Shown here piece by piece: positions 1 through 64,000 of a stretch of 64,000 bases of DNA. Source of the DNA: Candidatus Xiphinematobacter sp. GTDB lineage: Bacteria; Verrucomicrobiota; Verrucomicrobiia; Chthoniobacterales; Xiphinematobacteraceae. Position numbers and translations under genes: made by a program. The stretch covers positions 306,673-370,672 of the forward strand of contig CP068473.1 in assembly GCA_016766635.1 (NCBI GenBank), given 5' to 3'. The notes below the pieces were generated by a model. That model ran no database searches and was not told where the DNA came from. It saw only the letters and a program-made list of their open reading frames with translations. The first letter of the stretch is position 1; each line of letters opens with the position of its first letter.

Positions 1-17
1 CACTCTAAAGCTGTTCC

Positions 18-728
18 TTAGTGTCCAAGGTAGGCCTTTCGAACCTGAGCATTCTTGCGTAATTCCGCACTCCTTCCACTGAGAGCCAATTTGCCAGATT
101 CCAGCACACAGGCAAGATGGCTGACTTGCAGTGCAAGATTCGCGTTCTGCTCGACAAGAAGAATCGTCGTGCCCCGACGTTCATTAAGTTCAATTAGCCG
201 CTGAAAAATAGTTTCTACAAGGATCGGGGCAATGCCTAATGAGGGCTCATCAAGCATTAACATCCTTGCTCCACTCATAATCGCTCTGCCAATGGCTAGC
301 ATTTGCTGTTCCCCACCGGAGAGGGTTCCTGCCTGTTGATCGAGGCGCTCTGCGATATGGGGGAAGATTGAAAAGACGTAATCTTGATCTGCAGGCAATG
401 TACAGTGGTTTTTTCTTCGGTAGGCTCCCACTTTTAAATTTTCTCGGACAGAAAGATTTGAAAATATCATCCTCCCCTCTGGTACATGGGAAAGCCCCCT
501 ATCTACTATTAAGTAAGGGGGCAAACTTGAAATGTCCTCCCCATCAAATTGAACACTCCCGGCTGTCAGTCGATTCAATCCAGATATGGTGCGTAGCACA
601 GTAGATTTTCCCGCGCCATTTGCGCCAATTAGCGTGACAATTTTCCCTTCTGGGACTTCAAAAGAGACTCCGTGAAGGGCCTGTACTGAACCATAAAACA
701 CACTAAGATTTTCCGCTATAAGCATCAT
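18..728 (-). CDS. livF: Branched-chain amino acid ABC transporter ATPase LivF
   Basis: One of the two cytoplasmic ATPases that power LIV-type uptake of branched-chain amino acids. The 236-residue protein has a Walker A GANGAGKS at about 35-42, the ABC signature LSGGEQQ from 136 and a Walker B ending MLMLDEPS with Asp160-Glu161. Length and the short form without extra domains fit LivF rather than LivG. It follows livG by 20 bp on the same strand and is the last gene of the livM-livG-livF unit seen here; only 17 bp lie beyond its stop before the window edge. Two adjacent ATG codons are possible starts. Substrate choice (Leu/Ile/Val versus another polar compound such as urea) cannot be read from an ATPase, so the transporter type is certain and the exact substrate is inferred. 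Confidence 0.95.
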   Translation of the reverse strand: MMLIAENLSVFYGSVQALHGVSFEVPEGKIVTLIGANGAGKSTVLRTISGLNRLTAGSVQFDGEDISSLPPYLIVDRGLSHVPEGRMIFSNLSVRENLKVGAYRRKNHCTLPADQDYVFSIFPHIAERLDQQAGTLSGGEQQMLAIGRAIMSGARMLMLDEPSLGIAPILVETIFQRLIELNERRGTTILLVEQNANLALQVSHLACVLESGKLALSGRSAELRKNAQVRKAYLGH

Positions 729-748
729 GCTGCCGTTTTTACTATCTC

Positions 749-1534
749 CTACTTGCCAGGTGGCAAGGGACGCCCAAGGTATGCTTCAATTACCGTGGGA
801 TTAGATTGAATGTCTTCGGGAGTCCCCTCGGCTAGCAATTTACCTTGTTCCATCACTAGGATTCTCCGACAAATCCCCATGACAAGAGGCATGTCATGCT
901 CTACTAGAAGAACGGCAATTCCAAAACGTTCCTGAACAAAACGGATAAGCTGCATGAGCTCCTCCTTTTCAACTGTATTCATCCCTGCAGCAGGTTCATC
1001 CAGCAAGAGGAGCTTTGGCTGTGTAGCCATAGCACGTACAATTTCTAATCTCCTCTGTGACCCATAGGGAAGCGTGATGGCAAGACGTTCCCCCGCTCGT
1101 TCTAGCCCAAAAATTTTCAGCAATTCTAGGGCTTTCTGCTGCACTTCAGCCTCTTCTTTTAGGAATTTAGCCCCACGGGTAATTGCGTGTAACCAGCTAT
1201 GACTCAGGTGCAAATTAAACGCCACTACCACATTCTCAAGCACAGAGAGCGAACGGAATAGACGTACATTTTGAAAAGTACGCGCCATTCCCATCGCGGT
1301 TATTTTGCTAGCGCGTAGCCCAGAACAAACCTCCCCTTCAAAAAGAATTTCCCCTGAAGTAGGAGAATAAATGCCGGTCACTAGATTAAATACGCTGCTT
1401 TTCCCTGCGCCGTTGGGACCAATCAATCCTAAGAGCTCCCCTTCTTTTACCCGAAAAGATATACTCGCCACGGCATGTAACCCTCCGAAACGAAGTGCAC
1501 AATTGCGAACCTCTAGAAGATGATTTCTATTCAT
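749..1534 (-). CDS. livG: Branched-chain amino acid ABC transporter ATPase LivG
   Basis: Second ATPase of the LIV transporter, 261 residues. Walker A GPNGAGKSS lies at about 39-47, the family-typical Q-loop stretch ARTFQNVRLF follows, and Walker B reads LLLLDEPAAGMN. The longer helical insertion between Q-loop and signature, and the C-terminal end YLGRPLPPG, are typical of LivG. The signature is the degenerate LPYGSQRRLE that LivG proteins carry. Its start overlaps the livM stop by 4 bp, showing translational coupling. It pairs with LivF on the cytoplasmic face of the LivM (and presumably LivH) membrane channel. Confidence 0.95.
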   Translation of the reverse strand: MNRNHLLEVRNCALRFGGLHAVASISFRVKEGELLGLIGPNGAGKSSVFNLVTGIYSPTSGEILFEGEVCSGLRASKITAMGMARTFQNVRLFRSLSVLENVVVAFNLHLSHSWLHAITRGAKFLKEEAEVQQKALELLKIFGLERAGERLAITLPYGSQRRLEIVRAMATQPKLLLLDEPAAGMNTVEKEELMQLIRFVQERFGIAVLLVEHDMPLVMGICRRILVMEQGKLLAEGTPEDIQSNPTVIEAYLGRPLPPGK

Positions 1535-2523
1535 GTTCTTCTCCTGCGAAAGGCCCCTTGCTCAAAACATTTCCCTATCCCCCCTAGCAACCCCTGCGGA
1601 CGTAAGATCATAAGAAGAATAATCATAAGAGAGTAGGCTACCATTCGATAACTCCCCAGCTGTCGGAGCCATTCATTGAGCAAAGTGAGAAAGATTGCTG
1701 CAAGGGTAACACCGCCTATCTGACCCATCCCACCTAGCACTACCATAACCAGAATTTCGATTGATTTCAGGTATGTAAAACCATCCGGACTGATAAACTC
1801 GACACTGTGTGCGTAGAGCGCTCCAGCTATCCCGGAAAAAAAGGCCCCCCACACGAACGCTGTAACTTTATAAGCTGTGGTATTTACACCCATGCTTTCC
1901 GCTGCAAGTTCATCATCCCGTACGGCGTGAAAACCTTTTCCATAGGTGGAACGAACCAGAGAAAAGGAAAAATAAACGACAATTGCCGCTGTACCAATAC
2001 TCCAAAAGAGATTGGTTGCTGGAACGACTGCCTCCATCCCACGTGCTCCCCCCACTGCTTCCGTATTCTGTAGAACCACTCGGATGATTTCCCCAAATCC
2101 AAGCGTCACCAAGGCCAAATAATCTCCCTGCAGGCGTAGAGAGGGGACACCAACAATCCATCCCGCCAAGCCAGCGGCCAATCCACTTGCAAACAACACG
2201 GGAAAAAACGTCACCTGTGACCAGAAAGAAGTCCCAGTGAATTGCGTGTCTGGAAACCAGGAGGGGAGACCGTAAGAGGTAATAGAAGCTGAAGTATAGG
2301 CGCCAACTGCCATAAAAGCCGCATGGCACAGAGAGAACTGACCAGTTTCTCCCATCACTAGATTTAGGCTAACAGCTAACGTGGCATAGATGGCAGCAAG
2401 TGTGAGGACCTGAACATAATAAGGGTCGAGCAATTGATCAGAAAAGTAGGACAGTGCCCAGCCAATGCCAATGGTCACAAACAACGCGAAGCGTGAGTAA
2501 AGTTTGATAAACCCTAAAATCAT
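1531..2523 (-). CDS. livM: Branched-chain amino acid ABC transporter permease LivM
   Basis: Inner-membrane permease of the LIV transporter, 330 residues with about eight to ten hydrophobic segments. The conserved early block LNLVMGETGQFSLCHAAF (about 53-70) and the later EAA-type loop GGMGQIGGVTLAAIF near residue 270 are characteristic of LivM. It is the first gene of livM-livG-livF and overlaps livG by 4 bp. LIV systems normally also need a second permease (LivH) and a periplasmic binding protein (LivK); neither is encoded in the 275 bp between this gene and carB, so they must lie elsewhere or be lost. Confidence 0.95.
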   Translation of the reverse strand: MILGFIKLYSRFALFVTIGIGWALSYFSDQLLDPYYVQVLTLAAIYATLAVSLNLVMGETGQFSLCHAAFMAVGAYTSASITSYGLPSWFPDTQFTGTSFWSQVTFFPVLFASGLAAGLAGWIVGVPSLRLQGDYLALVTLGFGEIIRVVLQNTEAVGGARGMEAVVPATNLFWSIGTAAIVVYFSFSLVRSTYGKGFHAVRDDELAAESMGVNTTAYKVTAFVWGAFFSGIAGALYAHSVEFISPDGFTYLKSIEILVMVVLGGMGQIGGVTLAAIFLTLLNEWLRQLGSYRMVAYSLMIILLMILRPQGLLGGIGKCFEQGAFRRRRT

Positions 2524-2794
2524 CCCGTTCTACGTGATAAAAAACCTACCTGAATCGCAAGCTACCGTGGCTACCCATCTAGAAGATTCCGAATTGCAGC
2601 GGGGGCCTCCCACAAGGCGCCCTAACACCTGACAAGATCAAGCAGAAGTGGAAGGTAGGAGGAACTATTAGCAACATCCTCAACGGCAGCACGGACAAGC
2701 GTGCCCCCAGGTCGGGAGTGAGAGAGTAGCAACCGGCCAAAAATTTTCAAGCGAAGACACTCCAGCGTTGCAGAAAAAGACGGGTAAATTCATT

Positions 2795-2812
2795 CCCCTT
2801 AATAGTAAGGGG
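2795..2812 (-). terminator. Weak hairpin overlapping the carB stop
   Basis: An inverted repeat with a 6-bp stem (CCCCTT / AAGGGG) and a 6-nt loop sits on the carB stop codon. It lacks a clear U run on the minus-strand side, so termination here is only a suggestion. Confidence 0.25.
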
Positions 2813-5800
2813 ATGTCTCTTCGGAGAAGAGAGGTGGTGAAGCAGCATGATATTCCTGGATGCTCCGCACTGAAATAGGAGCACAACGCATAGCACGGAT
2901 GGCTTCTAAACTAGCCTGTGCAGCACGCAGGGTAGTAATAACTGGTATGCGAGCAGCGACGGCTGCCATGCGGATGAGAATTTCGTCCTTCCTAGGCTGC
3001 CGACCACTGGGTGTATTAATGATCAAATGAACCTTCGATTCTTGGATCCTATCTAAGACATTTGGATAGCCCTCGGCCAGCTTTACAAGACACTCGGCTT
3101 GGACTCCACGGGACCCAAGAAATGCCGTCGTGCCGTGGGTTGAGAGAATTCGGAAATTTAGGCGACAAAATTCCAGCGCAATAAGAGCAATAGCGTCTTT
3201 ATCTATGTCCCTTACACTAATGAAGACGTTGCCCTGAGAAGGAAGGGCCGACTGAGCCGAGATTTGAGCCTTAGCGTATGCCACCCCGAAATCTCGATCA
3301 ATCCCCATCACCTCCCCGGTGGATCGCATCTCTGGTCCTAGAAGGATGTCGACTCCTGGAAATCGCGCGAAGGGAAATACCGCTTCTTTTACGGAAAAGT
3401 GCGATGGAACAACTTCCTTAATAAAGCCTAACTCGCAGAGCTTACGACCAACCATGACCTTGGCTGCAAGTTTTGCTAGCGGCACCCCAATAGCCTTACT
3501 AACAAATGGAATGGTGCGGGAAGCTCTAGGGTTTACTTCCAGTACGTACGCCTCCCCATTCTTCACAGCAAATTGGATGTTCATAAGGCCGACAACGTTA
3601 AGCTCGCGTGCAACAGCCTTGGTGGCTTCCTTAAGGTGCTCTAAAACTGTTGGTGAAAGCGAACAGGAGGGAATCATACAGGCGCTATCGCCGCTATGAA
3701 TCCCAGCTTGCTCGATGTGTTCCATAATACCACCCACCACGCAGAGACTCCCATCGCTAATACAATCTATATCCACCTCGGTGGCCTCCTCTAGAAAGCG
3801 GTCTACTAAGAGTGGTCCTACACAGAAAGAAGGTACAGCGGTGCGAACGTAGCAACGGAGGTCTTCCTCAGAGTGTATAATCTCCATCGCGCGACCACCT
3901 AATACAAAAGAGGGGCGAACGAGCACAGGATATCCAATGTGCGCGGCTACAGCTAAGGCTTCCTGCTCACAAGCTGCCGTTCCACCAATTGTTCTGCGCA
4001 ACCTCAAACGATCGATCATTGCAGCGAAGTACCTACGATTTTCTGCTGCTTCAATACTATGGGGCTGCGTTCCAACAATAGGGATACCTGCCGCCTGCAG
4101 GGAAGTAGCCAGATTAAGTGGTGTCTGACCTCCAAACTGGACAATTGCGGCATCACAGTTTTCCCTTTCATAAACATTGAGAACGTCTTCCAGTGTCAGC
4201 GGCTCAAAATACAACTTGTCACTCGTATCGTAGTCAGTGGAAACAGTTTCTGGGTTAGAATTAACCATGATAGTCTCAATTCCCTCTTCTCTAAGAGCGA
4301 AAGCTGCGTGGACACAACAGTAGTCGAATTCAATCCCCTGCCCAATTCTGTTAGGGCCACTTCCAAGGATCATTACTTTTTTTCGAGAGCTTGGATAAAT
4401 TTCGTCCTCATCACCATAGGTGGAATAGTAGTAGGGTGTGTGGGCTGCGAATTCCGCCGCACAAGTATCCACCAGTCGATAAGTTGGAACAATACCTTGG
4501 GCTTTGCGGCGATTGCGGATTTCCATCTCGGAGGTGCCTGAAAGAAAGGCAAGTTGGCAGTCGGAAAAACCCATCTTTTTTGCCCGTCGGAGGGGGATCT
4601 TTGTGGGGTTTTGCTGAAAGGATCTCTCCTCGTCCACGATTTGCTGGATATGCCGAATAAACCAGGGATCAATGCCAGATAATTCAGATACGTGCTTTTC
4701 GCTAAACCCAGTCTGTAGAGCATATCGTAGAAAGAAAATTCGCTCAGCACTGGGAATTTGTAGTCGCTTTTTAATAACATCCAGGTCGGGGGTTCCGTCC
4801 CCCAACAATGGGGGATTGTCCCTACCATCACTTCCTAGACCAAGTCTACCAATCTCTAGGGATCGAATGGCCTTTTGCAGCGACTCTTTTAGGGTACGGC
4901 CGATAGCCATCACTTCTCCCACACTCTTCATTTGCGTAGTCAAAGTTGAGTCCGCCATGGGAAACTTTTCAAAAGTGAACCGTGGGATCTTGGTAACCAC
5001 ATAATCAATTGCTGGTTCAAAGCAGGCCGACGTCTTCCGTGTAATATCGTTCTTGAGCTCATCTAGACTATACCCAACGGCGAGCTTGGCAGCAATTTTA
5101 GCAATGGGGAAACCTGTCGCTTTAGATGCCAGTGCTGAAGAACGTGAAACGCGAGGATTCATCTCAATGGCCACCATACGTCCAGTCTGTGGATTAACTC
5201 CAAACTGGATGTTAGCACCACCGGTTTCCACACCAATGGCCCTCATGATTGAAAACGAAGCATCCCGCATGGACTGATATTCTTTATCTGTAAGAGTTTG
5301 AATAGGGGCTACTGTGATAGAGTCGCCGGTATGAACACCCATAGGATCCATATTTTCAATGGAGCAGACTACTACACAGTTATCAGCGCAGTCGCGCATT
5401 ACCTCCATTTCAAATTCCTTCCAACCAAGCAGAGATTCCTCAACGAGGATCTCCGAAACTGGGGAAAGAGTGAGTCCTTGTTGAACAATCTCTTTAAACT
5501 GTCGATAGTTATTAGCGATCCCTCCTCCTCCCCCTCCCAAGGTAAAAGCCGGACGGATAATAAGCGGAAATCTTTCAATGCGCCCTGCAATAGCAAGTGC
5601 TTCTTCCATGTTGTGAGCTATACCAGAGACCGGTACATCCAACCCAATGGCCAACATTATTTCTTTGAAGACCTGGCGGTCTTCGCCTTTCCGGATTGCA
5701 GTGGCGCTTGCACCAATTAGTTGTACCCCAAAACGTTGCAGGGTGCCGTCTTGCGCTAGAGCAATAGCGACGTTAAGAGCCGTCTGTCCCCCAACAGTAG

Positions 5801-6062
5801 GGAGAACGGCATCTACTTTTTCCCGTTCTATAATCATTGCTACTATCTCAGGTGTGATCGGCTCGATGTAAGTGCGTACCGCAAATTCTGGATCAGTCAT
5901 AATGGTAGCCGGGTTGGAATTAATAAGGACCACCGCATAGCCTTCCTCTGCCAGAGCTTTGCAGGCCTGGACTCCTGAGTAGTCAAATTCACACCCCTGC
6001 CCAATTACGATTGGGCCAGAGCCGATGAGGAGAATTTTTTTTAGGGAAATGTTCTTAGGCAT
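2799..6062 (-). CDS. carB: Carbamoyl phosphate synthase large subunit
   Basis: Makes carbamoyl phosphate from bicarbonate, ammonia (from the CarA glutaminase) and two ATP, feeding arginine and pyrimidine synthesis. The protein (1087 residues from the ATG; E. coli about 1073) shows the internal duplication of the family. The first half begins [20 protein letters not shown], and the second restarts near residue 570 with [20 protein letters not shown]. Each half has an ATP-grasp core, and the C-terminal 140 residues form the MGS-like regulatory domain. The start was taken at the ATG just before KNISLKK; an in-frame GTG five codons upstream is the alternative. carA is not adjacent. Together with argH this points to a retained arginine pathway. 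Confidence 0.97.
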
Positions 6063-6262
6063 CGGAAAGGATACCACCCACAGACCGAGTAGAGATTAAT
6101 CAGAGTGGGGCAAAATTCGCAACCGAATCCTTTTTATACAGCGGAATGCCGTATAGCGCCACTTTTTGCCAAAGTCCTTAATATCTACAGTCTTAACGAT
6201 AAGAAAGGTACACACTTCCCTTCGTCTTACCATCCAACTCTTGCCATCAGAAAGTCCGGAAC

Positions 6263-7063
6263 TTGCTGGGGGCTTGCTATGTTAATTGCCGTGTTGTGAA
6301 AGAATTACTCCTGACTTTTGTTCTTTGTTTCGGGGAAACGGTCCTCATGGGGTTCGAAACCATTCTCTCCATTTTCCGAGGCCAAATCCGTCCAAAACTG
6401 GTTTTCCAGCAGATCTGCGAGATTGGCTACCGCTCACAAGTAGTAGTGGTAGTGACAGGCTCTTTTACTGGGGCCGTGTTTACAGCCCAGACGTTTTTTC
6501 AGTTCAGTAACTTGAATATGGAATCAGCTGTGGGACCTGTAGTGGCCGTGGCTATGTGTAGAGAGCTTGGGCCTGTGCTAACAGGTTTGATGGTAGCTGG
6601 CCGTGTAGGGGCAGCAATGAGCGCCGAATTAGGCACCATGGCAGTTACCCAACAAATTGACGCGCTCCGGGCACTGGCGGTACACCCGGTCGATTATCTG
6701 GTTGTACCACGTGCACTCGCCATGTTTTTTTCCATGCCTTTTCTTGTTGGAGAAAGCATTTTCTTCGGCATCTTTTCCAGTTTCTTCATAGCGGCCCAAG
6801 TATTGAATGTCTCTAGCACTTATTACCTAGAGAATATGCGTCGATTCACAGATGGTGTGGACGTTCTCATGGGGATTGCTAAAGGCTTAGTTTTCGGAGG
6901 CCTCATTGTCTTTATTAGCTGCCAACGAGGCCTAGATGCTAAGGGGGGGGCGGTTGGCGTAGGTTGCGCTACTACTCAGTCGGTAGTCATCAGTTCTCTT
7001 GCTATCCTCATTACGAATTTTTTCCTTACCATGGGGCTAAACATGATTTTTCCAACTGGGTGA
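6263..7063 (+). CDS. mlaE: MlaE-family lipid transport permease
   Basis: Inner-membrane permease of an MCE-type phospholipid transporter between outer and inner membranes. The family hallmark block around CRELGPVLTGLMVAGRVGAA (residues about 93-112) followed by AELGTMAVTQQIDALRAL is clear, and five to six hydrophobic helices span the rest. It is 266 residues if the TTG at 6263 is used; a GTG at 6296 would give 255 residues, closer to typical MlaE length, and neither has a strong ribosome binding site. It heads mlaE-mlaF-mlaD; mlaF starts 9 bp after it. An 8-G run at 6943-6950 lies near the 3' end. Confidence 0.93.
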   Translation: MLGACYVNCRVVKELLLTFVLCFGETVLMGFETILSIFRGQIRPKLVFQQICEIGYRSQVVVVVTGSFTGAVFTAQTFFQFSNLNMESAVGPVVAVAMCRELGPVLTGLMVAGRVGAAMSAELGTMAVTQQIDALRALAVHPVDYLVVPRALAMFFSMPFLVGESIFFGIFSSFFIAAQVLNVSSTYYLENMRRFTDGVDVLMGIAKGLVFGGLIVFISCQRGLDAKGGAVGVGCATTQSVVISSLAILITNFFLTMGLNMIFPTG

Positions 7064-7071
7064 GCTTCACG

Positions 7072-7833
7072 ATGAACAATGCTCCTCTTATTGAGGTACA
7101 AAATCTCTTCCAAAAAATAGGCACACAGGAAATCCTACGTGGAGTTACTCTTTCCGTCCTCCCTGGGGAAACTCTTGTTCTGCTGGGGAGAAGTGGGGGG
7201 GGGAAAAGTGTCTTCCTGCGACATCTAATTGGCTTGATGAAACCAGTTTGCGGAAAAATTCTCTTTGAAGGAAGAGATATTACCCAACTTAATGAGCGTC
7301 AGTTAGAGCCTATTCGTTGCAAGATCGGAATGCTTTTTCAGGATGGCGCTCTTTTCGATTCGCTTAGTGTCTTTAACAATGTTGCCTTCCCACTCCGTGA
7401 GCGTGGCATGCAAGACGAAAAAGAAATTCGAGAAAGGGTCCATAAGGCACTTGCTCTAGTCAACATGATCGGGCATGACGGAAAAGTGCCAGTCGACCTG
7501 AGCGGAGGTATGCGTAAACGTGTGGCCCTCGCTCGAGCAATTATTTCCCCACCTTCCGTGATTTTATACGATGAACCCACAGCTGGATTGGACCCAATCG
7601 TGTCTGGCAGCATTAATCGACTTATTCGACGCTTGCAAGGACAGCTACGGGTAACTTCAATCGTGGTAACACATGATCTGGTGAGCGCTTATCATGTGGG
7701 CGATCGAATTGCTCTTCTAGATCAGGGGAGAATTTACTTTTGTGGCTCTCCGCAGCAGATACGCTCCTCTGGCGACCCAATCATTCGCAATTTCATAGAA
7801 GGGAAGTCGGGGGAAGATAGTAAAACGGAGTAA
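7072..7833 (+). CDS. mlaF: MlaF-family lipid transport ATPase
   Basis: ATPase that drives the MlaE permease. The protein is 253 residues, with Walker A GRSGGGKS at about 39-46, signature LSGGMRKRVALARA and Walker B ILYDEPTAGLDP. The GMRKR form of the signature is typical of MlaF/Ttg2A. The ATG at 7072 was preferred over an upstream in-frame start at 6964 because the latter would run over the end of mlaE and add unrelated sequence. The three glycines of the P-loop are encoded by an uninterrupted run of nine G (7195-7203), which is unusually slippage-prone for such a critical motif. Confidence 0.95.
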   Translation: MNNAPLIEVQNLFQKIGTQEILRGVTLSVLPGETLVLLGRSGGGKSVFLRHLIGLMKPVCGKILFEGRDITQLNERQLEPIRCKIGMLFQDGALFDSLSVFNNVAFPLRERGMQDEKEIRERVHKALALVNMIGHDGKVPVDLSGGMRKRVALARAIISPPSVILYDEPTAGLDPIVSGSINRLIRRLQGQLRVTSIVVTHDLVSAYHVGDRIALLDQGRIYFCGSPQQIRSSGDPIIRNFIEGKSGEDSKTE

Positions 7834-7855
7834 GAGGCAAGAGAAGAGGAAAGAG

Positions 7856-8728
7856 ATGACTTCAGAAGAAAGAAAAATCCAAATGCGGGTAGGCATTTTT
7901 GTACTCATTGGCCTCACCACCATTGGAATTATGACCGTGTACCTTGGGAGGGTTGGTGAGAGCATGCACCATCATTATCGCCTACATGCCCACTTTCCGA
8001 ACGCCAGCGGAATAAAAAAAGGTGCCGATGTTCTTCTTAGTGGGGCCCGCATTGGTCGCGTAGCCACTTCGCCATCCATCCTACCCAATATGAAGGGGGT
8101 TTCTATCCAACTTTTTATTGAACAAGGGGTAAGCATCCCAGTGGGATCCAGATTTACGATTAGCAGCTCGGGGCTCTTGGGTGACCGATTTGTAGACATC
8201 CTTGTAGGAAAGGGGGTGACGGACACCCGGCCCATTTTACCAGGCGCTATCGTTCATGGAGAGTATGTATCCGGGATAGAGGACCTTGTTAGCACTGTTA
8301 ACAGTGTGGCCGAACGGACATCGGAATTAATAGCCTGTTTAGGTATAGTGGTCCAGGATGTAGGCCAAGTCGCAAGGATGGCTCGTACCAGCAACCTTCT
8401 CCAGCCGCAAAGCCTAAAAAACCTTTCTAAGACATTGGAAAATCTAAAAGAAATTAGTGGCGATTTTGCTCAGCTGTCAAAGAGGACGGAGGGTCTCTTA
8501 GAGACCACTAACACAGCTGTTGGGGAAAGCAGAAAAATACTCGCTTCTATCGGGATTATTTCTCGGGAAATCTCACAAGCTTTGAAGAGCGAGCAGAGTA
8601 CAGTAGGGTTGCTTCTAAGCAGCAAGGAGGTAGCCGAAAATGTTCGTGCGTTTATTCTGAACGCGCGCCAGCATGGCATCTTCTGGTACAAAGATACTGC
8701 TCGGAGGCAAACACGAGAACCGCCATGA
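7856..8728 (+). CDS. mlaD: MlaD-family (MCE domain) lipid-binding protein
   Basis: Membrane-anchored periplasmic component of the lipid transporter. An N-terminal transmembrane helix (about residues 11-30) is followed by a single MCE domain (about 40-120, including the conserved GLLGDRFVDI stretch) and a long, probably helical C-terminal tail. At 290 residues it is longer than the roughly 180-residue E. coli MlaD and closer to the plant and chlamydia-like form. It starts 22 bp after mlaF with a purine-rich GAGGAAAGAG upstream. mlaB and mlaC do not follow, so the set here is E-F-D only. Confidence 0.92.
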   Translation: MTSEERKIQMRVGIFVLIGLTTIGIMTVYLGRVGESMHHHYRLHAHFPNASGIKKGADVLLSGARIGRVATSPSILPNMKGVSIQLFIEQGVSIPVGSRFTISSSGLLGDRFVDILVGKGVTDTRPILPGAIVHGEYVSGIEDLVSTVNSVAERTSELIACLGIVVQDVGQVARMARTSNLLQPQSLKNLSKTLENLKEISGDFAQLSKRTEGLLETTNTAVGESRKILASIGIISREISQALKSEQSTVGLLLSSKEVAENVRAFILNARQHGIFWYKDTARRQTREPP

Positions 8729-8780
8729 CATTTTTGTGCACCTTCCTTATTCTTTACACCTCTGAAAGGGCACGGCCGCT

Positions 8781-9749
8781 TTACCGTAGCCCGACAGCAG
8801 ATCGAACTCGCTCTATAACCTCACTGGCAATTGTGTGAGCGCGAATGGCCCCTTTTTTGAGAACTTGATCAACCACTTCTGGGGAGGTGACCAGTTCCTC
8901 CCGACGTCTGCGCATAGGCTTGAAGAATAACCATACTGCCTCGAATAAACGTTCCTTAAAAGCACTATATCCAGTCCCCCCATGAACGTGCTCGTTTAGC
9001 ATCTGTTGGTAATCAGACGAACTGGCAACCAGCCTGTATAGTGATAGGATAGTGGATCCCGACGTAGACTTGGGCTGATCTACCGGTGTGGAATCAGTCT
9101 GAATCTCCATAATCCTTTTCCTCAGAACTTCCTCTGCCAAAAAAATTTCGATGGTGTTTCCATAACCTTTGCTCATCTTTGATCCATCTATCCCAGGGAT
9201 CATTGCCGTTCCTTCCTGAATAAGAGGTTCCGGTAGCCTCAGAACTGAGCCGTATACCTTGTTAAATTTAATAGCAATATCACGAGCCACCTCCAAGTGC
9301 TGCTTCTGATCCTTGCCTACCAGTACCAAATCGCTATCGTATAGCAAGATATCCGCAGTCATTAGGACAGGGTATGAAAACAGTCCATGGGAAGAGGGGA
9401 GCTTATGGGCTTTTTTTTCTTTATAAGCATGGCAGCGCTCCAGCAACCCCACTGGGATAAGAGTGCCTAAGATCCAGGCCAATTCAGTGACAGTCGGGAT
9501 AGCAGACTGCAAGAAAAGGCACGTTTTTTCTGGACTAAGACCGCAAGCAAGAAAGTCCCACACTACCTTTCTGACATTCTCCCTTAGGACTACGGGATCC
9601 CTTACAGAAGTGAGGGCATGGTAGTCTGCAATAAAGTAAAATGTTTCTATCCTGTTCTGTCCCTGCATTTGGATGGCGGGGCGCATCATCCCGAAGTAGT
9701 TGCCTAAGTGCAAGGCGCCGGAGGGCTGAATTCCGGAGAGTATACGCAT
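8781..9749 (-). CDS. trpS: Tryptophanyl-tRNA synthetase
   Basis: Charges tRNA-Trp with tryptophan. This is a class I synthetase of 322 residues, the usual bacterial length. The N-terminal signature PSGALHLGNYFG (about 8-19) is the HIGH-type motif and GSKMSKGYGN (about 193-202) is the KMSKS loop. The catalytic core also shows the DQKQHLEVARDIA block typical of TrpRS. It ends 52 bp from the stop of the oppositely oriented mlaD, so the two transcripts converge. Confidence 0.97.
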   Translation of the reverse strand: MRILSGIQPSGALHLGNYFGMMRPAIQMQGQNRIETFYFIADYHALTSVRDPVVLRENVRKVVWDFLACGLSPEKTCLFLQSAIPTVTELAWILGTLIPVGLLERCHAYKEKKAHKLPSSHGLFSYPVLMTADILLYDSDLVLVGKDQKQHLEVARDIAIKFNKVYGSVLRLPEPLIQEGTAMIPGIDGSKMSKGYGNTIEIFLAEEVLRKRIMEIQTDSTPVDQPKSTSGSTILSLYRLVASSSDYQQMLNEHVHGGTGYSAFKERLFEAVWLFFKPMRRRREELVTSPEVVDQVLKKGAIRAHTIASEVIERVRSAVGLR

Positions 9750-9810
9750 GTTTAATCAAATTGTCCGAGATCCCTAACGGCAATTGGCAAGAGGACGACC
9801 CGACATGCGA

Positions 9811-10272
9811 CTATACGCGCTTGAGTGATGATTCATACTGATAAATTGCCTCGATTCGTCGCTGATGCCGCCCGCCTTCAAAAGGAGTCTCTAGCCAAAT
9901 TTGAACGATGTTGAGAGCCGTTTCAATGGAAACCATGCGTTGTCCTAAGGAAAGGGCATTTGCATCGTTATGAAGGCGTGCATATTTTGCACTCTCGTCG
10001 TTCCAACAAAGTGCGCAGCGGATGCCCAGCACCTTGTTAGCTGCAATTGCTTCCCCATTTCCGGAGCCGCCGATTACAATGACGCGTTCTGCCTCTCTTT
10101 TCACGACGGATTCTGCTGCAGGAAGAATGTAGTACGGGTAATCATCACTCGGGTCATTGCTGTAGGTTCCAAAGTCTACCACGTCATGCTTAAGTTTCCT
10201 TAAGTAGATTGAGATACGCTCTTTATATTGAAAGCCTGCATGATCGGATCCAATAGAGATTTTCATTTTCAA
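9811..10272 (-). CDS. rpiB: Ribose-5-phosphate isomerase B
   Basis: Interconverts ribose 5-phosphate and ribulose 5-phosphate in the non-oxidative pentose phosphate pathway. The 153-residue protein carries the N-terminal SDHAG motif (Asp10-His11) and the phosphate-binding loop GGSGNGEAIAANK (68-80). The E. coli enzyme uses a Cys in the equivalent of this loop (CGTGIG); here it is Gly, and the GNGE form with Glu74 matches the mycobacterial type, in which Glu serves as the base. rpe, the partner epimerase, lies about 3 kb away on the other strand. The ATG at codon 3 is an alternative start. Confidence 0.93.
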   Translation of the reverse strand: MKMKISIGSDHAGFQYKERISIYLRKLKHDVVDFGTYSNDPSDDYPYYILPAAESVVKREAERVIVIGGSGNGEAIAANKVLGIRCALCWNDESAKYARLHNDANALSLGQRMVSIETALNIVQIWLETPFEGGRHQRRIEAIYQYESSLKRV

Positions 10273-10595
10273 AAATTTTGATGGAGACTAAAGCCAAGGA
10301 TGGAAGTTTGAGAAGATAGAGATGTGCGATCGGTCATTACAGCTGTGCTCTTAAAGATTTGGATGAGGGTTAGGAGGCCTGGGTTGGGAATTCCCTTGGG
10401 TAGCAGCGGCTTGGCTGGCTCAGACTAGAACACTTCCAATGGGGAAGAAGACCGCTCGTTGCGCTTTGTGCTTTTTAGTCTAGACGACCTACTCCTCCAC
10501 CTATTGTCTTTCGTAGTTAGCTTGTCCTTGTATAGGGAGAGCAGGAGAGCAGATTAGGGGGAGGGGTTTTCAACTTAGGGAGGAGAAAAGTGGTC
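10273..10595. other. Gene-free stretch between thiL and rpiB
   Basis: This stretch of about 320 bp is purine-rich and has no open frame with coding character on either strand. A short hairpin (CTTCC / GGAAG) sits near 10434-10447. I recognise no RNA gene, and it is probably decayed sequence. Confidence 0.6.
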
Positions 10596-11486
10596 TTAGA
10601 TATGCCGCTTCAAGAAGTGGTCATATCCCGTAGGTAGGGGGGTGTTTTCGTCATTTTCGGAGCGAGCTTTCATGTGCCCTATCCTAGTAAGCCTTGTACT
10701 TGGAAAGGTGAGGTCCCACTGTCTCAAAAGACGCTTCTCCTCCACAGGGGAGATGGCAAAAAGTAGTTCGTAGTCTTCACCCTCCGAGAGGGCCCGTCGG
10801 ATAGAACAGCCTGGATTTCTCGGTAGCAATTGAGGGTTGACTTCAAAACCTGTGTGACTAGCACCGGCCATGCGGGGTAGGTCACTGCCAATTCCATCAC
10901 TTAAGTCTGTCATAGCGTGGATGGAAAAGTGAGTGGTAAGCCAGTGTGCCTCTGCTAGACGGGGAGTAAATTTTAGGTGATGTCCCCGCCGCAGAGATCC
11001 TCCTAGCTGCCCCGTTACAAAAAGAGAGTCTCCAGGCTGAGCGCCACTGCGTAAGGTAAGCTGCTGAGCTGCAACATAGCCGGTAAGTGTGATGGAAATA
11101 AAAAGGGCACCCAAAGAATGTGAAGACTCACCACCGATGATGCTAACCCCGAATTGCCCGGCAGCGCGCCCAATTCCACGATAAAGGGACTGTAACCAGC
11201 GCGTGGACAGTTGCGCAGGTATGGCAAGAGTAACTAAAGCATGCGCCGGAATTCCGCCGCAGGCGGCGACATCACTGATTGCTCGGCAAAGTGCCTTCCA
11301 TCCTACCCAAACGGCAGGGGTATCTCTCTTGAAGTGGACCCCTTCTATCACACAATCGGTCTTTAGAAGGAACAGTTTTCCTGCCCGAGGACACTTGACT
11401 ACTGCGCAATCATCCCCGATGCCAACAAGGACATCCCTTCTTTGTGGGAAAGATCGGACGAGTTTACGGATCAGGCTGTCTTCCAC
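10596..11486 (-). CDS. thiL: Thiamine-monophosphate kinase
   Basis: Phosphorylates thiamine monophosphate to thiamine diphosphate, the last step to the active cofactor. The protein is 296 residues. The conserved GIGDDCAVV block (about 22-30) and the metal- and ATP-binding LKTDCVIEGVHF stretch that follows identify ThiL, as do AISDVAACGG, IGGESS and the C-terminal GEDYELLFA. No TPP riboswitch-like sequence was seen upstream, and no other thiamine gene lies nearby, so the cell may depend on imported or separately encoded precursors. Confidence 0.94.
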   Translation of the reverse strand: MEDSLIRKLVRSFPQRRDVLVGIGDDCAVVKCPRAGKLFLLKTDCVIEGVHFKRDTPAVWVGWKALCRAISDVAACGGIPAHALVTLAIPAQLSTRWLQSLYRGIGRAAGQFGVSIIGGESSHSLGALFISITLTGYVAAQQLTLRSGAQPGDSLFVTGQLGGSLRRGHHLKFTPRLAEAHWLTTHFSIHAMTDLSDGIGSDLPRMAGASHTGFEVNPQLLPRNPGCSIRRALSEGEDYELLFAISPVEEKRLLRQWDLTFPSTRLTRIGHMKARSENDENTPLPTGYDHFLKRHI

Positions 11487-11526
11487 AAGATAACAGGAGA
11501 GAAAAACAAAAAGTATCCTTGGAGCA

Positions 11527-12228
11527 TCACAAGATTGCAGCCAAAACTCCTATGAAATTAAACAGCGAATGCATCAAAATAGGTACCAGAAGACAGCCGG
11601 TGGATTCATAGGCCCAGGATAGCCCAACTGCCAATAGAAATAGTCCTGGAAGAATGGAAGGGTGTTGGTGTATGCCGGCAAAGAGGAGTGAGGTAATAAG
11701 CGTGGCTTTTAGTGAGCCTACGTGCTGGCGGAGAACGCCGTACAAATATCCGCGGAAAATAAGCTCCTCACTAAGAGGGGCAATTGCCACAACTATGCAA
11801 GTCGAGACGAGAAGGTCAGAAAGGCTTGTGTTTTTTTCCAAAAATTGCACCAATGGCTGCTGATAGTGGGTGCTCTGTAATCTTTCTAAGAATGCCTGTA
11901 CCAAGGAAATGAGTGGGTAGAACGCAGCTAACCACAACCCCGACAACTTGATCAGTTGTGGTGCCCGAAATTTCCAAATCCCGAAAGCGCGAGCAGCCGA
12001 GATATGGCGAATAGTCAAAAAACTCAGGATAGTCGCGTCCAGCACAAGATAAAACACCCCCCCCCACTGAATGTCACTTATCTTCAGGAGGGAGTGGGCA
12101 TTTTTCGGGACTACGCTCAAGGCTAGGAAATAAACCCCAAAGACCGAACATACTACCGCATCGAGTCTCTGGTAAAGTTGTACCGCTCCTCCCTGTTGTT
12201 TATCTGAAGTCAAAGCCTTTCCCTCCAA
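11527..12228 (-). CDS. CPBP-family intramembrane metalloprotease (Abi/CAAX type)
   Basis: A membrane protein of 233 residues with about six hydrophobic segments and the three motifs of the CPBP (type II CAAX protease/Abi) family. These are SEELIFRGYLYG (EExxxR, catalytic Glu pair), LLFAGIHQ (FxxxH) and a C-terminal HSLFNF (HxxxN). These residues predict an intramembrane metalloprotease; the substrate is unknown. Its reading frame contains a run of nine G on the coding strand (12057-12065) encoding the Gly-Gly of IQWGGVF. It lies 40 bp downstream-side of thiL on the same strand and may share its transcript. Confidence 0.85.
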   Translation of the reverse strand: MEGKALTSDKQQGGAVQLYQRLDAVVCSVFGVYFLALSVVPKNAHSLLKISDIQWGGVFYLVLDATILSFLTIRHISAARAFGIWKFRAPQLIKLSGLWLAAFYPLISLVQAFLERLQSTHYQQPLVQFLEKNTSLSDLLVSTCIVVAIAPLSEELIFRGYLYGVLRQHVGSLKATLITSLLFAGIHQHPSILPGLFLLAVGLSWAYESTGCLLVPILMHSLFNFIGVLAAIL

Positions 12229-12275
12229 GAATAGCCGCCACCAGACTGATGGCGGCTATCACCACGATTGTTGCG

Positions 12276-12307
12276 AGCGTCAGCCGTGATAAGCGTCAGC
12301 CGTGATA
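12276..12307. repeat. Perfect 16-bp tandem duplication
   Basis: Two exact adjacent copies of AGCGTCAGCCGTGATA lie in the spacer between tadA and the CPBP gene. Confidence 0.95.
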
Positions 12308-12371
12308 TTTCCCTTACCTCCTTCCGAAACAATCTCCGGGTAAAGGTAACAAGAAGCAGTGTGTCACGTAA

Positions 12372-12911
12372 TTACCACTTTGAACTCCCTAGAGAGGAGA
12401 ATTTGTTAAAATTGCCACTCCCTGCCAAGGAGCATCTTTTGTAGTTCCGGCTAGAGTTGCATATCAGTCTCCTACTGGTGAAAAACTTTTTCAGAAGCCT
12501 TCTACATTCGGCTTGGCGTACTCCCGCCGCTACCTTGCAGTGATGGTTACGTCCGGGCATTTGCAGAAGATTGACTCGTCCCCCTGCGCCCCCACTGCTG
12601 GGGTCAGAACAGCCGAACACGACCTGACTTAAACGCACCTGCACCATTGCTCCTGCACACATAGGGCACGGCTCCTTCGTGACGTACAGAACACAATCCG
12701 TCAGTCGCCAATCCCCTACTATGCTCTCCGCCTGCCTGATTGCCAATATTTCTGCATGGGCCGTGGCATCCCTTAGAACCTCTACCTGATTGTGTGCGCA
12801 GGCGATCACTCTCTCCCGGCGCACAATTGCAACACCTATAGGCACCTCCCCCGACTTTAGTGCCTTTCTCGCTTGATGTAACGCTTTTCCCATAAAGTAT
12901 CGATCCGACAT
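12372..12911 (-). CDS. tadA: tRNA adenosine(34) deaminase
   Basis: Deaminates A34 to inosine in tRNA-Arg(ACG). The zinc site is complete: HAEILAI supplies the His ligand and the catalytic Glu, and PCPMCAGAM supplies the two Cys ligands. The start was set at the ATG of MSDRYFMGKAL (179 residues) because an upstream in-frame ATG adds 15 residues with no family similarity. The last 25 residues or so after the LKKFF helix are a non-conserved tail. It is divergent from rpe, about 100 bp away. Confidence 0.93.
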   Translation of the reverse strand: MSDRYFMGKALHQARKALKSGEVPIGVAIVRRERVIACAHNQVEVLRDATAHAEILAIRQAESIVGDWRLTDCVLYVTKEPCPMCAGAMVQVRLSQVVFGCSDPSSGGAGGRVNLLQMPGRNHHCKVAAGVRQAECRRLLKKFFTSRRLICNSSRNYKRCSLAGSGNFNKFSSLGSSKW

Positions 12912-13015
12912 TTGATCAACTACATTTGACAAAGGGAGAACGAGATGAACAAACATTCATCTTCCCACCACCTCCTTGGATACTTCTACCATGTACAATT
13001 TTATTGGCCACATTT

Positions 13016-13732
13016 ATGCTTCGCCTCGTGGGATTGCATTTAGACCATCAAAAATTACTCGTTACCCCATCCATCCTTGCCTGCGACTTTTTGCAACTTG
13101 GGAGAGAAGTCAGCCAAGTTGCCTCAGCGGGGGCTGATCGGATCCACTGTGATGTTATGGACGGTCATTTTGTAAAAAATATCTCCTTTGGACCCATTAT
13201 CGTTCAGGCCGTTGCACGTTCCACAAAGCTGCCCCTCGACATTCATCTCATGGTTGATTTCCCTCAGCATCACCTTCTTGGATTAATTCCTCCTTCTACC
13301 TCTTCTTTTTTTCACTCCATTATCTTTCATGTTGAGGCATCACAGTGCGTATCCGAAATGCTTCGCTCTATCCGTGACCGGCGCTGTTTAACTGGGCTGG
13401 CCCTCAATCCTGAAACACCACTTTTTGAAGTGTATCCTTTCCTCGCCAATCTGGATTTTCTTCTTATCATGACTGTACATCCTGGGTCTGGCGGCCAAGA
13501 TTTTCTCCCGGAGATGTTGGAGAAAATACGCGATGCCGCCGAGGTTCGCGCTCAGAAAGGACTGGGCTTTCGCATAGTGGTGGATGGAGGGATTGATGTG
13601 GAAACCGCTGCTAAGTGCTCCCTAGCGGGGGCTAATGTGTTTGTTTCCGGAACGGCTATTTTTGGAGCACCGGATCTTTTTTTTGCCATACGCAATATCC
13701 GGAGCTCAGTAACTAGCCGACAAAAGTGCTAG
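13016..13732 (+). CDS. rpe: Ribulose-phosphate 3-epimerase
   Basis: Converts ribulose 5-phosphate to xylulose 5-phosphate. This TIM-barrel enzyme has the family motifs PSILACDF (substrate Ser, N-terminal), HCDVMDGHFVKNISFGP (metal His and Asp), LDIHLMV, MTVHPGSGGQ and VDGGID with the second catalytic Asp. The ATG at 13016 gives 238 residues, close to the usual 220-230; an upstream start at 12926 would add an unlikely proline-rich leader. The loop after LMV is a little longer than usual (an insertion around PPSTSSFF). Confidence 0.95.
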   Translation: MLRLVGLHLDHQKLLVTPSILACDFLQLGREVSQVASAGADRIHCDVMDGHFVKNISFGPIIVQAVARSTKLPLDIHLMVDFPQHHLLGLIPPSTSSFFHSIIFHVEASQCVSEMLRSIRDRRCLTGLALNPETPLFEVYPFLANLDFLLIMTVHPGSGGQDFLPEMLEKIRDAAEVRAQKGLGFRIVVDGGIDVETAAKCSLAGANVFVSGTAIFGAPDLFFAIRNIRSSVTSRQKC

Positions 13733-14232
13733 ATGTTCCTATTGAACAAAAGAACAAAAACGCGCTGCATGAGAGGAGCAGGAGGAGCAGGAACCTCTTC
13801 TTTATTCATCGACCTTCTACCTTCCACAGTACCTTACCCGGATGCCCTTACCCGGATGCGCGTAAGTAACATCTAGCATAAATAGAAGACAGCAGGTTCT
13901 GAGGAAATTTTCCTTAGGGAGAGTTGTCGTGGTTTGTTGCAAGCCAGGAGGAAAGAAATTCCTGTTAGTCAAGGAGTATGACAGCGCCGTGTCTTAGATA
14001 GTATTGGATTGGCTAGATTAGGAGCGGGTGGCAAACATGAAAAGGGTGCCTTTGGCGGCACAGTCGGACCAGAACACGTAAAAGAAGGCTACCACAGCAC
14101 ATTTAGTTGTTCTTCTTCTTGCCTTTAGTTTCCGATTGGATTAGGGATGGAGGCCGGGCTGGTGGTGTAGTGGTGTCTGTTGCTGGCCCTGCTCGTGTTT
14201 GCCGTTGTCATGTGTGGAACATAGTATGAGTG
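13733..14232. other. Gene-free stretch upstream of the suf operon
   Basis: About 500 bp without a convincing gene, although it should hold the suf promoter. It contains a perfect 14-bp tandem duplication (13832-13859) and a purine-rich 9-bp direct repeat near 13775. On the minus strand, near 14117-14210, there is a short open frame ending in a Pro-rich then Lys-rich tail (ending ETKGKKKNN) with no start codon. It looks like the end of a lost gene. I compared the region by eye with RNase P RNA, tmRNA and SRP RNA cores and found no match. Confidence 0.5.
13832..13859. repeat. Perfect 14-bp tandem duplication
   Basis: Two exact adjacent copies of CCTTACCCGGATGC lie in the rpe-sufC spacer. Confidence 0.95.
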
Positions 14233-15006
14233 ATGAGTGCGCTGACCATTCGAGACCTCTATGCTAGTGTCGGTGACCAGGAAATTCTGAAGGGGGTGAA
14301 CTTAAGGATTCCAAGGGGGGAGGTACATGCTGTCATGGGGAAAAATGGCTCTGGAAAAAGCACACTTGCTAAGATTATTGCCGGGCATCCCAGTTACGCT
14401 GCTACCTCCGGCAGCGTTGTGCTTGATAGTAGAGACCTCCTAGGAATAGAGCCCAACGAACGTGCCTGCTTGGGGGTCTTCCTGGCTTTTCAGTACCCAG
14501 TGGAGATTCCTGGAGTCACGGTTGCCAATTTCATTCGTGCCGCTGTCCAAGCCAGGCTCCCTGAGGGTCAAGAATTAGAGGCCACCCAGTATTACTCTGC
14601 TCTTTACCAGCAGATGGACTCCCTGCAAATTCCCAGAGCATTTACCTCTCGTTCCGTGAACGAGGGGTTTTCTGGAGGAGAAAAGAAGCGCTGCGAAATT
14701 CTCCAGATGGCTATGTTGCGGCCTGCTTATGCTATATTGGATGAAACGGACAGTGGGTTGGATATTGATGCTTTAAAGGTTGTTTCTGACGGAGTGAATG
14801 CCTTGCGAGGCCCGCATGTCGGGGTACTAATCATCACTCACTACCAGCGCCTTTTAAATTACATTGTGCCAGACCGTGTCCATGTTATGGTGGGGGGCAG
14901 AGTCGCCTGTAGCGGAGGTAGGGAACTGGCTCTGCAACTGGAGGCTGAGGGCTATGATTGGCTTGCGGGGGCGAGGCCTTGTGGGAACGCTGCGGCACCC
15001 TGCTGA
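14233..15006 (+). CDS. sufC: Fe-S cluster assembly ATPase SufC
   Basis: ABC-type ATPase of the SUF scaffold that energises the SufB-SufD complex. It is 257 residues from the ATG at 14233 (a GTG lies one codon upstream). Walker A is GKNGSGKST (36-44), the SufC-specific signature reads [17 protein letters not shown], and Walker B reads [14 protein letters not shown]. The D-loop SGLDID and the ETDSG form are diagnostic for SufC. It heads sufC-sufB-sufD; 50 bp separate it from sufB. Confidence 0.96.
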
Positions 15007-15056
15007 CTCCCTCCTATTCTCCACCCACTAAACCTAACCAGCAAGTAAACCAAGAA

Positions 15057-16469
15057 ATGAGTATCGAGGCGAAGCCACTAATTGATATCGACCGCTCCAT
15101 CGGCAATTTTAGCTACACTGTTGACTATGCCTATGATGCGGGTGTTGGTTTGAGCGAAGAAACCATCGACTACATTTCCGATGCCAAAGAGGATCCCGAC
15201 TGGGTCCGTCAGTTTAGGAAGCGATCCTACAAAAAGTTTCTGGAGAAGCCGCTCCCTACCCACTGGGCAAGCAGAGATCTGGAAAGCATCTCCTTTGATC
15301 GGATTCGGTATTATCTTGCTCAGGGGCAGCAGCCAAAGCGCTCGTGGGATGAGGTACCGGAGAAGCTGAAGCGCACTTTTGAGCGGTTGGGAATTTTAGA
15401 GCAAGAGCGCCGGTTTTTAGCTGGAGTGGAGGCTCAGTTCGACAGCGAGGCCGCCTACTCTAACATTAAACAGGCTGTTAGTGCTCAGGGAGTCATTTTT
15501 TTGGGTAGCACGGAAGGCCTCAAGCGCTATCCGCAAATCTTCAGAAAATGGTTTGGCAAAGTAATTCCAGCTGGAGACAACAAGTTCAGCGCGCTTAATG
15601 GTGCTGTTTTTAGTGGAGGGAGCTTCATTTATGTACCGCCTGGGGTAAAAGTCAAGCATCCCCTCCAAGCCTATTTTCGAATTAATGCGGAGAGTTTCGG
15701 TCAGTTTGAGCGTACGCTTATCATTGCGGACGAGGGGAGTGAGGTCATGTATATGGAGGGTTGTACAGCACCCCAGTTTGAGACTGCTACCCTTCATAGC
15801 GCAGTTGTGGAGTTGGTAGCTATGCCAAGTGCCAAAATCCAGTACGTTACCGTGCAAAACTGGAGCTCCAATGTTTTTAATCTTGTTACCAAGCGTGGCC
15901 TAGCGCACAGAGAGGCAGAAATTAAGTGGATTGACTGCAACATTGGTTCGCGCCTTACGATGAAGTATCCTGGCGTTATCATGAAGGGTCAAAAGGCTCG
16001 CGGAGAAGTCATTAGTATTGCCCTTGCTGGGGACGGCCAACACCAAGATACTGGTGCCAAGATGGTCCATGCCGCAAATGAAACCACTAGCAACATTGTG
16101 TCTAAATCCATTAGCCTCGGGAACGGCCGTGCTACTTACCGAGGTCTCGTTTGCATACCTAGAGGTCTGAAGGGTTGCAAGAACAACACAGAGTGTGATG
16201 CTCTCCTGGTTAATTCGAAGAGCCGTACGGACACCTATCCAGCCATTACTGTCCGTGGACAAGGTAATGCCTGCCAGCACGAGGCCAGTGTTAGCCAAGT
16301 TAGCGCCGAGCAGATCTTCTACATGCAGCAGCGTGGACTAAGTGAAGGCGAGGCAATGAGTCTTGCTGTGAACGGCTTTGTCAACGATTTAGTTCGTCAG
16401 TTCCCCATAGAGTATTCTGTTGAGTTGAAGCGCCTCATCGAGCTCGAGATGGCCGACTCCGTGGGTTAA
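15057..16469 (+). CDS. sufB: Fe-S cluster scaffold protein SufB
   Basis: Scaffold on which new iron-sulphur clusters are built, acting with SufC and SufD. The protein is 470 residues from the ATG at 15057, the normal length for a bacterial SufB. The core shows [19 protein letters not shown], the MEGCTAP stretch and, near the C terminus, [12 protein letters not shown] with the conserved Cys region and RTDTYPAI. An upstream in-frame start at 14958 would overlap the end of sufC and is rejected. No strong Shine-Dalgarno sequence precedes the chosen start. Confidence 0.96.
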
Positions 16470-16488
16470 TAAAGGGATATAAAGGGAT
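16469..16488. repeat. Perfect 10-bp tandem duplication after sufB
   Basis: Two exact copies of ATAAAGGGAT begin on the last base of the sufB stop codon. Confidence 0.9.
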
Positions 16489-16533
16489 AGGGAATGTTTT
16501 TTTAAAGGTGGAGAGGAGCGGCCGTACTTTTTT

Positions 16534-17826
16534 ATGATATCACAACAGCCTTCTTCCGCCTCAGAATTTCGGGAAGAGAATTCCTGGCCGACGTGGTTTC
16601 GCTTGGTACAGCGCCAAGCATGGGAGGAGTTTCTCGCTACACCTCCTCCTTCTGCGTTACAGGAAGCATGGAGGTTTTCAAACACGCGGGCCTTAGAGCT
16701 CCCCGAGCTTCACCGTAGAGCGGACGCTAACCACAGGAAGGATGCCCCTTCCTTTCTCCTGGAGCACAGCATTGGACTTACCCCTGAGACGCCGTGCCTC
16801 GTCTTTGCTAATCACACACCAATTATACAGAAAACGCAGAGACTTTCCCCCCTTGGGTTAGTAATGTTGCCTCTTCAATCTGCTATCCACACTCATGAAG
16901 AGTTAATTCGAAGATACTTCATGAGACAAGCAGCAAAATTGGGGTCACACAAGTACGCAATGTGGCATAAGGCCTGTTTACGCAATGGAGTGTTAATTTA
17001 CGTCCCACCAGACACCAATGTCGAAATTCCAGTGGAAATTTTTTCTTGGCTAAACGGAAAAGGAATTGCTCTTGCTCCACACACCTTGATTGTTTGTGGA
17101 GAAAACAGTTGCATCACTGTACTGGAACACTTCCGCTCAGTTTCTCCCGAGGATGGAGGGTTTGTCTGTGGCATTAGTGATGTTTACCTCGCGGCAGGGG
17201 CTCGTGTCACATATGCTGCTCTCCAGGAGTGGAGCACCTTTACGTGTGCCTTGCACCTCAATTCTACACTGGTGTCTCAGAATGCAAGGGCGACTGTTTT
17301 TCAAGCGAACTTTGGAGCGGGATTCCTCCGTTCCGAGAGCTTTAGCCAGCTGACCGGAAGTAAGGCCCGTAGTCTCATGCTTTCACTGACGTCGGCTTCT
17401 GGAACCCAAGAAATTGATCAACGCACTCTCCAGGACCATGTTGCCCCAGATACCTCCAGCGACCTCCTCTATCATAATACACTCGATGATTCGGCACGTG
17501 CTATCTTTTCTGGTCTTATTCGAGTAGAACCGCACGCTCAGAAAACAGACGCTTATCAAAAGGTGCGTAACCTCCTCCTCAGTGATTCTGCGGAGGCAAA
17601 TTCTATGCCAGGCTTAGAAATTCTGGCAGATAACGTCCGCTGTACCCATGGAGCGACTTCAGGGCAAATCAACGAAGAGGAACTCTTTTACATGAAGACA
17701 CGAGGCATTCCTGCAAGAGTGGGTCGCCGACTCATTGCTAAGGGGTTTCTTGCTTCTGTGTTAGAACGCTTAGAAGATGAAGCGCTTCGCGCATGTTTTC
17801 TAAACCGTTTGTACGATAAGGAATGA
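16534..17826 (+). CDS. sufD: Fe-S cluster assembly protein SufD
   Basis: Partner of SufB in the SufBC2D complex, helping iron entry. The 430-residue protein matches SufD by its N-terminal AWEEF...LPSALQEAWRFSNT-like region, the middle YVPPDTNVEIPVEIF strand block shared with SufB, and the C-terminal half with HATSGQINEEELFYMKTRGI, where GATSGQ is the usual SufD form. The N-terminal third is poorly conserved, as expected. It starts 64 bp after sufB. No sufS, sufE or sufU follows; the next gene is on the opposite strand. Confidence 0.93.
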   Translation: MISQQPSSASEFREENSWPTWFRLVQRQAWEEFLATPPPSALQEAWRFSNTRALELPELHRRADANHRKDAPSFLLEHSIGLTPETPCLVFANHTPIIQKTQRLSPLGLVMLPLQSAIHTHEELIRRYFMRQAAKLGSHKYAMWHKACLRNGVLIYVPPDTNVEIPVEIFSWLNGKGIALAPHTLIVCGENSCITVLEHFRSVSPEDGGFVCGISDVYLAAGARVTYAALQEWSTFTCALHLNSTLVSQNARATVFQANFGAGFLRSESFSQLTGSKARSLMLSLTSASGTQEIDQRTLQDHVAPDTSSDLLYHNTLDDSARAIFSGLIRVEPHAQKTDAYQKVRNLLLSDSAEANSMPGLEILADNVRCTHGATSGQINEEELFYMKTRGIPARVGRRLIAKGFLASVLERLEDEALRACFLNRLYDKE

Positions 17827-18003
17827 GATATAGGAAGTTCGCACCCCCCTTTAATCAATAAGTCCACGATGAGAGTCCGGCTGTTAAAAAAGAAGAAGAA
17901 GAACCACGTAGGCTGGTTGGGATGGCTGTGTCGGCATCGACCATGGCTTGGAGGTGGCTTAAGAAATCCGAGGCCAAAAAATCCAACGCGTCGTTCTATT
18001 ATA

Positions 18004-18690
18004 TTAGGAGCTTTCTTCTCCAGAAAGGATTTCCAGCGGTAGGTGCCGTGGCTTAACGATGGAGCAAGCAGGCAACACTCCGTGCCATTGACAGCCAGGA
18101 TAGAGCACAGCATGCGGACCAATGAGAGATCCCGGGTTTAAGATGGAATGGCAGCCCACCTTCGCACAGTCACCTAGTATGGCGCCGAACTTTCTTAATC
18201 CCGTTGCGATTTTTCCATGGGGGCCTGTAACCCAAACTTCATCTGAGCTTAATTTGACATTGGAAAGGATGACCCCTGCACCCAAGTGAGCTTGATACCC
18301 CAAAATAGAGTCTCCCACGTAATTGAAATGTGGCAACCTGGCACCGTCAAAAACTAAGCAGTTCTTTAATTCGCAGGAGTTCCCTAGGATTACTCCGTTA
18401 CCGACGATTACATTTTCTCGGATGTAACATCCGTGGCGAATCTGGCAGTGCTCCCCAATCCACGCTGGTCCCTTAATCACCGCCCCGCTTTCGATAAGCG
18501 TTCCTTTTCCTACACGAGTCTTCTTTCCGATAAGCGGCTTCCCAATTAGCTTGCCTTTAACACCAGATCGAAGGTTAAGCTGAAGGTAAGTTCCTATTCT
18601 AGATAGCGCTTCCCAGACATTTTCGACTTTTTCAAAGATGGTGGCGTGCTCGGTGTGCGCTAGATCGAAGTAGTCTTCTGGACGGAACAT
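18004..18690 (-). CDS. Left-handed beta-helix protein related to GlmU C-terminal domain
   Basis: A 228-residue protein made largely of hexapeptide repeats (such as IGKKTRVGKGTLIESGAVI and IGEHCQIRHGCYIRENV), forming a left-handed parallel beta-helix. The order of repeats and the NYVGDSILGYQAHLGAGVI-type loop resemble the acetyltransferase half of GlmU, and similar stand-alone proteins in this phylum are called nucleotidyltransferase- or acyltransferase-like. The nucleotidyltransferase half is absent, so I infer an acyltransferase-like or sugar-nucleotide role without a defined substrate. The ATG at MFRPEDYF was chosen; a GTG 14 codons upstream is possible. It lies 88 bp after cysS. Confidence 0.75.
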   Translation of the reverse strand: MFRPEDYFDLAHTEHATIFEKVENVWEALSRIGTYLQLNLRSGVKGKLIGKPLIGKKTRVGKGTLIESGAVIKGPAWIGEHCQIRHGCYIRENVIVGNGVILGNSCELKNCLVFDGARLPHFNYVGDSILGYQAHLGAGVILSNVKLSSDEVWVTGPHGKIATGLRKFGAILGDCAKVGCHSILNPGSLIGPHAVLYPGCQWHGVLPACSIVKPRHLPLEILSGEESS

Positions 18691-18778
18691 AAAAATGGGT
18701 AGCTTGTTTTTTGCACACGGCCTCTTTTCCACTCAGGGCCCCCCAAGCCCTTGTTGTTGACCAAAAAATCTTAGTGAT

Positions 18779-20188
18779 TTACCAGCTTACCTCCTGGCCC
18801 TGCTTGGTGTCCTTTATATTCCACCCCAAAGCAAGAATTTCCTTGCGTAGACTATCGCTAATGTTCCACTGCCTCTTGGCACGTGCTTGTTCCCTTAAGA
18901 GAAGCAGGGAGGTCACCTTGTTAGGCAACTCCAGCTGCCGGTAATTTGGTTCCAGACAGAACACAGAATGGACCTGCTTAATCCAGTCTTCCAAAAAGGC
19001 AATGTTGGAGAATGAGAGTTTCCCCTGGTCCAAAAGTCGGTTAGAATCCCGTACGATATCGAAGACATTGCCCAGCGCAGCCGAGGTGTTTAGATCGTTG
19101 TCTAGTGCCCTCCCGAATGCTGCAGTATCCAATTGTGGAGGTACAGGTGTTGTGGACTGCAACGAAATACTGCTGATTCTGCTATGTAAACGTTGGGTCC
19201 ACTCATCCAAACGCCTTAGAGTACTTCTGGCCCCCGCAAGGCTCTCAAAGGTAAAATTCAAAGGCTCTCTGTAGCGGGTACTAGCAAGCACATACCGAAC
19301 TTCTCTTCCTGTCCATCCTTGATAGAGAAGGTCTCGCAGGGTTAAGGAATTACCTCTGGATTTGGACATTTTTTGCCCATTGACTAGAAGGTGCCGGCAA
19401 TGCATCCATAGTCTAACAAAAGGTTTTCCGGTGACACACTCTGACTGGGCGATCTCTGCCTCGTGATGAGGAAAGATGTTATCTTCCCCACCGCAGTGGA
19501 TGTCGATACTTGGTCCAAGAATGCCCGTGGCCATAGCGCTACACTCAATATGCCAACCAGGTCGTCCCACGCCCCACGGACTGTCCCAACCAACAGCATT
19601 GTCCTTCTCGTCCCACGCCTTCCAAAGGGCAAAATCTCCCATATTTTCTTTTCCATATTCGTCGCTCTTTACACGCCCGGAGGGCCTTAACTCGTCGAGA
19701 TGAAAATGCGCAAGTCGCCCATACATAGGAAATGTCGATAATCGAAAATACACGGAACCGTCCGTAGCTTGGTACGCATGGCCTCTTTTGATAAGAGTGG
19801 CAATCATCTCAATCATACGTCCAATATGGACAGGTGCACTTGCCTCTGGATAAAATTCGGCTCTCCTTATCCGGAGCGTGTTTAGGTCCTGGAAAAACGC
19901 CTCTTTAAAGGGTCGGGTAAAATCTGCAAGAGAGGTGCCTGCCTCGTGGCATGCACGAATAGTTTTGTCCTCTACATCCGTTAGATTCATCACGCGTCGC
20001 ACGTTAAACCCACGAAACTCTAGGTGGCGCTGTAGCAGGTCTTCAAAAACATAGGCGCGAAAGTTCCCGATGTGAGCCAGGTCATATACCGTCGGACCAC
20101 AAGTATAGAGCAGAACGGTCTTTCCCTTGGGATCCAGGGGGGAGAACTCCTCCACCCTACGGGTGAGAGTGTTGAAGAAAGCCAGCAT
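18779..20188 (-). CDS. cysS: Cysteinyl-tRNA synthetase
   Basis: Charges tRNA-Cys with cysteine. The class I enzyme is 469 residues. YTCGPTVYD supplies the first zinc ligand (Cys30), AHIGNF (38-43) is the HIGH motif, GWHIECSAM and HHEAEIAQSE provide the remaining zinc ligands, and KMSKSRGN is the KMSKS loop. It starts 6 bp after the ispF stop and is probably co-transcribed with suhB and ispF. Confidence 0.97.
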   Translation of the reverse strand: MLAFFNTLTRRVEEFSPLDPKGKTVLLYTCGPTVYDLAHIGNFRAYVFEDLLQRHLEFRGFNVRRVMNLTDVEDKTIRACHEAGTSLADFTRPFKEAFFQDLNTLRIRRAEFYPEASAPVHIGRMIEMIATLIKRGHAYQATDGSVYFRLSTFPMYGRLAHFHLDELRPSGRVKSDEYGKENMGDFALWKAWDEKDNAVGWDSPWGVGRPGWHIECSAMATGILGPSIDIHCGGEDNIFPHHEAEIAQSECVTGKPFVRLWMHCRHLLVNGQKMSKSRGNSLTLRDLLYQGWTGREVRYVLASTRYREPLNFTFESLAGARSTLRRLDEWTQRLHSRISSISLQSTTPVPPQLDTAAFGRALDNDLNTSAALGNVFDIVRDSNRLLDQGKLSFSNIAFLEDWIKQVHSVFCLEPNYRQLELPNKVTSLLLLREQARAKRQWNISDSLRKEILALGWNIKDTKQGQEVSW

Positions 20189-20194
20189 TATATG

Positions 20195-20722
20195 CTATAT
20201 TCCCTCCCTTTCAGAGGGACACGGCAATTCCCCCTGGAAATAAACCAAGGACGCGATAGCCAGTGCAGCAATACCCTCCTTTCTCCCAAGAAACCCCATT
20301 CTTTCGTTGGTAGTAGCCTTAATCCCAACGCGTGGGGGTTTTATATCAAGAACCCCGGCAAGTTTTTCCTTGATTGCGTGTGCATGAGGTGCAACTTTAG
20401 GCGTTTCAGCAATCACGGTGCAGTCTATATTGCAGACGATTAACCCTTCTGCGCGCAGGAGTGTGCTAACCCTTCGCAAGATCTCCAGGCTGCTTATGCC
20501 GCGGACAGATCTGTCCGTATTCGGGAAAAGGCAACCAATGTCCGGCTTCCCAGCCGCACCCAACAAAGCATCCGCAAGCGCATGCGCTAACACATCCGCG
20601 TCGGAATGACCCTCCAGGCCGCCTAGCTGGGACTCTTCTATACACACGCCCCCCAGAACCAGAGGGCGACCTTCTTTGAAGGAATGAACATCGTACCCTA
20701 TACCTACTAAAGCGTTCCTCAT
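20195..20722 (-). CDS. ispF: 2-C-methyl-D-erythritol 2,4-cyclodiphosphate synthase
   Basis: Fifth step of the MEP isoprenoid pathway, closing the cyclic diphosphate. The metal ligands are visible in GYDVH (Asp11, His13) and in the block GHSDADVLAHALADALLGA. The C-terminal KATTNERMGFLGRKEGIAA stretch is the other conserved family block. It is 175 residues with a short non-conserved tail. Its start overlaps the suhB stop by 4 bp, so the two are translationally coupled. It supplies isoprenoid precursors needed for menaquinone, undecaprenol and the MiaB substrate tRNA. Confidence 0.96.
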   Translation of the reverse strand: MRNALVGIGYDVHSFKEGRPLVLGGVCIEESQLGGLEGHSDADVLAHALADALLGAAGKPDIGCLFPNTDRSVRGISSLEILRRVSTLLRAEGLIVCNIDCTVIAETPKVAPHAHAIKEKLAGVLDIKPPRVGIKATTNERMGFLGRKEGIAALAIASLVYFQGELPCPSEREGI

Positions 20723-21465
20723 AGGCTGAGATGAATATTTCCGTTTGTAGCAACAATCGAATATTTGTCAGGTTGTACTGGATGAGGGCTGAGCTCTACC
20801 CTACCCCCGGCCTTTTCAATAAGAGCTATACCAGCTGCTACGTCCCACAGATTGATCTGGCCTTCAACATAGGCATCTAGGCGACCACAAGCTACATAGG
20901 CCATGTCTAGGGCAGCGCTTCCCATAATCCGGCACTTGTTCACCACACAAACCATTCTTTGAAACAAAGTGAGACCAGACTGAATAGCTACAAGAGACTT
21001 GGAGAATCCTATAGAGATCACCGCATCGGCCAACATTTTACGCTCACTTGCGAAAATTTGTGCCCCATTAAGAGTGGGGGGAGATTCATTTTCTACCGCC
21101 CAGAGCTCATCCCGCATGGGGTCATAAATGACACCAACCAGGACTTGTTCCCCATAGCGCAGAGCAATAGAGACAGCAAAATGTGGGATTCCCCAGAAAA
21201 AATTTGAGGTTCCATCAATCGGATCGATTATCCACTGATAGGCAGTAGAAGTGTTCTCTATTACCCCTTCCTCCCCATAGATAGCGTGATCAGGGAAATC
21301 CCTTAGGATGACGCCCTCTATGAGATTTTGCGAACGCTTGTCAAGCTCTAACTTGATGTCATGTGCCTCTCGGGTCTCCACGCGTAGTTTTTTTCCAAAA
21401 TGAGACCGTAGAAATCCACCAGTTTTAAGTGCTGCTTCACAAGCGCTTTGAAGAAAAGTTTGCAT
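20719..21465 (-). CDS. suhB: Inositol monophosphatase family protein
   Basis: Lithium-sensitive-type phosphatase of 248 residues. Metal-binding motifs are present in order: GEEG (about residue 69), WIIDPIDGTSNFFWGIPHF (DPxDGT, about 80-98) and WDVAAGIALIEKAGGRV near the C terminus. The family acts on inositol-1-phosphate and related sugar phosphates; in bacteria SuhB also has RNA-related roles. The exact substrate cannot be read from the sequence. It overlaps ispF by 4 bp. Confidence 0.9.
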   Translation of the reverse strand: MQTFLQSACEAALKTGGFLRSHFGKKLRVETREAHDIKLELDKRSQNLIEGVILRDFPDHAIYGEEGVIENTSTAYQWIIDPIDGTSNFFWGIPHFAVSIALRYGEQVLVGVIYDPMRDELWAVENESPPTLNGAQIFASERKMLADAVISIGFSKSLVAIQSGLTLFQRMVCVVNKCRIMGSAALDMAYVACGRLDAYVEGQINLWDVAAGIALIEKAGGRVELSPHPVQPDKYSIVATNGNIHLSL

Positions 21466-21533
21466 TTCAGCCTAGGGATGATTGTATGTAGCGCACGCTT
21501 TTTTCCGGCTCACTAGAGCATTAAGAAGTCCTA

Positions 21534-21575
21534 TCCAAGCCATAGGCAGAGATTTCCAAGCCATAGGCAGAGATT
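21534..21575. repeat. Perfect 21-bp tandem duplication
   Basis: Two exact adjacent copies of a 21-bp unit beginning TCCAAGCCATAGG lie between suhB and coaC, about 90 bp from the larger duplication in coaC. Confidence 0.95.
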
Positions 21576-21640
21576 ATTAATAATGGAAGAAGGATCACTA
21601 GAATCTTCAAAGGTTGCCTACATAAGGATGCACTTGTGGG

Positions 21641-22330
21641 TCATCCTCTGCACTCTCGGTGCGTAGCTTTCCTTCCGTCGTCCCGGAGAGAAGCTGGTGG
21701 GCGCGTGCAGCAATTTCTTCCACTGGCCAAAGTTTCCCAACCCCTTCGTATCCGCAAGCAAGTAGACCGCTCCTGGGTTAGCTTTCCTTCCGTCGTCCCG
21801 GAGAGAAGCTGGTGGGCGCGTGCAGCAATTTCTTCCACTGGCCAAAGTTTCCCAACCCCTTCGTATCCGCAAGCAAGTAGACCGCTCCTGGGTCCAACAA
21901 ATTCCATTCCCCGTTTGGTAAGAAGTGTGACGTTGGCCATGGTTGCGGGATGTTCCCACATTTTTCCATTCATTGCTGGGGCGAGCAGCACAGGAGCACG
22001 GCATGCCAGAGCTATTGAAGAAAGCATGTCATCAGCAAAGCCCATGGCCAATTTTGCAATGATATTTGCAGTAGCCGGTGCCACAAGTAGAAGGCTCGCG
22101 GAGTCCGCAAGAGCAATATGGCCTGGATGCCAACCGCCCTTTTCTTCAAATATATCTGTTAGAACTGGATTTCTGGAGAGAGTACGCAAGGTAAGCGGTG
22201 TAACGAACCTGGTAGCTGCCTGCGTCAGAATGACATGGACCGCATAACCAAGCTTCACTAGGGAGCCGGCAAGATCCGCCGATCTGTAAGCTGCAATTGA
22301 GCCACAGACACCGAGCACAATAGTCTTCAC
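21641..22330 (-). CDS. coaC: Phosphopantothenoylcysteine decarboxylase (CoaC), C terminus shifted
   Basis: Decarboxylates phosphopantothenoylcysteine to phosphopantetheine in CoA synthesis. The flavoprotein core is intact: GVCGSIAAYRSADL, ALADSASLLLVAPATANIIAK, the PAMNGKMWEHPA active-site block and the LLACGYEGVGKL substrate-clamp region. The CoaB half of the usual bifunctional CoaBC is absent. A perfect 115-bp tandem duplication (21664-21893) lies over the 3' end. Because 115 is not a multiple of three, the frame changes inside the second copy, and the last 40 or so residues are unrelated sequence. Without the duplication the frame would end at 21607-21609 with about 18 different residues. 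The catalytic core lies before the shift, so activity may survive. Confidence 0.88.
   Translation of the reverse strand: MKTIVLGVCGSIAAYRSADLAGSLVKLGYAVHVILTQAATRFVTPLTLRTLSRNPVLTDIFEEKGGWHPGHIALADSASLLLVAPATANIIAKLAMGFADDMLSSIALACRAPVLLAPAMNGKMWEHPATMANVTLLTKRGMEFVGPRSGLLACGYEGVGKLWPVEEIAARAHQLLSGTTEGKLTQERSTCLRIRRGWETLASGRNCCTRPPASLRDDGRKATHRECRG
21664..21893. repeat. Perfect 115-bp tandem duplication inside coaC
   Basis: Bases 21664-21778 and 21779-21893 are identical over all 115 positions by direct reading, and the match ends abruptly on both sides. It encodes the end of the CoaC core twice, the second time in another frame. Confidence 0.97.
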
Positions 22331-22351
22331 AGCAGCACGCTAATTCATTTC

Positions 22352-23011
22352 CTAGAAAAGGAGCCTCCGGCTCAGATACCGCTCAGCTCGGATAACAGCG
22401 CGGAATTTAGCAATGTCTTCCTCCATAGAACCGCTAACAATTGTGTACTTATACTCTTTCCATCTGCACATTTCCTGCCTGGCAGTAGTAAGCCGCATCC
22501 TAATTTGTTCTTCTGTTTCTGTTCCGCGACGCACTAGCCTACGCCTGAGCTCTCTAAGATTGGAGGGCATAATAAATATATCCGCTAGAGCTTGCAAGAT
22601 GAAGAGGTCCCCACAGGCCCGAATGGAGGCTGCTCCCTGAGTGTCAATGTCTATGAGGACGTCCACTCCCTTTTTAAGGTGATCAATTATGGTGCCCTTC
22701 AGGGTACCATATTTTTGTCCGTGGACTTCAGCATGTTCCAAGAATTCTCCTTGTACTAAGTGAGATCGAAACGCCTCTTCGCTTAAGAAATGGTAATCCT
22801 CTCCGCTGATTTCTCCAGGGCGCGGCTGCCGAGTCGTACAGGAGGCAGCGTAGATAAAATCACCCTCCTGCCGCAAATTAGAACACAGCGTGCTCTTTCC
22901 GGTCCCCGATGGGGCAGAGACAACAAAGAGGATACCAGCGTGTGATGGCCGAACAGAGGACTTTCCTCTACTAAGGATTGCTTCCCGACCATTTTCGGTT
23001 TTAAGGCACAT
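22352..23011 (-). CDS. gmk: Guanylate kinase
   Basis: Phosphorylates GMP to GDP. The P-loop SAPSGTGKST is near residue 32. It is followed by the GMP-binding TTRQPRPGEISGEDYHFL stretch and by GTLKGTIIDHLKKGVDVLID, with DIDTQGA as the Walker B-like region. From the ATG at 23011 the protein is 219 residues; an upstream ATG seven codons earlier is equally possible. It lies 21 bp before coaC on the same strand, a pairing seen in several bacterial groups (gmk-dfp, often with rpoZ between; no rpoZ is visible here). Confidence 0.95.
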   Translation of the reverse strand: MCLKTENGREAILSRGKSSVRPSHAGILFVVSAPSGTGKSTLCSNLRQEGDFIYAASCTTRQPRPGEISGEDYHFLSEEAFRSHLVQGEFLEHAEVHGQKYGTLKGTIIDHLKKGVDVLIDIDTQGAASIRACGDLFILQALADIFIMPSNLRELRRRLVRRGTETEEQIRMRLTTARQEMCRWKEYKYTIVSGSMEEDIAKFRAVIRAERYLSRRLLF

Positions 23012-23163
23012 GATTAGCAGACGCGGAAACATAGCAGGACTGCCCGAAGCAGATCCCCTATGGCCCCCAAGGGATTTTTTAGAAACGGCAAACCAAGGAG
23101 CAGGTGGTAAGGGTGCTCCTTTGCACGCTAGTTATCTAACCGAGAAGCGGGCACATCCTCATA

Positions 23164-24537
23164 TCATAAGGATAATGCTGGATCAGCATAGAGTGTGCTA
23201 GCGGAGGAGCCAGTAATAAGCACGTCAAAAATTCGACCGACGTGACGATTAGAACCATCAAAGATGACCGGTTGATTGGTCCGAGTGCGCCCCTTAAACC
23301 GGCTAGGATTAGTTTTGCTAGGACCCTCACAAAGAATCTCCATACGAGTCCCTACGCGGGTCGCGAGCTTCCTCTCGCTAGTAACATGGAGAAGATGGAG
23401 TAAGTCCCGATTACGGGCTTCCTTGATATCCTCGGAAACTTGCTGCTGCATGGCAGAAGCTGAAGTCGCTTTGCGAGGCGAATAACGAAAGATAAACGCA
23501 TGGTCAAAACCAGCAGCCCGGTAAACCTCTTGCGTAGCCAAATGGTCTTCCTCCGTCTCTCCGGGGAAGCCTACAATAAGATCGGTACTGATAGCAAGAT
23601 CAGGTCTGACAGCTCGCAGCTTTTCCACAAGTCTAAGGTAGGTAGCCACAGTATAACCCCGGTGCATTGACTTCAGGATGCGGTCTGATCCCGATTGAAG
23701 CGGTAGGTGAACGTGTTCCATAAGTTTCGGAAGTCTTGCAAAACAGTCAATTAAGTCCTTCTGAAATCCTATTGGATGGGGGGAGGTGAACCGAATTCTC
23801 TCCAATCCCTCTATTTGGTGAATTCGTTCAATCAACTGCACGAAAGGGGTCTTGTTGTCTACCTTTTGAAGAGAGTGACGTCCATAAAAATTGACGATCT
23901 GACCGAGTAGAATGACCTCTGATACTCCCTCATCTACTAGCGTTTGTACCTCCTCCACTACCTCTTTCATGGAACGTGACTTCTCGGAGCCACGGGTTTT
24001 CGGCACAATGCAGAAAGCACAGTGCATATTGCACCCTTGCATAATGGACACAAAAGCTGTCACTCGCTGTTGCTTGGTGGGAGTGCGGCGAGTGTGACTC
24101 AAGGTACTTATGGGAGGATCTTGTTCCTCGCCCACTTCCACAATAGGTAGACGTTCGTCGTCTATCCGCGCCTGCTGAAGACGTCGGAAGATTGTGTCTA
24201 CGTATTCAGCTACACGATGAGTCTTCTGTGTCCCCACCACTAGATCTACATATGGAGAGATATTGAGCAACTCGGCACCACGGATTTGAGCCATACAGCC
24301 TAGGTAGCCAAGTATCAAACGCGGGCGTTTATAGCGAAGCTTCCGCAACATTCCCATTTTCCCGATGGCCTTCCGCTCAGCCATCTCACGGACGCTACAC
24401 GTATTAAGCAAGATGACATCGGCCTCCTCCTCATTCTTCACCAAACAATAACCACGGGCCATAAGCATTTCGGAGACTTGTTTAGAATCCTGTTCATTCA
24501 TTTGGCAGCCGTACGTCTTTATGTATAAATTCGGCAT
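23164..24537 (-). CDS. miaB: tRNA-2-methylthio-N6-dimethylallyladenosine synthase
   Basis: Radical-SAM methylthiotransferase that adds a methylthio group to i6A37 of tRNAs. The protein is 457 residues. The N-terminal UPF0004 domain carries three cluster Cys (YGCQMNEQDS, NTCSVRE, LGCMAQ). The radical-SAM motif is CNMHCAFC (CxxxCxxC) around residue 170, and a C-terminal TRAM-like domain ends the protein. YGCQMN and the overall length indicate MiaB rather than RimO or MtaB. It stands at the upstream end of the minus-strand run miaB-gmk-coaC. Confidence 0.96.
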   Translation of the reverse strand: MPNLYIKTYGCQMNEQDSKQVSEMLMARGYCLVKNEEEADVILLNTCSVREMAERKAIGKMGMLRKLRYKRPRLILGYLGCMAQIRGAELLNISPYVDLVVGTQKTHRVAEYVDTIFRRLQQARIDDERLPIVEVGEEQDPPISTLSHTRRTPTKQQRVTAFVSIMQGCNMHCAFCIVPKTRGSEKSRSMKEVVEEVQTLVDEGVSEVILLGQIVNFYGRHSLQKVDNKTPFVQLIERIHQIEGLERIRFTSPHPIGFQKDLIDCFARLPKLMEHVHLPLQSGSDRILKSMHRGYTVATYLRLVEKLRAVRPDLAISTDLIVGFPGETEEDHLATQEVYRAAGFDHAFIFRYSPRKATSASAMQQQVSEDIKEARNRDLLHLLHVTSERKLATRVGTRMEILCEGPSKTNPSRFKGRTRTNQPVIFDGSNRHVGRIFDVLITGSSASTLYADPALSL

Positions 24538-24627
24538 GGAAAGGGCCCCTCAGTATATGTGATCGCATAAAAAACTCTAGCCACTTGTTCCCCTATCCGT
24601 TTTCTAATAAAAAGAACAAACCACAAA

Positions 24628-25764
24628 ATGTACTTACCAAGGAGCATCACGGCCGAAATCAGCACGGTCACTCCGTCCTGCCTTGGATATCATATGCCGG
24701 CAGAGTGGGAACTCCACGAGGCGACATGGCTCTCTTGGCCTCACCCGGGAGGCTGTAGTTTCTCTACCTGTTATAGAGAGGTAGTTCCAACCTTTGTGCA
24801 TATGGTGGAGGTTCTCTCCACTTCGGAACTCGTCCGAATCAGTGTCTCAGGATTAGAACAGGAGAGGCAGGTTCGTTCCTTACTCAACGGCACTGTGCCA
24901 CCGGAACGAGTAGAGTTTTTTCACATCCCTACCAATGAACCTTGGTGCCGCGACTACGGACCTATCTTCGTCCAAAGAGACAGAGCTCCGCAGCTTGCTG
25001 TGGTAAATTTCGGCTACAATGCCTGGGGAGGGAAATATCCACCCTATGATGCAGATAATGCCGTCCCTATCCGTGTAGGTAAGGCACTTAACCTTCCAAT
25101 ATTCGATCGTCAGGGCCTTGTGCTGGAAGGAGGTTCGATAGATGCCAACGGAGCAGGTACATTACTCACCACTGAAAATTGCCTCCTCGACTCTCACCGG
25201 AACCCCGGATGGACCCGGTACCAGATTGAGGAAGTTCTGCAGGGTTCCCTAGGCGTTGACACAGTTCTCTGGTTGGGCAATGGAGGAATCTCCGGTGATG
25301 ATACAGACGGGCATGTAGATAACATGGCACGCTTTGTTGCAGAAGACACTATCCTTGTCGGTATTGAAAAGAACGAGAGGGATCCAAATTTTCAACCTCT
25401 CCAAGAGAACTTACGAAGGATCCAAGAAGCAAAACTCAACCATAATCGCTGCCCCAACGTTATTACACTGCCCATGCCAGGACCCCTTTTGATGAAGGGA
25501 CAACGGTTACCCGCCAGCTATGCTAATTTCTTTATCGGAAACGAGATCGTTCTCCTTCCTACATTTGCAGACGTCCACGATAGCCAGGCACTTTTTATCC
25601 TCCAGGGGATTTTTCCCTCTCGTAAAGTAATACCCATTAATTGTTGCAGACTTATCTGGGGCCTTGGCGCCTTTCACTGCTTGACTCAGCAACAGCCAAT
25701 CTCCAGCAAGCTCTCGATAGAACCAGAGCCGCAGAAGTCCACCGTACTGGCTACCGAGGAGTAA
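24628..25764 (+). CDS. aguA: Agmatine deiminase
   Basis: Converts agmatine to N-carbamoylputrescine, part of the arginine-decarboxylase route to putrescine. The 378-residue protein belongs to the porphyromonas-type peptidylarginine deiminase family. It shows MPAEWELHEATWLSWP at the N terminus, EPWCRDYGP, EGGSIDANGAGTLLTTE, GDDTDGHVDN and the catalytic Cys351 in GAFHCLTQQQP. The nucleophile and the surrounding Asp/His residues are all there. Neither aguB nor speA is adjacent, so the next pathway step must be encoded elsewhere or the product is exported. The C-terminal 25 residues are a non-conserved tail. Confidence 0.93.
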   Translation: MYLPRSITAEISTVTPSCLGYHMPAEWELHEATWLSWPHPGGCSFSTCYREVVPTFVHMVEVLSTSELVRISVSGLEQERQVRSLLNGTVPPERVEFFHIPTNEPWCRDYGPIFVQRDRAPQLAVVNFGYNAWGGKYPPYDADNAVPIRVGKALNLPIFDRQGLVLEGGSIDANGAGTLLTTENCLLDSHRNPGWTRYQIEEVLQGSLGVDTVLWLGNGGISGDDTDGHVDNMARFVAEDTILVGIEKNERDPNFQPLQENLRRIQEAKLNHNRCPNVITLPMPGPLLMKGQRLPASYANFFIGNEIVLLPTFADVHDSQALFILQGIFPSRKVIPINCCRLIWGLGAFHCLTQQQPISSKLSIEPEPQKSTVLATEE

Positions 25765-25849
25765 AACACTTACAAATACTTACGGGGCACCATCTCTTGG
25801 GTATACGGTTGCTTGTGGAACCCCACTTCTTTACTTCTTTTTTTAGTCT

Positions 25850-25889
25850 CCTAGGTTCCCTTCCCTAACCTTAGGTTCCCTTTCCTAAT
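25850..25889. repeat. Imperfect 20-bp tandem duplication at the tatC 3' end
   Basis: Two adjacent 20-bp copies differ at three positions, all C/T. They cover the tatC stop and encode its last residues (KGN then KGT). Confidence 0.8.
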
Positions 25890-26636
25890 GAGAGGTGCCA
25901 TCCAGACACATATTTCGTAGAGTCCATACATGGGTGTTGCCACAAGAAAGAGAGTGAACAAATCGGATGTCGGAGTGATAATAGCGGCCAAGAGGAGAAT
26001 GACGACAAGAGCAAACGCCCGCTTTCTCCTTAAGGAAGTGACGTCCAGCAGTCCCAGTCTGACAGCGAGGAATGTACCGAGGGGTAACTCAAAAGCCAGG
26101 CCAAAAGCAATGATAAACTGTGTTGTAAACGTGTAGTACTCGCGGACTGTCCAGGTGGGACGCCACTGCATGGAACGGGCATCTAGGAAAAAAAACGCCA
26201 GAGCTGCGGGAAGTAGCACAAAATATGCAAGAGCAACTCCTGATAAAAAAAGGAGAGCACAAAACACACCGGCGGGAAGCAAGAGCTGCCTCTCGCGTTT
26301 GGTAAGGGCTGGCAGGATAAATTCTCCCAAGAAGAAAATTAGGAAGGGGAGGGAGAGCGTTAGACCTGTATAGAAGGATATTTGGCAAGAAACCACCATC
26401 GAATCCGCCACTCCAAGGGACTGCAGATGAGTTGCTTGGTAAGGATCTGTTGCTGTTAGAGGAAGCTGCAATAGTCTCGCAAGATCCGTTCGAAAGGCGA
26501 AGCAAGCCAGAATCATAGTAGTTAGTGTTACTACCATTTTGATTAGCATGCGACGGAGGTCTTCTATGTGATCAAGGAATGGTTTCGGTTCATCTCGATT
26601 TTGTAAGTATCCAAAAAGTTTGTGCCAAAAACTCAT
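25851..26636 (-). CDS. tatC: Sec-independent protein translocase TatC
   Basis: Multispanning receptor for twin-arginine signal peptides. The start at MSFWHKLFGYL gives 261 residues; the upstream in-frame ATG would add 28 residues that do not resemble TatC. The hallmark N-terminal FLDHIEDLRRMLIK and the later FxxxFGLAFELP-type segment (ITQFIIAFGLAFELP) are present, with six hydrophobic helices. tatA and tatB are not in the window. Its C-terminal tail was lengthened by a 20-bp tandem repeat. It lies 144 bp beyond argH on the same strand. Confidence 0.95.
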   Translation of the reverse strand: MSFWHKLFGYLQNRDEPKPFLDHIEDLRRMLIKMVVTLTTMILACFAFRTDLARLLQLPLTATDPYQATHLQSLGVADSMVVSCQISFYTGLTLSLPFLIFFLGEFILPALTKRERQLLLPAGVFCALLFLSGVALAYFVLLPAALAFFFLDARSMQWRPTWTVREYYTFTTQFIIAFGLAFELPLGTFLAVRLGLLDVTSLRRKRAFALVVILLLAAIITPTSDLFTLFLVATPMYGLYEICVWMAPLIRKGNLRLGKGT

Positions 26637-26780
26637 CTTGCTTAAAAAGACAGCGGACCTAAAGAGTATGCACGTGTTCCGTGGAAGAGATGTGGGGCAT
26701 ACCAAGGGATACAAAAACACAGCGCGTATGTGCCGTTAGCCTCCCGTTGTGAATAGAAAAAGCATACATTCTGCAAAAGG

Positions 26781-28169
26781 CTATGCGCCTTCTTTCAAAG
26801 CATTCTTCCAGTAAGTGAGTCGTTCCTCGACACTCACAGGAGCGGTAGCCCCAATAGCTGTTCGGCGTGCAAGTGCCTGCTGAAGATCAAAAACAGCCTC
26901 CACATCAGCTTCAAACAGTGGAGAAATAGCGCGTAGCTGCTGTAGCGATATTTGACTAAGAGGCACGCTTAATTGGAAAGCCATTGTGACGATATGCCCA
27001 ACCACTTCGTGGGCCTGACGGAAGGGTAGGCCCTTCAACACCAGGTAATCAGCCAAGTCCGTTGCAAGCAGTAGGGGGTCACCAGCGGCGGTAGCTGCCC
27101 GATCTTTTCTCACACGGGCTGCGTTTAGCATCTCTTCAAAGATAGGAAGAGCCGTACTGGCAGTATCAAAGGAATCAAATATAGCCTCCTTGTCTTCCTG
27201 AATGTCACGATTGTAAGCCATAGGTAACCCTTTAAGGGCAGTAAGCAACGAGATTAGATTACCGTAAAGACGACCCGTCTTTCCACGAGTGAGCTCCGCA
27301 ACATCAGGATTCTTCTTTTGAGGCATTAAACTGGAGCCCGTAGTATGCTGATCACTCAACTCAAGAAATCCAAACTCCTCTGAAACCCATAAGATTATGT
27401 CTTCGCTAAGTCGAGAGAGATGCATGCCCAAAATGGCCAGCGCAGCAAGAAATTCACAAGCAAAATCTCTGTCACTAACAGCATCTATACTGTTTTGAGT
27501 AATGCGGGAAAAGCCCAGTTCCCTGGCGAGCAGTTTACGATCTAGCACAATGGTCGACCCAGATATGGCACCAGAACCCAGAGGCAATTCGTCCATCCTT
27601 TCCATACAATCATGCAAACGACTCCTATCACGGGCCAGCATTTCCGTATAGGCGAGCAAATGGTGGGCCAATAAAACTGGTTGTGCCCGCTGGAGATGGG
27701 TATAGCCTGGGATACATACGCTGAAATTGCGGGAAGCAAAGCTTACAAGGCTAAGTTGTAGACTGGCGCACTGTCCACGCAGTTTAATAATGGCCTCTCG
27801 CAAGTATAAACGGAGATCCAAGGCTACCTGGTCATTGCGGCTTCGTGCCGTATGTAGCTTGGCCCCAACGGGTCCAATCCGCCGGATCAGTTCCACCTCG
27901 ATATTCATGTGGATATCTTCCAGCGAATCGTTGAATGTGAACTTCTTCTGATCTATCTCCGCCTGGATTGCAAGCAATCCTTTTTCGATTAAAAGGCGTT
28001 CTTCTTCCACTAAAATGCCTGCTGCAACTAGTGCCTTAGCATGAGCTAGGCTTCCTTGGATGTCATGCCGATACAGCCGCCAGTCGTAGGAAATAGATTC
28101 CGTATAACTCCTAAGAAGCGCGGACGCCTCCCCCGAAAATCTGCCTTTCCGGATAGTACTCCTACTCAC
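26781..28169 (-). CDS. argH: Argininosuccinate lyase
   Basis: Splits argininosuccinate to arginine and fumarate, the last arginine step. The fumarase/aspartase superfamily signature GSSLMPQKKNPD is intact, and the N-terminal SYDWRLYRHDIQGSLAHAKAL, HTARSRNDQ and TGYTHLQRAQP-type (PGYTHLQRAQPV) blocks are clear. The start was set at a GTG whose last bases overlap the fur stop (GTGAGTAG), giving 462 residues, close to E. coli (457). A farther ATG would run 59 bp into fur and add unrelated residues. This makes fur-argH a tightly coupled pair. Confidence 0.95.
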   Translation of the reverse strand: MSRSTIRKGRFSGEASALLRSYTESISYDWRLYRHDIQGSLAHAKALVAAGILVEEERLLIEKGLLAIQAEIDQKKFTFNDSLEDIHMNIEVELIRRIGPVGAKLHTARSRNDQVALDLRLYLREAIIKLRGQCASLQLSLVSFASRNFSVCIPGYTHLQRAQPVLLAHHLLAYTEMLARDRSRLHDCMERMDELPLGSGAISGSTIVLDRKLLARELGFSRITQNSIDAVSDRDFACEFLAALAILGMHLSRLSEDIILWVSEEFGFLELSDQHTTGSSLMPQKKNPDVAELTRGKTGRLYGNLISLLTALKGLPMAYNRDIQEDKEAIFDSFDTASTALPIFEEMLNAARVRKDRAATAAGDPLLLATDLADYLVLKGLPFRQAHEVVGHIVTMAFQLSVPLSQISLQQLRAISPLFEADVEAVFDLQQALARRTAIGATAPVSVEERLTYWKNALKEGA

Positions 28170-28635
28170 GGCGTTTTGGACAATTCCCACGCAGTCGCAA
28201 TTCCTTGCAATGCCCCTCAATTCGTAACACCTTACTTTCTAGAAAAAATCCTAGTCTACGGGAGATACGGTTCTTCAGAAGTTCCGTATTTATGTCCTCA
28301 AACTCGGTGATTTTGTTGCAATCCACACAAATTAGATGGTTGTGAATGGGACGCTCTATAAAGTTAGGATCGTAGTATTGAACTCCATTTCCAAGATCCA
28401 ACCCTCTTAGAAGTCCGCTTTCCGTCAAGAGCGGTAGAGTGCGATATACTGTGGCTCTGGACACAGAGAAGTCGATTTCCTTGGCCATTCGCAATAAACC
28501 TTCCGCACTGAAGTGATCGGAGGTGGAAAACGCTGCTCGGATGATAGCATTCCGTTGCGACGTTTGGCGCAACCCTTTGCTCTCTAAAAACTTGCGAGCT
28601 GCGGCACAAACCTGCTTGCGATTCTCAAGATTCAT
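28162..28635 (-). CDS. fur: Fur-family transcriptional regulator
   Basis: Metal-sensing repressor of 157 residues. The winged-helix part includes LRQTSQRNAIIRAAF and the recognition helix SRATVYRTLPLLTESGL. The sensor part has HNHLICVDCNKITEFED, which holds the metal-binding His and the first CxxC pair. The C-terminal Cys pair is looser (GHCKELRLRGNC) than the usual CxxxxC, so structural zinc binding may differ. I infer an iron role because Fur is the default for this motif set, but Zur or PerR activity cannot be excluded. It is co-oriented and overlapping with argH. Confidence 0.9.
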   Translation of the reverse strand: MNLENRKQVCAAARKFLESKGLRQTSQRNAIIRAAFSTSDHFSAEGLLRMAKEIDFSVSRATVYRTLPLLTESGLLRGLDLGNGVQYYDPNFIERPIHNHLICVDCNKITEFEDINTELLKNRISRRLGFFLESKVLRIEGHCKELRLRGNCPKRRE

Positions 28636-29111
28636 GAGAAGACCCTAAGATCGAATTGCTAGTAGTCAAGAAGGCAAAACATTTAAAAGATCCAAAAAAG
28701 CTTCCTACCACTCAACAGCGGGCATAACGAAAAAACCACGCTCCTAGTTTTAGATCGGAGCACTTTCTAGAGTTGCCTATTTTTCATTTTTATTTACCCT
28801 GCTTATTCTCTAGACCTAGATATTGAAGAATCCGGCAGTGTAGCACAAAAAAGAGAGAAAAAGAGCTGCCAGCCTCCCCTTTTTGCCTTTGGAGGTCTCC
28901 TGGGGATGTGTAGGTTGAGCCTAGTAAGAGCAACTCCAGGAATCGTTGTCGGTTCCATTTCATTATCGTTGCAAAACAAACCATGAACTGTGCCAAAACA
29001 AAAAAGCTTTAAACCTCCTACTCTTCCGTCAGAGTGCAGAGATCAGAAACACAGCTTATCCGCAAGGCTGCATCCTGCTTGCGGACGGAGTGGTGTCCAT
29101 CAACTCTATCC
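28636..29111. other. Gene-free stretch between fur and a small lipoprotein gene
   Basis: About 475 bp between divergent genes, presumably holding both promoters, although I cannot place -35/-10 boxes with confidence. A TTGACT on the minus strand near 28665 may belong to fur. Two inverted repeats are present: a weak GCTCC/GGAGC near 28738-28764 and the strong one at 29059-29085. The short minus-strand frame at 28790-28996 has no coding character. Confidence 0.55.
29059..29085. promoter_or_regulatory. Perfect 8-bp inverted repeat upstream of the lipoprotein gene
   Basis: TCCGCAAG and CTTGCGGA flank an 11-nt spacer, ending 26 bp before the ATG at 29112. It could be an operator or an mRNA leader hairpin; nothing in the sequence decides between the two. 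Confidence 0.4.
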
Positions 29112-29288
29112 ATGGTAAAATGTCGCCTCTTCTACTTGATAGGTCTCACGGTAATGTTTCTCTCCTCCGGGTGTACTACCGCTGATTATTTTTATCCTGC
29201 CGGGAGCTTCAAAGAAGAAAGCCGGATTCCCTGGAATCGCCCAGCAGATTGGGAGGGAGTTGGTATCTCCCTGGACCAGCCAGGGTAA
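29112..29288 (+). CDS. Small predicted lipoprotein
   Basis: A 58-codon frame with a classic lipoprotein signal: a basic start (MVKCR), a hydrophobic stretch LFYLIGLTVMF and the lipobox LSSG followed by Cys20. The mature part is only about 39 residues, rich in Trp and Pro (IPWNRPADWEG). I do not know a function. Spacing to the next gene (69 bp) suggests one transcript with the heptosyltransferase. A longer start at 29034 adds 26 residues before the signal peptide and is unlikely. Confidence rests on the lipobox alone. Confidence 0.6.
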   Translation: MVKCRLFYLIGLTVMFLSSGCTTADYFYPAGSFKEESRIPWNRPADWEGVGISLDQPG

Positions 29289-29357
29289 GGTGTCTCAGCA
29301 TAAAAAGCCACTTCCGGCAACCGGTTAACCATAACCAGTTACCATAACATCCTTAGT

Positions 29358-30293
29358 ATGAGTACATTGGTGATTCGTGGTGGTGCAATTGGCGATTTTG
29401 TTCTTACATTGCCGGCGATCCGGTTGCTGCGGATGGCATTTCCAGAAGCACCGGTAGATATTCTAGGTTGTTATCCCGCCATCCAGCTTGCAGAGGGACG
29501 ATTTTACGCACGGGCAACGCGCAGCCTGGACAGCGCTTCATTGTCGGGTCTTTTCGCCCCACGAGCACAACTTAGCAAGGCACTTCGTGAGTATCTTGCT
29601 GGATTTCAGATAGTTATCAATTACATTTACGATCCTTGTTTTTCCGAAAATCTCCTTCGCATCGGAGTACAATGTCTCATCCAGGGATCTTCAAAAATCG
29701 ACGGTGATACACATGCTGCCTATCAACTAGCGCGTCCACTTGAAAAGCTGTCTCTCTTCCTACAGAACCCGGCAGCTCAGATTTTCTTATCTAATCAGGA
29801 CCAACAAAATGCTTTATATGTGCTCAAGAATATGGGATGTGGAACGCCTTTTTTCGTGATGCACCCGGGCAGTGGTGGAGCGGACAAAAACTGGCCGCTC
29901 GCTTGCTGGAAAAAACTCTTTTTATGGGTTCTTCAAAAATTTCCCTATTATAATCTGGTGTGTGTCGGGGGAGAAGCTGATAAATTGGCGCTTAAGTATT
30001 TCTCTCTTCAGATTTGCTCTCCGCGTCTATATTACCTAGACGGTCTTCCCCTCCCTACTCTTGCTGGAGTACTCTCTCAAGCTTGTGCCTTCGTCGGACA
30101 AGATAGTGGAGTTTCCCACATAGCTGCTGCAACCGGTATTCATTGTCTCCTCCTCTACGGCTCTACAAATCCTAGTGTATGGGCGCCAGCAAATATCCTT
30201 GTATCGATTGTATCCCACACTACCTCTATGCAGGACCTCCCCTTTGAGGTAGTGCAGTGTACCTTCCAATCTCTTGTACAGCGGATAGGATAA
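29358..30293 (+). CDS. Glycosyltransferase family 9 (heptosyltransferase)
   Basis: Transfers a sugar (typically ADP-heptose) to the lipopolysaccharide core. The 311-residue protein has a GT-B fold. Its N-terminal start is LVIRGGAIGDFVLTLPAIR, with the acceptor-side Asp in GDFVLTLP. The C-terminal half shows MHPGSGGADKNWPLACW, VGGEAD and FVGQDSGVSHIAAATG, the nucleotide-sugar site of the WaaC/WaaF family. The specific acceptor is not determined. It lies 7 bp before ruvC. Confidence 0.9.
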   Translation: MSTLVIRGGAIGDFVLTLPAIRLLRMAFPEAPVDILGCYPAIQLAEGRFYARATRSLDSASLSGLFAPRAQLSKALREYLAGFQIVINYIYDPCFSENLLRIGVQCLIQGSSKIDGDTHAAYQLARPLEKLSLFLQNPAAQIFLSNQDQQNALYVLKNMGCGTPFFVMHPGSGGADKNWPLACWKKLFLWVLQKFPYYNLVCVGGEADKLALKYFSLQICSPRLYYLDGLPLPTLAGVLSQACAFVGQDSGVSHIAAATGIHCLLLYGSTNPSVWAPANILVSIVSHTTSMQDLPFEVVQCTFQSLVQRIG

Positions 30294-30299
30294 AAAGGT

Positions 30300-30803
30300 A
30301 TGGAGACAATTTTGGCTGTGGATCCTTCCTTGCGGAGTACAGGCTATGCAGTTCTATGTAGAGATACAGAGGTCCACTGCCTGCGGTTTGGAACTATTCG
30401 CAGTACCGCAGCGCTTTGCCTTTCTAGATGTCTCCTTTCCATTCACCAGAATATCGTGCAGCTCATTGCAGAGCATTCTCCTGCCTCCCTTGCCGTAGAA
30501 GCAATTATTTTTGTGCAAAATCACCGTACTGCTATTAGCATGGGGGGGGTCCATGGAGCCGTACTCCTCTCTGCTGCAGAGCAAGGGCTTCCTGTTCATG
30601 AATATGCACCTAGAAAAGTGAAACAGGCCGTTGTTGGGTATGGAGCTGCAGAAAAACGTCAAGTAGCCTTTATGGTAAGATCTATACTTGGGCTAGCGGA
30701 GACACCATCTAAGGATGCCGCTGACGCTATTGCTATTGGCCTTTGTCACTTTCAAGCCAGCTCTGCAGCCCTTTTCATCGGGCAACCAGGTCCTAATATC
30801 TAA
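30300..30803 (+). CDS. ruvC: Holliday junction endonuclease RuvC
   Basis: Nicks Holliday junctions symmetrically during recombinational repair. The 167-residue RNase H-like protein retains the four acidic residues: Asp8 (VDPS), Glu67 (VEAIIF), and Asp139 and Asp142 (KDAADAIAI). A run of eight G (30542-30549) encodes Gly-Gly in ISMGGVHG. ruvA and ruvB are not adjacent. It is packed between the heptosyltransferase and lipB. Confidence 0.95.
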   Translation: METILAVDPSLRSTGYAVLCRDTEVHCLRFGTIRSTAALCLSRCLLSIHQNIVQLIAEHSPASLAVEAIIFVQNHRTAISMGGVHGAVLLSAAEQGLPVHEYAPRKVKQAVVGYGAAEKRQVAFMVRSILGLAETPSKDAADAIAIGLCHFQASSAALFIGQPGPNI

Positions 30804-30816
30804 AGCTCTAAGCGAG

Positions 30817-31455
30817 ATGGACGCACCTACTGTAGAATGGCTAGGCAGGATTCCCTATAGGGAAAGCTTATTTTTCCAAAAGTACTGGGTCGAAAAAACC
30901 TCCTCTTGTGGAGAGGAAAGGCTACTCTTTCTTGAGCACGAACCGGTCTTTACCGTCGGAAAAATACGGGACAAATCAAGTCTCTTAGACCCGGCCCTTC
31001 TCCCATTTCCTGTCTACCACACCAATCGAGGTGGACAGGCCACTTATCACGGTCCCGGTCAACTTATTTGCTATCCCATCCTTAACCTATCTTCTAGGGG
31101 GCGTGATCTTCACAGATACCTCCGTTTCTTGGAAAGAGTACTAATTGCCCTCATGAGGGCATATGGACTGAGCGGGAGGCGTAGGAAGGGCTTTACCGGC
31201 GCCTGGGTAGAAAATCGGAAAATTGCTTCTATCGGTATTGGGGTGCGACAGTGGGTTTCCATGCATGGATTTGCATTTAACGTTACCAAGGAACTGACTG
31301 GCTTTTCAGCCATTGTTCCCTGTGGGATTTCTGGGGTTGTCATGACTTCTCTTTCCCAAGAAATTGGATCAGAGGTAGGTGTGTATGAGGTTGTGGAAGT
31401 CGCTAGAATTACCTTTCTTAGCCTTTTGGAGAGTTTGCCAAACGGGCAGTTTTAG
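30817..31455 (+). CDS. lipB: Lipoyl(octanoyl) transferase
   Basis: Moves octanoate from acyl carrier protein to the lipoyl domains of 2-oxoacid dehydrogenases and GcvH. It is 212 residues from the ATG at 30817. RGGQATYHGPGQL is the substrate pocket, GAWVENRKIASIGIG carries the conserved Lys and VPCGI the catalytic Cys. An upstream in-frame start inside ruvC is rejected. Its 3' end overlaps the 3' end of the oppositely oriented RND gene by 38 bp. Confidence 0.95.
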   Translation: MDAPTVEWLGRIPYRESLFFQKYWVEKTSSCGEERLLFLEHEPVFTVGKIRDKSSLLDPALLPFPVYHTNRGGQATYHGPGQLICYPILNLSSRGRDLHRYLRFLERVLIALMRAYGLSGRRRKGFTGAWVENRKIASIGIGVRQWVSMHGFAFNVTKELTGFSAIVPCGISGVVMTSLSQEIGSEVGVYEVVEVARITFLSLLESLPNGQF

Positions 31456-34400
31456 TGAGTAATTTCCCGCATCTCTGGAGAAGGGGTACGCCGGGCTCGG
31501 AAAACACCCCCTTTAGGTATTCCAAGGTCAGATAAGTCACAGGCGTTGTGAAAAGTGTTAGTATTTGTGATGCTAATATTCCTCCTACAATGGCGACCCC
31601 GAGCGGCTGGCGTAATTCAGCTCCGCTTCCTCTTCCTATTGCAAGCGGCAAAGCTCCAAGTAAGGCCGTTATATTCGTCATAAGAATGGGGCGAAATCGT
31701 TTTATAGCAGCCTGGTAAATCGCTTCATATGCACTAAGACCTCGTCTCCTTTGGGACTCTACGGCAAAATCGACCATGATGATGGCATTCCTCTTCACAA
31801 TTCCAACTAGTAGGATAATACCAATCATCGCCATAATGCTAAGCTCTATTCCGACTAGGAGCAGGGCAAGGAGTGCTCCAATGCCCGCCGTAGGCAATGT
31901 AGAAAGAATGGTTAACGGGTGGAGCAGACTCTCGTACAATATCCCCAGGACAATGTAGACTGCCACAACCGCAGCTAAAATGAGCAAGAGTTGGGATGAG
32001 GAAGCCTTTCTGAGAAGTTTTGCATTTCCGACGAATTCCCCCCTAATAGAAAGAGGCATGTGGAGTTCACCATATGCCTTCTCCACTGCCTCTATGGCTT
32101 CACCAAGTGAAACTCCTTCTTTCAGATTAAAAGCAAGTATCACTGCCGCAAATTGATCCTCATGGTTGACTGAAAGTAAAGACCTTTCCCTTTTAAAGGA
32201 GGCTATCGTGCTTAGGGGCACTAAGTCTCCAGAGGAAGATTTGATGTGAATTTTATTGAGAGAATCGGGGTTACCAGAAAATTCCGGGCCTGTCCCCAAA
32301 ATCACGTGGGACTGATTGGTGCTGGAATATATGGTGGACACCTTCTGTTGGCTGAATGCACTGCGTAGTGTAGCGCTAACCTGCTCGGACTGAATGCCCA
32401 AGCGCCCGGCAAGGCTATGATTGATGCTGACCTTTATTTGTGCACTATCAAGTTCTTGACTGCTCTCTACATCAACTAGTTTTGGGTGCTCTCTCAGTTT
32501 TTTGAGCAAACGAGGGGCCCATTCTAACAGAGTTGAGGAGCTATCTGAACGCAGGGCATACTGATGTTGAGCCATGCCAATGCGGCCACCCATACGAAGT
32601 TCCTGTGCTGGAAAAAGGTGAAGTGCCATTCCCTGTACTATGGCTAACTTTGGCCGAAGACGATGGATAACCTTCTCTACACGCACTCTGCGTTCCGAGA
32701 GCGGCTTGAGGGAAACGTAAAGGTAACTACTGCTTGGAGAAGCATCTCCCCTATGTATGATGGACACCACACTTGCTACTGCGGGGTCAGCCAGGATAAC
32801 TTCCGCCAGCCGCTGTTGTTTAGACTGGAGAGCTGGATAAGATAGATTCTTAGAACTTGCCGTTACACCAAACATCAATCCTGTATCCTGCTGTGGAAAG
32901 AAACCCTTAGGAACTATTTTGTAGAGGAATAGAGTACCTACTAAGGTAATTAAGAGCAGCCCCTGGACAAATCTCTTATGCTGCAATGCCCACGTTAGAC
33001 TTACTTGGTAGCAAGTCACTACTCTTAAAAATGAGGCCTCCGTCCACACAATAAAAGTGTTGTGTGAGTGGAGAGTTTTTTTGCGTAGGAATCGAGAACA
33101 AAAAGTAGGTATAAGAATCAAAGACACAATACTTGAGATAAGAATTATCGTGCTCAAGCTAATAGAAAATTCCTGAAAAATTCGCCCTGCTATCCCTCCC
33201 ATAAACAGAATAGGTATCAAGGCAGATATTGTTGAAAGGGCCATTGATACCACTGTAAACCCTACTTGTCTTGTGCTGCGCAGGGCAGCCTCTATAGGAG
33301 CGTATCCCTCTTCTATGTAACGCATGATATTCTCTATAAGAACGATAGCATCATCTATTAAAAATCCTACTGAGATAGTTAATGCCATTAGGGAAATACT
33401 ATTAAGGCTGAAGCCGCAAAGTGCCATCACTCCGAAAGTAACTGCGAGAGAAAGGGACATCGCGGTCCCTGCTATGATAGTGGGCATCCACTGCCGTAGA
33501 AACAGGAATATTACTAAGAGGACTAGAGCAATGGTCAGAGCTAATGTCCATTGGAGATTGTAAATGGATTCACGGATAGTTTGCGTGCGATCTATAACGA
33601 TTTCTAGGTGTACCCCAGAAGGTAGCCAAGAACGGAGAGCAGGCAACATCTTGTGGATCTCCTCAATTATGCAAATGGCGTTTGCACTTGGATCCTTAAA
33701 TATTGGTAGGATCACTGCACGTTTGCCGTTAAACCATCCTCCATGCTGGGCGTTTTCCTCCGCTTTAGTGATACGAGCTATTGAGGAGAGCGTAACTGGA
33801 GTTCCGTTTCCTTTGGCAATCACTAGTGATTGGTACTCCAATGCATTAGAAAGCTGATCATCGGTATGGAGTCTGTAGAATTGGTTACCTGCTGACATAA
33901 AGCCCCTAGGAATAAGGGAGTTAGAATGAGCAAGAAAGTCTTGTAGTTCGTTGAGACTCACACCCATATTGGCAAGCAGAGCCGGATAAGCTTGTATGTG
34001 GATAGCAGCTCTTGCCCCACCGTAAACCGGAACTCGACTAATTCCCATAATCTGACTTAAGCGCTGTGCTACAATGTCCTCTGCCAGTTTGTATACTTGA
34101 GTAATGGGCAACGTATTAGATGTCATGGCAAGCACTCCTATGGGAGTGCTGGCAAGGTTTATTTTGTGAAACACGGGCGGTGTTGCACCAGGGGGAAGGT
34201 CACTTTTTGCTGCTTGAATGGCTTCCTGAATATCCTTTACGGCACCATCAATGCTCCTATTCAAGTCGAACTGGAGCGTAATGAAGGAACCACCTAAAGT
34301 GCTAGAGGAAGTCATTCTCTGTAGTCCCGTAATCTGTCCCAGGCGTTTTTCTAGGGGAGCCGCTAGGGATAGAGCAATTGTTTCAGGGCCAGCTCCCGGC

Positions 34401-34555
34401 AGGGAAGAGGAGATGTTAATAGTTGGAAGGTCTACGTTGGGCAATGGGGAAATTGGTAGAAAAAGGCAGTATGCCGACGTTCCTAGGAGGAACATTCCCG
34501 CTACTAGCAGGGAGACGCCGCGAGGATGTTCAACAAGGAACTTTACGAGGCTCAT
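31418..34555 (-). CDS. RND efflux pump inner-membrane subunit (second of tandem pair)
   Basis: Proton-driven multidrug or related exporter of 1045 residues, AcrB/MdtC type. The duplicated layout (12 helices, two large periplasmic loops) is visible. The proton-relay Asp pair lies in TM4 (GFLIDDAIV), and the second-half repeat includes GIILLVGIVKRNAIIMVDFA. It lies 16 bp after another full-length RND gene and a membrane-fusion gene, the MdtA-MdtB-MdtC pattern in which two different pump subunits form one heterotrimer. No outer-membrane TolC-type gene follows; instead its end overlaps lipB by 38 bp. Substrates are unknown. Confidence 0.92.
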   Translation of the reverse strand: MSLVKFLVEHPRGVSLLVAGMFLLGTSAYCLFLPISPLPNVDLPTINISSSLPGAGPETIALSLAAPLEKRLGQITGLQRMTSSSTLGGSFITLQFDLNRSIDGAVKDIQEAIQAAKSDLPPGATPPVFHKINLASTPIGVLAMTSNTLPITQVYKLAEDIVAQRLSQIMGISRVPVYGGARAAIHIQAYPALLANMGVSLNELQDFLAHSNSLIPRGFMSAGNQFYRLHTDDQLSNALEYQSLVIAKGNGTPVTLSSIARITKAEENAQHGGWFNGKRAVILPIFKDPSANAICIIEEIHKMLPALRSWLPSGVHLEIVIDRTQTIRESIYNLQWTLALTIALVLLVIFLFLRQWMPTIIAGTAMSLSLAVTFGVMALCGFSLNSISLMALTISVGFLIDDAIVLIENIMRYIEEGYAPIEAALRSTRQVGFTVVSMALSTISALIPILFMGGIAGRIFQEFSISLSTIILISSIVSLILIPTFCSRFLRKKTLHSHNTFIVWTEASFLRVVTCYQVSLTWALQHKRFVQGLLLITLVGTLFLYKIVPKGFFPQQDTGLMFGVTASSKNLSYPALQSKQQRLAEVILADPAVASVVSIIHRGDASPSSSYLYVSLKPLSERRVRVEKVIHRLRPKLAIVQGMALHLFPAQELRMGGRIGMAQHQYALRSDSSSTLLEWAPRLLKKLREHPKLVDVESSQELDSAQIKVSINHSLAGRLGIQSEQVSATLRSAFSQQKVSTIYSSTNQSHVILGTGPEFSGNPDSLNKIHIKSSSGDLVPLSTIASFKRERSLLSVNHEDQFAAVILAFNLKEGVSLGEAIEAVEKAYGELHMPLSIRGEFVGNAKLLRKASSSQLLLILAAVVAVYIVLGILYESLLHPLTILSTLPTAGIGALLALLLVGIELSIMAMIGIILLVGIVKRNAIIMVDFAVESQRRRGLSAYEAIYQAAIKRFRPILMTNITALLGALPLAIGRGSGAELRQPLGVAIVGGILASQILTLFTTPVTYLTLEYLKGVFSEPGVPLLQRCGKLLTKTARLANSPKG

Positions 34556-34571
34556 GTCGCCGGCAAGGCTA

Positions 34572-37500
34572 CTAAGTAGCCACTCTCTTCCTCCACTGCT
34601 TTATACATTGCTCCAATCTATCAAGATAGAGATACACCACCGGTGTGGTGTAGAGAGTCACAAGCTGAGAAAGCAGCAATCCACCAGTAATTACTACCCC
34701 TAGTGGCCTGTACAGCTCAGATCCTAACCCGGACCCTAAAGCCATTGGTATGGCTCCTAACAATGTGGTAGCTGTCGTCATCATGATGGGTCGGAATCGT
34801 AGGAGAGAGGCCTGATAAATTGCATCTCTTGCCGAAAGATGCTTCTCCCGCCTTGCATCCAGAGCAAAATCAATCATCATGATTGCGTTCTTTTTTACGA
34901 TACCGATTAGGAGAATAATGCCGACAAGGGCAACTAGAGAAAGCTCTAGTCCGCAGAGTAGAAGAGCAAGTGTGGCTCCTACCCCAGCGCTAGGCAGTGT
35001 AGACAATATGGTAATTGGATGGAAATAGCTCTCGTAGAGTATGCCCAGCACGATATAGACTGTCGCAAGGGCCGAGAGGACAAGAAAGAATTCTTTTTTG
35101 AGGGTAGAGTGGAATTCTGCAACGCTCCCCACGAAATGAGTCTGGATGCTCTTTGGCATGCCCATAGATGCTTGCACCCGTTCAATAGAACGTATAGCCC
35201 CCCCAAGGGAGAAACCGGGACGTAGGTTAAAGGAAATTGTTGCCGACGGAAATTGTCTATAATGGGAGATCATTATAGGAGCCGGTTGGGTATTTGCTCG
35301 TACGAGAGATCCTAGGGGGACTAGCCTCCCATCCATGGTGGAACTTATGTGGAGTTTTTCCAATACCCGTGGTGAGTTTCGAAAACCTTCCTCGTTTTCC
35401 ATGACAATGCGATATTGATTGAGGTCAGTATAGATTACTGATACTTGGCGTTGTCCAAACGCATCATAAAGTGTGTTACCGATGGTCTGGACGGGGATAC
35501 TGAGCCGAGAGGCAGTCGTGCGATCAATCGCAACGTGGAGTTGGAGTCCGAGGCGTTGTTGGTCAGTGGCTATATCGATAAGACTGGGCTCAGCCTTCAA
35601 CTTGTTGAGTAGTTTGGGTACCCATTCTTGAAGGGTGCTGGAGTGTACATCTTCTAGTGTATATTGGAACTGTGTTCGGCTAGTGTGTGTATCTATCTGT
35701 AAATCCTGTACTGCCTGCAGATGTAGGCGGATATTTGGCACTCGCTGGACAGTTCTTGAGAGGCGAAGCATGATTTCTTGCGCACTTGCACGCTCTTTGC
35801 GAGGTTTTAGCACAATATAGAATCTCCCTATATTTTGCGTAAGATTAGCTGTACCAGCACCAACAAAGGCTGCTACCCTGAGTACCCCGGGGTCTTGAGA
35901 GAGTTGTTGCGAAATGCGTTTTTGTAGCTCCATCATCCTACCGAAGGAAATATCCTGAGAGGCATCCGTTACACCGAGAAGCAGCCCGGTGTCTTGCAGT
36001 GGCAAAAACCCCTTCGGAATCATCGAAAGCAAGATCACCGTAGTAATGGTAGTGACTACCGTGACCACAATGGTCATCCGCTGATGCTTCAATGTCCAGC
36101 TCAGAGAATGACGATAGAGCTGAAGGAGCCAGCTGGAAAAAAAGTTGAAGTAATATTGAATCCTTGATGCCTCTTCCTTCGAGTGCATATCTGATGCGTC
36201 CAGTACCTTGGAACACATCATGGGGGTTAAAGTCAGGGATACTAGAGCAGAGATTGCAACGGCACAGCTCAGCGTAATGGAGAATTCCCTGAGGAGACGC
36301 CCAATTACTCCGGGCATGAACAACAGGGGAATAAACACTGCTATGAGCGAAATGCTAAGTGAAATGACCGTAAAACCGATTTGTTGGGTTCCCTTTAGAG
36401 CAGCCGATAGAGGAGACTCCCCCTGCTCCATGTGGCGGACGACATTTTCAGTTACCACGACAGCATCGTCTACTATAAAGCCGGCTGAAATGGTCAGCGC
36501 CATTAAGGAAAGGCTGTCCAAGCTAAATCCGGAAAAATAGAGTAGGACGAAGGTCCCTAACATGGAAATTGGCAAAGTCACAGTAGGGATGAATGCAGTG
36601 CCCAATTTCCTTAGAAAGAGCACAAGCACCAGTATGACCAAAGAAACTGTCAGTAGGAGAGTAAATTGTACATCCTGCATAGACGCCCGAATTGTTTCAG
36701 TGCGGTCCGAAAAAACAGAAAGATGCATCCCGGCTGGTAAAACACGAGTAATCTGCGGGAGGATAGATTTGACCCGATTGGCTGTGCGAATGATGTTGGC
36801 ATTCGGCTGCCTTTGAATATCCAGGAGGACAGCCTGCTGGTATGGCTGCTGGTAGCTAGCGATCCAAGCCCGTGCCAAGGAATTTTCGACCCCATCTTCC
36901 AGAGTTGCCACATCTTGCAAACATACAGGTACCCCGCCTTGATGGGACAGAAGCACTTTAGCAAGCTCACTGGCATTTCGAATTTGGTCGTTAGCTCCTA
37001 TGGTTAATGATTGTCGGACCCCCTCAAGGCTCCCCTTTGGGGAATTAGCGTTGGCTCTTATAATCATCTTGCGTACCTCCTCTAAACTAATTCCTTTCGC
37101 AGCGAGAGTGGAGGGGTTTAGTTGAACTCGTACTGCTGGTTTTTGGTTGCCTTGGATAGTTACTAGTCCAACTCCAGAGACCTCGCTGAGTCTCTGTGCT
37201 AGGATGGAATCCACGCAATCGTTAACCCTCACCAAGGGCAAATTATCCGAGGTAATGGCGAGGGTCAGAATGGGCATATCCGCTGGGTTCACCTTGTGGT
37301 AGATGGGGGGATGCGGCAAGTCCTTAGGCAGGACACTACTGGCCACACTGATGGCTGTCTGCACATCTTGAGCGGATTGGTCCATATCCTTTCCCAAGAC
37401 AAACTGTAGTGTGATCACAGTAATACCCATAGCGCTGGCGGATCTCATAGAAGCCACTCCACTAATTTGCCCTAACTGCCTTTCCAGTGGGGCTGTTACC

Positions 37501-37688
37501 AACGAGGCCATCACCTGGGCATCTGCTCCAGGATATCTGGACACCACCTGAATTGTCGGGAAATCTACCGATGGCAATGCAGAAACTGGAAGCAGTCGAT
37601 AACTGAGCAGACCTGCGAGGGAAATCGCTATCATAAGCAGGGAAGTGGTGACAGGGCGTTTAATAAATGGCTCTGAAATACTCTTCAT
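34572..37688 (-). CDS. RND efflux pump inner-membrane subunit (first of tandem pair)
   Basis: A 1038-residue AcrB-like proton antiporter. It shows the N-terminal RPVTTSLLMIAISLAGL helix, the TM4 proton-relay pair in GFIVDDAVVV and the GIILLIGIVKKNAIMMIDFA repeat block in the second half. It is MdtB-like by position and pairs with the downstream gene. The upstream neighbour, 66 bp away, is the periplasmic adaptor. Both pump genes retain the relay Asp residues and full length, so neither looks degraded. Confidence 0.92.
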   Translation of the reverse strand: MKSISEPFIKRPVTTSLLMIAISLAGLLSYRLLPVSALPSVDFPTIQVVSRYPGADAQVMASLVTAPLERQLGQISGVASMRSASAMGITVITLQFVLGKDMDQSAQDVQTAISVASSVLPKDLPHPPIYHKVNPADMPILTLAITSDNLPLVRVNDCVDSILAQRLSEVSGVGLVTIQGNQKPAVRVQLNPSTLAAKGISLEEVRKMIIRANANSPKGSLEGVRQSLTIGANDQIRNASELAKVLLSHQGGVPVCLQDVATLEDGVENSLARAWIASYQQPYQQAVLLDIQRQPNANIIRTANRVKSILPQITRVLPAGMHLSVFSDRTETIRASMQDVQFTLLLTVSLVILVLVLFLRKLGTAFIPTVTLPISMLGTFVLLYFSGFSLDSLSLMALTISAGFIVDDAVVVTENVVRHMEQGESPLSAALKGTQQIGFTVISLSISLIAVFIPLLFMPGVIGRLLREFSITLSCAVAISALVSLTLTPMMCSKVLDASDMHSKEEASRIQYYFNFFSSWLLQLYRHSLSWTLKHQRMTIVVTVVTTITTVILLSMIPKGFLPLQDTGLLLGVTDASQDISFGRMMELQKRISQQLSQDPGVLRVAAFVGAGTANLTQNIGRFYIVLKPRKERASAQEIMLRLSRTVQRVPNIRLHLQAVQDLQIDTHTSRTQFQYTLEDVHSSTLQEWVPKLLNKLKAEPSLIDIATDQQRLGLQLHVAIDRTTASRLSIPVQTIGNTLYDAFGQRQVSVIYTDLNQYRIVMENEEGFRNSPRVLEKLHISSTMDGRLVPLGSLVRANTQPAPIMISHYRQFPSATISFNLRPGFSLGGAIRSIERVQASMGMPKSIQTHFVGSVAEFHSTLKKEFFLVLSALATVYIVLGILYESYFHPITILSTLPSAGVGATLALLLCGLELSLVALVGIILLIGIVKKNAIMMIDFALDARREKHLSARDAIYQASLLRFRPIMMTTATTLLGAIPMALGSGLGSELYRPLGVVITGGLLLSQLVTLYTTPVVYLYLDRLEQCIKQWRKRVAT

Positions 37689-37754
37689 AAGTTCTCGGCT
37701 CTCTAACCCCTGGAGGTCGGCGCACCGACTCTTATCCTGACCGCTCAGAGAGAA

Positions 37755-38993
37755 TTACTGGCTGCTCTCCTTGGAAGAAAGGTAAGCTGCAACGTGGGAA
37801 TTGTGCTGGAGACGGTACTGCCCCTCTATAACCACATTTTCCCCCACACCTAGACCTGACTGAATTAATGTATACCCAGACTCTACAGGTCCAGTAACTA
37901 CTGAACGCATTATTGCCCTTTTTTCCTGCCCTACCACATATACATACGAGCCATGAGGGCCTAGTTGCACGACCTCCGTTGGAACCACTACCGATTTTGG
38001 GAGTGTCTTCAGCAAAAGACGAACATTTACAAACTGGCCGGGCCAGAGCTGGGAGTTCGTATTCTTACAAGCCGCCTTCAACTGAAAAGTTGCAGTAGAT
38101 GGGTTAATCTGATTGTCAAGCACTACTAGTTTACCTCTGTTCAAAACAGTTTGATTATTTTGATCTAATACGAGAACCAGCAATTGCTTTCCCTGAGTGA
38201 ATGGTTGGAGGATTTGCCCTAGGTAGCGCTGTGGGAGTGCGAAGGAGACATAAATCGGTGCAATTTGATTAATGGTTACAATGATGCTACTGCCTATAAC
38301 CAGATTGCCGGCATCCACTTTTCTGATTCCAGTTCGTCCAGCAATAGGGGCCGTAACCTTAGTCCACTCAAGTTGCATCCTTTGATTGTCCAGATAGGCT
38401 TCATCTGCTCGTACCGCTGCTTCCAGCTGCGCTACCAGGCATTTCTGTGTATCATAAGAGTGCTGATCGAGGACTGCTTTCTCCAAAAGTCGTTGTTGGC
38501 GTGCGAGAGTAATACGCGCGCTCTCCAGTTGAGCCTGGGTTTGGAGTTTTCTAGCGAGAGCCTGGTCATGTCTGGTCTGATAGAGTCGTGGGTTAATTGT
38601 AGCTATTACGTCTCCCTCTCTGACCACCTGTCCTTCTCGAAAACAGATCTCTCGGATCTGTCCAGACACACGTGCTCTAACCTGTACTGAGCGATAGGCT
38701 TGAACAGTTCCAAGCCCATCGAGGTAAATTGGAAAATCCCTTGTTCTAGCAGCCACCAACGTGACCGGAACAACCTCTTCTTTGATGGAGCGGGGGAGCG
38801 CCCGAGTCTGGTGACGATGAGCCATCACTCCCCATATGGTTACGGTTCCTGACAGGAGCAGTAACAAAAAAAGCACCTTTCTCTTTTCCCGGACAAGTCT
38901 TCCAAAAGCAGAAACTGAAGGAGCTTTACTCCGCCAGAGTATGTCTTCGGCTGGCTTACTAAGAGAACCTTTCTTTTCAGAAAAGTTTGACAT
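37755..38993 (-). CDS. RND efflux periplasmic adaptor (membrane fusion protein)
   Basis: Links the RND pump to the outer-membrane channel. It is 412 residues from the ATG of MSNFSEKKG; an in-frame upstream ATG would add 25 residues. A single transmembrane segment (VLFLLLLLSGTVTIWGV) follows a charged cytoplasmic tail. Then come the lipoyl/biotinyl half-motifs (VRARVSGQIREICFREGQVV and VTAPIAGRTGIRKVDAG) around a coiled-coil hairpin and a beta-barrel domain ending in the QGLGPHGSYVYVV-like region. The order adaptor, pump, pump is the MdtABC arrangement. Confidence 0.92.
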   Translation of the reverse strand: MSNFSEKKGSLSKPAEDILWRSKAPSVSAFGRLVREKRKVLFLLLLLSGTVTIWGVMAHRHQTRALPRSIKEEVVPVTLVAARTRDFPIYLDGLGTVQAYRSVQVRARVSGQIREICFREGQVVREGDVIATINPRLYQTRHDQALARKLQTQAQLESARITLARQQRLLEKAVLDQHSYDTQKCLVAQLEAAVRADEAYLDNQRMQLEWTKVTAPIAGRTGIRKVDAGNLVIGSSIIVTINQIAPIYVSFALPQRYLGQILQPFTQGKQLLVLVLDQNNQTVLNRGKLVVLDNQINPSTATFQLKAACKNTNSQLWPGQFVNVRLLLKTLPKSVVVPTEVVQLGPHGSYVYVVGQEKRAIMRSVVTGPVESGYTLIQSGLGVGENVVIEGQYRLQHNSHVAAYLSSKESSQ

Positions 38994-39108
38994 GTAAAAG
39001 GAAGGAGATGCGTGAGAAGGCCTTGGAGAGGCTTTACAGGTGGATATACTGCCACAGAAAGTCAGCACCCTACAGGTCCCATTTCCCCACTCTTGCTTTA
39101 TGCTTAGG

Positions 39109-39672
39109 CTAGGCTTTGAGAAAGTTCTGTAAGAGGGCCTTTCCGTTTTCTGTTAGAATAGACTCCGGGTGGAATTGTACCCCATGGAGAGGGAGTTCTA
39201 TGTGTTGGATTCCCATAATTTCCTTCTCTTCAGTTTCCGCTGTGATTCCCAAACAATCTGGGAGAGATTCTCGTCGAAGTAAGAGGGAATGATATCGGGT
39301 GGCCTGAAAAGGATTGGAAAGACCTACAAAAACACCCTTACCCTCGTGATAAATTGAAGAAGTCTTACCATGCATGAGGTGCTTGGCACGGACAACCTCA
39401 GCCCCAAAAACTGCGCCTATACACTGGTGTCCCAGGCAGACCCCCAGGATGGGGAGGCGGATCCCGAAGTGGCGAATTATTTCTCCACTGACACCTGCCT
39501 CCCGAGGCGTACACGGGCCTGGCGAAATACAGATGCGATCCGGCTGAAGGATCTCTACCTCAGAAAGGTCTACTTTGTCGTTTCGCCGTACAACTACGCG
39601 AGCCCCCAACTCGCCGAAGTATTGCACAAGGTTATAGGTAAAGGAATCGTAATTGTCGATGACAAGAATCAT
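39109..39672 (-). CDS. trpG: Anthranilate synthase glutamine amidotransferase subunit
   Basis: Releases ammonia from glutamine for TrpE. The 187-residue class I amidotransferase starts [20 protein letters not shown]. The catalytic Cys lies in GVCLGHQ (about residue 79) and the His/Glu of the triad in VQFHPES. It overlaps the trpE stop by 4 bp, so the two subunits are made together. The same family serves folate synthesis (PabA); pairing with TrpE here makes a tryptophan role most likely, possibly dual. Confidence 0.95.
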
Positions 39673-41183
39673 GGAGGAACGGCCCTGGCAATCTCTAGCG
39701 CGCGAAAAGAAGCCATGGCCTTATTCACAGTTTCCTGGTATTCTCCTTCTGGAGTGGAGTCAGCCACTATTCCCCCCCCCGCTTGTACATATGCCCTGCT
39801 ACCCTTCAGGAGGATTGTCCGTAGGGTAATGCAGGAATTCAGGCCGCCATCGTAGCTAAAGCACCCCACAATCCCAGCATATGTACAACGTTTGCTTGTC
39901 TCTAGCTCATTGATGATCTGCATGGCACGCACTTTCGGAGAACCAGAGACGGTACCGGCAGGAAACGTGGCTCGGACAACATCGAAGGCAGAATTGTTTC
40001 CTATCAACCGTCCTTCAACATGCGAAACAATATGCATAACGTGGCTATAGTGCTCTGTTGTCATGAAGTCGGTCACCTGTATCGAACCAAATGCTGCAAC
40101 ACGCCCCATATCGCTGCGTGCCAAGTCTACTAGCATGAGGTGTTCTGCACGTTCCTTGGCATCTGAAAGCAGTTCCTTCTCCAGAGCCGCTGCTTCCTCT
40201 CTACTTCGACCGCTTCGACGTGTTCCAGCAATTGGACGGATCTCAACCTTTCCCCTTCTTACCCGCACATGTACTTCTGGAGAGCTACCTACAAGCGAGA
40301 AACCTCCAGGGAAGCGTAGGCAAAATAGGTAGGGTGACGGGTTAATAAACCGGAGAGCGCGATATACTTCCAGAGGATCTCCGTCATAGGAGCATTCGAA
40401 CCGTTGAGAGAGTACTACCTGAAATACATCTCCAGAATGAATCCACGCTTTTGCACGTTCTACCATGCTATGGTAACGCTCATAGGTGGTGTTAGATTGA
40501 GGGGGATGGGGTATGGAAGAGGGGAACACGTTGGCTGGAGAGGAGAGAGGCATGAACTGCATGGGTTGGGAGAGTCGCTCCACGACGGAATGAATTCTTC
40601 CTGCTGCTACGTCAAAAACCTGGTTGGCCGGAAGCTCTTTTGTTAGGGCGCTGGCAACTACCCTGAGACGATAGAGGTGATGGTCAAAGACAAGAACTAT
40701 CTTTGGAACAAGAAAAAACATGTCTGGCAATCCCAATTCGTCCTTGGACGGAGGAGGGATAGTAGGTTCAAACCAGCGGACAGTATCGTAAGCAAGATAG
40801 CCAATAGCTCCTCCCCAGAATGGAAAAAGATTCTCCTGAGTGGGAGAGCGATGTCGGATCATAAACTTCTCTACCTCACTTAGTGGGTCCTGCACATCTA
40901 AGAGTGTTATGCGGCTTCCACCTCGTGTCACCTGCACCCTATTTCCCTCAGCGGAAAATGTGGCATGCGCACCAAAAGCAATGATCGAATAGCGTCCTGC
41001 TAGATTATGCCCTTCTGCAAACTCTAATAAAAAAAGCACTTCCTCACCAAAAAGCTTGCGGTATGCAGAAATCGGCGTTTCATGGTCTGCTGCTAGCTCT
41101 GTCCAAATCGGGACGACGGGGGGAAGGTCTCCACCGAAAGCAGAGGCTAAAAACTCCTCCTTACCAGGAAATAACTGTAGCAT
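39669..41183 (-). CDS. trpE: Anthranilate synthase component I, with altered feedback motif
   Basis: Converts chorismate and ammonia to anthranilate, the first step of tryptophan synthesis. It is 504 residues from the ATG of [11 protein letters not shown]; a GTG 17 codons upstream is possible but lacks family similarity. The catalytic half shows the [16 protein letters not shown] block, [45 protein letters not shown] and [19 protein letters not shown]. The N-terminal tryptophan-sensing motif, normally LLES, reads LLEF (codon at 41019-41021). In enteric TrpE the equivalent Ser40-to-Phe change is known to abolish inhibition by tryptophan, so a feedback-insensitive enzyme is predicted. A 9-G coding-strand tract lies at 39772-39780. 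trpDCFBA are not in the window. Confidence 0.94.
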
Positions 41184-41547
41184 TGAGAGCGGGCGGCATG
41201 AGCGGACGGGGTCAAAATGGACAGGTCGATCCACTTCCTAGATCTTACCCCCCAGACTACTAATCAGGAATCTACCTTAAACTCAATCCTTAAAGTTTTT
41301 CAACAAATGGGAATTTTCTTAACTGCACCACTTGGGAGTGAGCTTTGAACTAGAAACCTCATCAACACTTTTTATCTGAGAACGGCGATAATGAGAAACC
41401 AACCCAGCTCTAGTACACGCAGGCCTCCTTTGTCTGAACGGGCAAGTATCTGAAGCCCCTCAGTCCCCCACTATAATCCGGGTGAGAGAAGGAGATACAG
41501 GCGAGTGTGATCACAGATAGCGTGGTAAGAAGCCACCTAAGTAGTGT
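41184..41547. other. Spacer between trpE and tRNA-Leu
   Basis: Divergent spacer that should hold the trpE promoter. I find no short Trp-rich leader peptide with terminator/antiterminator hairpins, so classical attenuation is not evident. No gene-like frame is present. Confidence 0.5.
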
Positions 41548-41633
41548 GCCGGTGTGGCGGAATGGTAGACGCAAGGGACTTAAAATCCCTTATTCCATAA
41601 AGGAGTGTGCGGGTTCAAGTCCCGCCACCGGTA
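41548..41633 (+). tRNA. tRNA-Leu (UAA)
   Basis: Class II tRNA of 86 nt. The acceptor stem is GCCGGTG / CACCGGT with discriminator A. The anticodon stem AGGGA / TCCCT encloses CTTAAAA, giving anticodon UAA. A long variable arm is followed by a T loop GGTTCAAGTCC. The 3' CCA is not encoded. Confidence 0.97.
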
Positions 41634-41709
41634 GTTCATATATTACCCATACAAAACAACCCTACGTTCTGTTAGGGGTGTCTTCTCCTGCAGGCTTCGC
41701 AGGGTCTCA

Positions 41710-41795
41710 CGGAGGGAGTGGGATTCGAACCCACGAGGGCGTTTCGCCCCTCCGGTTTTCAAGACCGGCGCATTTAGCCACTCTGCCATCCCTCC
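41710..41795 (-). tRNA. tRNA-Ser (UGA)
   Basis: Class II tRNA of 86 nt. The acceptor stem is GGAGGGA / TCCCTCC with discriminator G, as expected for Ser. The anticodon stem CCGGT / ACCGG encloses CTTGAAA, giving UGA. A long GC-rich variable arm and T loop GGTTCGAATCC are present. CCA is not encoded. Confidence 0.97.
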
Positions 41796-42002
41796 AGCCA
41801 TTTTTTGCAGCTCGTTTGAAATCATTATCTGCAGGAACGGCTTCCTGCACGACTTTCCTTTTAGAGGGGAACCAAGCAAAGAATTTTGACAGCATAGAAG
41901 CTTTTGTCTATAGAGGGTTGCCAGGGATAAGCTTGTGATAGTTATAGAGAGGTAGCTTGGGGGGATAAGAGGATCCTTCTGGCCAAATAAGCCAACCTGT
42001 TT

Positions 42003-42944
42003 ATGAGAATCGGATTGATGTTTTCCGGACAAGGGGCTCAGACTGTCGGCATGGGGGAGGACATTTGTCAGGAATTCCCCAACGCCTTGATGCTATTCCA
42101 AAAGGCCGATTGTATCTTGGGATACCCACTCTCAAGGATTGCATTCAAAGGCCCAGCCGAGGAATTGATGCGAACCACTGTTTGCCAGCCCGCCCTCTAT
42201 GTGCACGGACTGGCTCTCTTGGCAGCAGTGCGGAGCGCCGTTCCTCGTTTTCAAATTGCCGCTGCAGCAGGTCTATCGCTCGGTGAATTCACTGCTCATG
42301 CAGCTGCAGGGACGTTCGATTTTGAAACGGGTTTGAGATTGGTCTCACGGCGGGCAGGTTTCATGCGAGAGGCCTGCGAACGGACAAAAGGAAGGATGGC
42401 GGCGATAATTGGGGCCGAGGAGGATTCTGTTCGGGATTTAGCCGCTGTCGCGAATGTAGACATAGCTAATTTCAACTGTCCTGGCCAGATTATCCTCTCT
42501 GGTGCAGAGCCAAAAATGGCCCTCGCAATTTCCTTAGCCAAAAAGTACGGCGCTCGTAAAGTGGTGGCACTCCACGTAGACGGAGCCTTTCATTCTCGTT
42601 TAATGGAATCCGCCCGACAAAGCTTTCAAGATGAGTTACAATTTGTTCCCATGGACTCCCCATCTGTTCCAGTAGTTTGCAATGCAGATGCCCGTCCGGT
42701 TTTTGACCCCGAGGCTATCCGCTCCGCACTTGCTAAACAATTAGTGTCCAGTGTGCGTTGGATGCAGTCAGTTGAATGTCTACTAGATCATCTGCAGTGT
42801 AATCTTTTGCTAGAACTAGGCCCTGGTGATGTGCTAGCTAGTCTTGCGAAGCGCATCCGAAAGGGAACGCCTATGCTGAGTATTTATAATAGACTAAGCT
42901 TACAGAAGGCACTAGAAATCCTGGACTACTGCTCCTCTCCCTAA
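42003..42944 (+). CDS. fabD: Malonyl-CoA:ACP transacylase
   Basis: Loads malonyl groups onto acyl carrier protein for fatty-acid synthesis. The 313-residue protein has the N-terminal FSGQGAQ loop, the nucleophile Ser92 in GLSLGEF, the carboxylate-binding Arg near 117 (SRRAGFM) and the catalytic His207 in GAFHSRLM. No other fab genes are adjacent. No Shine-Dalgarno sequence is evident before the ATG. The small unknown gene that follows starts 30 bp later. Confidence 0.96.
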   Translation: MRIGLMFSGQGAQTVGMGEDICQEFPNALMLFQKADCILGYPLSRIAFKGPAEELMRTTVCQPALYVHGLALLAAVRSAVPRFQIAAAAGLSLGEFTAHAAAGTFDFETGLRLVSRRAGFMREACERTKGRMAAIIGAEEDSVRDLAAVANVDIANFNCPGQIILSGAEPKMALAISLAKKYGARKVVALHVDGAFHSRLMESARQSFQDELQFVPMDSPSVPVVCNADARPVFDPEAIRSALAKQLVSSVRWMQSVECLLDHLQCNLLLELGPGDVLASLAKRIRKGTPMLSIYNRLSLQKALEILDYCSSP

Positions 42945-42973
42945 GAAGATATACCGTTGTCCGATGGAGCGGA

Positions 42974-43231
42974 TTGCTAAGGTCGCCACATGCGCCAGTA
43001 AAGAGAACTTTCCTGCTGAGACGAGAGGCCGGAGATGCTTTGTACCATGCTCAAAAGGTGATAATCTTCCAGTTGCTGTCCCCCGGCTGGATCACTCACA
43101 TTGGTCTTGCCCGAGACGTCCGGCGACTGCTCTTAGGGGAAGAGTTTATTATTATTGTACAGCCCCCAAACTTTTTGATCACTATAGACCCGGAACGGGA
43201 GGCTATGAAGGGCCTTACGAAAGGGGGCTGA
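42974..43231 (+). CDS. Small hypothetical protein downstream of fabD
   Basis: An 85-codon frame with a TTG start preceded closely by GGAGCGGA, a good ribosome binding site. The product alternates basic and hydrophobic segments (VIIFQLLSPGWITHIG, VRRLLLGEEFIIIVQPP) and has the composition of a real folded protein, but I do not recognise the family. A perfect 10-bp-stem hairpin begins 13 bp after its stop, which supports a transcript ending here. An overlapping frame from 42964 (98 codons) has poorer composition and is taken to be its shadow. Confidence 0.5.
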   Translation: MLRSPHAPVKRTFLLRREAGDALYHAQKVIIFQLLSPGWITHIGLARDVRRLLLGEEFIIIVQPPNFLITIDPEREAMKGLTKGG

Positions 43232-43244
43232 ACCCTCTTATTTG

Positions 43245-43267
43245 CCTCCCTTCAGTTTGAAGGGAGG
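43245..43267 (+). terminator. Strong hairpin after fabD and the small gene
   Basis: Perfect 10-bp inverted repeat (CCTCCCTTCA / TGAAGGGAGG) with a 3-nt loop, 13 bp past the stop of the preceding frame. No U tract follows, so it may stabilise a 3' end rather than terminate intrinsically. Confidence 0.55.
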
Positions 43268-43715
43268 TGTGTGCTAGAAGATAGGTCGCGTTGAGCTAGC
43301 TGGTGATTCTGGGGAGGGTACCACTCTCTTCCTTGGAATCCATGCGCTGCAGGATGTAAGTGACCTTATGTAGGAACTGCAGATCATCCAACTACCAAGT
43401 AGATAGAAGGATATCGCACAAGACACTGATGTGAGGAGTCATTGTCTAGTCCCCTTGTGTTGAAGGGTGCCTCCAGGAGCTGCATCCAGGAGCTGCACGA
43501 TCCAAACCTCTTTTCTTTTTTCTGCTGTCTTCCTTGGCACTATTAGTCCCGCTTCACTAGGAAGGTAGAAAAGGAGGCAAGACTGCTTACTGGCAGGCAT
43601 AGCTTCTATGCCGTGAAAGCCTGGAGCGGTCCTTGTACGGAGATAGCCCAGAGAAAATTCTTGCTCAAAAGATTCCCTCAAGCTAAAGGACAAGGGAACG
43701 GTTGAAGCTTTCTGT
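43268..43715. other. Gene-free stretch before tRNA-Asn
   Basis: About 450 bp. A minus-strand frame of 84 codons (43439-43693, TTG start) has no recognisable similarity and crosses the 13-bp tandem repeat at 43472-43497. I regard the stretch as non-coding or decayed. Confidence 0.5.
43472..43497. repeat. Perfect 13-bp tandem duplication
   Basis: Two exact adjacent copies of TCCAGGAGCTGCA. Confidence 0.9.
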
Positions 43716-43790
43716 TCCAGTGTAGCTCAGCGGTAGAGCGACCGGCTGTTAACCGGTTGGCCGTAGGTTCGAATCCTACCACTGGAGCCA
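43716..43790 (+). tRNA. tRNA-Asn (GUU) with encoded CCA
   Basis: Acceptor stem TCCAGTG / CACTGGA with discriminator G, then CCA at 43788-43790. The anticodon stem CCGGC / ACCGG-type helix encloses CTGTTAA, giving GUU. D arm GCTCAGCGGTAGAGC and T arm GTAGGTTCGAATCCTAC are canonical. It differs from the Leu and Ser tRNAs of this window in having CCA in the DNA. Confidence 0.97.
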
Positions 43791-43893
43791 AGGCGAATAC
43801 TCCTGCATTGCAGCGGAGAGATTAGCAAAGGCCATGCCGCTATCTTGTAGGATTGATTTTGGCAGTTCGGGCTTTCCGAGCCGGTAATTTTTA

Positions 43894-44577
43894 GTGATAC
43901 AGGCTGCATCCCCTCACCTCATTCGTGAGATGTTTTCTTCCATAGCAGGCCGCTATGACATTGCTAACCATCTCTTGTGCTGCGGGCTAGACTATGTTTG
44001 GCGGAGGCGTGTGGCAAAAATAGTCAAGCAGTGGAATGCAAAGTGTATTCTAGACCTGGCGACAGGTAGCGGTGCCCTTGCGAAAGTCCTGCAAGAGACA
44101 TGCCCAGGATCCAGAGTAGTTGGAATGGATTTCTGCCCTGCCATGCTGTTACAAGCTAAGAGAAAAGGGGTGTGTACGTTAGTGTGTGGAGATGCCACGG
44201 ATATGCCGTTCCGATCTGGAACCTTTGACGTAATCACCGTGGCTTTTGGGCTACGCAACATGGGAAATTACCAAAGAGCTATTCAAGAAATGGCGCGAGT
44301 GCTATCCTGCGGGGGGGGGCTTTTTATTCTCGAATTTTCCATGCCAAAGAACTTATGTGTGCGGGCCCTCTATCGGATTTATCTGCATCATCTTCTCCCT
44401 ACACTTGCCGCATGGGTAACCGGTCATAGGGAGGCTTATAAGTACTTGGGAGCATCTATTGAACGATTCCCTGGGGACCGGCTACTGTACTTTTTGGAAA
44501 AATATGGATTTCTAGAAACGCAGATTCAGCGATTATGTCTTGGTATTGTGAGTCTTTACGCGGCGCGAAGGAGCTAG
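43894..44577 (+). CDS. menG: Demethylmenaquinone methyltransferase
   Basis: SAM-dependent C-methylation that completes menaquinone (or ubiquinone) synthesis. The 227-residue protein starts with GTG. Family motifs include FSSIAGRYDIANHLLCCGLDY at the N terminus, LDLATGSGALAKVL (SAM glycine loop), VTVAFGLRNM and the later LEFSMP block. The presence of an mqnD-type gene about 14 kb away favours menaquinone as product. A run of nine G (44311-44319) lies in the codons for LSCGGGLFIL. It starts about 100 bp after tRNA-Asn. Confidence 0.94.
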   Translation: MIQAASPHLIREMFSSIAGRYDIANHLLCCGLDYVWRRRVAKIVKQWNAKCILDLATGSGALAKVLQETCPGSRVVGMDFCPAMLLQAKRKGVCTLVCGDATDMPFRSGTFDVITVAFGLRNMGNYQRAIQEMARVLSCGGGLFILEFSMPKNLCVRALYRIYLHHLLPTLAAWVTGHREAYKYLGASIERFPGDRLLYFLEKYGFLETQIQRLCLGIVSLYAARRS

Positions 44578-44870
44578 TCTCCTACGATGGGATTCCTTGG
44601 GATTACTCAGTGAACTCCTCTTATCCTACACTTCTGTCCAGGCGATGGGTGCAGGAGGGCCACTAATCTATCTGGGCCTCTGCTTTGTGCCCATACGGAG
44701 GAGCATCAGCTACAATCGGATAGAAAATTGCTGTAGGTATGCATTCAGTCCGCTTTTTTCTCTAGGTTTCCTTGTGATGATCGGGCATCCTATAGGTCTC
44801 CTTGGGTTTTAGGTTGCGTACTATAACCCTCTACTGCAATTGCAACACATCAATCCTGCTCTTCCATATA

Positions 44871-45623
44871 ATGCGCCTAGTACTTCTTTTTCTAGCTACC
44901 ATTGTCTTCTCCTCCTTATCCGTCCAATCAAGGGAATTACCCCTCGGAATCAAGATTCCGATAGTTGATGGGTTTGATTACCCCGTAGCCAGTCCAAATG
45001 CTACAGGGTACTGCAAGTCGAGAGGATGGTCCAAGCGACATCCAGGAGAAGACTGGATCAGCCTATTAAAGAGTCCGAAGGCACTCTTAGGTGCCCCGGT
45101 CTATGCGATAGGAACTGGCAGGGTAGTGTTTGCAAGGAATGCTCCTGGAGGATGGGGCAACGTAGTTATTGTCCGGCATGCATTTCATGAGAACGGTAAG
45201 CTCTACTTGATTGATTCCTTTTATGCTCACCTCCGTCGAGTTCTAGTGCACGAAAGACAGCGTGTTGTCAAAGGGGAAAAAGTGGGAGAAATTGGAACCA
45301 ATCGGGGTATGTATAGTCCACACCTACACTTCGAAATTCGAAAGAACTTGTTAATTGGAACCTGTCGGCTCAGATACGCAAGAACTCTCGATAACTATTA
45401 CGTCCCGACAACCTTTATTGAGAAACATCGTAGACTCAAAAGACGAGGGCGGTACGTTAAAATGATAATGACGCGTTTTACGTTTCAGGATACGCTGCCA
45501 CTTCCCATTGATGAGTCCAAAAGCCATCTAGGGAACGTCTTGGGAAAGCGTAGTAAAAAAGGGGGGGGAAGGGGGGCATTCTGTAGCCATCCAGGAGTTG
45601 CTCCTGGCTTAACCATTCGATAG
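44871..45623 (+). CDS. M23-family metallopeptidase (LytM-like)
   Basis: Secreted or periplasmic cell-wall peptidase. The ATG at 44871 gives a 250-residue protein with a clear signal peptide (MRLVLLFLATIVFSSLSVQS). Zinc ligands are seen as HPGEDW (HxGxD form) and HLHFEI (HxH). The VYAIGTGRVVFARNAPGGWGNVVIV strands between them match the LytM fold. The basic C-terminal tail follows an 8-G tract (45561-45568) and may be frame-labile. Its 3' end overlaps the 3' end of cimA, on the other strand, by 15 bp. An upstream start at 44802 would hide the signal peptide. Confidence 0.88.
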   Translation: MRLVLLFLATIVFSSLSVQSRELPLGIKIPIVDGFDYPVASPNATGYCKSRGWSKRHPGEDWISLLKSPKALLGAPVYAIGTGRVVFARNAPGGWGNVVIVRHAFHENGKLYLIDSFYAHLRRVLVHERQRVVKGEKVGEIGTNRGMYSPHLHFEIRKNLLIGTCRLRYARTLDNYYVPTTFIEKHRRLKRRGRYVKMIMTRFTFQDTLPLPIDESKSHLGNVLGKRSKKGGGRGAFCSHPGVAPGLTIR

Positions 45624-47180
45624 TTTAAGGCTATAAAATTCCAAACTGTCCACTAATGCCAGCCAGCTAGCCTCGATAATGTTATCAGAAACTCCAACGG
45701 TACCCCAGGAATGATGTCCGTCTGTAGAAACAATCGATACCCTAGTCCTAGCGGCTGATCCTCGCGAGCTGTCCAAGATGCGTACCTTGTAATCGGTAAG
45801 TTGTATCCGATCAACCCATCCATAGAATGGACGTAGTGCCTTTCGAAGTGCCTTGTCCAGTGCTTCTACGGGTCCAACTCCCTCGCCTACGGTATGTTCA
45901 AGTGTAGCACCATTTCCAACGGAGAGTTTTACTGTCGCCTTGCAAGCCAGATGCATTTGAGTCTGAGCACAGTGGAAGGAGCAATGATATTCCTTTAGCT
46001 GAAAGAGTGGGTGGCGTTGACCTAAAACGTCACGCACCAAAAGTTCAAAAGAAGCGTCGGCCGACTCGAACTCGTATCCCTCTGCTTCCGCACTCTTAAT
46101 ACGGAGGAGGACTTCTTTGATTGTCTGGGATTCCTTGTGTAGATTGAGACCAATTCTTCTTGCTTTAAGCAGGACGTTGCTTCTTCCTGAGAGCTCAGAA
46201 ACCAGGACATTCTGCTCATTGCCCACCAAGGAAGGCTTGATATGCTCGTAAGAGCACGCCAGCTTCTGAACTGCATTAACGTGCATGCCCCCCTTGTGGG
46301 TAAAGGCGGTAGCACCAACAAACGGTGCACGGATATTTGCAGGACAGTTTGCAAGTTCATCTACAAAAAGTGAAATATCCCGCAGCTCAGAGAGATTGCG
46401 CACCATAGGTAGTTTAAGTTTCAGCTGTAAATTAGCAATGAGACTCGTCAGGTTACAGTTCCCAATTCGCTCCCCATAGCCGTTGATAGTGCCTTGCACA
46501 TGTACTGCACCAGCGCGTACGGCAGCAATGGAATTTGCTACAGCTAGTTCACAGTCATTGTGCGTGTGGATACCCACACGTCCAGGGAAAAACCTATTTA
46601 CGGCACGAACCACTTCTTCAATTTCGTGCGGCAAAGTTCCCCCATTTGTGTCGCAAAGGACCAGCACATCAGCTTCACGGGCAGCTTCCAAAGTTCCCAA
46701 CGCATGTTCTGGGTCATCCTTGTAGCCATCAAAAAAATGCTCTGCATCGTAGACTACTTCCCTGCGAAGGCGCTTAAAATAAGCCACGGTGTCCGAAATC
46801 ATGGAGCGGTTTTCTAAGGGAGTAGTCCCCAGTACTTCAGTAACGTGAAGCTTCCAACTCTTCCCAAAAAAAGTAACCACGGGTGTGTTTGCGTCACGTA
46901 GGGTTTGTATTTGCAGATCTCGAGAAACGTCTGTGTTGGCACGGCGCGTACTCCCGAAGGCCGCGATCTTTGCCCTCTGCCAGGAGCGGCCCTGAGCCTC
47001 CCGAAAGAAACCCATATCTTTTACATTGGAACCTGGCCATCCACCTTCAATAACATCTATCCCGAATCTGGCCAGTCTCTCCGTAAGTCGTAATTTATCT
47101 AGAAGACTAAAGGAAACCCCCTGTCCCTGTACTCCATCCCGGAGAGTTGTATCGTAGAGGATAACTTTCTTTCTGCGCAT
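45609..47180 (-). CDS. cimA: (R)-citramalate synthase
   Basis: Condenses pyruvate and acetyl-CoA to citramalate, giving a threonine-independent route to isoleucine. The 523-residue protein begins with the DRE-TIM barrel motif YDTTLRDGVQGQGVSFS and has the metal-binding HTHNDCELAVANS and GTINGYGERIGNCNL. A C-terminal LeuA-type regulatory domain (about residues 370-523) follows. The VQGQGV active-site loop and WPGSNVKD are those of the CimA/homocitrate group rather than isopropylmalate synthase. It fits the amino-acid-provisioning pattern of the window. Confidence 0.92.
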   Translation of the reverse strand: MRRKKVILYDTTLRDGVQGQGVSFSLLDKLRLTERLARFGIDVIEGGWPGSNVKDMGFFREAQGRSWQRAKIAAFGSTRRANTDVSRDLQIQTLRDANTPVVTFFGKSWKLHVTEVLGTTPLENRSMISDTVAYFKRLRREVVYDAEHFFDGYKDDPEHALGTLEAAREADVLVLCDTNGGTLPHEIEEVVRAVNRFFPGRVGIHTHNDCELAVANSIAAVRAGAVHVQGTINGYGERIGNCNLTSLIANLQLKLKLPMVRNLSELRDISLFVDELANCPANIRAPFVGATAFTHKGGMHVNAVQKLACSYEHIKPSLVGNEQNVLVSELSGRSNVLLKARRIGLNLHKESQTIKEVLLRIKSAEAEGYEFESADASFELLVRDVLGQRHPLFQLKEYHCSFHCAQTQMHLACKATVKLSVGNGATLEHTVGEGVGPVEALDKALRKALRPFYGWVDRIQLTDYKVRILDSSRGSAARTRVSIVSTDGHHSWGTVGVSDNIIEASWLALVDSLEFYSLKLSNG

Positions 47181-47541
47181 AACACACGAACCCGCCGGGC
47201 CGGGAGCAATTTCTTTGCTAGGTATAAGCTTAGCTAAAAGTCCGCGATACTCAGGATATCCGCTTCATCTCTTCGGTGTCGGCCTCTCCGGCATCAGAAG
47301 GGTGGCAATAGGGAACAAATAGAGCGCCTCCAAGTTATCTTCCAGCTTTTTTGGATGAAAAGATACGCAGAGAGCAGAAAGACTGTGTTTCCTGCTAAGT
47401 TTACCTCAAGTAGCGTGTCATCAATTCCCATTGGTGTAAACCTACCGCTGCTATGGCAATGTACAATTACCCGATAGGCTGCGCCACTCATTAGATATCC
47501 AGGCAGGTGAAAGAGGTATCTAGCCATAAGAGAAGTGCCTA
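47181..47541. other. Spacer between cimA and the LptF/G gene
   Basis: About 360 bp. A 77-codon minus-strand frame (47294-47527) starts 14 bp after the permease stop and has a hydrophobic middle, but I recognise nothing in it and leave it uncalled. Confidence 0.45.
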
Positions 47542-48651
47542 CTATTTAGTGGAAATTCTAAAGAAGAGGCAGGCCCCTAGGGTAATAAACAAGAGATTAG
47601 GCAGCCATATTAACCAGTCGGGGTGTGCGCGCATATTTTCCTGAAAAGAACGAGCAGTAAGGATAAAAAGGAAGTAAAAAAATGCGATGGCCATGCTAAG
47701 CATGAAACCTACAGAAGTTTCTCGACGATGTGTAGTAATGCCAAGCGGAATAGCCACCAGGGTAAAAGCAATACAGGCAAGAGAAGTGGAAAATCTTCGG
47801 TTGATTTCTACTTTGACCTTGAGTGCCCTGCTTGGATCTGAAGCTATGCTTAAAGCCTGCTTAAGTTCATGCATGGTGGCAGAACTCAGTCGTCCTGTAT
47901 TATCATGTCTCTTATAAAGTTTCTGAAGCGGTATTAGGAAAGTACCCTCAGCCAGACTGATCCCTTGGCAAACTTTCTGTATGTTCAAAGGGTCCGTAGC
48001 GTCGTGCTCTTCGAATTGGACCCCACGAAGTTTGAGCAGCAAACAGCTGTTAACTGGATCAGATTTCAACACGCCGTTTCTAGCGTGTACCATCTTAGTG
48101 GGGCGGTGGTTGTCGTCGACTTCAAACACAATGACGTTGGTCAACTGATTCTGCTGACGCCCCCCCACATAAATGCGATAGCCCGGAAATTGGTCCATGA
48201 TGCCATTTGCACTGAAAAGAGAGCTCGGGTCATGAGTGGAAATCTTGAAGAGGCTAGCTAGCATTTTCTTCTCTGCAAGGGGAGCGAGGTCAACGCTAAT
48301 CCAGCAGCAAATAGCAGTCAAGACGACCGCAAAGCAGAATACTGGAGCGGCAATTAGGGTAATGCTTACACCGCTTGCTTGTAGGGCGATTAGTTCATTT
48401 TCGGCGGAAATTCGTCCAAAAACCAAAAGGAGGCCGGTCAAAAGCCCCCAAGGGATGGTAAATGTAAGAGAAAACGGAAAGGCAAATAGTATGAAGGTTA
48501 AGACCGTCTGCACTGGTACAGCCCGATTAGTGAGTAGATCAAGCAATTCCTTGAAAATATTGCCCAGTATTAAAACTAGGCTAAGAGCTCCTACTGAGAA
48601 AACGGTGGCCACTAAAATAGATTTCCCAATATAACGCTCAATGATTCTCAT
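47542..48651 (-). CDS. LptF/LptG-family lipopolysaccharide export permease
   Basis: Membrane half of the Lpt ABC exporter that extracts LPS from the inner membrane. The protein is 369 residues from the ATG of MRIIERYIGK; an upstream ATG would add 50 residues of unrelated sequence. Three N-terminal helices are followed by a periplasmic beta-jellyroll-like domain (about 130-270) and three C-terminal helices, with RISAENELIALQASGVS, the family hallmark, near residue 80. LptF and LptG cannot be told apart safely; the RYIGK opening leans to LptG. No second copy lies in the window. Confidence 0.9.
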   Translation of the reverse strand: MRIIERYIGKSILVATVFSVGALSLVLILGNIFKELLDLLTNRAVPVQTVLTFILFAFPFSLTFTIPWGLLTGLLLVFGRISAENELIALQASGVSITLIAAPVFCFAVVLTAICCWISVDLAPLAEKKMLASLFKISTHDPSSLFSANGIMDQFPGYRIYVGGRQQNQLTNVIVFEVDDNHRPTKMVHARNGVLKSDPVNSCLLLKLRGVQFEEHDATDPLNIQKVCQGISLAEGTFLIPLQKLYKRHDNTGRLSSATMHELKQALSIASDPSRALKVKVEINRRFSTSLACIAFTLVAIPLGITTHRRETSVGFMLSMAIAFFYFLFILTARSFQENMRAHPDWLIWLPNLLFITLGACLFFRISTK

Positions 48652-49032
48652 GCGTTTGTGAAGCCTTGCTAGGTTTGTGCTTCGATCTTTTCCAATGAAT
48701 CTTTGGTTATTTGGGCTATATGGGTTACCATGTTCTTTGGCTTTTTCCTCCTGCCGCCCCCTCAATACCATTCCCTTCTGGGAGGGAAGGGCACATCCCA
48801 CGCTATCTACGCATGTAGTATGTCAGTATGTCGTCTGGGAATCCCCACAACCCGCTTTGAAAAAAAGAGAAACCCCCCTTATCCCCTTCGCACAGTCCTT
48901 CCTGGGTCTTCTGGGAGGTACGCTCTATCTCGACAAAAGCTTATCCCTAGCCAGGTAGCAAAGCCCCAAACAGCGCTGCCCCATCTGGCAGATGGAGAAA
49001 ACGAAACGAAATGAAGGCTAGACCGAAAAAAC
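48652..49032. other. Gene-free stretch upstream of the permease gene
   Basis: About 380 bp separating the permease start from the autotransporter stop. It presumably holds the permease promoter. I see no gene, RNA or clear terminator. Confidence 0.5.
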
Positions 49033-52000
49033 TCAGAAGGTATAGCTCATCCCCAGCAAGAAACTGTGAGAAGTGATCTTAGTTCCCAGCTGTGGCACAT
49101 AGTAAGCATAGCACCAAACGCTCTTCCCCAAGCTAGCACCTACCCCAGCGGTGGCAAAAATCATGTTCCTATTCCCCTTAATGCCTTGGTAGCTAAAGCA
49201 ATAAGCCTTCCCATTGAGAGCATTACCATTATTAAATGCTGCCGCTACCATTTCTCCGTAGTCTAAAAATTCGTGCTGCCAGGCTAGTCCTAGCCTCGGT
49301 GCAATCTGATATCCGGTTGCCGTATCCCATACATAGGCAACAGTTGTCCCAATAGTGCTGATGAGTGAACCTACATCTTGTCTTTCTGAACGGACATTCA
49401 AATTTGCTCCCCCCGTTTCTTCCACACTAGAAACCAAGAGATACGTGTACTGCATTGAGCTACTTGTGCCAAACATCCACCTACCTAACTTGAACTCGTA
49501 CCCAATCCCAATCTGAGAGGCTAACTCTCCGCTCCATGGATTACTTCGCATAGCCCACTGGTTATTGGCTGTTCCAAAAGTACGACGCAGAGTATGGTCA
49601 TTGTGACCACCCCCTATGGTGGCATTAATGTAGAACCCATTCCAAGAGCTGGTGCCGTATATCCCATACTGGATCCCGTTACTATCATGAGAGCCGCGGT
49701 AGGAAGCAAAACTGTGCCTGGACCTCACCCCCTGATGGCCAACGTAGGCACCTATACTCGTTCTTTTGTTAAGGCGGTAGTCTCCGCCAGTAGAGAAGTG
49801 ACCAGCGATTACACGCTGCCTGGGAAAACCATCAATGCTAGAAATACCCGAGAACATACCAGAAGCTGTGGCAAACGTGTTCCAATGATGAGAGGGGCCT
49901 GCACAGGCTTGACCTGCCTCCTGGCTTTCCTCGTAATCTTTCCTATAGTTAAGTGCATGATGTTGCAAAGGACTGGGCCTAATTCCACTCAGAGAAATGC
50001 CGCGTACCCCGGCCCGTATGCTCGCAAGACGATCGCTTATCCGCCTATAGTGCATATTGGTAGCGCTGAAGATAATATCTTTAATGCCGGCTACCTGCTG
50101 GGGAGCCACCACGTCTAAGTAATAACCCAACTCCTCTTTTGGAACGAATTCTAGATCCCACACGAGCCTCTCTAAATTGCTGCCACGATCGGTTGCCAGA
50201 CCCTTATTTTGGACTATTTCATTGAAAAGCTTGGCAACGGACTTCTGGGCAGGAGTTTTTCCTGAAAATTGCTCTTGCTTTACCTCCATCGTAACACCCT
50301 CCTCATCGTGTCTCAGTTTTACCTGTAGGAGCCCCTGGAGTTTGACGTCCTTGAAGCGCCCTGAAAGATGCCCTCCAACATGGAGGAAATCATACTGCGC
50401 ATTATTTGACGGGAAGTATCCTGATCTAAATTGAGGAAAAAGCACAGCGGCCTCCCCCAATTCAGCGTCGCCTGCAATCCATAAATTACCGTAGGAATCA
50501 TCACTTGCGATTGGTAGGGCCAGAACGCCATCTGGTTCTTGCCTGTAATCCCGAGTATAAAAACTGGTAGGGGCACCTAAAAAATGCAGGTGCAGCACCC
50601 CGTTGTTAAGGATAGTTTTCCCCACTTGTCCATTTCCGTTTACAACTCCCCTCGGACGGATATAGACGCTGGAGCCCGCAAGTTTTGCCCTTAATGAAAG
50701 TACCCCCGACTTGACAATAGTGCTACCTGTATAGCTCTGTGGGGTATCGATATGTACCGCACCTTCTCTTCCTCTAATCTCCACATCGCCAAATCCAGTA
50801 ATTTTTCCGTTAAAAGTACCATCGTGTTCTTGAAGAAACACCAACCTTCCTTCATTGTCGATGTTCCCCCTCAGGGAATCGGTAGGTCCGACTAATGCGC
50901 CGCTCAGGATTTTGGTACCTCCACTATAGGCATTGTCCCCCGTGAGGTACTGCTCGCCGTTGCCTACCTTAGTGAGGCTAATTTTGCCCTTGCTTTCTAT
51001 GATGTCTCCGGCAAACAGACCACTCCCATTGGAGCTTCCTACTGTTAGTTTCACCTCTTTAGACAAGCTGTTGGTTACCGTGCTTTTCTTCTCCCCAAAA
51101 AGCCCGTTGACGGTGCTGTCGTAGCCAGCCAAGTCAAAAATACCTCCTGAGTCGAGCCCAACATTAGACCGCGGATCAATAGGTAAATTCATCTCTTGCC
51201 GCAGCAAGGTATTTTCTCCGATGTAGGTGAATCCTGTGTATTGCTGAGGGCATTGGAGATTTAGCACACCGGCTCCTCTAGAGCTAACTATGTTTAGCCC
51301 GCCCAGCCCTTGAAACTCACTAGTAAGTCTTATCTGGAACCCATTAGTGTCAATCGTCCCACCCCTCACGTTAAGAACCAAAGTTCTATTTCTGAATCCT
51401 CCAATGAAGTCATTGGAATCCCCCTTCGCTTGTATAGTGCCACCATTGAACTTTAGCACCTGATTCCCGTTGAGACCCTCCGTGCGTTTTATGGCGAGTA
51501 TTCCTCCATCCAAAAGCAAGGCTGCATCTCCCGCCTGCAGGAATCCCAGCTGAACGGAGTTAGCATCTACCAAACCACCTGTGATATTTAGGACCCCTCT
51601 TGGACTGTCGGAAAAATCGACGAGCATCCTACTAAAAGTGATTCTGTCCGCCTTTACTCTCCCCCCATTGACCACCAATTCTCCTACCCCTCTCTCCTGA
51701 CTAATGGATAAGTCTCCCCTCACTTCTACTTCTCCTCCACCGAATACCTTCAGGGAACCTGTCGAATCTTTAGAAGCTATAGACACAGATCCTGCATGCA
51801 CCTTTCCTCCATTAATGTCGAGACAGCCTGTCGTGGTATTTAGGCTAATCTTCAAATCCCTTGCTATTGTCAGCTTTCCTCCAGGATCTACCTCCACCCT
51901 GCCATCTTTCCTGCTTCCAATAGATAGCCTATCAGCCTCAGCTATACCCCGGATATGTGCGCTTCCATAGTTCCCAATGTGCACCGTGCTACTGGCCGTT

Positions 52001-52287
52001 GGGACAGCTTTCCCCGCCCAACTATCTGGTGATTCCCAATCCGCAGCATGCACGTTCCAATGGCTCTCGTCTGCCCCAGCGATAGGACCCCACAATCCAA
52101 ATACTGCAGTGGTTATAGCAGCAGCAGCAACAGCAATGGGATAAAAAAGCTCACAGCGCCGCATCATGTAGGGGCTTTTAGAGCCCTTAGAGCTCTTCTC
52201 TTGAGGTAGGAAATTCCGTGGGGAGAAGGACAGTACACGTTTCGTTGCAAAAGAGCCCCCCTCTAGCCTTTGGGAGAATGATTTCAT
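49033..52287 (-). CDS. Autotransporter (type Va) with beta-strand-repeat passenger
   Basis: A 1084-residue surface protein. It has a long N-terminal extension, then a hydrophobic signal core (YPIAVAAAAITTAVFGLW) ending near GADE at about residue 73. The passenger (to about residue 800) is a string of short Gly-rich strands (GGLVDANSVQLG, GGTIQAKGDSND, GGTKILSGAL, TGSTIVKSGVLSL) typical of autotransporter-associated repeats. The last 260 residues or so form the barrel domain and end in MSYTF with the C-terminal aromatic needed for BAM insertion. No protease triad is recognisable in the passenger. It is the only obvious surface-exposed, possibly host-facing protein here. A second start at MMRRCELF (52167) would give a normal signal peptide. 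Confidence 0.9.
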   Translation of the reverse strand: MKSFSQRLEGGSFATKRVLSFSPRNFLPQEKSSKGSKSPYMMRRCELFYPIAVAAAAITTAVFGLWGPIAGADESHWNVHAADWESPDSWAGKAVPTASSTVHIGNYGSAHIRGIAEADRLSIGSRKDGRVEVDPGGKLTIARDLKISLNTTTGCLDINGGKVHAGSVSIASKDSTGSLKVFGGGEVEVRGDLSISQERGVGELVVNGGRVKADRITFSRMLVDFSDSPRGVLNITGGLVDANSVQLGFLQAGDAALLLDGGILAIKRTEGLNGNQVLKFNGGTIQAKGDSNDFIGGFRNRTLVLNVRGGTIDTNGFQIRLTSEFQGLGGLNIVSSRGAGVLNLQCPQQYTGFTYIGENTLLRQEMNLPIDPRSNVGLDSGGIFDLAGYDSTVNGLFGEKKSTVTNSLSKEVKLTVGSSNGSGLFAGDIIESKGKISLTKVGNGEQYLTGDNAYSGGTKILSGALVGPTDSLRGNIDNEGRLVFLQEHDGTFNGKITGFGDVEIRGREGAVHIDTPQSYTGSTIVKSGVLSLRAKLAGSSVYIRPRGVVNGNGQVGKTILNNGVLHLHFLGAPTSFYTRDYRQEPDGVLALPIASDDSYGNLWIAGDAELGEAAVLFPQFRSGYFPSNNAQYDFLHVGGHLSGRFKDVKLQGLLQVKLRHDEEGVTMEVKQEQFSGKTPAQKSVAKLFNEIVQNKGLATDRGSNLERLVWDLEFVPKEELGYYLDVVAPQQVAGIKDIIFSATNMHYRRISDRLASIRAGVRGISLSGIRPSPLQHHALNYRKDYEESQEAGQACAGPSHHWNTFATASGMFSGISSIDGFPRQRVIAGHFSTGGDYRLNKRTSIGAYVGHQGVRSRHSFASYRGSHDSNGIQYGIYGTSSWNGFYINATIGGGHNDHTLRRTFGTANNQWAMRSNPWSGELASQIGIGYEFKLGRWMFGTSSSMQYTYLLVSSVEETGGANLNVRSERQDVGSLISTIGTTVAYVWDTATGYQIAPRLGLAWQHEFLDYGEMVAAAFNNGNALNGKAYCFSYQGIKGNRNMIFATAGVGASLGKSVWCYAYYVPQLGTKITSHSFLLGMSYTF

Positions 52288-53226
52288 GCGAGTGGAGTGG
52301 ATTAGTCGTCTCTAGTTAGCTAGTTTTTTTTCTCGGAGCGATGAAGAGGTGTAGATCTCTTTCCCAACTTTCCGGCCTAGGAGGCCAAAATAGCCTGGAG
52401 GTGGGGGAGATCAGGGAATCACACGGATCATTCTTCTCATTCATTCTTCTTTTCTTATTCGTTACGCTCAAGCTTCTTCTCTTCTCTCATGTCATTTCCC
52501 GCATGTTCTACCCCCACTTGTTCTCTAGGTCACAGTGGATCTGGAACTAGCCCCAGTGTGGCTTTTTGCAATTTTGCAACAAGGTCTTCGTACTCCAACT
52601 CTACGTAAAAATAAACAAAAAGAGGGAAAAGGAAGAGGGTGCGTGTGTAGGCTAATGCGGTGTAGAAAGTCAAGCACAGTTTCTAGGATTGGGTTACTCA
52701 GGCCAAGCTTAGTTTTTACCGAGGGGCCCCAGTGAATAGCCACCGCTTCCAGGTTAAAAAGATATTGAAATGAGAAGAACAAGAACAGCACAGGTATTTT
52801 TTACTCAGACGTGGGGCCAGTTTTTCCTCGACTAGGATTGTCGAGGTAAGTAGTAGTGCCGTCGGTCAACTGCTAAAACAGCATTAGGGTATCAAGAAAG
52901 ACGGAAGACTTAAGGGCGAGAGTTCCAACTTAGGGTGGACTTGCGCGCCCTCGGCTTTTTTTTTCTATTTTTCTGTGGGGAGATTGTTAGGTGTGGAACT
53001 TTTCGGAGTCATCCGGGAAGCCTCCAGGTCGTTGTTGCGCATTCTCTTTCTTATTATCCGCCAGCATGTGGTTACGCTGAGATCGGGGGGGTGTACTTGG
53101 GTTGCACCATCCTTAGGGCCCTCTTCTCCCAGATTATTCCTTAGAACTATTCCCTTGAAGGGCGTTGCCCCCGAGGCTATACCGTGCTGTAGATGCCTCT
53201 CCGCTCTAGGGAGAGATGACTTTTCC
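52288..53226. other. Large gene-free stretch between the autotransporter and ftsH
   Basis: About 940 bp. It contains pyrimidine-rich low-complexity repeats (CATTCTTCT units near 52430-52460). A minus-strand frame of 88 codons (52525-52791) and an upstream extension of the ftsH frame (from 52975) are both judged non-coding. It must carry divergent promoters for the two flanking genes, and GGGAGAG near 53210 is the ftsH ribosome binding site. Confidence 0.5.
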
Positions 53227-55302
53227 ATGGCTGAGAATAAACACAACCATCACAACCATAGCAACAGCAAGGACAGTCGCAAACGACCTAACAACAATGG
53301 CAAGGAACCGCAAGTGAATTGGCGTGGCTTGCTCTTGGTGATGGTAGCTGTAGCTTTACTGGGGGGGGCTCTGTTAGTTCGAGGGGGAGCCTTTTCCCAG
53401 TCAGAGGGTATTACTAATTCTCGCTTTTACCAACTCCTCAAGGAGTCAAGAGTCGTTTCCACTCCTAGCCACCAGCTTGCCATCAACGTGGAAGAGGGAA
53501 GAAAGACAGAGACCATTGTTGGATTTTATCGAAGAGAACCAACTACCGGTTCCAATCATGGACTGCAGGCCTTTCATACCACAGCGTTTATTGCCTATGA
53601 CGGTGATCAGCTGAAGCAAGCCCTCCAAGCGGCTGGGATCAAACCAAATATCCGGTCTCAATCTAACGCCTTGGCTAGCACGCTGATTAATGTAGTGCCG
53701 ATCCTTTTGCTTTTTATTGCTATTTATTTTTTCTTCCGTTCCCAAATCAAAATGGCTGGAAGGGGGGCTCTAAGCTTTGGCAAGAGCAAGGCTCGTATGA
53801 TGGCACGTGACAAAAACCGTGCCACCTTTAAAGATGTTGCTGGTATTGAAGAGGCGAAAGAAGATGTTTCCGAGTTGGTGGATTTTCTGAAGGATCCAAA
53901 AAAGTTTCAGAAGCTCGGCGGACGCATTCCAAAGGGCGTACTAATGGTAGGACCACCCGGTACAGGCAAGACTCTTCTGGCACGTGCCATCGCTGGAGAA
54001 GCAGAGGTACCTTTTTTTAGCATTAGTGGTTCAGACTTTGTTGAAATGTTTGTGGGAGTTGGGGCTTCTCGGGTACGGGACATGTTTGAGCAGGGAAAGA
54101 AAAATGCTCCTTGCCTGATGTTCATCGATGAAATCGATGCTGTCGGGCGTCATCGCGGCCACGGTTTAGGCGGTGGTCATGACGAACGGGAGCAAACCCT
54201 CAACCAGCTCCTTGTGGAGATGGATGGATTCGACACCCAAGATGGGGTTATTATCATAGCTGCCACTAATCGGCCTGATGTGCTCGACCCGGCTCTGCTG
54301 CGACCTGGGCGCTTCGATCGACAAGTCGTTGTTAGTCTCCCTGATGTCAAGGGAAGAGAAGAGATTCTTAGGGTGCATGCAAAAAAAGTCAAACTTGAGG
54401 AGTATGTAGACCTTTCTACTTTAGCCCGAGGCACGCCAGGTTACTCTGGTGCAGAGCTAGCTAACGTCGTCAATGAGGCAGCTCTCATGGCTGCTAGGAA
54501 GGGACTTCCAGCAGTCACTATGCGGGAGCTTGAGGAATCTCGTGACAAGGTACGGTGGGGAAAGGAACGTCGCAGCTTAGCCATGAGCGAGCGGGAAAAA
54601 ATCTCCACTGCGTGGCATGAATCAGGACATGCTCTACTTAATGTTCTCCTAGAACATACCAGTCCGCTACACAAGGTTACCATCATCCCCCGTGGCCCTT
54701 ATCTAGGTGCCACTATGCACCTTCCTGAGGGAGATAAGTATTCCACCCAACAAAAGGAGGCAACGGATTCCCTCGTTGTTATGATGGGTGGTCGTATTGC
54801 CGAGGAAATGTTTACAAACGATATTTCTAATGGCGCTGCTGGAGACATTAAGCAAGCAACCCAGTTGACTCGGAAGATGGTATGTGAATGGGGCATGAGT
54901 GATCTAGGAATGGTCCGTTACAGTGAGAATAGTGACTATGTCTTCTTTGCACGGGAAATGCTGCGCGGCCGTGAATACAGCGAAGATACCGCGAGGCAAA
55001 TCGATTCGGAGGTCAAACGCATCATTAGTGATGCCTACGCGCGAGCCACTGCGGTTCTAAGAAAGAACAGGAGGAAGATCAAACTCATTGCCAGTGCTCT
55101 TCTAGAGTACGAAACCTTGAGTGCTATTCACGTCAAGGAAATCATCGAATTTGGCGAATTACGCAATCCCCCACTTATGGAGCAAAAACCACCTCCATTG
55201 CCTCCACCTCCGCCAACGACCCCATCCACACCAAGTGAAACTAACAAGGGAGGGCAGCGCGTCCCCCCGCAGGGAGGGCTTCCTGCTCCAGCTCCTGCTT
55301 GA
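53227..55302 (+). CDS. ftsH: ATP-dependent zinc metalloprotease FtsH
   Basis: Membrane AAA+ protease degrading misfolded and regulatory membrane proteins. It is 691 residues from the ATG at 53227, which has a GGGAGAG site upstream. The N terminus is rich in His, Asn and Lys, then come two transmembrane helices around a periplasmic domain. Walker A is GPPGTGKT (242-249), Walker B is CLMFIDEID, the second region of homology is [20 protein letters not shown], and the zinc site HESGH lies at 464-468 with the third ligand in GDIKQATQ. The C-terminal tail is strongly proline-rich ([16 protein letters not shown]). An 8-G tract at 53361-53368 lies in the first helix. Confidence 0.96.
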
Positions 55303-55335
55303 GGGACCACTTGGCAACATGATGAAACTGTTTCT

Positions 55336-55352
55336 GTGGCAAACTTTGCCAC
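55336..55352. terminator. Hairpin between convergent ftsH and DJ-1 genes
   Basis: GTGGC and GCCAC flank AAACTTT; counting the A/T pairs, the palindrome reaches 8 bp per arm. It could serve either strand. No U tract is present. Confidence 0.35.
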
Positions 55353-55388
55353 CTCTCGAGGCCGGTCGTCTCCTTCGGGACAACAACC

Positions 55389-55976
55389 TTAGGAAGCCAT
55401 AATAGAGTAGGAGATTTCTTCTGCCTTTTTGGGGCCCATGAGGAGGCTCACCAAAGTAAGACCAAAGTCGAGAGCGGTGCCCGCACCGCGGGATGTCACA
55501 ATACGTTTATCTATCACCACGCGCTCCGCGGTGACGAAAGTGTAAGGCAATTCCCCGGAGAGAGAGAAGTGTGCCGTAAATCGGCGGTGCTCCAATAGCC
55601 CAGCATCAGAGAGAATCATTGGACCGGCACAAATAGCTGCAACCCAAGCTCCCCCTTTTTCGTAGGCAGCCGCTAGCTGCCGGGCGCGACCATCCTCCCG
55701 TAATCTAACAATCCCCCTCCGGCCACCTGGTATCATTAGAATATCAAATTGAGGCCTGCCCTCCACAGAGAGGGCTGGAGCAGTCTCTGAAAGAAGAGTG
55801 TCTGCCACTACCAAAATTCCGTTGCACCCCCTTACCTCTAGTTTCCTCTCCACCGTGGCAAGCACCACTTTACTGCCTGCACGCCTTAGCAAATCCACTG
55901 GTACCAAGGCCTCTATCTCTTCGAAACCACTAGCGAGCAGGCAAAAAACGGACGGCACTTTCGTAAACATCAGCAA
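55389..55976 (-). CDS. DJ-1/PfpI family protein
   Basis: Small alpha/beta protein of 195 residues in the DJ-1/ThiJ/YajL group. The N-terminal GFEEIEA supplies the conserved Glu, and the nucleophile elbow AAICAGPM contains Cys116, followed by the usual helix. The later TSRGAGTALDFGL stretch is a family landmark. Proposed roles in the group include chaperone, glyoxalase and deglycase activity; none can be singled out here. It converges on ftsH. Confidence 0.88.
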   Translation of the reverse strand: MLMFTKVPSVFCLLASGFEEIEALVPVDLLRRAGSKVVLATVERKLEVRGCNGILVVADTLLSETAPALSVEGRPQFDILMIPGGRRGIVRLREDGRARQLAAAYEKGGAWVAAICAGPMILSDAGLLEHRRFTAHFSLSGELPYTFVTAERVVIDKRIVTSRGAGTALDFGLTLVSLLMGPKKAEEISYSIMAS

Positions 55977-56240
55977 ATCTCCTAGAGATAGGGAAGCATA
56001 TCCGGGACGCGTACGCTACACACCAATCCGTCATGACCTGCAGAGGCAACAACAAAGCACAAAACCCAAACGGAACCCCGCGCAAGGAGAACCCTGAAAG
56101 CGCTCCCTATAATCCTATAAGAGAAGGCTATAAGAAAAGGGTAGAACACCGCGCTAAATCATTAAATTATCGGCAAAGCTACGGTACAGGACAAGCCCTC
56201 TCAGCATGACATGGACAAGGAGACCCCTTCATAGAAAAGA

Positions 56241-56588
56241 TCAGAAAGACCTCTCTTTGACCGCCATGGCAGACTTTCCTTTGCGCTTGCGTAAATAATA
56301 GAGCTTGGAACGATGCACACATCCCCTTCTTTCTACCTGGATCCTGGAAATCCTTGGAGAATGAAGTGAAAAGCTCTTTTCCACTCCTTCCCCAAAAGAA
56401 ACGCGTCGTACGATAAAACTCGCGTTGAGCCCTATACCTCTCCGAGCAATAACGATACCAGAATAAACCTGGACACGCTCCTTCTCCCCTTCAATCACGC
56501 GTATGTGTACCTTGACACTATCCCCAACTGCAAAGGGAGTGACCTCTGACTTGAGCTGTTCCTTTTCAATTTCCTCGAAAAAAGCCAT
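56241..56588 (-). CDS. rplS: 50S ribosomal protein L19
   Basis: Large-subunit protein at the 30S-50S interface, 115 residues, a normal length. Typical blocks are present: FAVGDSVKVHIRVIEGEKER, the VQVYSGIVIARRG segment, SFGEGVEKSFSLHSPRI and the C-terminal RRGCVHRSKLYYLRKRKGKSA. In many bacteria it follows rpsP, rimM and trmD; those are not here, so the usual operon is broken up. It is divergent from rnc, 150 bp away. Confidence 0.97.
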   Translation of the reverse strand: MAFFEEIEKEQLKSEVTPFAVGDSVKVHIRVIEGEKERVQVYSGIVIARRGIGLNASFIVRRVSFGEGVEKSFSLHSPRISRIQVERRGCVHRSKLYYLRKRKGKSAMAVKERSF

Positions 56589-56741
56589 GATTGATATAGC
56601 CGGTAGGTTATGCTAGCAGCTAACCCTTTTTTCTTATAAAAGAAAAGACTAAACCTCCCTATGAAAGGGATGGCTGGCATAATTACCACGCATAGCCCTC
56701 TCCAGACTCAACCCGCCCCTTCCTTCGGCCTTGTTTCATTG

Positions 56742-57449
56742 ATGAACTCGCTAGAGATGCAAATCGGATATAAGTTCCGAAATCCCCTCCTTCTGGTAGA
56801 AGCCCTCACCCACCCCAGTATTGCCACGGAACGCAAAAATTTTCCTTTCGATAATCAGCGACTGGAATTCCTTGGGGATTCAGTATTACAGCTTGTGGTT
56901 ACCGAGCGCCTCTTTACTCTCTTTCCTAGCTCCAACGAGGGACGGCTCACTAAGTTACGAGCAGGGATGGTTTCGCGCAACAATCTTAAGGACTACGCAG
57001 CCGCACTTGGCCTTGGAAGACACCTTGTGATAGGTCACGGGGAAGACGTTAATGGAGGACGTACTCGTGCCTCAACTCTAGCTGATGCTTTTGAGTCTCT
57101 GGCTGGTGCAATTTATCTAGATGGGGGGCTGGAGCAAGTTCGGAAATTTATCCTCCAACAAATTCAGAGTGACTTTGAAAACAAACCTCTGCAAGATTCG
57201 GAAGAATCATCTAACCCCAAAGGCAAGTTGCAGGAGATCCTTCAGTCTATTTCTGCAACTATACCAGAGTATATCCTACTCAGCCAGAGCGGCCCGGAAC
57301 ACAGAAAATACTTTCAGTGTGGTGTGATGTGGGAAAGGCAAGAGCTTGGTCGGGGCACCGGGTACAGTAAGCAAATGGCGGAAAAAGCAGCCGCTAGCGC
57401 AGCACTAATCGATCGTGCTTGGGAGACTCCGCTGGCTTCTGCCTCCTAG
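56742..57449 (+). CDS. rnc: Ribonuclease III
   Basis: Cleaves double-stranded RNA in rRNA and mRNA processing. It is 235 residues from the ATG at 56742; in-frame ATGs at 56661 and 56670 would add about 25 non-conserved residues. The catalytic signature NQRLEFLGDSVLQL and the second acidic cluster LADAFESLAGAIYLDGG are intact. A C-terminal dsRBD (NPKGKLQEILQ to the KAAASAALI helix) completes the protein. It is followed almost immediately by the membrane-protein gene. Confidence 0.95.
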   Translation: MNSLEMQIGYKFRNPLLLVEALTHPSIATERKNFPFDNQRLEFLGDSVLQLVVTERLFTLFPSSNEGRLTKLRAGMVSRNNLKDYAAALGLGRHLVIGHGEDVNGGRTRASTLADAFESLAGAIYLDGGLEQVRKFILQQIQSDFENKPLQDSEESSNPKGKLQEILQSISATIPEYILLSQSGPEHRKYFQCGVMWERQELGRGTGYSKQMAEKAAASAALIDRAWETPLASAS

Positions 57450-57451
57450 AG

Positions 57452-58000
57452 ATGGATAGCTTCTCACCAGAAACTATAGGAGCTATAGTGGGCGCGTTTC
57501 TACTTCTCTTCCATGTTGCAGCACTCTTGTTGAAAAAAGACTTCGGTAAATGGATGCAGAAATTTCCTCGGTCGAGGGGTTGGGGGAGCATTCTTCTATC
57601 GATGGCTGCTACATGGACCTTTCTTTTGGTAAGAAGGATGGACTTGGGTGAGTTTACTAACTTACGCACGATTGTGCTAGGTTCCGTGGCGGTTGCAGCA
57701 TTACTCATCTGGCTCCTTTTACAGGAATTTTTGGCTGCGAGAAGCACGGGACTGCTTATTCTCTTAGCTGCCGATCCGGTTCTCAACGCTTGTATTCTTT
57801 GGCCAAAAAGTTATCGGTTGCCCCTTGTTGCCCTGACCTATATCTGCATCCTGTGTGCTCTTGTCTGGTCCAGCATGCCATTTCTGATGCGAGATCAAAT
57901 TGCCTGGCTTACTGCCTCTTCCTGGCGTTGGAACATCGCTGCGGGAATTGGTGTTATTGTAGGATGCTGCATTTTGAGTGGCTCTCTCCTAAGAGTTTAA
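57452..58000 (+). CDS. Hypothetical integral membrane protein
   Basis: A 182-residue protein with five or six hydrophobic helices (for example GAIVGAFLLLFHVAALLL, VLGSVAVAALLIWLLL, LVALTYICILCALVW and IAAGIGVIVGCCILSG) and short charged loops. I do not recognise a family. Its ATG follows the rnc stop by 2 bp, so it is almost certainly co-translated with rnc. An upstream in-frame start would run into rnc. Confidence 0.75.
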   Translation: MDSFSPETIGAIVGAFLLLFHVAALLLKKDFGKWMQKFPRSRGWGSILLSMAATWTFLLVRRMDLGEFTNLRTIVLGSVAVAALLIWLLLQEFLAARSTGLLILLAADPVLNACILWPKSYRLPLVALTYICILCALVWSSMPFLMRDQIAWLTASSWRWNIAAGIGVIVGCCILSGSLLRV

Positions 58001-58144
58001 AAAAACCAAAGAGGACCACTCCATTATTTGCTTGTTAATTCCGTGCTGGTGGGGATGTTACCGGGTGGAGTTCCGTAACGGACATAAATTCAAGCAATTA
58101 GGCTTAGGAATCATAAACCCTGTTTCCTTCTGTAGGTTACCATT

Positions 58145-59023
58145 ATGACCAACTGGAAAGACACCTACCTCACGATAGGGCACTCGCCGGACCCAGATGA
58201 TGCTTTTATGTTCTACGCAATGGTTGAGGAAAAAATTGACCTAAGGGGCTACCATTTCCGGCATATTCTACGGGATATCGAGACACTCAATAGGCAGGCC
58301 GTGCTGGGAGAACTGCACGTTTCAGCAATTTCCATCCATGCCTATGCCCATCTAAGAGACCAATATCTGCTCCTCCCCATCGGAGCAAGCATGGGAGACG
58401 GCTACGGTCCTCTGTTGATTACCCACCACACACTTCCTGTCCCTTCCTTTTCCTCCGCAGATGATTGTAGAAAATGGCTTCTCAACCAACGTATTGCTGT
58501 CCCAGGACAGATGACCACTGCCTACTTGAGCACGCAGATTTTTTTAGGAGAATTCAAGCATATCGCTGTTCCTTTTGATGAAATTTTCTCCGCAGTAAAA
58601 AATGGAGAAGCAGATGTTGGCCTGCTTATTCACGAAGGCCAGCTCACTTATCTAAGGCGCGGCTTTAAAAAAATATTGAATCTGGGAGAATGGTGGAAAT
58701 CCTATACGCAGCTCCCACTCCCCTTGGGAGGGAATGTGATCCGAAAAGACATTCCCCCCTTTGTCCAAAGGGACATTGTGGAGATTCTCGAGGAGAGTAT
58801 TCGATACGGACTTCAGCATCCAAGCACTGCTATAGAACACAGTTTGCCCTACGCTCGTGGAATGGGATCGGAGCTTGCGCGTCAATTTATCGAGATGTAC
58901 GTTAACGACTACACCCTTGGCTACGGTAGGAAGGGGCATCAGGCTATTGAGAGGCTTTTCTCCGAAGCGCACAGCAGAGGGATCGTGTCTCCCCTCGTTG
59001 TGCCGCGATATGCACTTACCTAG
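58145..59023 (+). CDS. mqnD: MqnD/MqnA-type menaquinone biosynthesis protein
   Basis: Belongs to the MqnA/MqnD/SBP family of the futalosine pathway. The 292-residue protein starts with the family's IGHSPDPDDAFMFYAM motif. It then shows ISIHAYAHLRDQYLLLPIGASMGDGYGPLL and the later LGEWWKSYTQLPLPLGGNVIRKD typical of MqnD (1,4-dihydroxy-6-naphthoate synthase). MqnA (a dehydratase) has a related fold, so the exact step is inferred. With menG and ndh it indicates menaquinone-based respiration. No other mqn genes are in the window. Confidence 0.82.
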   Translation: MTNWKDTYLTIGHSPDPDDAFMFYAMVEEKIDLRGYHFRHILRDIETLNRQAVLGELHVSAISIHAYAHLRDQYLLLPIGASMGDGYGPLLITHHTLPVPSFSSADDCRKWLLNQRIAVPGQMTTAYLSTQIFLGEFKHIAVPFDEIFSAVKNGEADVGLLIHEGQLTYLRRGFKKILNLGEWWKSYTQLPLPLGGNVIRKDIPPFVQRDIVEILEESIRYGLQHPSTAIEHSLPYARGMGSELARQFIEMYVNDYTLGYGRKGHQAIERLFSEAHSRGIVSPLVVPRYALT

Positions 59024-59684
59024 GGAGCGGAACTACTTATAATAAATGGAGTTCCCTGATCCGGGATGTGGGACTGTGGTCCCCTATTGGAACTAGACTG
59101 TGTATGGCTCAGGTATTCGGTTATGTTCCATGGTCCATAGTGAGCGGGAAATAGCTTGAGAAACAGGCGGTATCCAGAAACGTTCCCATTCTCACCTTTG
59201 GCATCATAATCCAAGGTACCGGCCAAGCCGAACGCACTAATGCCAGCAGTTGTGAAGACTTTTATCCAACTCCGCCTAGGCGTTTCGTTCTTACTTAGTC
59301 TCTGATTAAGGGTCCTAGATCCACAAAGAAATAAGTCAGCCAGCGCGCAGCAGAGGTCAGGGGGGTCTGTGTTAGAAGTGCACCGAGTCTCCCCCTCCCT
59401 ACAAACTAAATCTCCCTCTCTACAAATAAAACGGCTTTCCTTCTCCAATCCTGTTATTTATAAGGACCTGCTTTGTTATCTCGATGCTCGCTTCTCATGC
59501 TCCTTTCGTGCAAACGTGCACCCCGCCTCCTGCCTCTCAGCCAGGAGACACATACACCAAACTGGCAGTAGAGACAGAGAGGAAAAACGGCTGCCTGGGA
59601 GGAATTACCTCGTCACTCTTCTTTCTTTATGGCGGAGAAGCGTAGCAGGAAAGCTTTTGATAGCGCAAGAATAGCGCAAGAAGC
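59024..59684. other. Gene-free stretch with possible gene remnant
   Basis: About 660 bp. A weak hairpin (GGAACT / AGTTCC) lies just after the mqnD stop. The minus-strand frame 59020-59448 (142 codons) has a middle part with protein-like composition (LAGTLDYDAKGENGNVSGYR) between low-complexity ends, one of which encodes an imperfect repeat (CREGD / CREGE). I take it as a possible remnant, not a gene. Confidence 0.4.
59660..59681. repeat. Perfect 11-bp tandem duplication
   Basis: Two exact copies of ATAGCGCAAGA lie just past the bS22-like gene. Confidence 0.9.
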
Positions 59685-59711
59685 CTACGACTTGTATCGC
59701 AGGCGCTTCTT
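59678..59711 (-). terminator. Hairpin over the end of the bS22-like gene
   Basis: Two stacked stems (AAGAAG / CTTCTT, then CCTACGA / TCGCAGG with one mismatch) separated by a CG bulge enclose a 6-nt loop. The hairpin covers the last eight codons and the stop, and no U tract follows. Confidence 0.4.
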
Positions 59712-59789
59712 GTGGCGATTTTGCTTCATTCGTTTGTGACGTTTATGCTTTGCAATCTTACTTCTTCTCTTTTTTTTGAGCGAACCCAT
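59685..59789 (-). CDS. AURKAIP1/COX24-like (bS22-type) mini ribosomal protein
   Basis: A 34-codon gene, shorter than usual gene-calling limits. The product starts MGSLKKKRRSKIAKHKRHKR and continues MKQNRHKKRLRYKS; more than half its residues are Lys or Arg. The KKKRRSKI.KHKRxKRxxxNRHKKR pattern matches the AURKAIP1/COX24-domain proteins of Bacteroidetes and Verrucomicrobia. These are relatives of the mycobacterial ribosomal protein bS22, which binds the small subunit near the decoding centre. The frame has a single stop and an ATG, with no Shine-Dalgarno sequence. It lies 91 bp downstream of hisG on the same strand. Function is inferred from the family pattern. Confidence 0.85.
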   Translation of the reverse strand: MGSLKKKRRSKIAKHKRHKRMKQNRHKKRLRYKS

Positions 59790-59880
59790 GTGATTTTTAC
59801 AGGCGATTCTGTTGCCAACACTTACTCTTCGTTAATCCAAAGAGGCTCTTCCACCAAGCGCACTGCTAATCCTCTACTGC

Positions 59881-60768
59881 TTAGTAGACAACCTTGTTTA
59901 AAGGATATTCAATGATCCCTTCTGCTCCGAGTGCTTTCAGCTTAGCGAGGATTTCTCGGACTACCTTTTCTTCGACAACAGCTTCCACCGCAACCCAACT
60001 GGCCTGAGCCAGAGGAGAAACAGTGGGATTTCTCAGCGAAGGCAGAGCCCTCAGCAGTTTTTCCAAACTTGCTGAGGGGAGGTTCATCTTTATCCCAACT
60101 AGGCTATGGGCATCTAAGGCCCCCTTTAGTAAGAGAGCAAGGCTTTCCAGCTTGCCTCTTTTCCATTTATTTTTCCAACTACACTTATTTGTCACCAGAG
60201 CTGGATAGGACTCTAGCAAGGTGTCTACGATCCGTAACTTGTTAGCTTGAAGTGAAGCACCAGTTTCCGTAATCTCCACGATCGCGTCTGCCAAGTCTGG
60301 TACCTTGACTTCAGTAGCACCCCAAGAGAATTCAACCTGAACGCTCACTCCGTGCTTTTTAAAAAAACCTCTAGTTAAACTGACCACTTCAGTTGCAATC
60401 CGCTTCCCCTCCAAATCATACACCGAGTGCACGGGAGATTCTTCGGATACCACCAGCACCCAGCGCGTTGGGCTGGTACTCGCCCTGCTGTAGGGAAGTA
60501 CTCCTACCTCGCGTACGCGAGCACCACTCTCAGCTATCCAGTCTTGTCCGGTAATCCCAGCATCTAAATAATTGTGCTCTACATAACGGCTAATCTCTTG
60601 AGCACGTAAAACTCGGATCTCTAAATCGGGATCGTCTATCACGGGACGATAGGAGCGGGTAGAACCAGAAATACTAAAGCCTGCCTTCGCAAAGAGCTGC
60701 ACCGTGGCTTCCATCAGACTGCCGGAAGGCAAACCAAGAAGCAGTTTCTTGTCATCTATTTTCTTCAT
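59881..60768 (-). CDS. hisG: ATP phosphoribosyltransferase, long form
   Basis: First and regulated step of histidine synthesis. The 295-residue protein begins LLLGLPSGSLMEATVQLF. The PRPP-binding block is ADAIVEITETGASLQANKLRI, and a C-terminal domain of about 75 residues (from TVSPLAQASWVAV) is the ACT-like histidine-binding regulatory part. This is the long HisG form, which does not need HisZ. No other his genes are adjacent. Confidence 0.95.
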   Translation of the reverse strand: MKKIDDKKLLLGLPSGSLMEATVQLFAKAGFSISGSTRSYRPVIDDPDLEIRVLRAQEISRYVEHNYLDAGITGQDWIAESGARVREVGVLPYSRASTSPTRWVLVVSEESPVHSVYDLEGKRIATEVVSLTRGFFKKHGVSVQVEFSWGATEVKVPDLADAIVEITETGASLQANKLRIVDTLLESYPALVTNKCSWKNKWKRGKLESLALLLKGALDAHSLVGIKMNLPSASLEKLLRALPSLRNPTVSPLAQASWVAVEAVVEEKVVREILAKLKALGAEGIIEYPLNKVVY

Positions 60769-61556
60769 CTAGCGTTCTCAAGAACTTTACCTGGGCTGCT
60801 ATCGGGCTACTATATTCTGGGATGTATGGAGAGCGAGAAGAATTTGTAGCAATGGATTTCACACGGGGGCACGAATAACAAGAGACGGGCGGAAAAATAT
60901 TTTCCGATTCCAAGGTCTAGTGTTGCCTATGTAGCGGTTTTTCGACCAGATCGATCTGGTGTGACCATTGGTGAGGTTGCTGGCCTGCAAGTAAGCACCT
61001 CTCTGGAGAAGGAAGGGTACCCGTCATTTTCTCCACTCAGAGAAAGTAAGCCCGGTTTCCCTGGGGCAGAGGCGGCCCGTACCAGTGTGGGAAGCCTTTC
61101 CTACCGGGGAGGATCCGTAAGGGTTTTTCGTATAAAGGGTTACAGTGGCCCTCTTCAACGCTAACCTCTCCAAAGGAGTACGATTCTGGTGATAACAGAG
61201 GGGGTAAGGCCCCCCCTTTTTTCTACAAGGACTCCCCCCCCTCATTTTAGTGTTCCTGGGGAGACACGCACAGCACCAAAGTTTTGCCGTAGAGTACAAG
61301 GCGGCCGCAAGAATATGAGACACAAGACCTGTCGATGACCTCCATAATATGGAAGAGGCCACAACATCATGCTAATATGGCTCGGTAGCTAATGATATAG
61401 GGGCTATAGACGGCCAGCAAGGAATTGTGGCGGTATCCCCCCCGTTTCTTCTTTACACTAGAAAGTTCACAGAACTAGGGAAGCTCTCTTGCCCTTGCTC
61501 TGGTAAGGGGTCATCGTGGGATGTTACAGGGAATAAATAGATCAACCATCGAGGAC
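60769..61556. other. Large gene-free stretch between ndh and hisG
   Basis: About 790 bp. It contains a perfect 16-bp palindrome (60945-60960) and homopolymer runs of C (7-8) near 61210-61240. The plus-strand frame from about 60960 to 61164 and the antisense frame 61024-61362 lack recognisable domains. Confidence 0.5.
60945..60960. promoter_or_regulatory. Perfect 16-bp palindrome
   Basis: ACCAGATCGATCTGGT, with no spacer, lies about 180 bp upstream of hisG. It has the form of a dimeric-repressor operator, but no cognate regulator is identifiable. Confidence 0.4.
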
Positions 61557-62960
61557 TCAACCATCGAGTGTTTTGGAGGTAGAACGGCCCCCAGAAAGCT
61601 TATTTTGCCAAGCCCGGAGAAGAATTATGCGAGACGTGGTTGCATAGGTCAGATAAGAGAAGATCCAACTTAGAAACACACGCGAGCGCTTCCTAAACCC
61701 GGTGAGAAAATAAAGGTGGATTAGTGTCCAAGTGATCCAAGCAAAGTACCCGCCGAACTTAATCAGATGCAGATCGACTACAGCAGCATGCCGTCCAATG
61801 GTGGCCATACTCCCTCTGTCCACATACGCGAAGTGTTTCGTGGAAACTCTGTTTAATAGGCAAAGGATATTCCTTGCTACAAGACGTCCAGCTTGTACTG
61901 CCGCTGGAGAAACACCAGGAACAGGAGTGCCGTCGGGACGTCTGGAGAACGCCATATCTCCAATCACGAACACTTCGGGATGCCCGGGAATACTCATATC
62001 TGCATTGACTATGACCCGTCCTTGACGATCTACTTCGACGCCAAGTTGACTTCCCAGAGGAGAAGCCACGTTTCCGGCGGCCCAAATAACGGTACGAGTG
62101 GGAATGGTGGCTCCATTTACTTCTACATAATCCCCTGTAATTCGAGTGACCTTCGCGGCAAGGCGGACCTCCACGCGAAGTTTTTTTAGCTGTTTAAGGG
62201 CTTTGCCGGAAAGGACAGGATCAAAAGTAGGAAGAATGTGGGAGGCGGCCTCCACAAGAATAATCCGAGCCTCTGGCGGATTGATATGGCGAAAATCTCT
62301 TCTTAAGGTATGGTGTGCCAGTTCAGCAATAGCGCCCGCCGTTTCTACGCCAGTCGGTCCCCCTCCTACTATCACAAAGGTCATTGCTCGCTCGCGCTCT
62401 TCTGGCACAGAAGCCTTCTCGGCATCCTCAAATGCCACAAGGATGCGATTTCGAACGTTAATAGCATCTTCCAGAGTTTTTAGACCTGGAGCGTGCCGCT
62501 CCCATTCGTCTTTTCCAAAATAGGAATGACGTGCACCACAGGCTAGAATAAGGTAGTCGTAGCGTAGAGTTAGGTCTGGCGTTACCACTAGCTTCTTAAG
62601 CGTATCAATCCTGGTTACCTCGTCGAGAAAAATCTCTACGTTTCTTTGGGTACGTAAAATAGAGCGAATCGGTTCAGCGATATCTGCTTCCGCCAGGCCG
62701 GACGTTGCAACCTGGTAGAGAAGCGGCTGAAAAAGATGATGATTACTTCTGTCAATTAGAATAACTCGGACTGCCACATCTGCGAGGCCGCGGGCAGCAG
62801 AGAGCCCGCCAAACCCTCCCCCGATAATAACGACAACTGGTAGGCTCGATTGATTTCCGACGGTTCCACTTGTATAGCTCATAGCAGTGCTCATAGAGGT
62901 CTCATTTTGCTGGATATTTTGCTGGATGGGGGGAGCAGCTTTCATACAGAAAATCCGCAC
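61557..62960 (-). CDS. ndh: Type II NADH:quinone oxidoreductase
   Basis: Single-subunit, non-proton-pumping NADH dehydrogenase that reduces menaquinone. The protein is up to 467 residues. The FAD motif VVVIIGGGFGGLSAARGL begins near residue 42, the NADH motif FVIVGGGPTGVETAG is in the middle, and VFVIGDMAF is the second FAD contact. The C-terminal tail (GYFAWITWTLIHLYFLTGF) is the membrane-binding amphipathic part. The true start may be a later Met (codon 6, 23 or 27). It diverges from lysA, 123 bp away. Confidence 0.93.
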   Translation of the reverse strand: MRIFCMKAAPPIQQNIQQNETSMSTAMSYTSGTVGNQSSLPVVVIIGGGFGGLSAARGLADVAVRVILIDRSNHHLFQPLLYQVATSGLAEADIAEPIRSILRTQRNVEIFLDEVTRIDTLKKLVVTPDLTLRYDYLILACGARHSYFGKDEWERHAPGLKTLEDAINVRNRILVAFEDAEKASVPEERERAMTFVIVGGGPTGVETAGAIAELAHHTLRRDFRHINPPEARIILVEAASHILPTFDPVLSGKALKQLKKLRVEVRLAAKVTRITGDYVEVNGATIPTRTVIWAAGNVASPLGSQLGVEVDRQGRVIVNADMSIPGHPEVFVIGDMAFSRRPDGTPVPGVSPAAVQAGRLVARNILCLLNRVSTKHFAYVDRGSMATIGRHAAVVDLHLIKFGGYFAWITWTLIHLYFLTGFRKRSRVFLSWIFSYLTYATTSRIILLRAWQNKLSGGRSTSKTLDG

Positions 62961-63083
62961 GCACCCTTACCCCCTTCTTCCGGACCAAAGCAGGCTGGGC
63001 CGGACCTCCCCGGGGGCCCATTCTACTTTGATTTACTGGCTGATTGACATTAAAAAAATAGCGGTTACATCCTTTTCCTGACT

Positions 63084-64000
63084 ATGCATCACTTTGCTTT
63101 CCACAATGGGTCTCTCTGCTGTGAACAGCATAAACTCTCCTACTTAAGTAGGCATTATGGGACTCCTCTCTATGTCTATTCGGCACAGACTATCAGGGAT
63201 AATTTCCGGCGTTTGAAAGCTGCTTTAGCACCTTTAAACCACCTAGTCTGCTATGCAGTTAAAGCTAATTCCAATCTGTATATTCTGAATCTTTTTGCCG
63301 GGCTAGGGGCTGGATTTGACATTGTCTCTGGTGGCGAACTTTATCGAATCCTGCAGGCCGGTGGATATGCTAGCCGTTGCACCTTTGCAGGAATCGGTAA
63401 AACCCGGGAAGAAATCGACTATGCACTTAGGGAAGGTGTATACTGCTTCATCGTAGAATCTGAAGCAGAACTGGAGACTATCAACGGAATTGCTGGGAAA
63501 CTGGGGAGAAGGGCTCCAGTAGCTCTACGCATTAATCCAGATGTGGAAGTGAGCACACACTCTTATATCACCACTGGAAAGGCCAACAACAAATTCGGAA
63601 TCGACCTAAGCCATGCCGAAGAAGCGTACGCCCACGCTGCTGCCCTGCCTCACCTTTCCATCCGCGGCGTCCAGACTCACATTGGCTCCCAGATTTTAGA
63701 TTGCCGACCCTTTGTAGAAGCCATTAGAAAGCTATCTTCTCTAGTTGTTCAGCTTGCGGAACGCTATGGGATTGAGTTCTTTAGCGTGGGGGGGGGTATG
63801 GGAATTGTCTATCAAGAAGCTCTAGAAAGTGGGGCTCCACAATGGTGGAAGGAGGCGGATCCAGAACTCTTAACTCCAGAGAGATACGCAGCAGCTCTGC
63901 TGCCACTCCTTTCTTCCCTAGGGGTTAAAATTTTATTTGAACCTGGCCGTAGTCTTGTCGGAAACGCTGGAATTCTTATCACACGAGTAATCCAAGCTAA
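63084..64000 (+). CDS. lysA: Diaminopimelate decarboxylase, 3' end outside window
   Basis: PLP enzyme making lysine from meso-diaminopimelate; cut by the window edge after about 305 residues. The ATG at 63084 opens a frame with the PLP-lysine motif CYAVKANSN, then GFDIVSGGEL, HIGSQI, SVGGGMGI (phosphate-binding glycines) and FEPGRSLVGNAG. The glycine loop is encoded by nine consecutive G (63788-63796). A short insertion (EALESGAPQWWKEAD) follows that loop. It adds lysine to the amino acids made in this window. Confidence 0.95.
   Translation, partial: MHHFAFHNGSLCCEQHKLSYLSRHYGTPLYVYSAQTIRDNFRRLKAALAPLNHLVCYAVKANSNLYILNLFAGLGAGFDIVSGGELYRILQAGGYASRCTFAGIGKTREEIDYALREGVYCFIVESEAELETINGIAGKLGRRAPVALRINPDVEVSTHSYITTGKANNKFGIDLSHAEEAYAHAAALPHLSIRGVQTHIGSQILDCRPFVEAIRKLSSLVVQLAERYGIEFFSVGGGMGIVYQEALESGAPQWWKEADPELLTPERYAAALLPLLSSLGVKILFEPGRSLVGNAGILITRVIQA

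Follow-up and report, generated by a model that had tools for sequence, protein, structure and literature searches.

The 34-codon open reading frame (ORF) at positions 59685-59789 of the window is a real, conserved coding gene, and sequence comparison indicates that its product is very probably the small-subunit ribosomal protein bS22 (mS38/AURKAIP1/Cox24 type) in its Verrucomicrobiota form. The window is the whole stretch of 64,000 nucleotides that was analysed (306673-370672), and the genome consists of a single 917,278-bp contig. The minus-strand reading of the ORF is MGSLKKKRRSKIAKHKRHKRMKQNRHKKRLRYKS, a protein of 34 aa, followed by TAG. The name bS22 is also applied to the SRA protein of E. 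coli, which is a different protein from the one meant here. The gene and its upstream neighbour are arranged as follows:

59685..59789, minus strand, putative bS22/mS38-type small ribosomal protein gene, 34 codons and a TAG stop
59790..59880, minus strand, hisG-bS22 spacer of 91 nt, without a Shine-Dalgarno core before the ATG
60768-59881, minus strand, hisG, long form with HisG_C (PF01634, E 1.2e-39; PF08029, E 2.2e-25)

The original prediction had described an intact and extremely basic mini-gene downstream of hisG, and both parts of that description were borne out. The frame is open on the minus strand, which the prediction had left unnamed, 91 nt past the hisG stop, and its protein contains 18 K or R among 34 residues, no acidic residue and a computed pI of 12.0, which is the ceiling of the program. 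Its K+R fraction (0.529) is the highest among the 409 window ORFs that reach 25 aa when read from their first ATG, the runner-up having 0.328. In 30 Markov-1 random windows, such ORFs with 30 aa or more did not exceed 0.375. Prodigal has a usual minimum gene length of 90 nt, so length alone would not bar a gene of 105 nt. The Xiphinematobacter genome paper reports annotation by Prokka, which uses Prodigal (PMC7857533, consulted in part).

The shortness of the ORF, its low-complexity, A-rich coding strand and the lack of a Shine-Dalgarno core upstream of the ATG would all suit a chance open frame, or a purine-rich antisense stretch without a product. The probability of this is practically nil, and we judge it refuted by the conservation tests, to which the excess of K+R over the random windows can be added. 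Frame statistics were obtained on 56 loci, the best-scoring matches (at most 30 per search) with the own copy included, which encode 16 distinct proteins, one identical sequence being present in 21 copies. All 56 begin with ATG and have their stop directly after codon 34, and identity to the window gene is 0.858, 0.861 and 0.466 at first, second and third codon positions, respectively, whereas the 100-nt flanks of the same copies show identities of 0.26 and 0.25, which is chance level. Mean pS is 0.70 against a mean pN of 0.08, and pN is lower than pS in every one of the 1483 differing pairs (1540 pairs in total). The same pattern is found against a sister genome of the same genus (G003, 915,884 bp), where the bS22 gene has a pS of 0.407 and a pN of 0.024. 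Moreover, when positions 55000-64000 of the window were compared with this genome by blastn (E<=1e-4), a block 83% identical was found at 59680-60768; it opens at the hisG start, and the similarity ends 5 nt beyond the stop of bS22. Against a second genome of the genus (G001, about 2.5 Mb) the blastn block covers 59683-60750.

The two stretches that flank the hisG-bS22 pair, 59014-59679 and 60769-61566, gave no blastn match to the sister genome at E<=1e-4. They are almost wholly without a clear gene, although the blocks on both sides are about 80% identical to the sister genome. A 101-aa ORF at 59369-59671 on the plus strand had no Pfam match at E<=0.001, and Rfam found nothing above its gathering scores in these stretches. 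A menaquinone biosynthesis protein gene (58145-59023; PF02621, E 1.2e-70) is convergent with the bS22 gene.

Conservation of the frame in relatives had been set beforehand as a check of the original prediction, and it held. The protein query matched 55 of 57 genomes in a close set and 282 of 288 in a sample of Verrucomicrobiota; the own genome, which has one match, is counted in each, and several genomes belong to both sets. The weakest best match among the 282 phylum genomes had an E of 0.0172. A scrambled query, near the true composition with one K for R off, matched 6 of the same 57 close-set genomes with a best E of 0.136; as far as these searches go, the conservation of the frame exceeds what the scramble control yields. 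No match was found in two close-set genomes (G004, G025) or in six of the phylum sample (G161, G177, G186, G237, G295, G314), and a second query on these eight gave weak matches in two (E 0.057 and 0.222). All eight are drafts, 83-97% complete, and gaps are a possible cause of the missing bS22.

The assignment to the bS22/mS38 family proceeds through the relatives of the window protein. A check against the domain profile had been proposed, and the family passed it. Scanned alone, the window protein scored 17.2 bits (E 0.0047) against Pfam COX24_C, below the cut-off of 23 bits, and 11.6 bits against NCBIfam NF047430 ribo_bS22, below the equivalog cut-off of 34 bits. The family as a whole did match, and the window protein, being below the cut-offs on its own, is therefore placed via its family. 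An alignment of 22 members was built from the window protein and 21 relatives hand-picked for spread among the fetched bS22 copies and the loci chosen by hisG. All 22 match COX24_C at E<=1 (best E 4.8e-06) and 20 match the NCBIfam bS22 model at E<=1 (best 0.0013). Ten relatives were also scanned singly, and five of them (L131, L122, L121, L101, L088) lie above the 23-bit COX24_C cut-off, the other five below. Seventeen of the 34 columns are invariant in the 22 members (M1 G2 S3 K5 K6 R8 K11 I12 H15 K16 R17 K19 R25 H26 K27 K28 R29). When the 22-member profile was compared with the PDB, all seven matches at E<=10 were named bS22, AURKAIP1/COX24 or mS38, which supports the bS22/COX24-like name first given to the gene; the best was chain 7jil_5 (E 5.9e-05), the next had an E of 0.0051 and the other five ranged from 0.039 to 4.9. 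The window protein can thus be regarded as bS22/mS38-type by profile comparison, not by the NCBIfam equivalog rule.

AlphaFold2 predicted a single helix over residues 4-33 (mean pLDDT 91.8, pTM 0.49), a model that would fit bS22 but is not specific to it for a very basic 34-mer. The window protein combines a length of about 30 aa, a very basic composition and one predicted helix, as expected of a bS22/mS38 protein. Three forms of the protein tail were seen among the copies: RLRYKS and near variants, as in the window, RTWQK, and none or one residue in proteins of 29-30 aa (example loci L064, L067, L068, L085, L074; L121, L122, L131). The tail form may track lineage. In 14 control genomes the COX24_C model matched three (Corynebacterium glutamicum, Methanocaldococcus and Sulfolobus are the ones named), and the exceedance of the cut-off is ascribed, without a firm assignment, to Corynebacterium glutamicum. 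It found nothing in Bacteroides ihuae, also one of the 14, which may reflect insensitivity of the model or absence of the gene. In view of this null and of the three matched controls, the model is no full guide to the spread of the family.

Chains 7jil_5, 8fmw_V and 8crx_X were used for comparison with solved ribosomes, and we take them to be from Flavobacterium johnsoniae, Borrelia burgdorferi and the actinobacterial group of Mycobacterium smegmatis / Cutibacterium acnes bS22, respectively. Chain 7jil_5 was also matched by the window protein alone (E 0.013), with 16 identities in 28 positions counted on the single-sequence alignment. The profile aligns to it ungapped from residue 1 with the HKR-KR-NRHKK core in common, although the Flavobacterium protein has 30 aa and is without the RLRYKS tail. 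The actinobacterial chain has 33 aa, an MGS start like the window protein and an alignment over residues 1-30, but its similarity is weak (E 1.2), its second half diverges more and it is not among the PDB matches of the profile. In mitochondrial mS38/AURKAIP1/Cox24 the basic domain matches the profile in 8a22_BC, 6xyw_BB, 9evs_c and 5aj4_An, with weak similarity (E 0.039 to 4.9), and in the chains of 128 and 137 aa the matching region is close to the C-terminal end, preceded by a long N-terminal stretch.

The Flavobacterium johnsoniae bS22 is described in the parts consulted of PMC10618245 and PMC10085706. The 30-aa sequence of 7jil_5 is labelled both '30S ribosomal protein S22' and '50S ribosomal protein L38', and one of the two labels is probably a mix-up, because the consulted part of PMC10618245 treats bL38 as a separate large-subunit protein. 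The Borrelia bS22 (bb0822), as described in the same source, is like the window protein in size class and high basicity; the profile matches its 28-aa chain 8fmw_V with an E of 0.044, and it differs in having a GUG start, a shorter length and a match that starts at residue 6. The descriptions consulted (PMC10085706, PMC10618245) also liken bS22 to eL41/aL41, which occupies the same small-subunit pocket with a basic helix but has 24 aa and is unbent (PMC10618245), whereas the solved bS22 relatives have a bend.

Composition alone can make such a basic 34-mer resemble other basic peptides, and the weak single-sequence matches (E 0.0047 in Pfam, 0.013 in the PDB) leave some room for a small non-ribosomal peptide, such as a nucleoid protein or an RNA chaperone, that binds nucleic acid and resembles bS22 by its charge. 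This is highly unlikely, as the profile's PDB matches are all bS22, COX24 or mS38 chains, the alignment to 7jil_5 runs ungapped from residue 1 with the HKR..KR..NRHKK core shared residue by residue, and half of the ten relatives scanned singly pass the Pfam cut-off. Selection could also act mainly on a secondary role of the ribosomal protein, for example with the free peptide acting against microbes or inhibiting translation. There is a precedent in C. acnes, whose free bS22 is reported in the part of PMC10085706 consulted to inhibit the growth of E. coli and staphylococci and E. coli cell-free translation. The two roles are compatible and not mutually exclusive. Nevertheless, a mainly antimicrobial role is extremely unlikely here, since the 34 aa contain no hydrophobic export signal, judged by eye, and a core role accounts better for the presence of bS22 in 282 of 288 phylum genomes and for its survival in a reduced endosymbiont.

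The gene is commonly linked to hisG. In 45 of the 56 best-scoring copies a hisG gene precedes bS22 in the same orientation, with 9-169 nt between its last matched codon and the bS22 start, and none was seen at the other 11 loci within the stretch examined (about 1.5 kb for most, little over 0.1 kb for L020). To avoid selecting by bS22, hisG was also used as the only query, and its 80 best loci out of 569 were taken. The bS22 frame is present somewhere in 57 of these best 80 loci, and in 54 it lies 0-400 nt downstream of hisG on the same strand; L136 would be a 55th if its ATG were counted, the script having measured from 12 codons before it, and the frame is farther from hisG in L072 (4155 nt) and L096 (852 nt). 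At least 300 nt downstream are included in 74 of the 80 loci, and four of the 23 loci without bS22 include less. All ten loci with Opitut- titles (L105, L110, L118, L119, L123, L124, L128, L133, L134, L137) are without a bS22 frame in the stretch covered, which includes less than 200 nt downstream of hisG in L124 and L133. In this sample the hisG-bS22 pair is widespread in the phylum but not universal, and the link may have been lost in the Opitut- class. In a consensus scan the only promoter-like site was on the plus strand, with none on the minus strand, and two terminator-like sites were found, one on the minus strand at 59689-59675, spanning the bS22 stop. These counts (1 and 2) are not above what shuffled sequence gives (means of 1.3 and 1.5) and are not used to define a transcription unit. 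Rfam and ARAGORN found three tRNAs in the window, all at about 41.5-43.8 kb and none near the bS22 ORF.

With a core of GGAG, GAGG or AGGA at -16 to -4 taken as a Shine-Dalgarno site, none precedes the bS22 ATG in the window. The fetched bS22 copies have 44 different upstream stretches, and one of these contains such a core. Within the window the core is not enriched at first ATGs (12.0% of 50, in ORFs of 150 aa or more) over internal ATGs (13.1% of 358). The count is crude, since every start was set at the first ATG and shadow ORFs on the antisense strand were left in. The organism's own 16S tail (L138:2860-3060) keeps GGATCACCTCCTTTCT, an intact anti-Shine-Dalgarno sequence with CCTCC. The bS22 message, perhaps carried on the hisG transcript, would be translated with no Shine-Dalgarno site. 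The protein is also present in Flavobacterium, Borrelia and mycobacteria (many leaderless messages), and in mitochondria. The parts consulted of two sources report that some Verrucomicrobiota are Shine-Dalgarno-scarce with an intact anti-Shine-Dalgarno (a survey, PMC10783764) and suggest a role of bS22 in leaderless initiation for mycobacteria (PMC6582356). The extension of this idea to the Shine-Dalgarno-scarce Verrucomicrobiota is proposed newly here: bS22 might belong to a kind of ribosome suited to initiation without Shine-Dalgarno pairing, in which it would stiffen h44/h45 beside the anti-Shine-Dalgarno and so steady initiation on such messages. We consider it unlikely; the COX24_C null in Bacteroides ihuae is a counter-point, and a near-universal bS22 in one phylum cannot alone establish a correlation with Shine-Dalgarno usage. 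In Flavobacterium, Tyr54 of bS21 takes part in sequestering the anti-Shine-Dalgarno (PMC10618245, in the part consulted). The own genome has a bS21 (L141, 827481-827642, 60.8 bits) whose basic C-terminal part is without tyrosine, judged by eye, which speaks against that device here.

By analogy with the solved relatives, the bS22 helix would pack into the 16S rRNA pocket formed by h2, h27, h44 and h45, which is most likely its binding site in this organism too. Its basic side chains would secure upper h44 close to the decoding centre, and the helix would reach the 23S rRNA (H67/H68) to form an inter-subunit bridge. According to the parts consulted of the respective papers, C. acnes bS22 lies deep between h27, h44 and h45 of the 16S rRNA and contacts H67 of the 23S rRNA, giving a new inter-subunit bridge (PMC10085706), and Borrelia bS22 occupies the pocket of h2, h27, h44 and h45 and contacts H68 (PMC10618245). 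The Borrelia gene was unannotated and is among 601 essential-gene candidates of a transposon library (PMC10618245), and yeast mS38 stabilises h44 and is required if mitochondrial protein synthesis is to run at its full rate (PMC6582356). Conservation together with the Borrelia and yeast work suggests that bS22 may be needed for normal growth and translation in the present organism.

The kind of protein is already known, and the find is sound but ordinary; what it usefully adds is the distribution of bS22 across the sampled phylum, the association with hisG, and the scores below threshold that existing models give. The bS22 ribosome literature, in the parts consulted, does not treat Verrucomicrobiota, and no paper linking Verrucomicrobia with COX24 was found in the library searched, which is not proof of absence from print. 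bS22 joins the expected ribosome parts list for most of the sampled Verrucomicrobiota, including a 0.92-Mb nematode endosymbiont whose copy is scored too low by the curated bS22 model to be named. For annotators, seeking bS22 just downstream of hisG is a genomic rule that often works, and the 22-member seed alignment is useful in that it reaches these sequences. The finding also suggests that, around the decoding centre, Verrucomicrobiota ribosomes are poorly modelled on that of E. coli.
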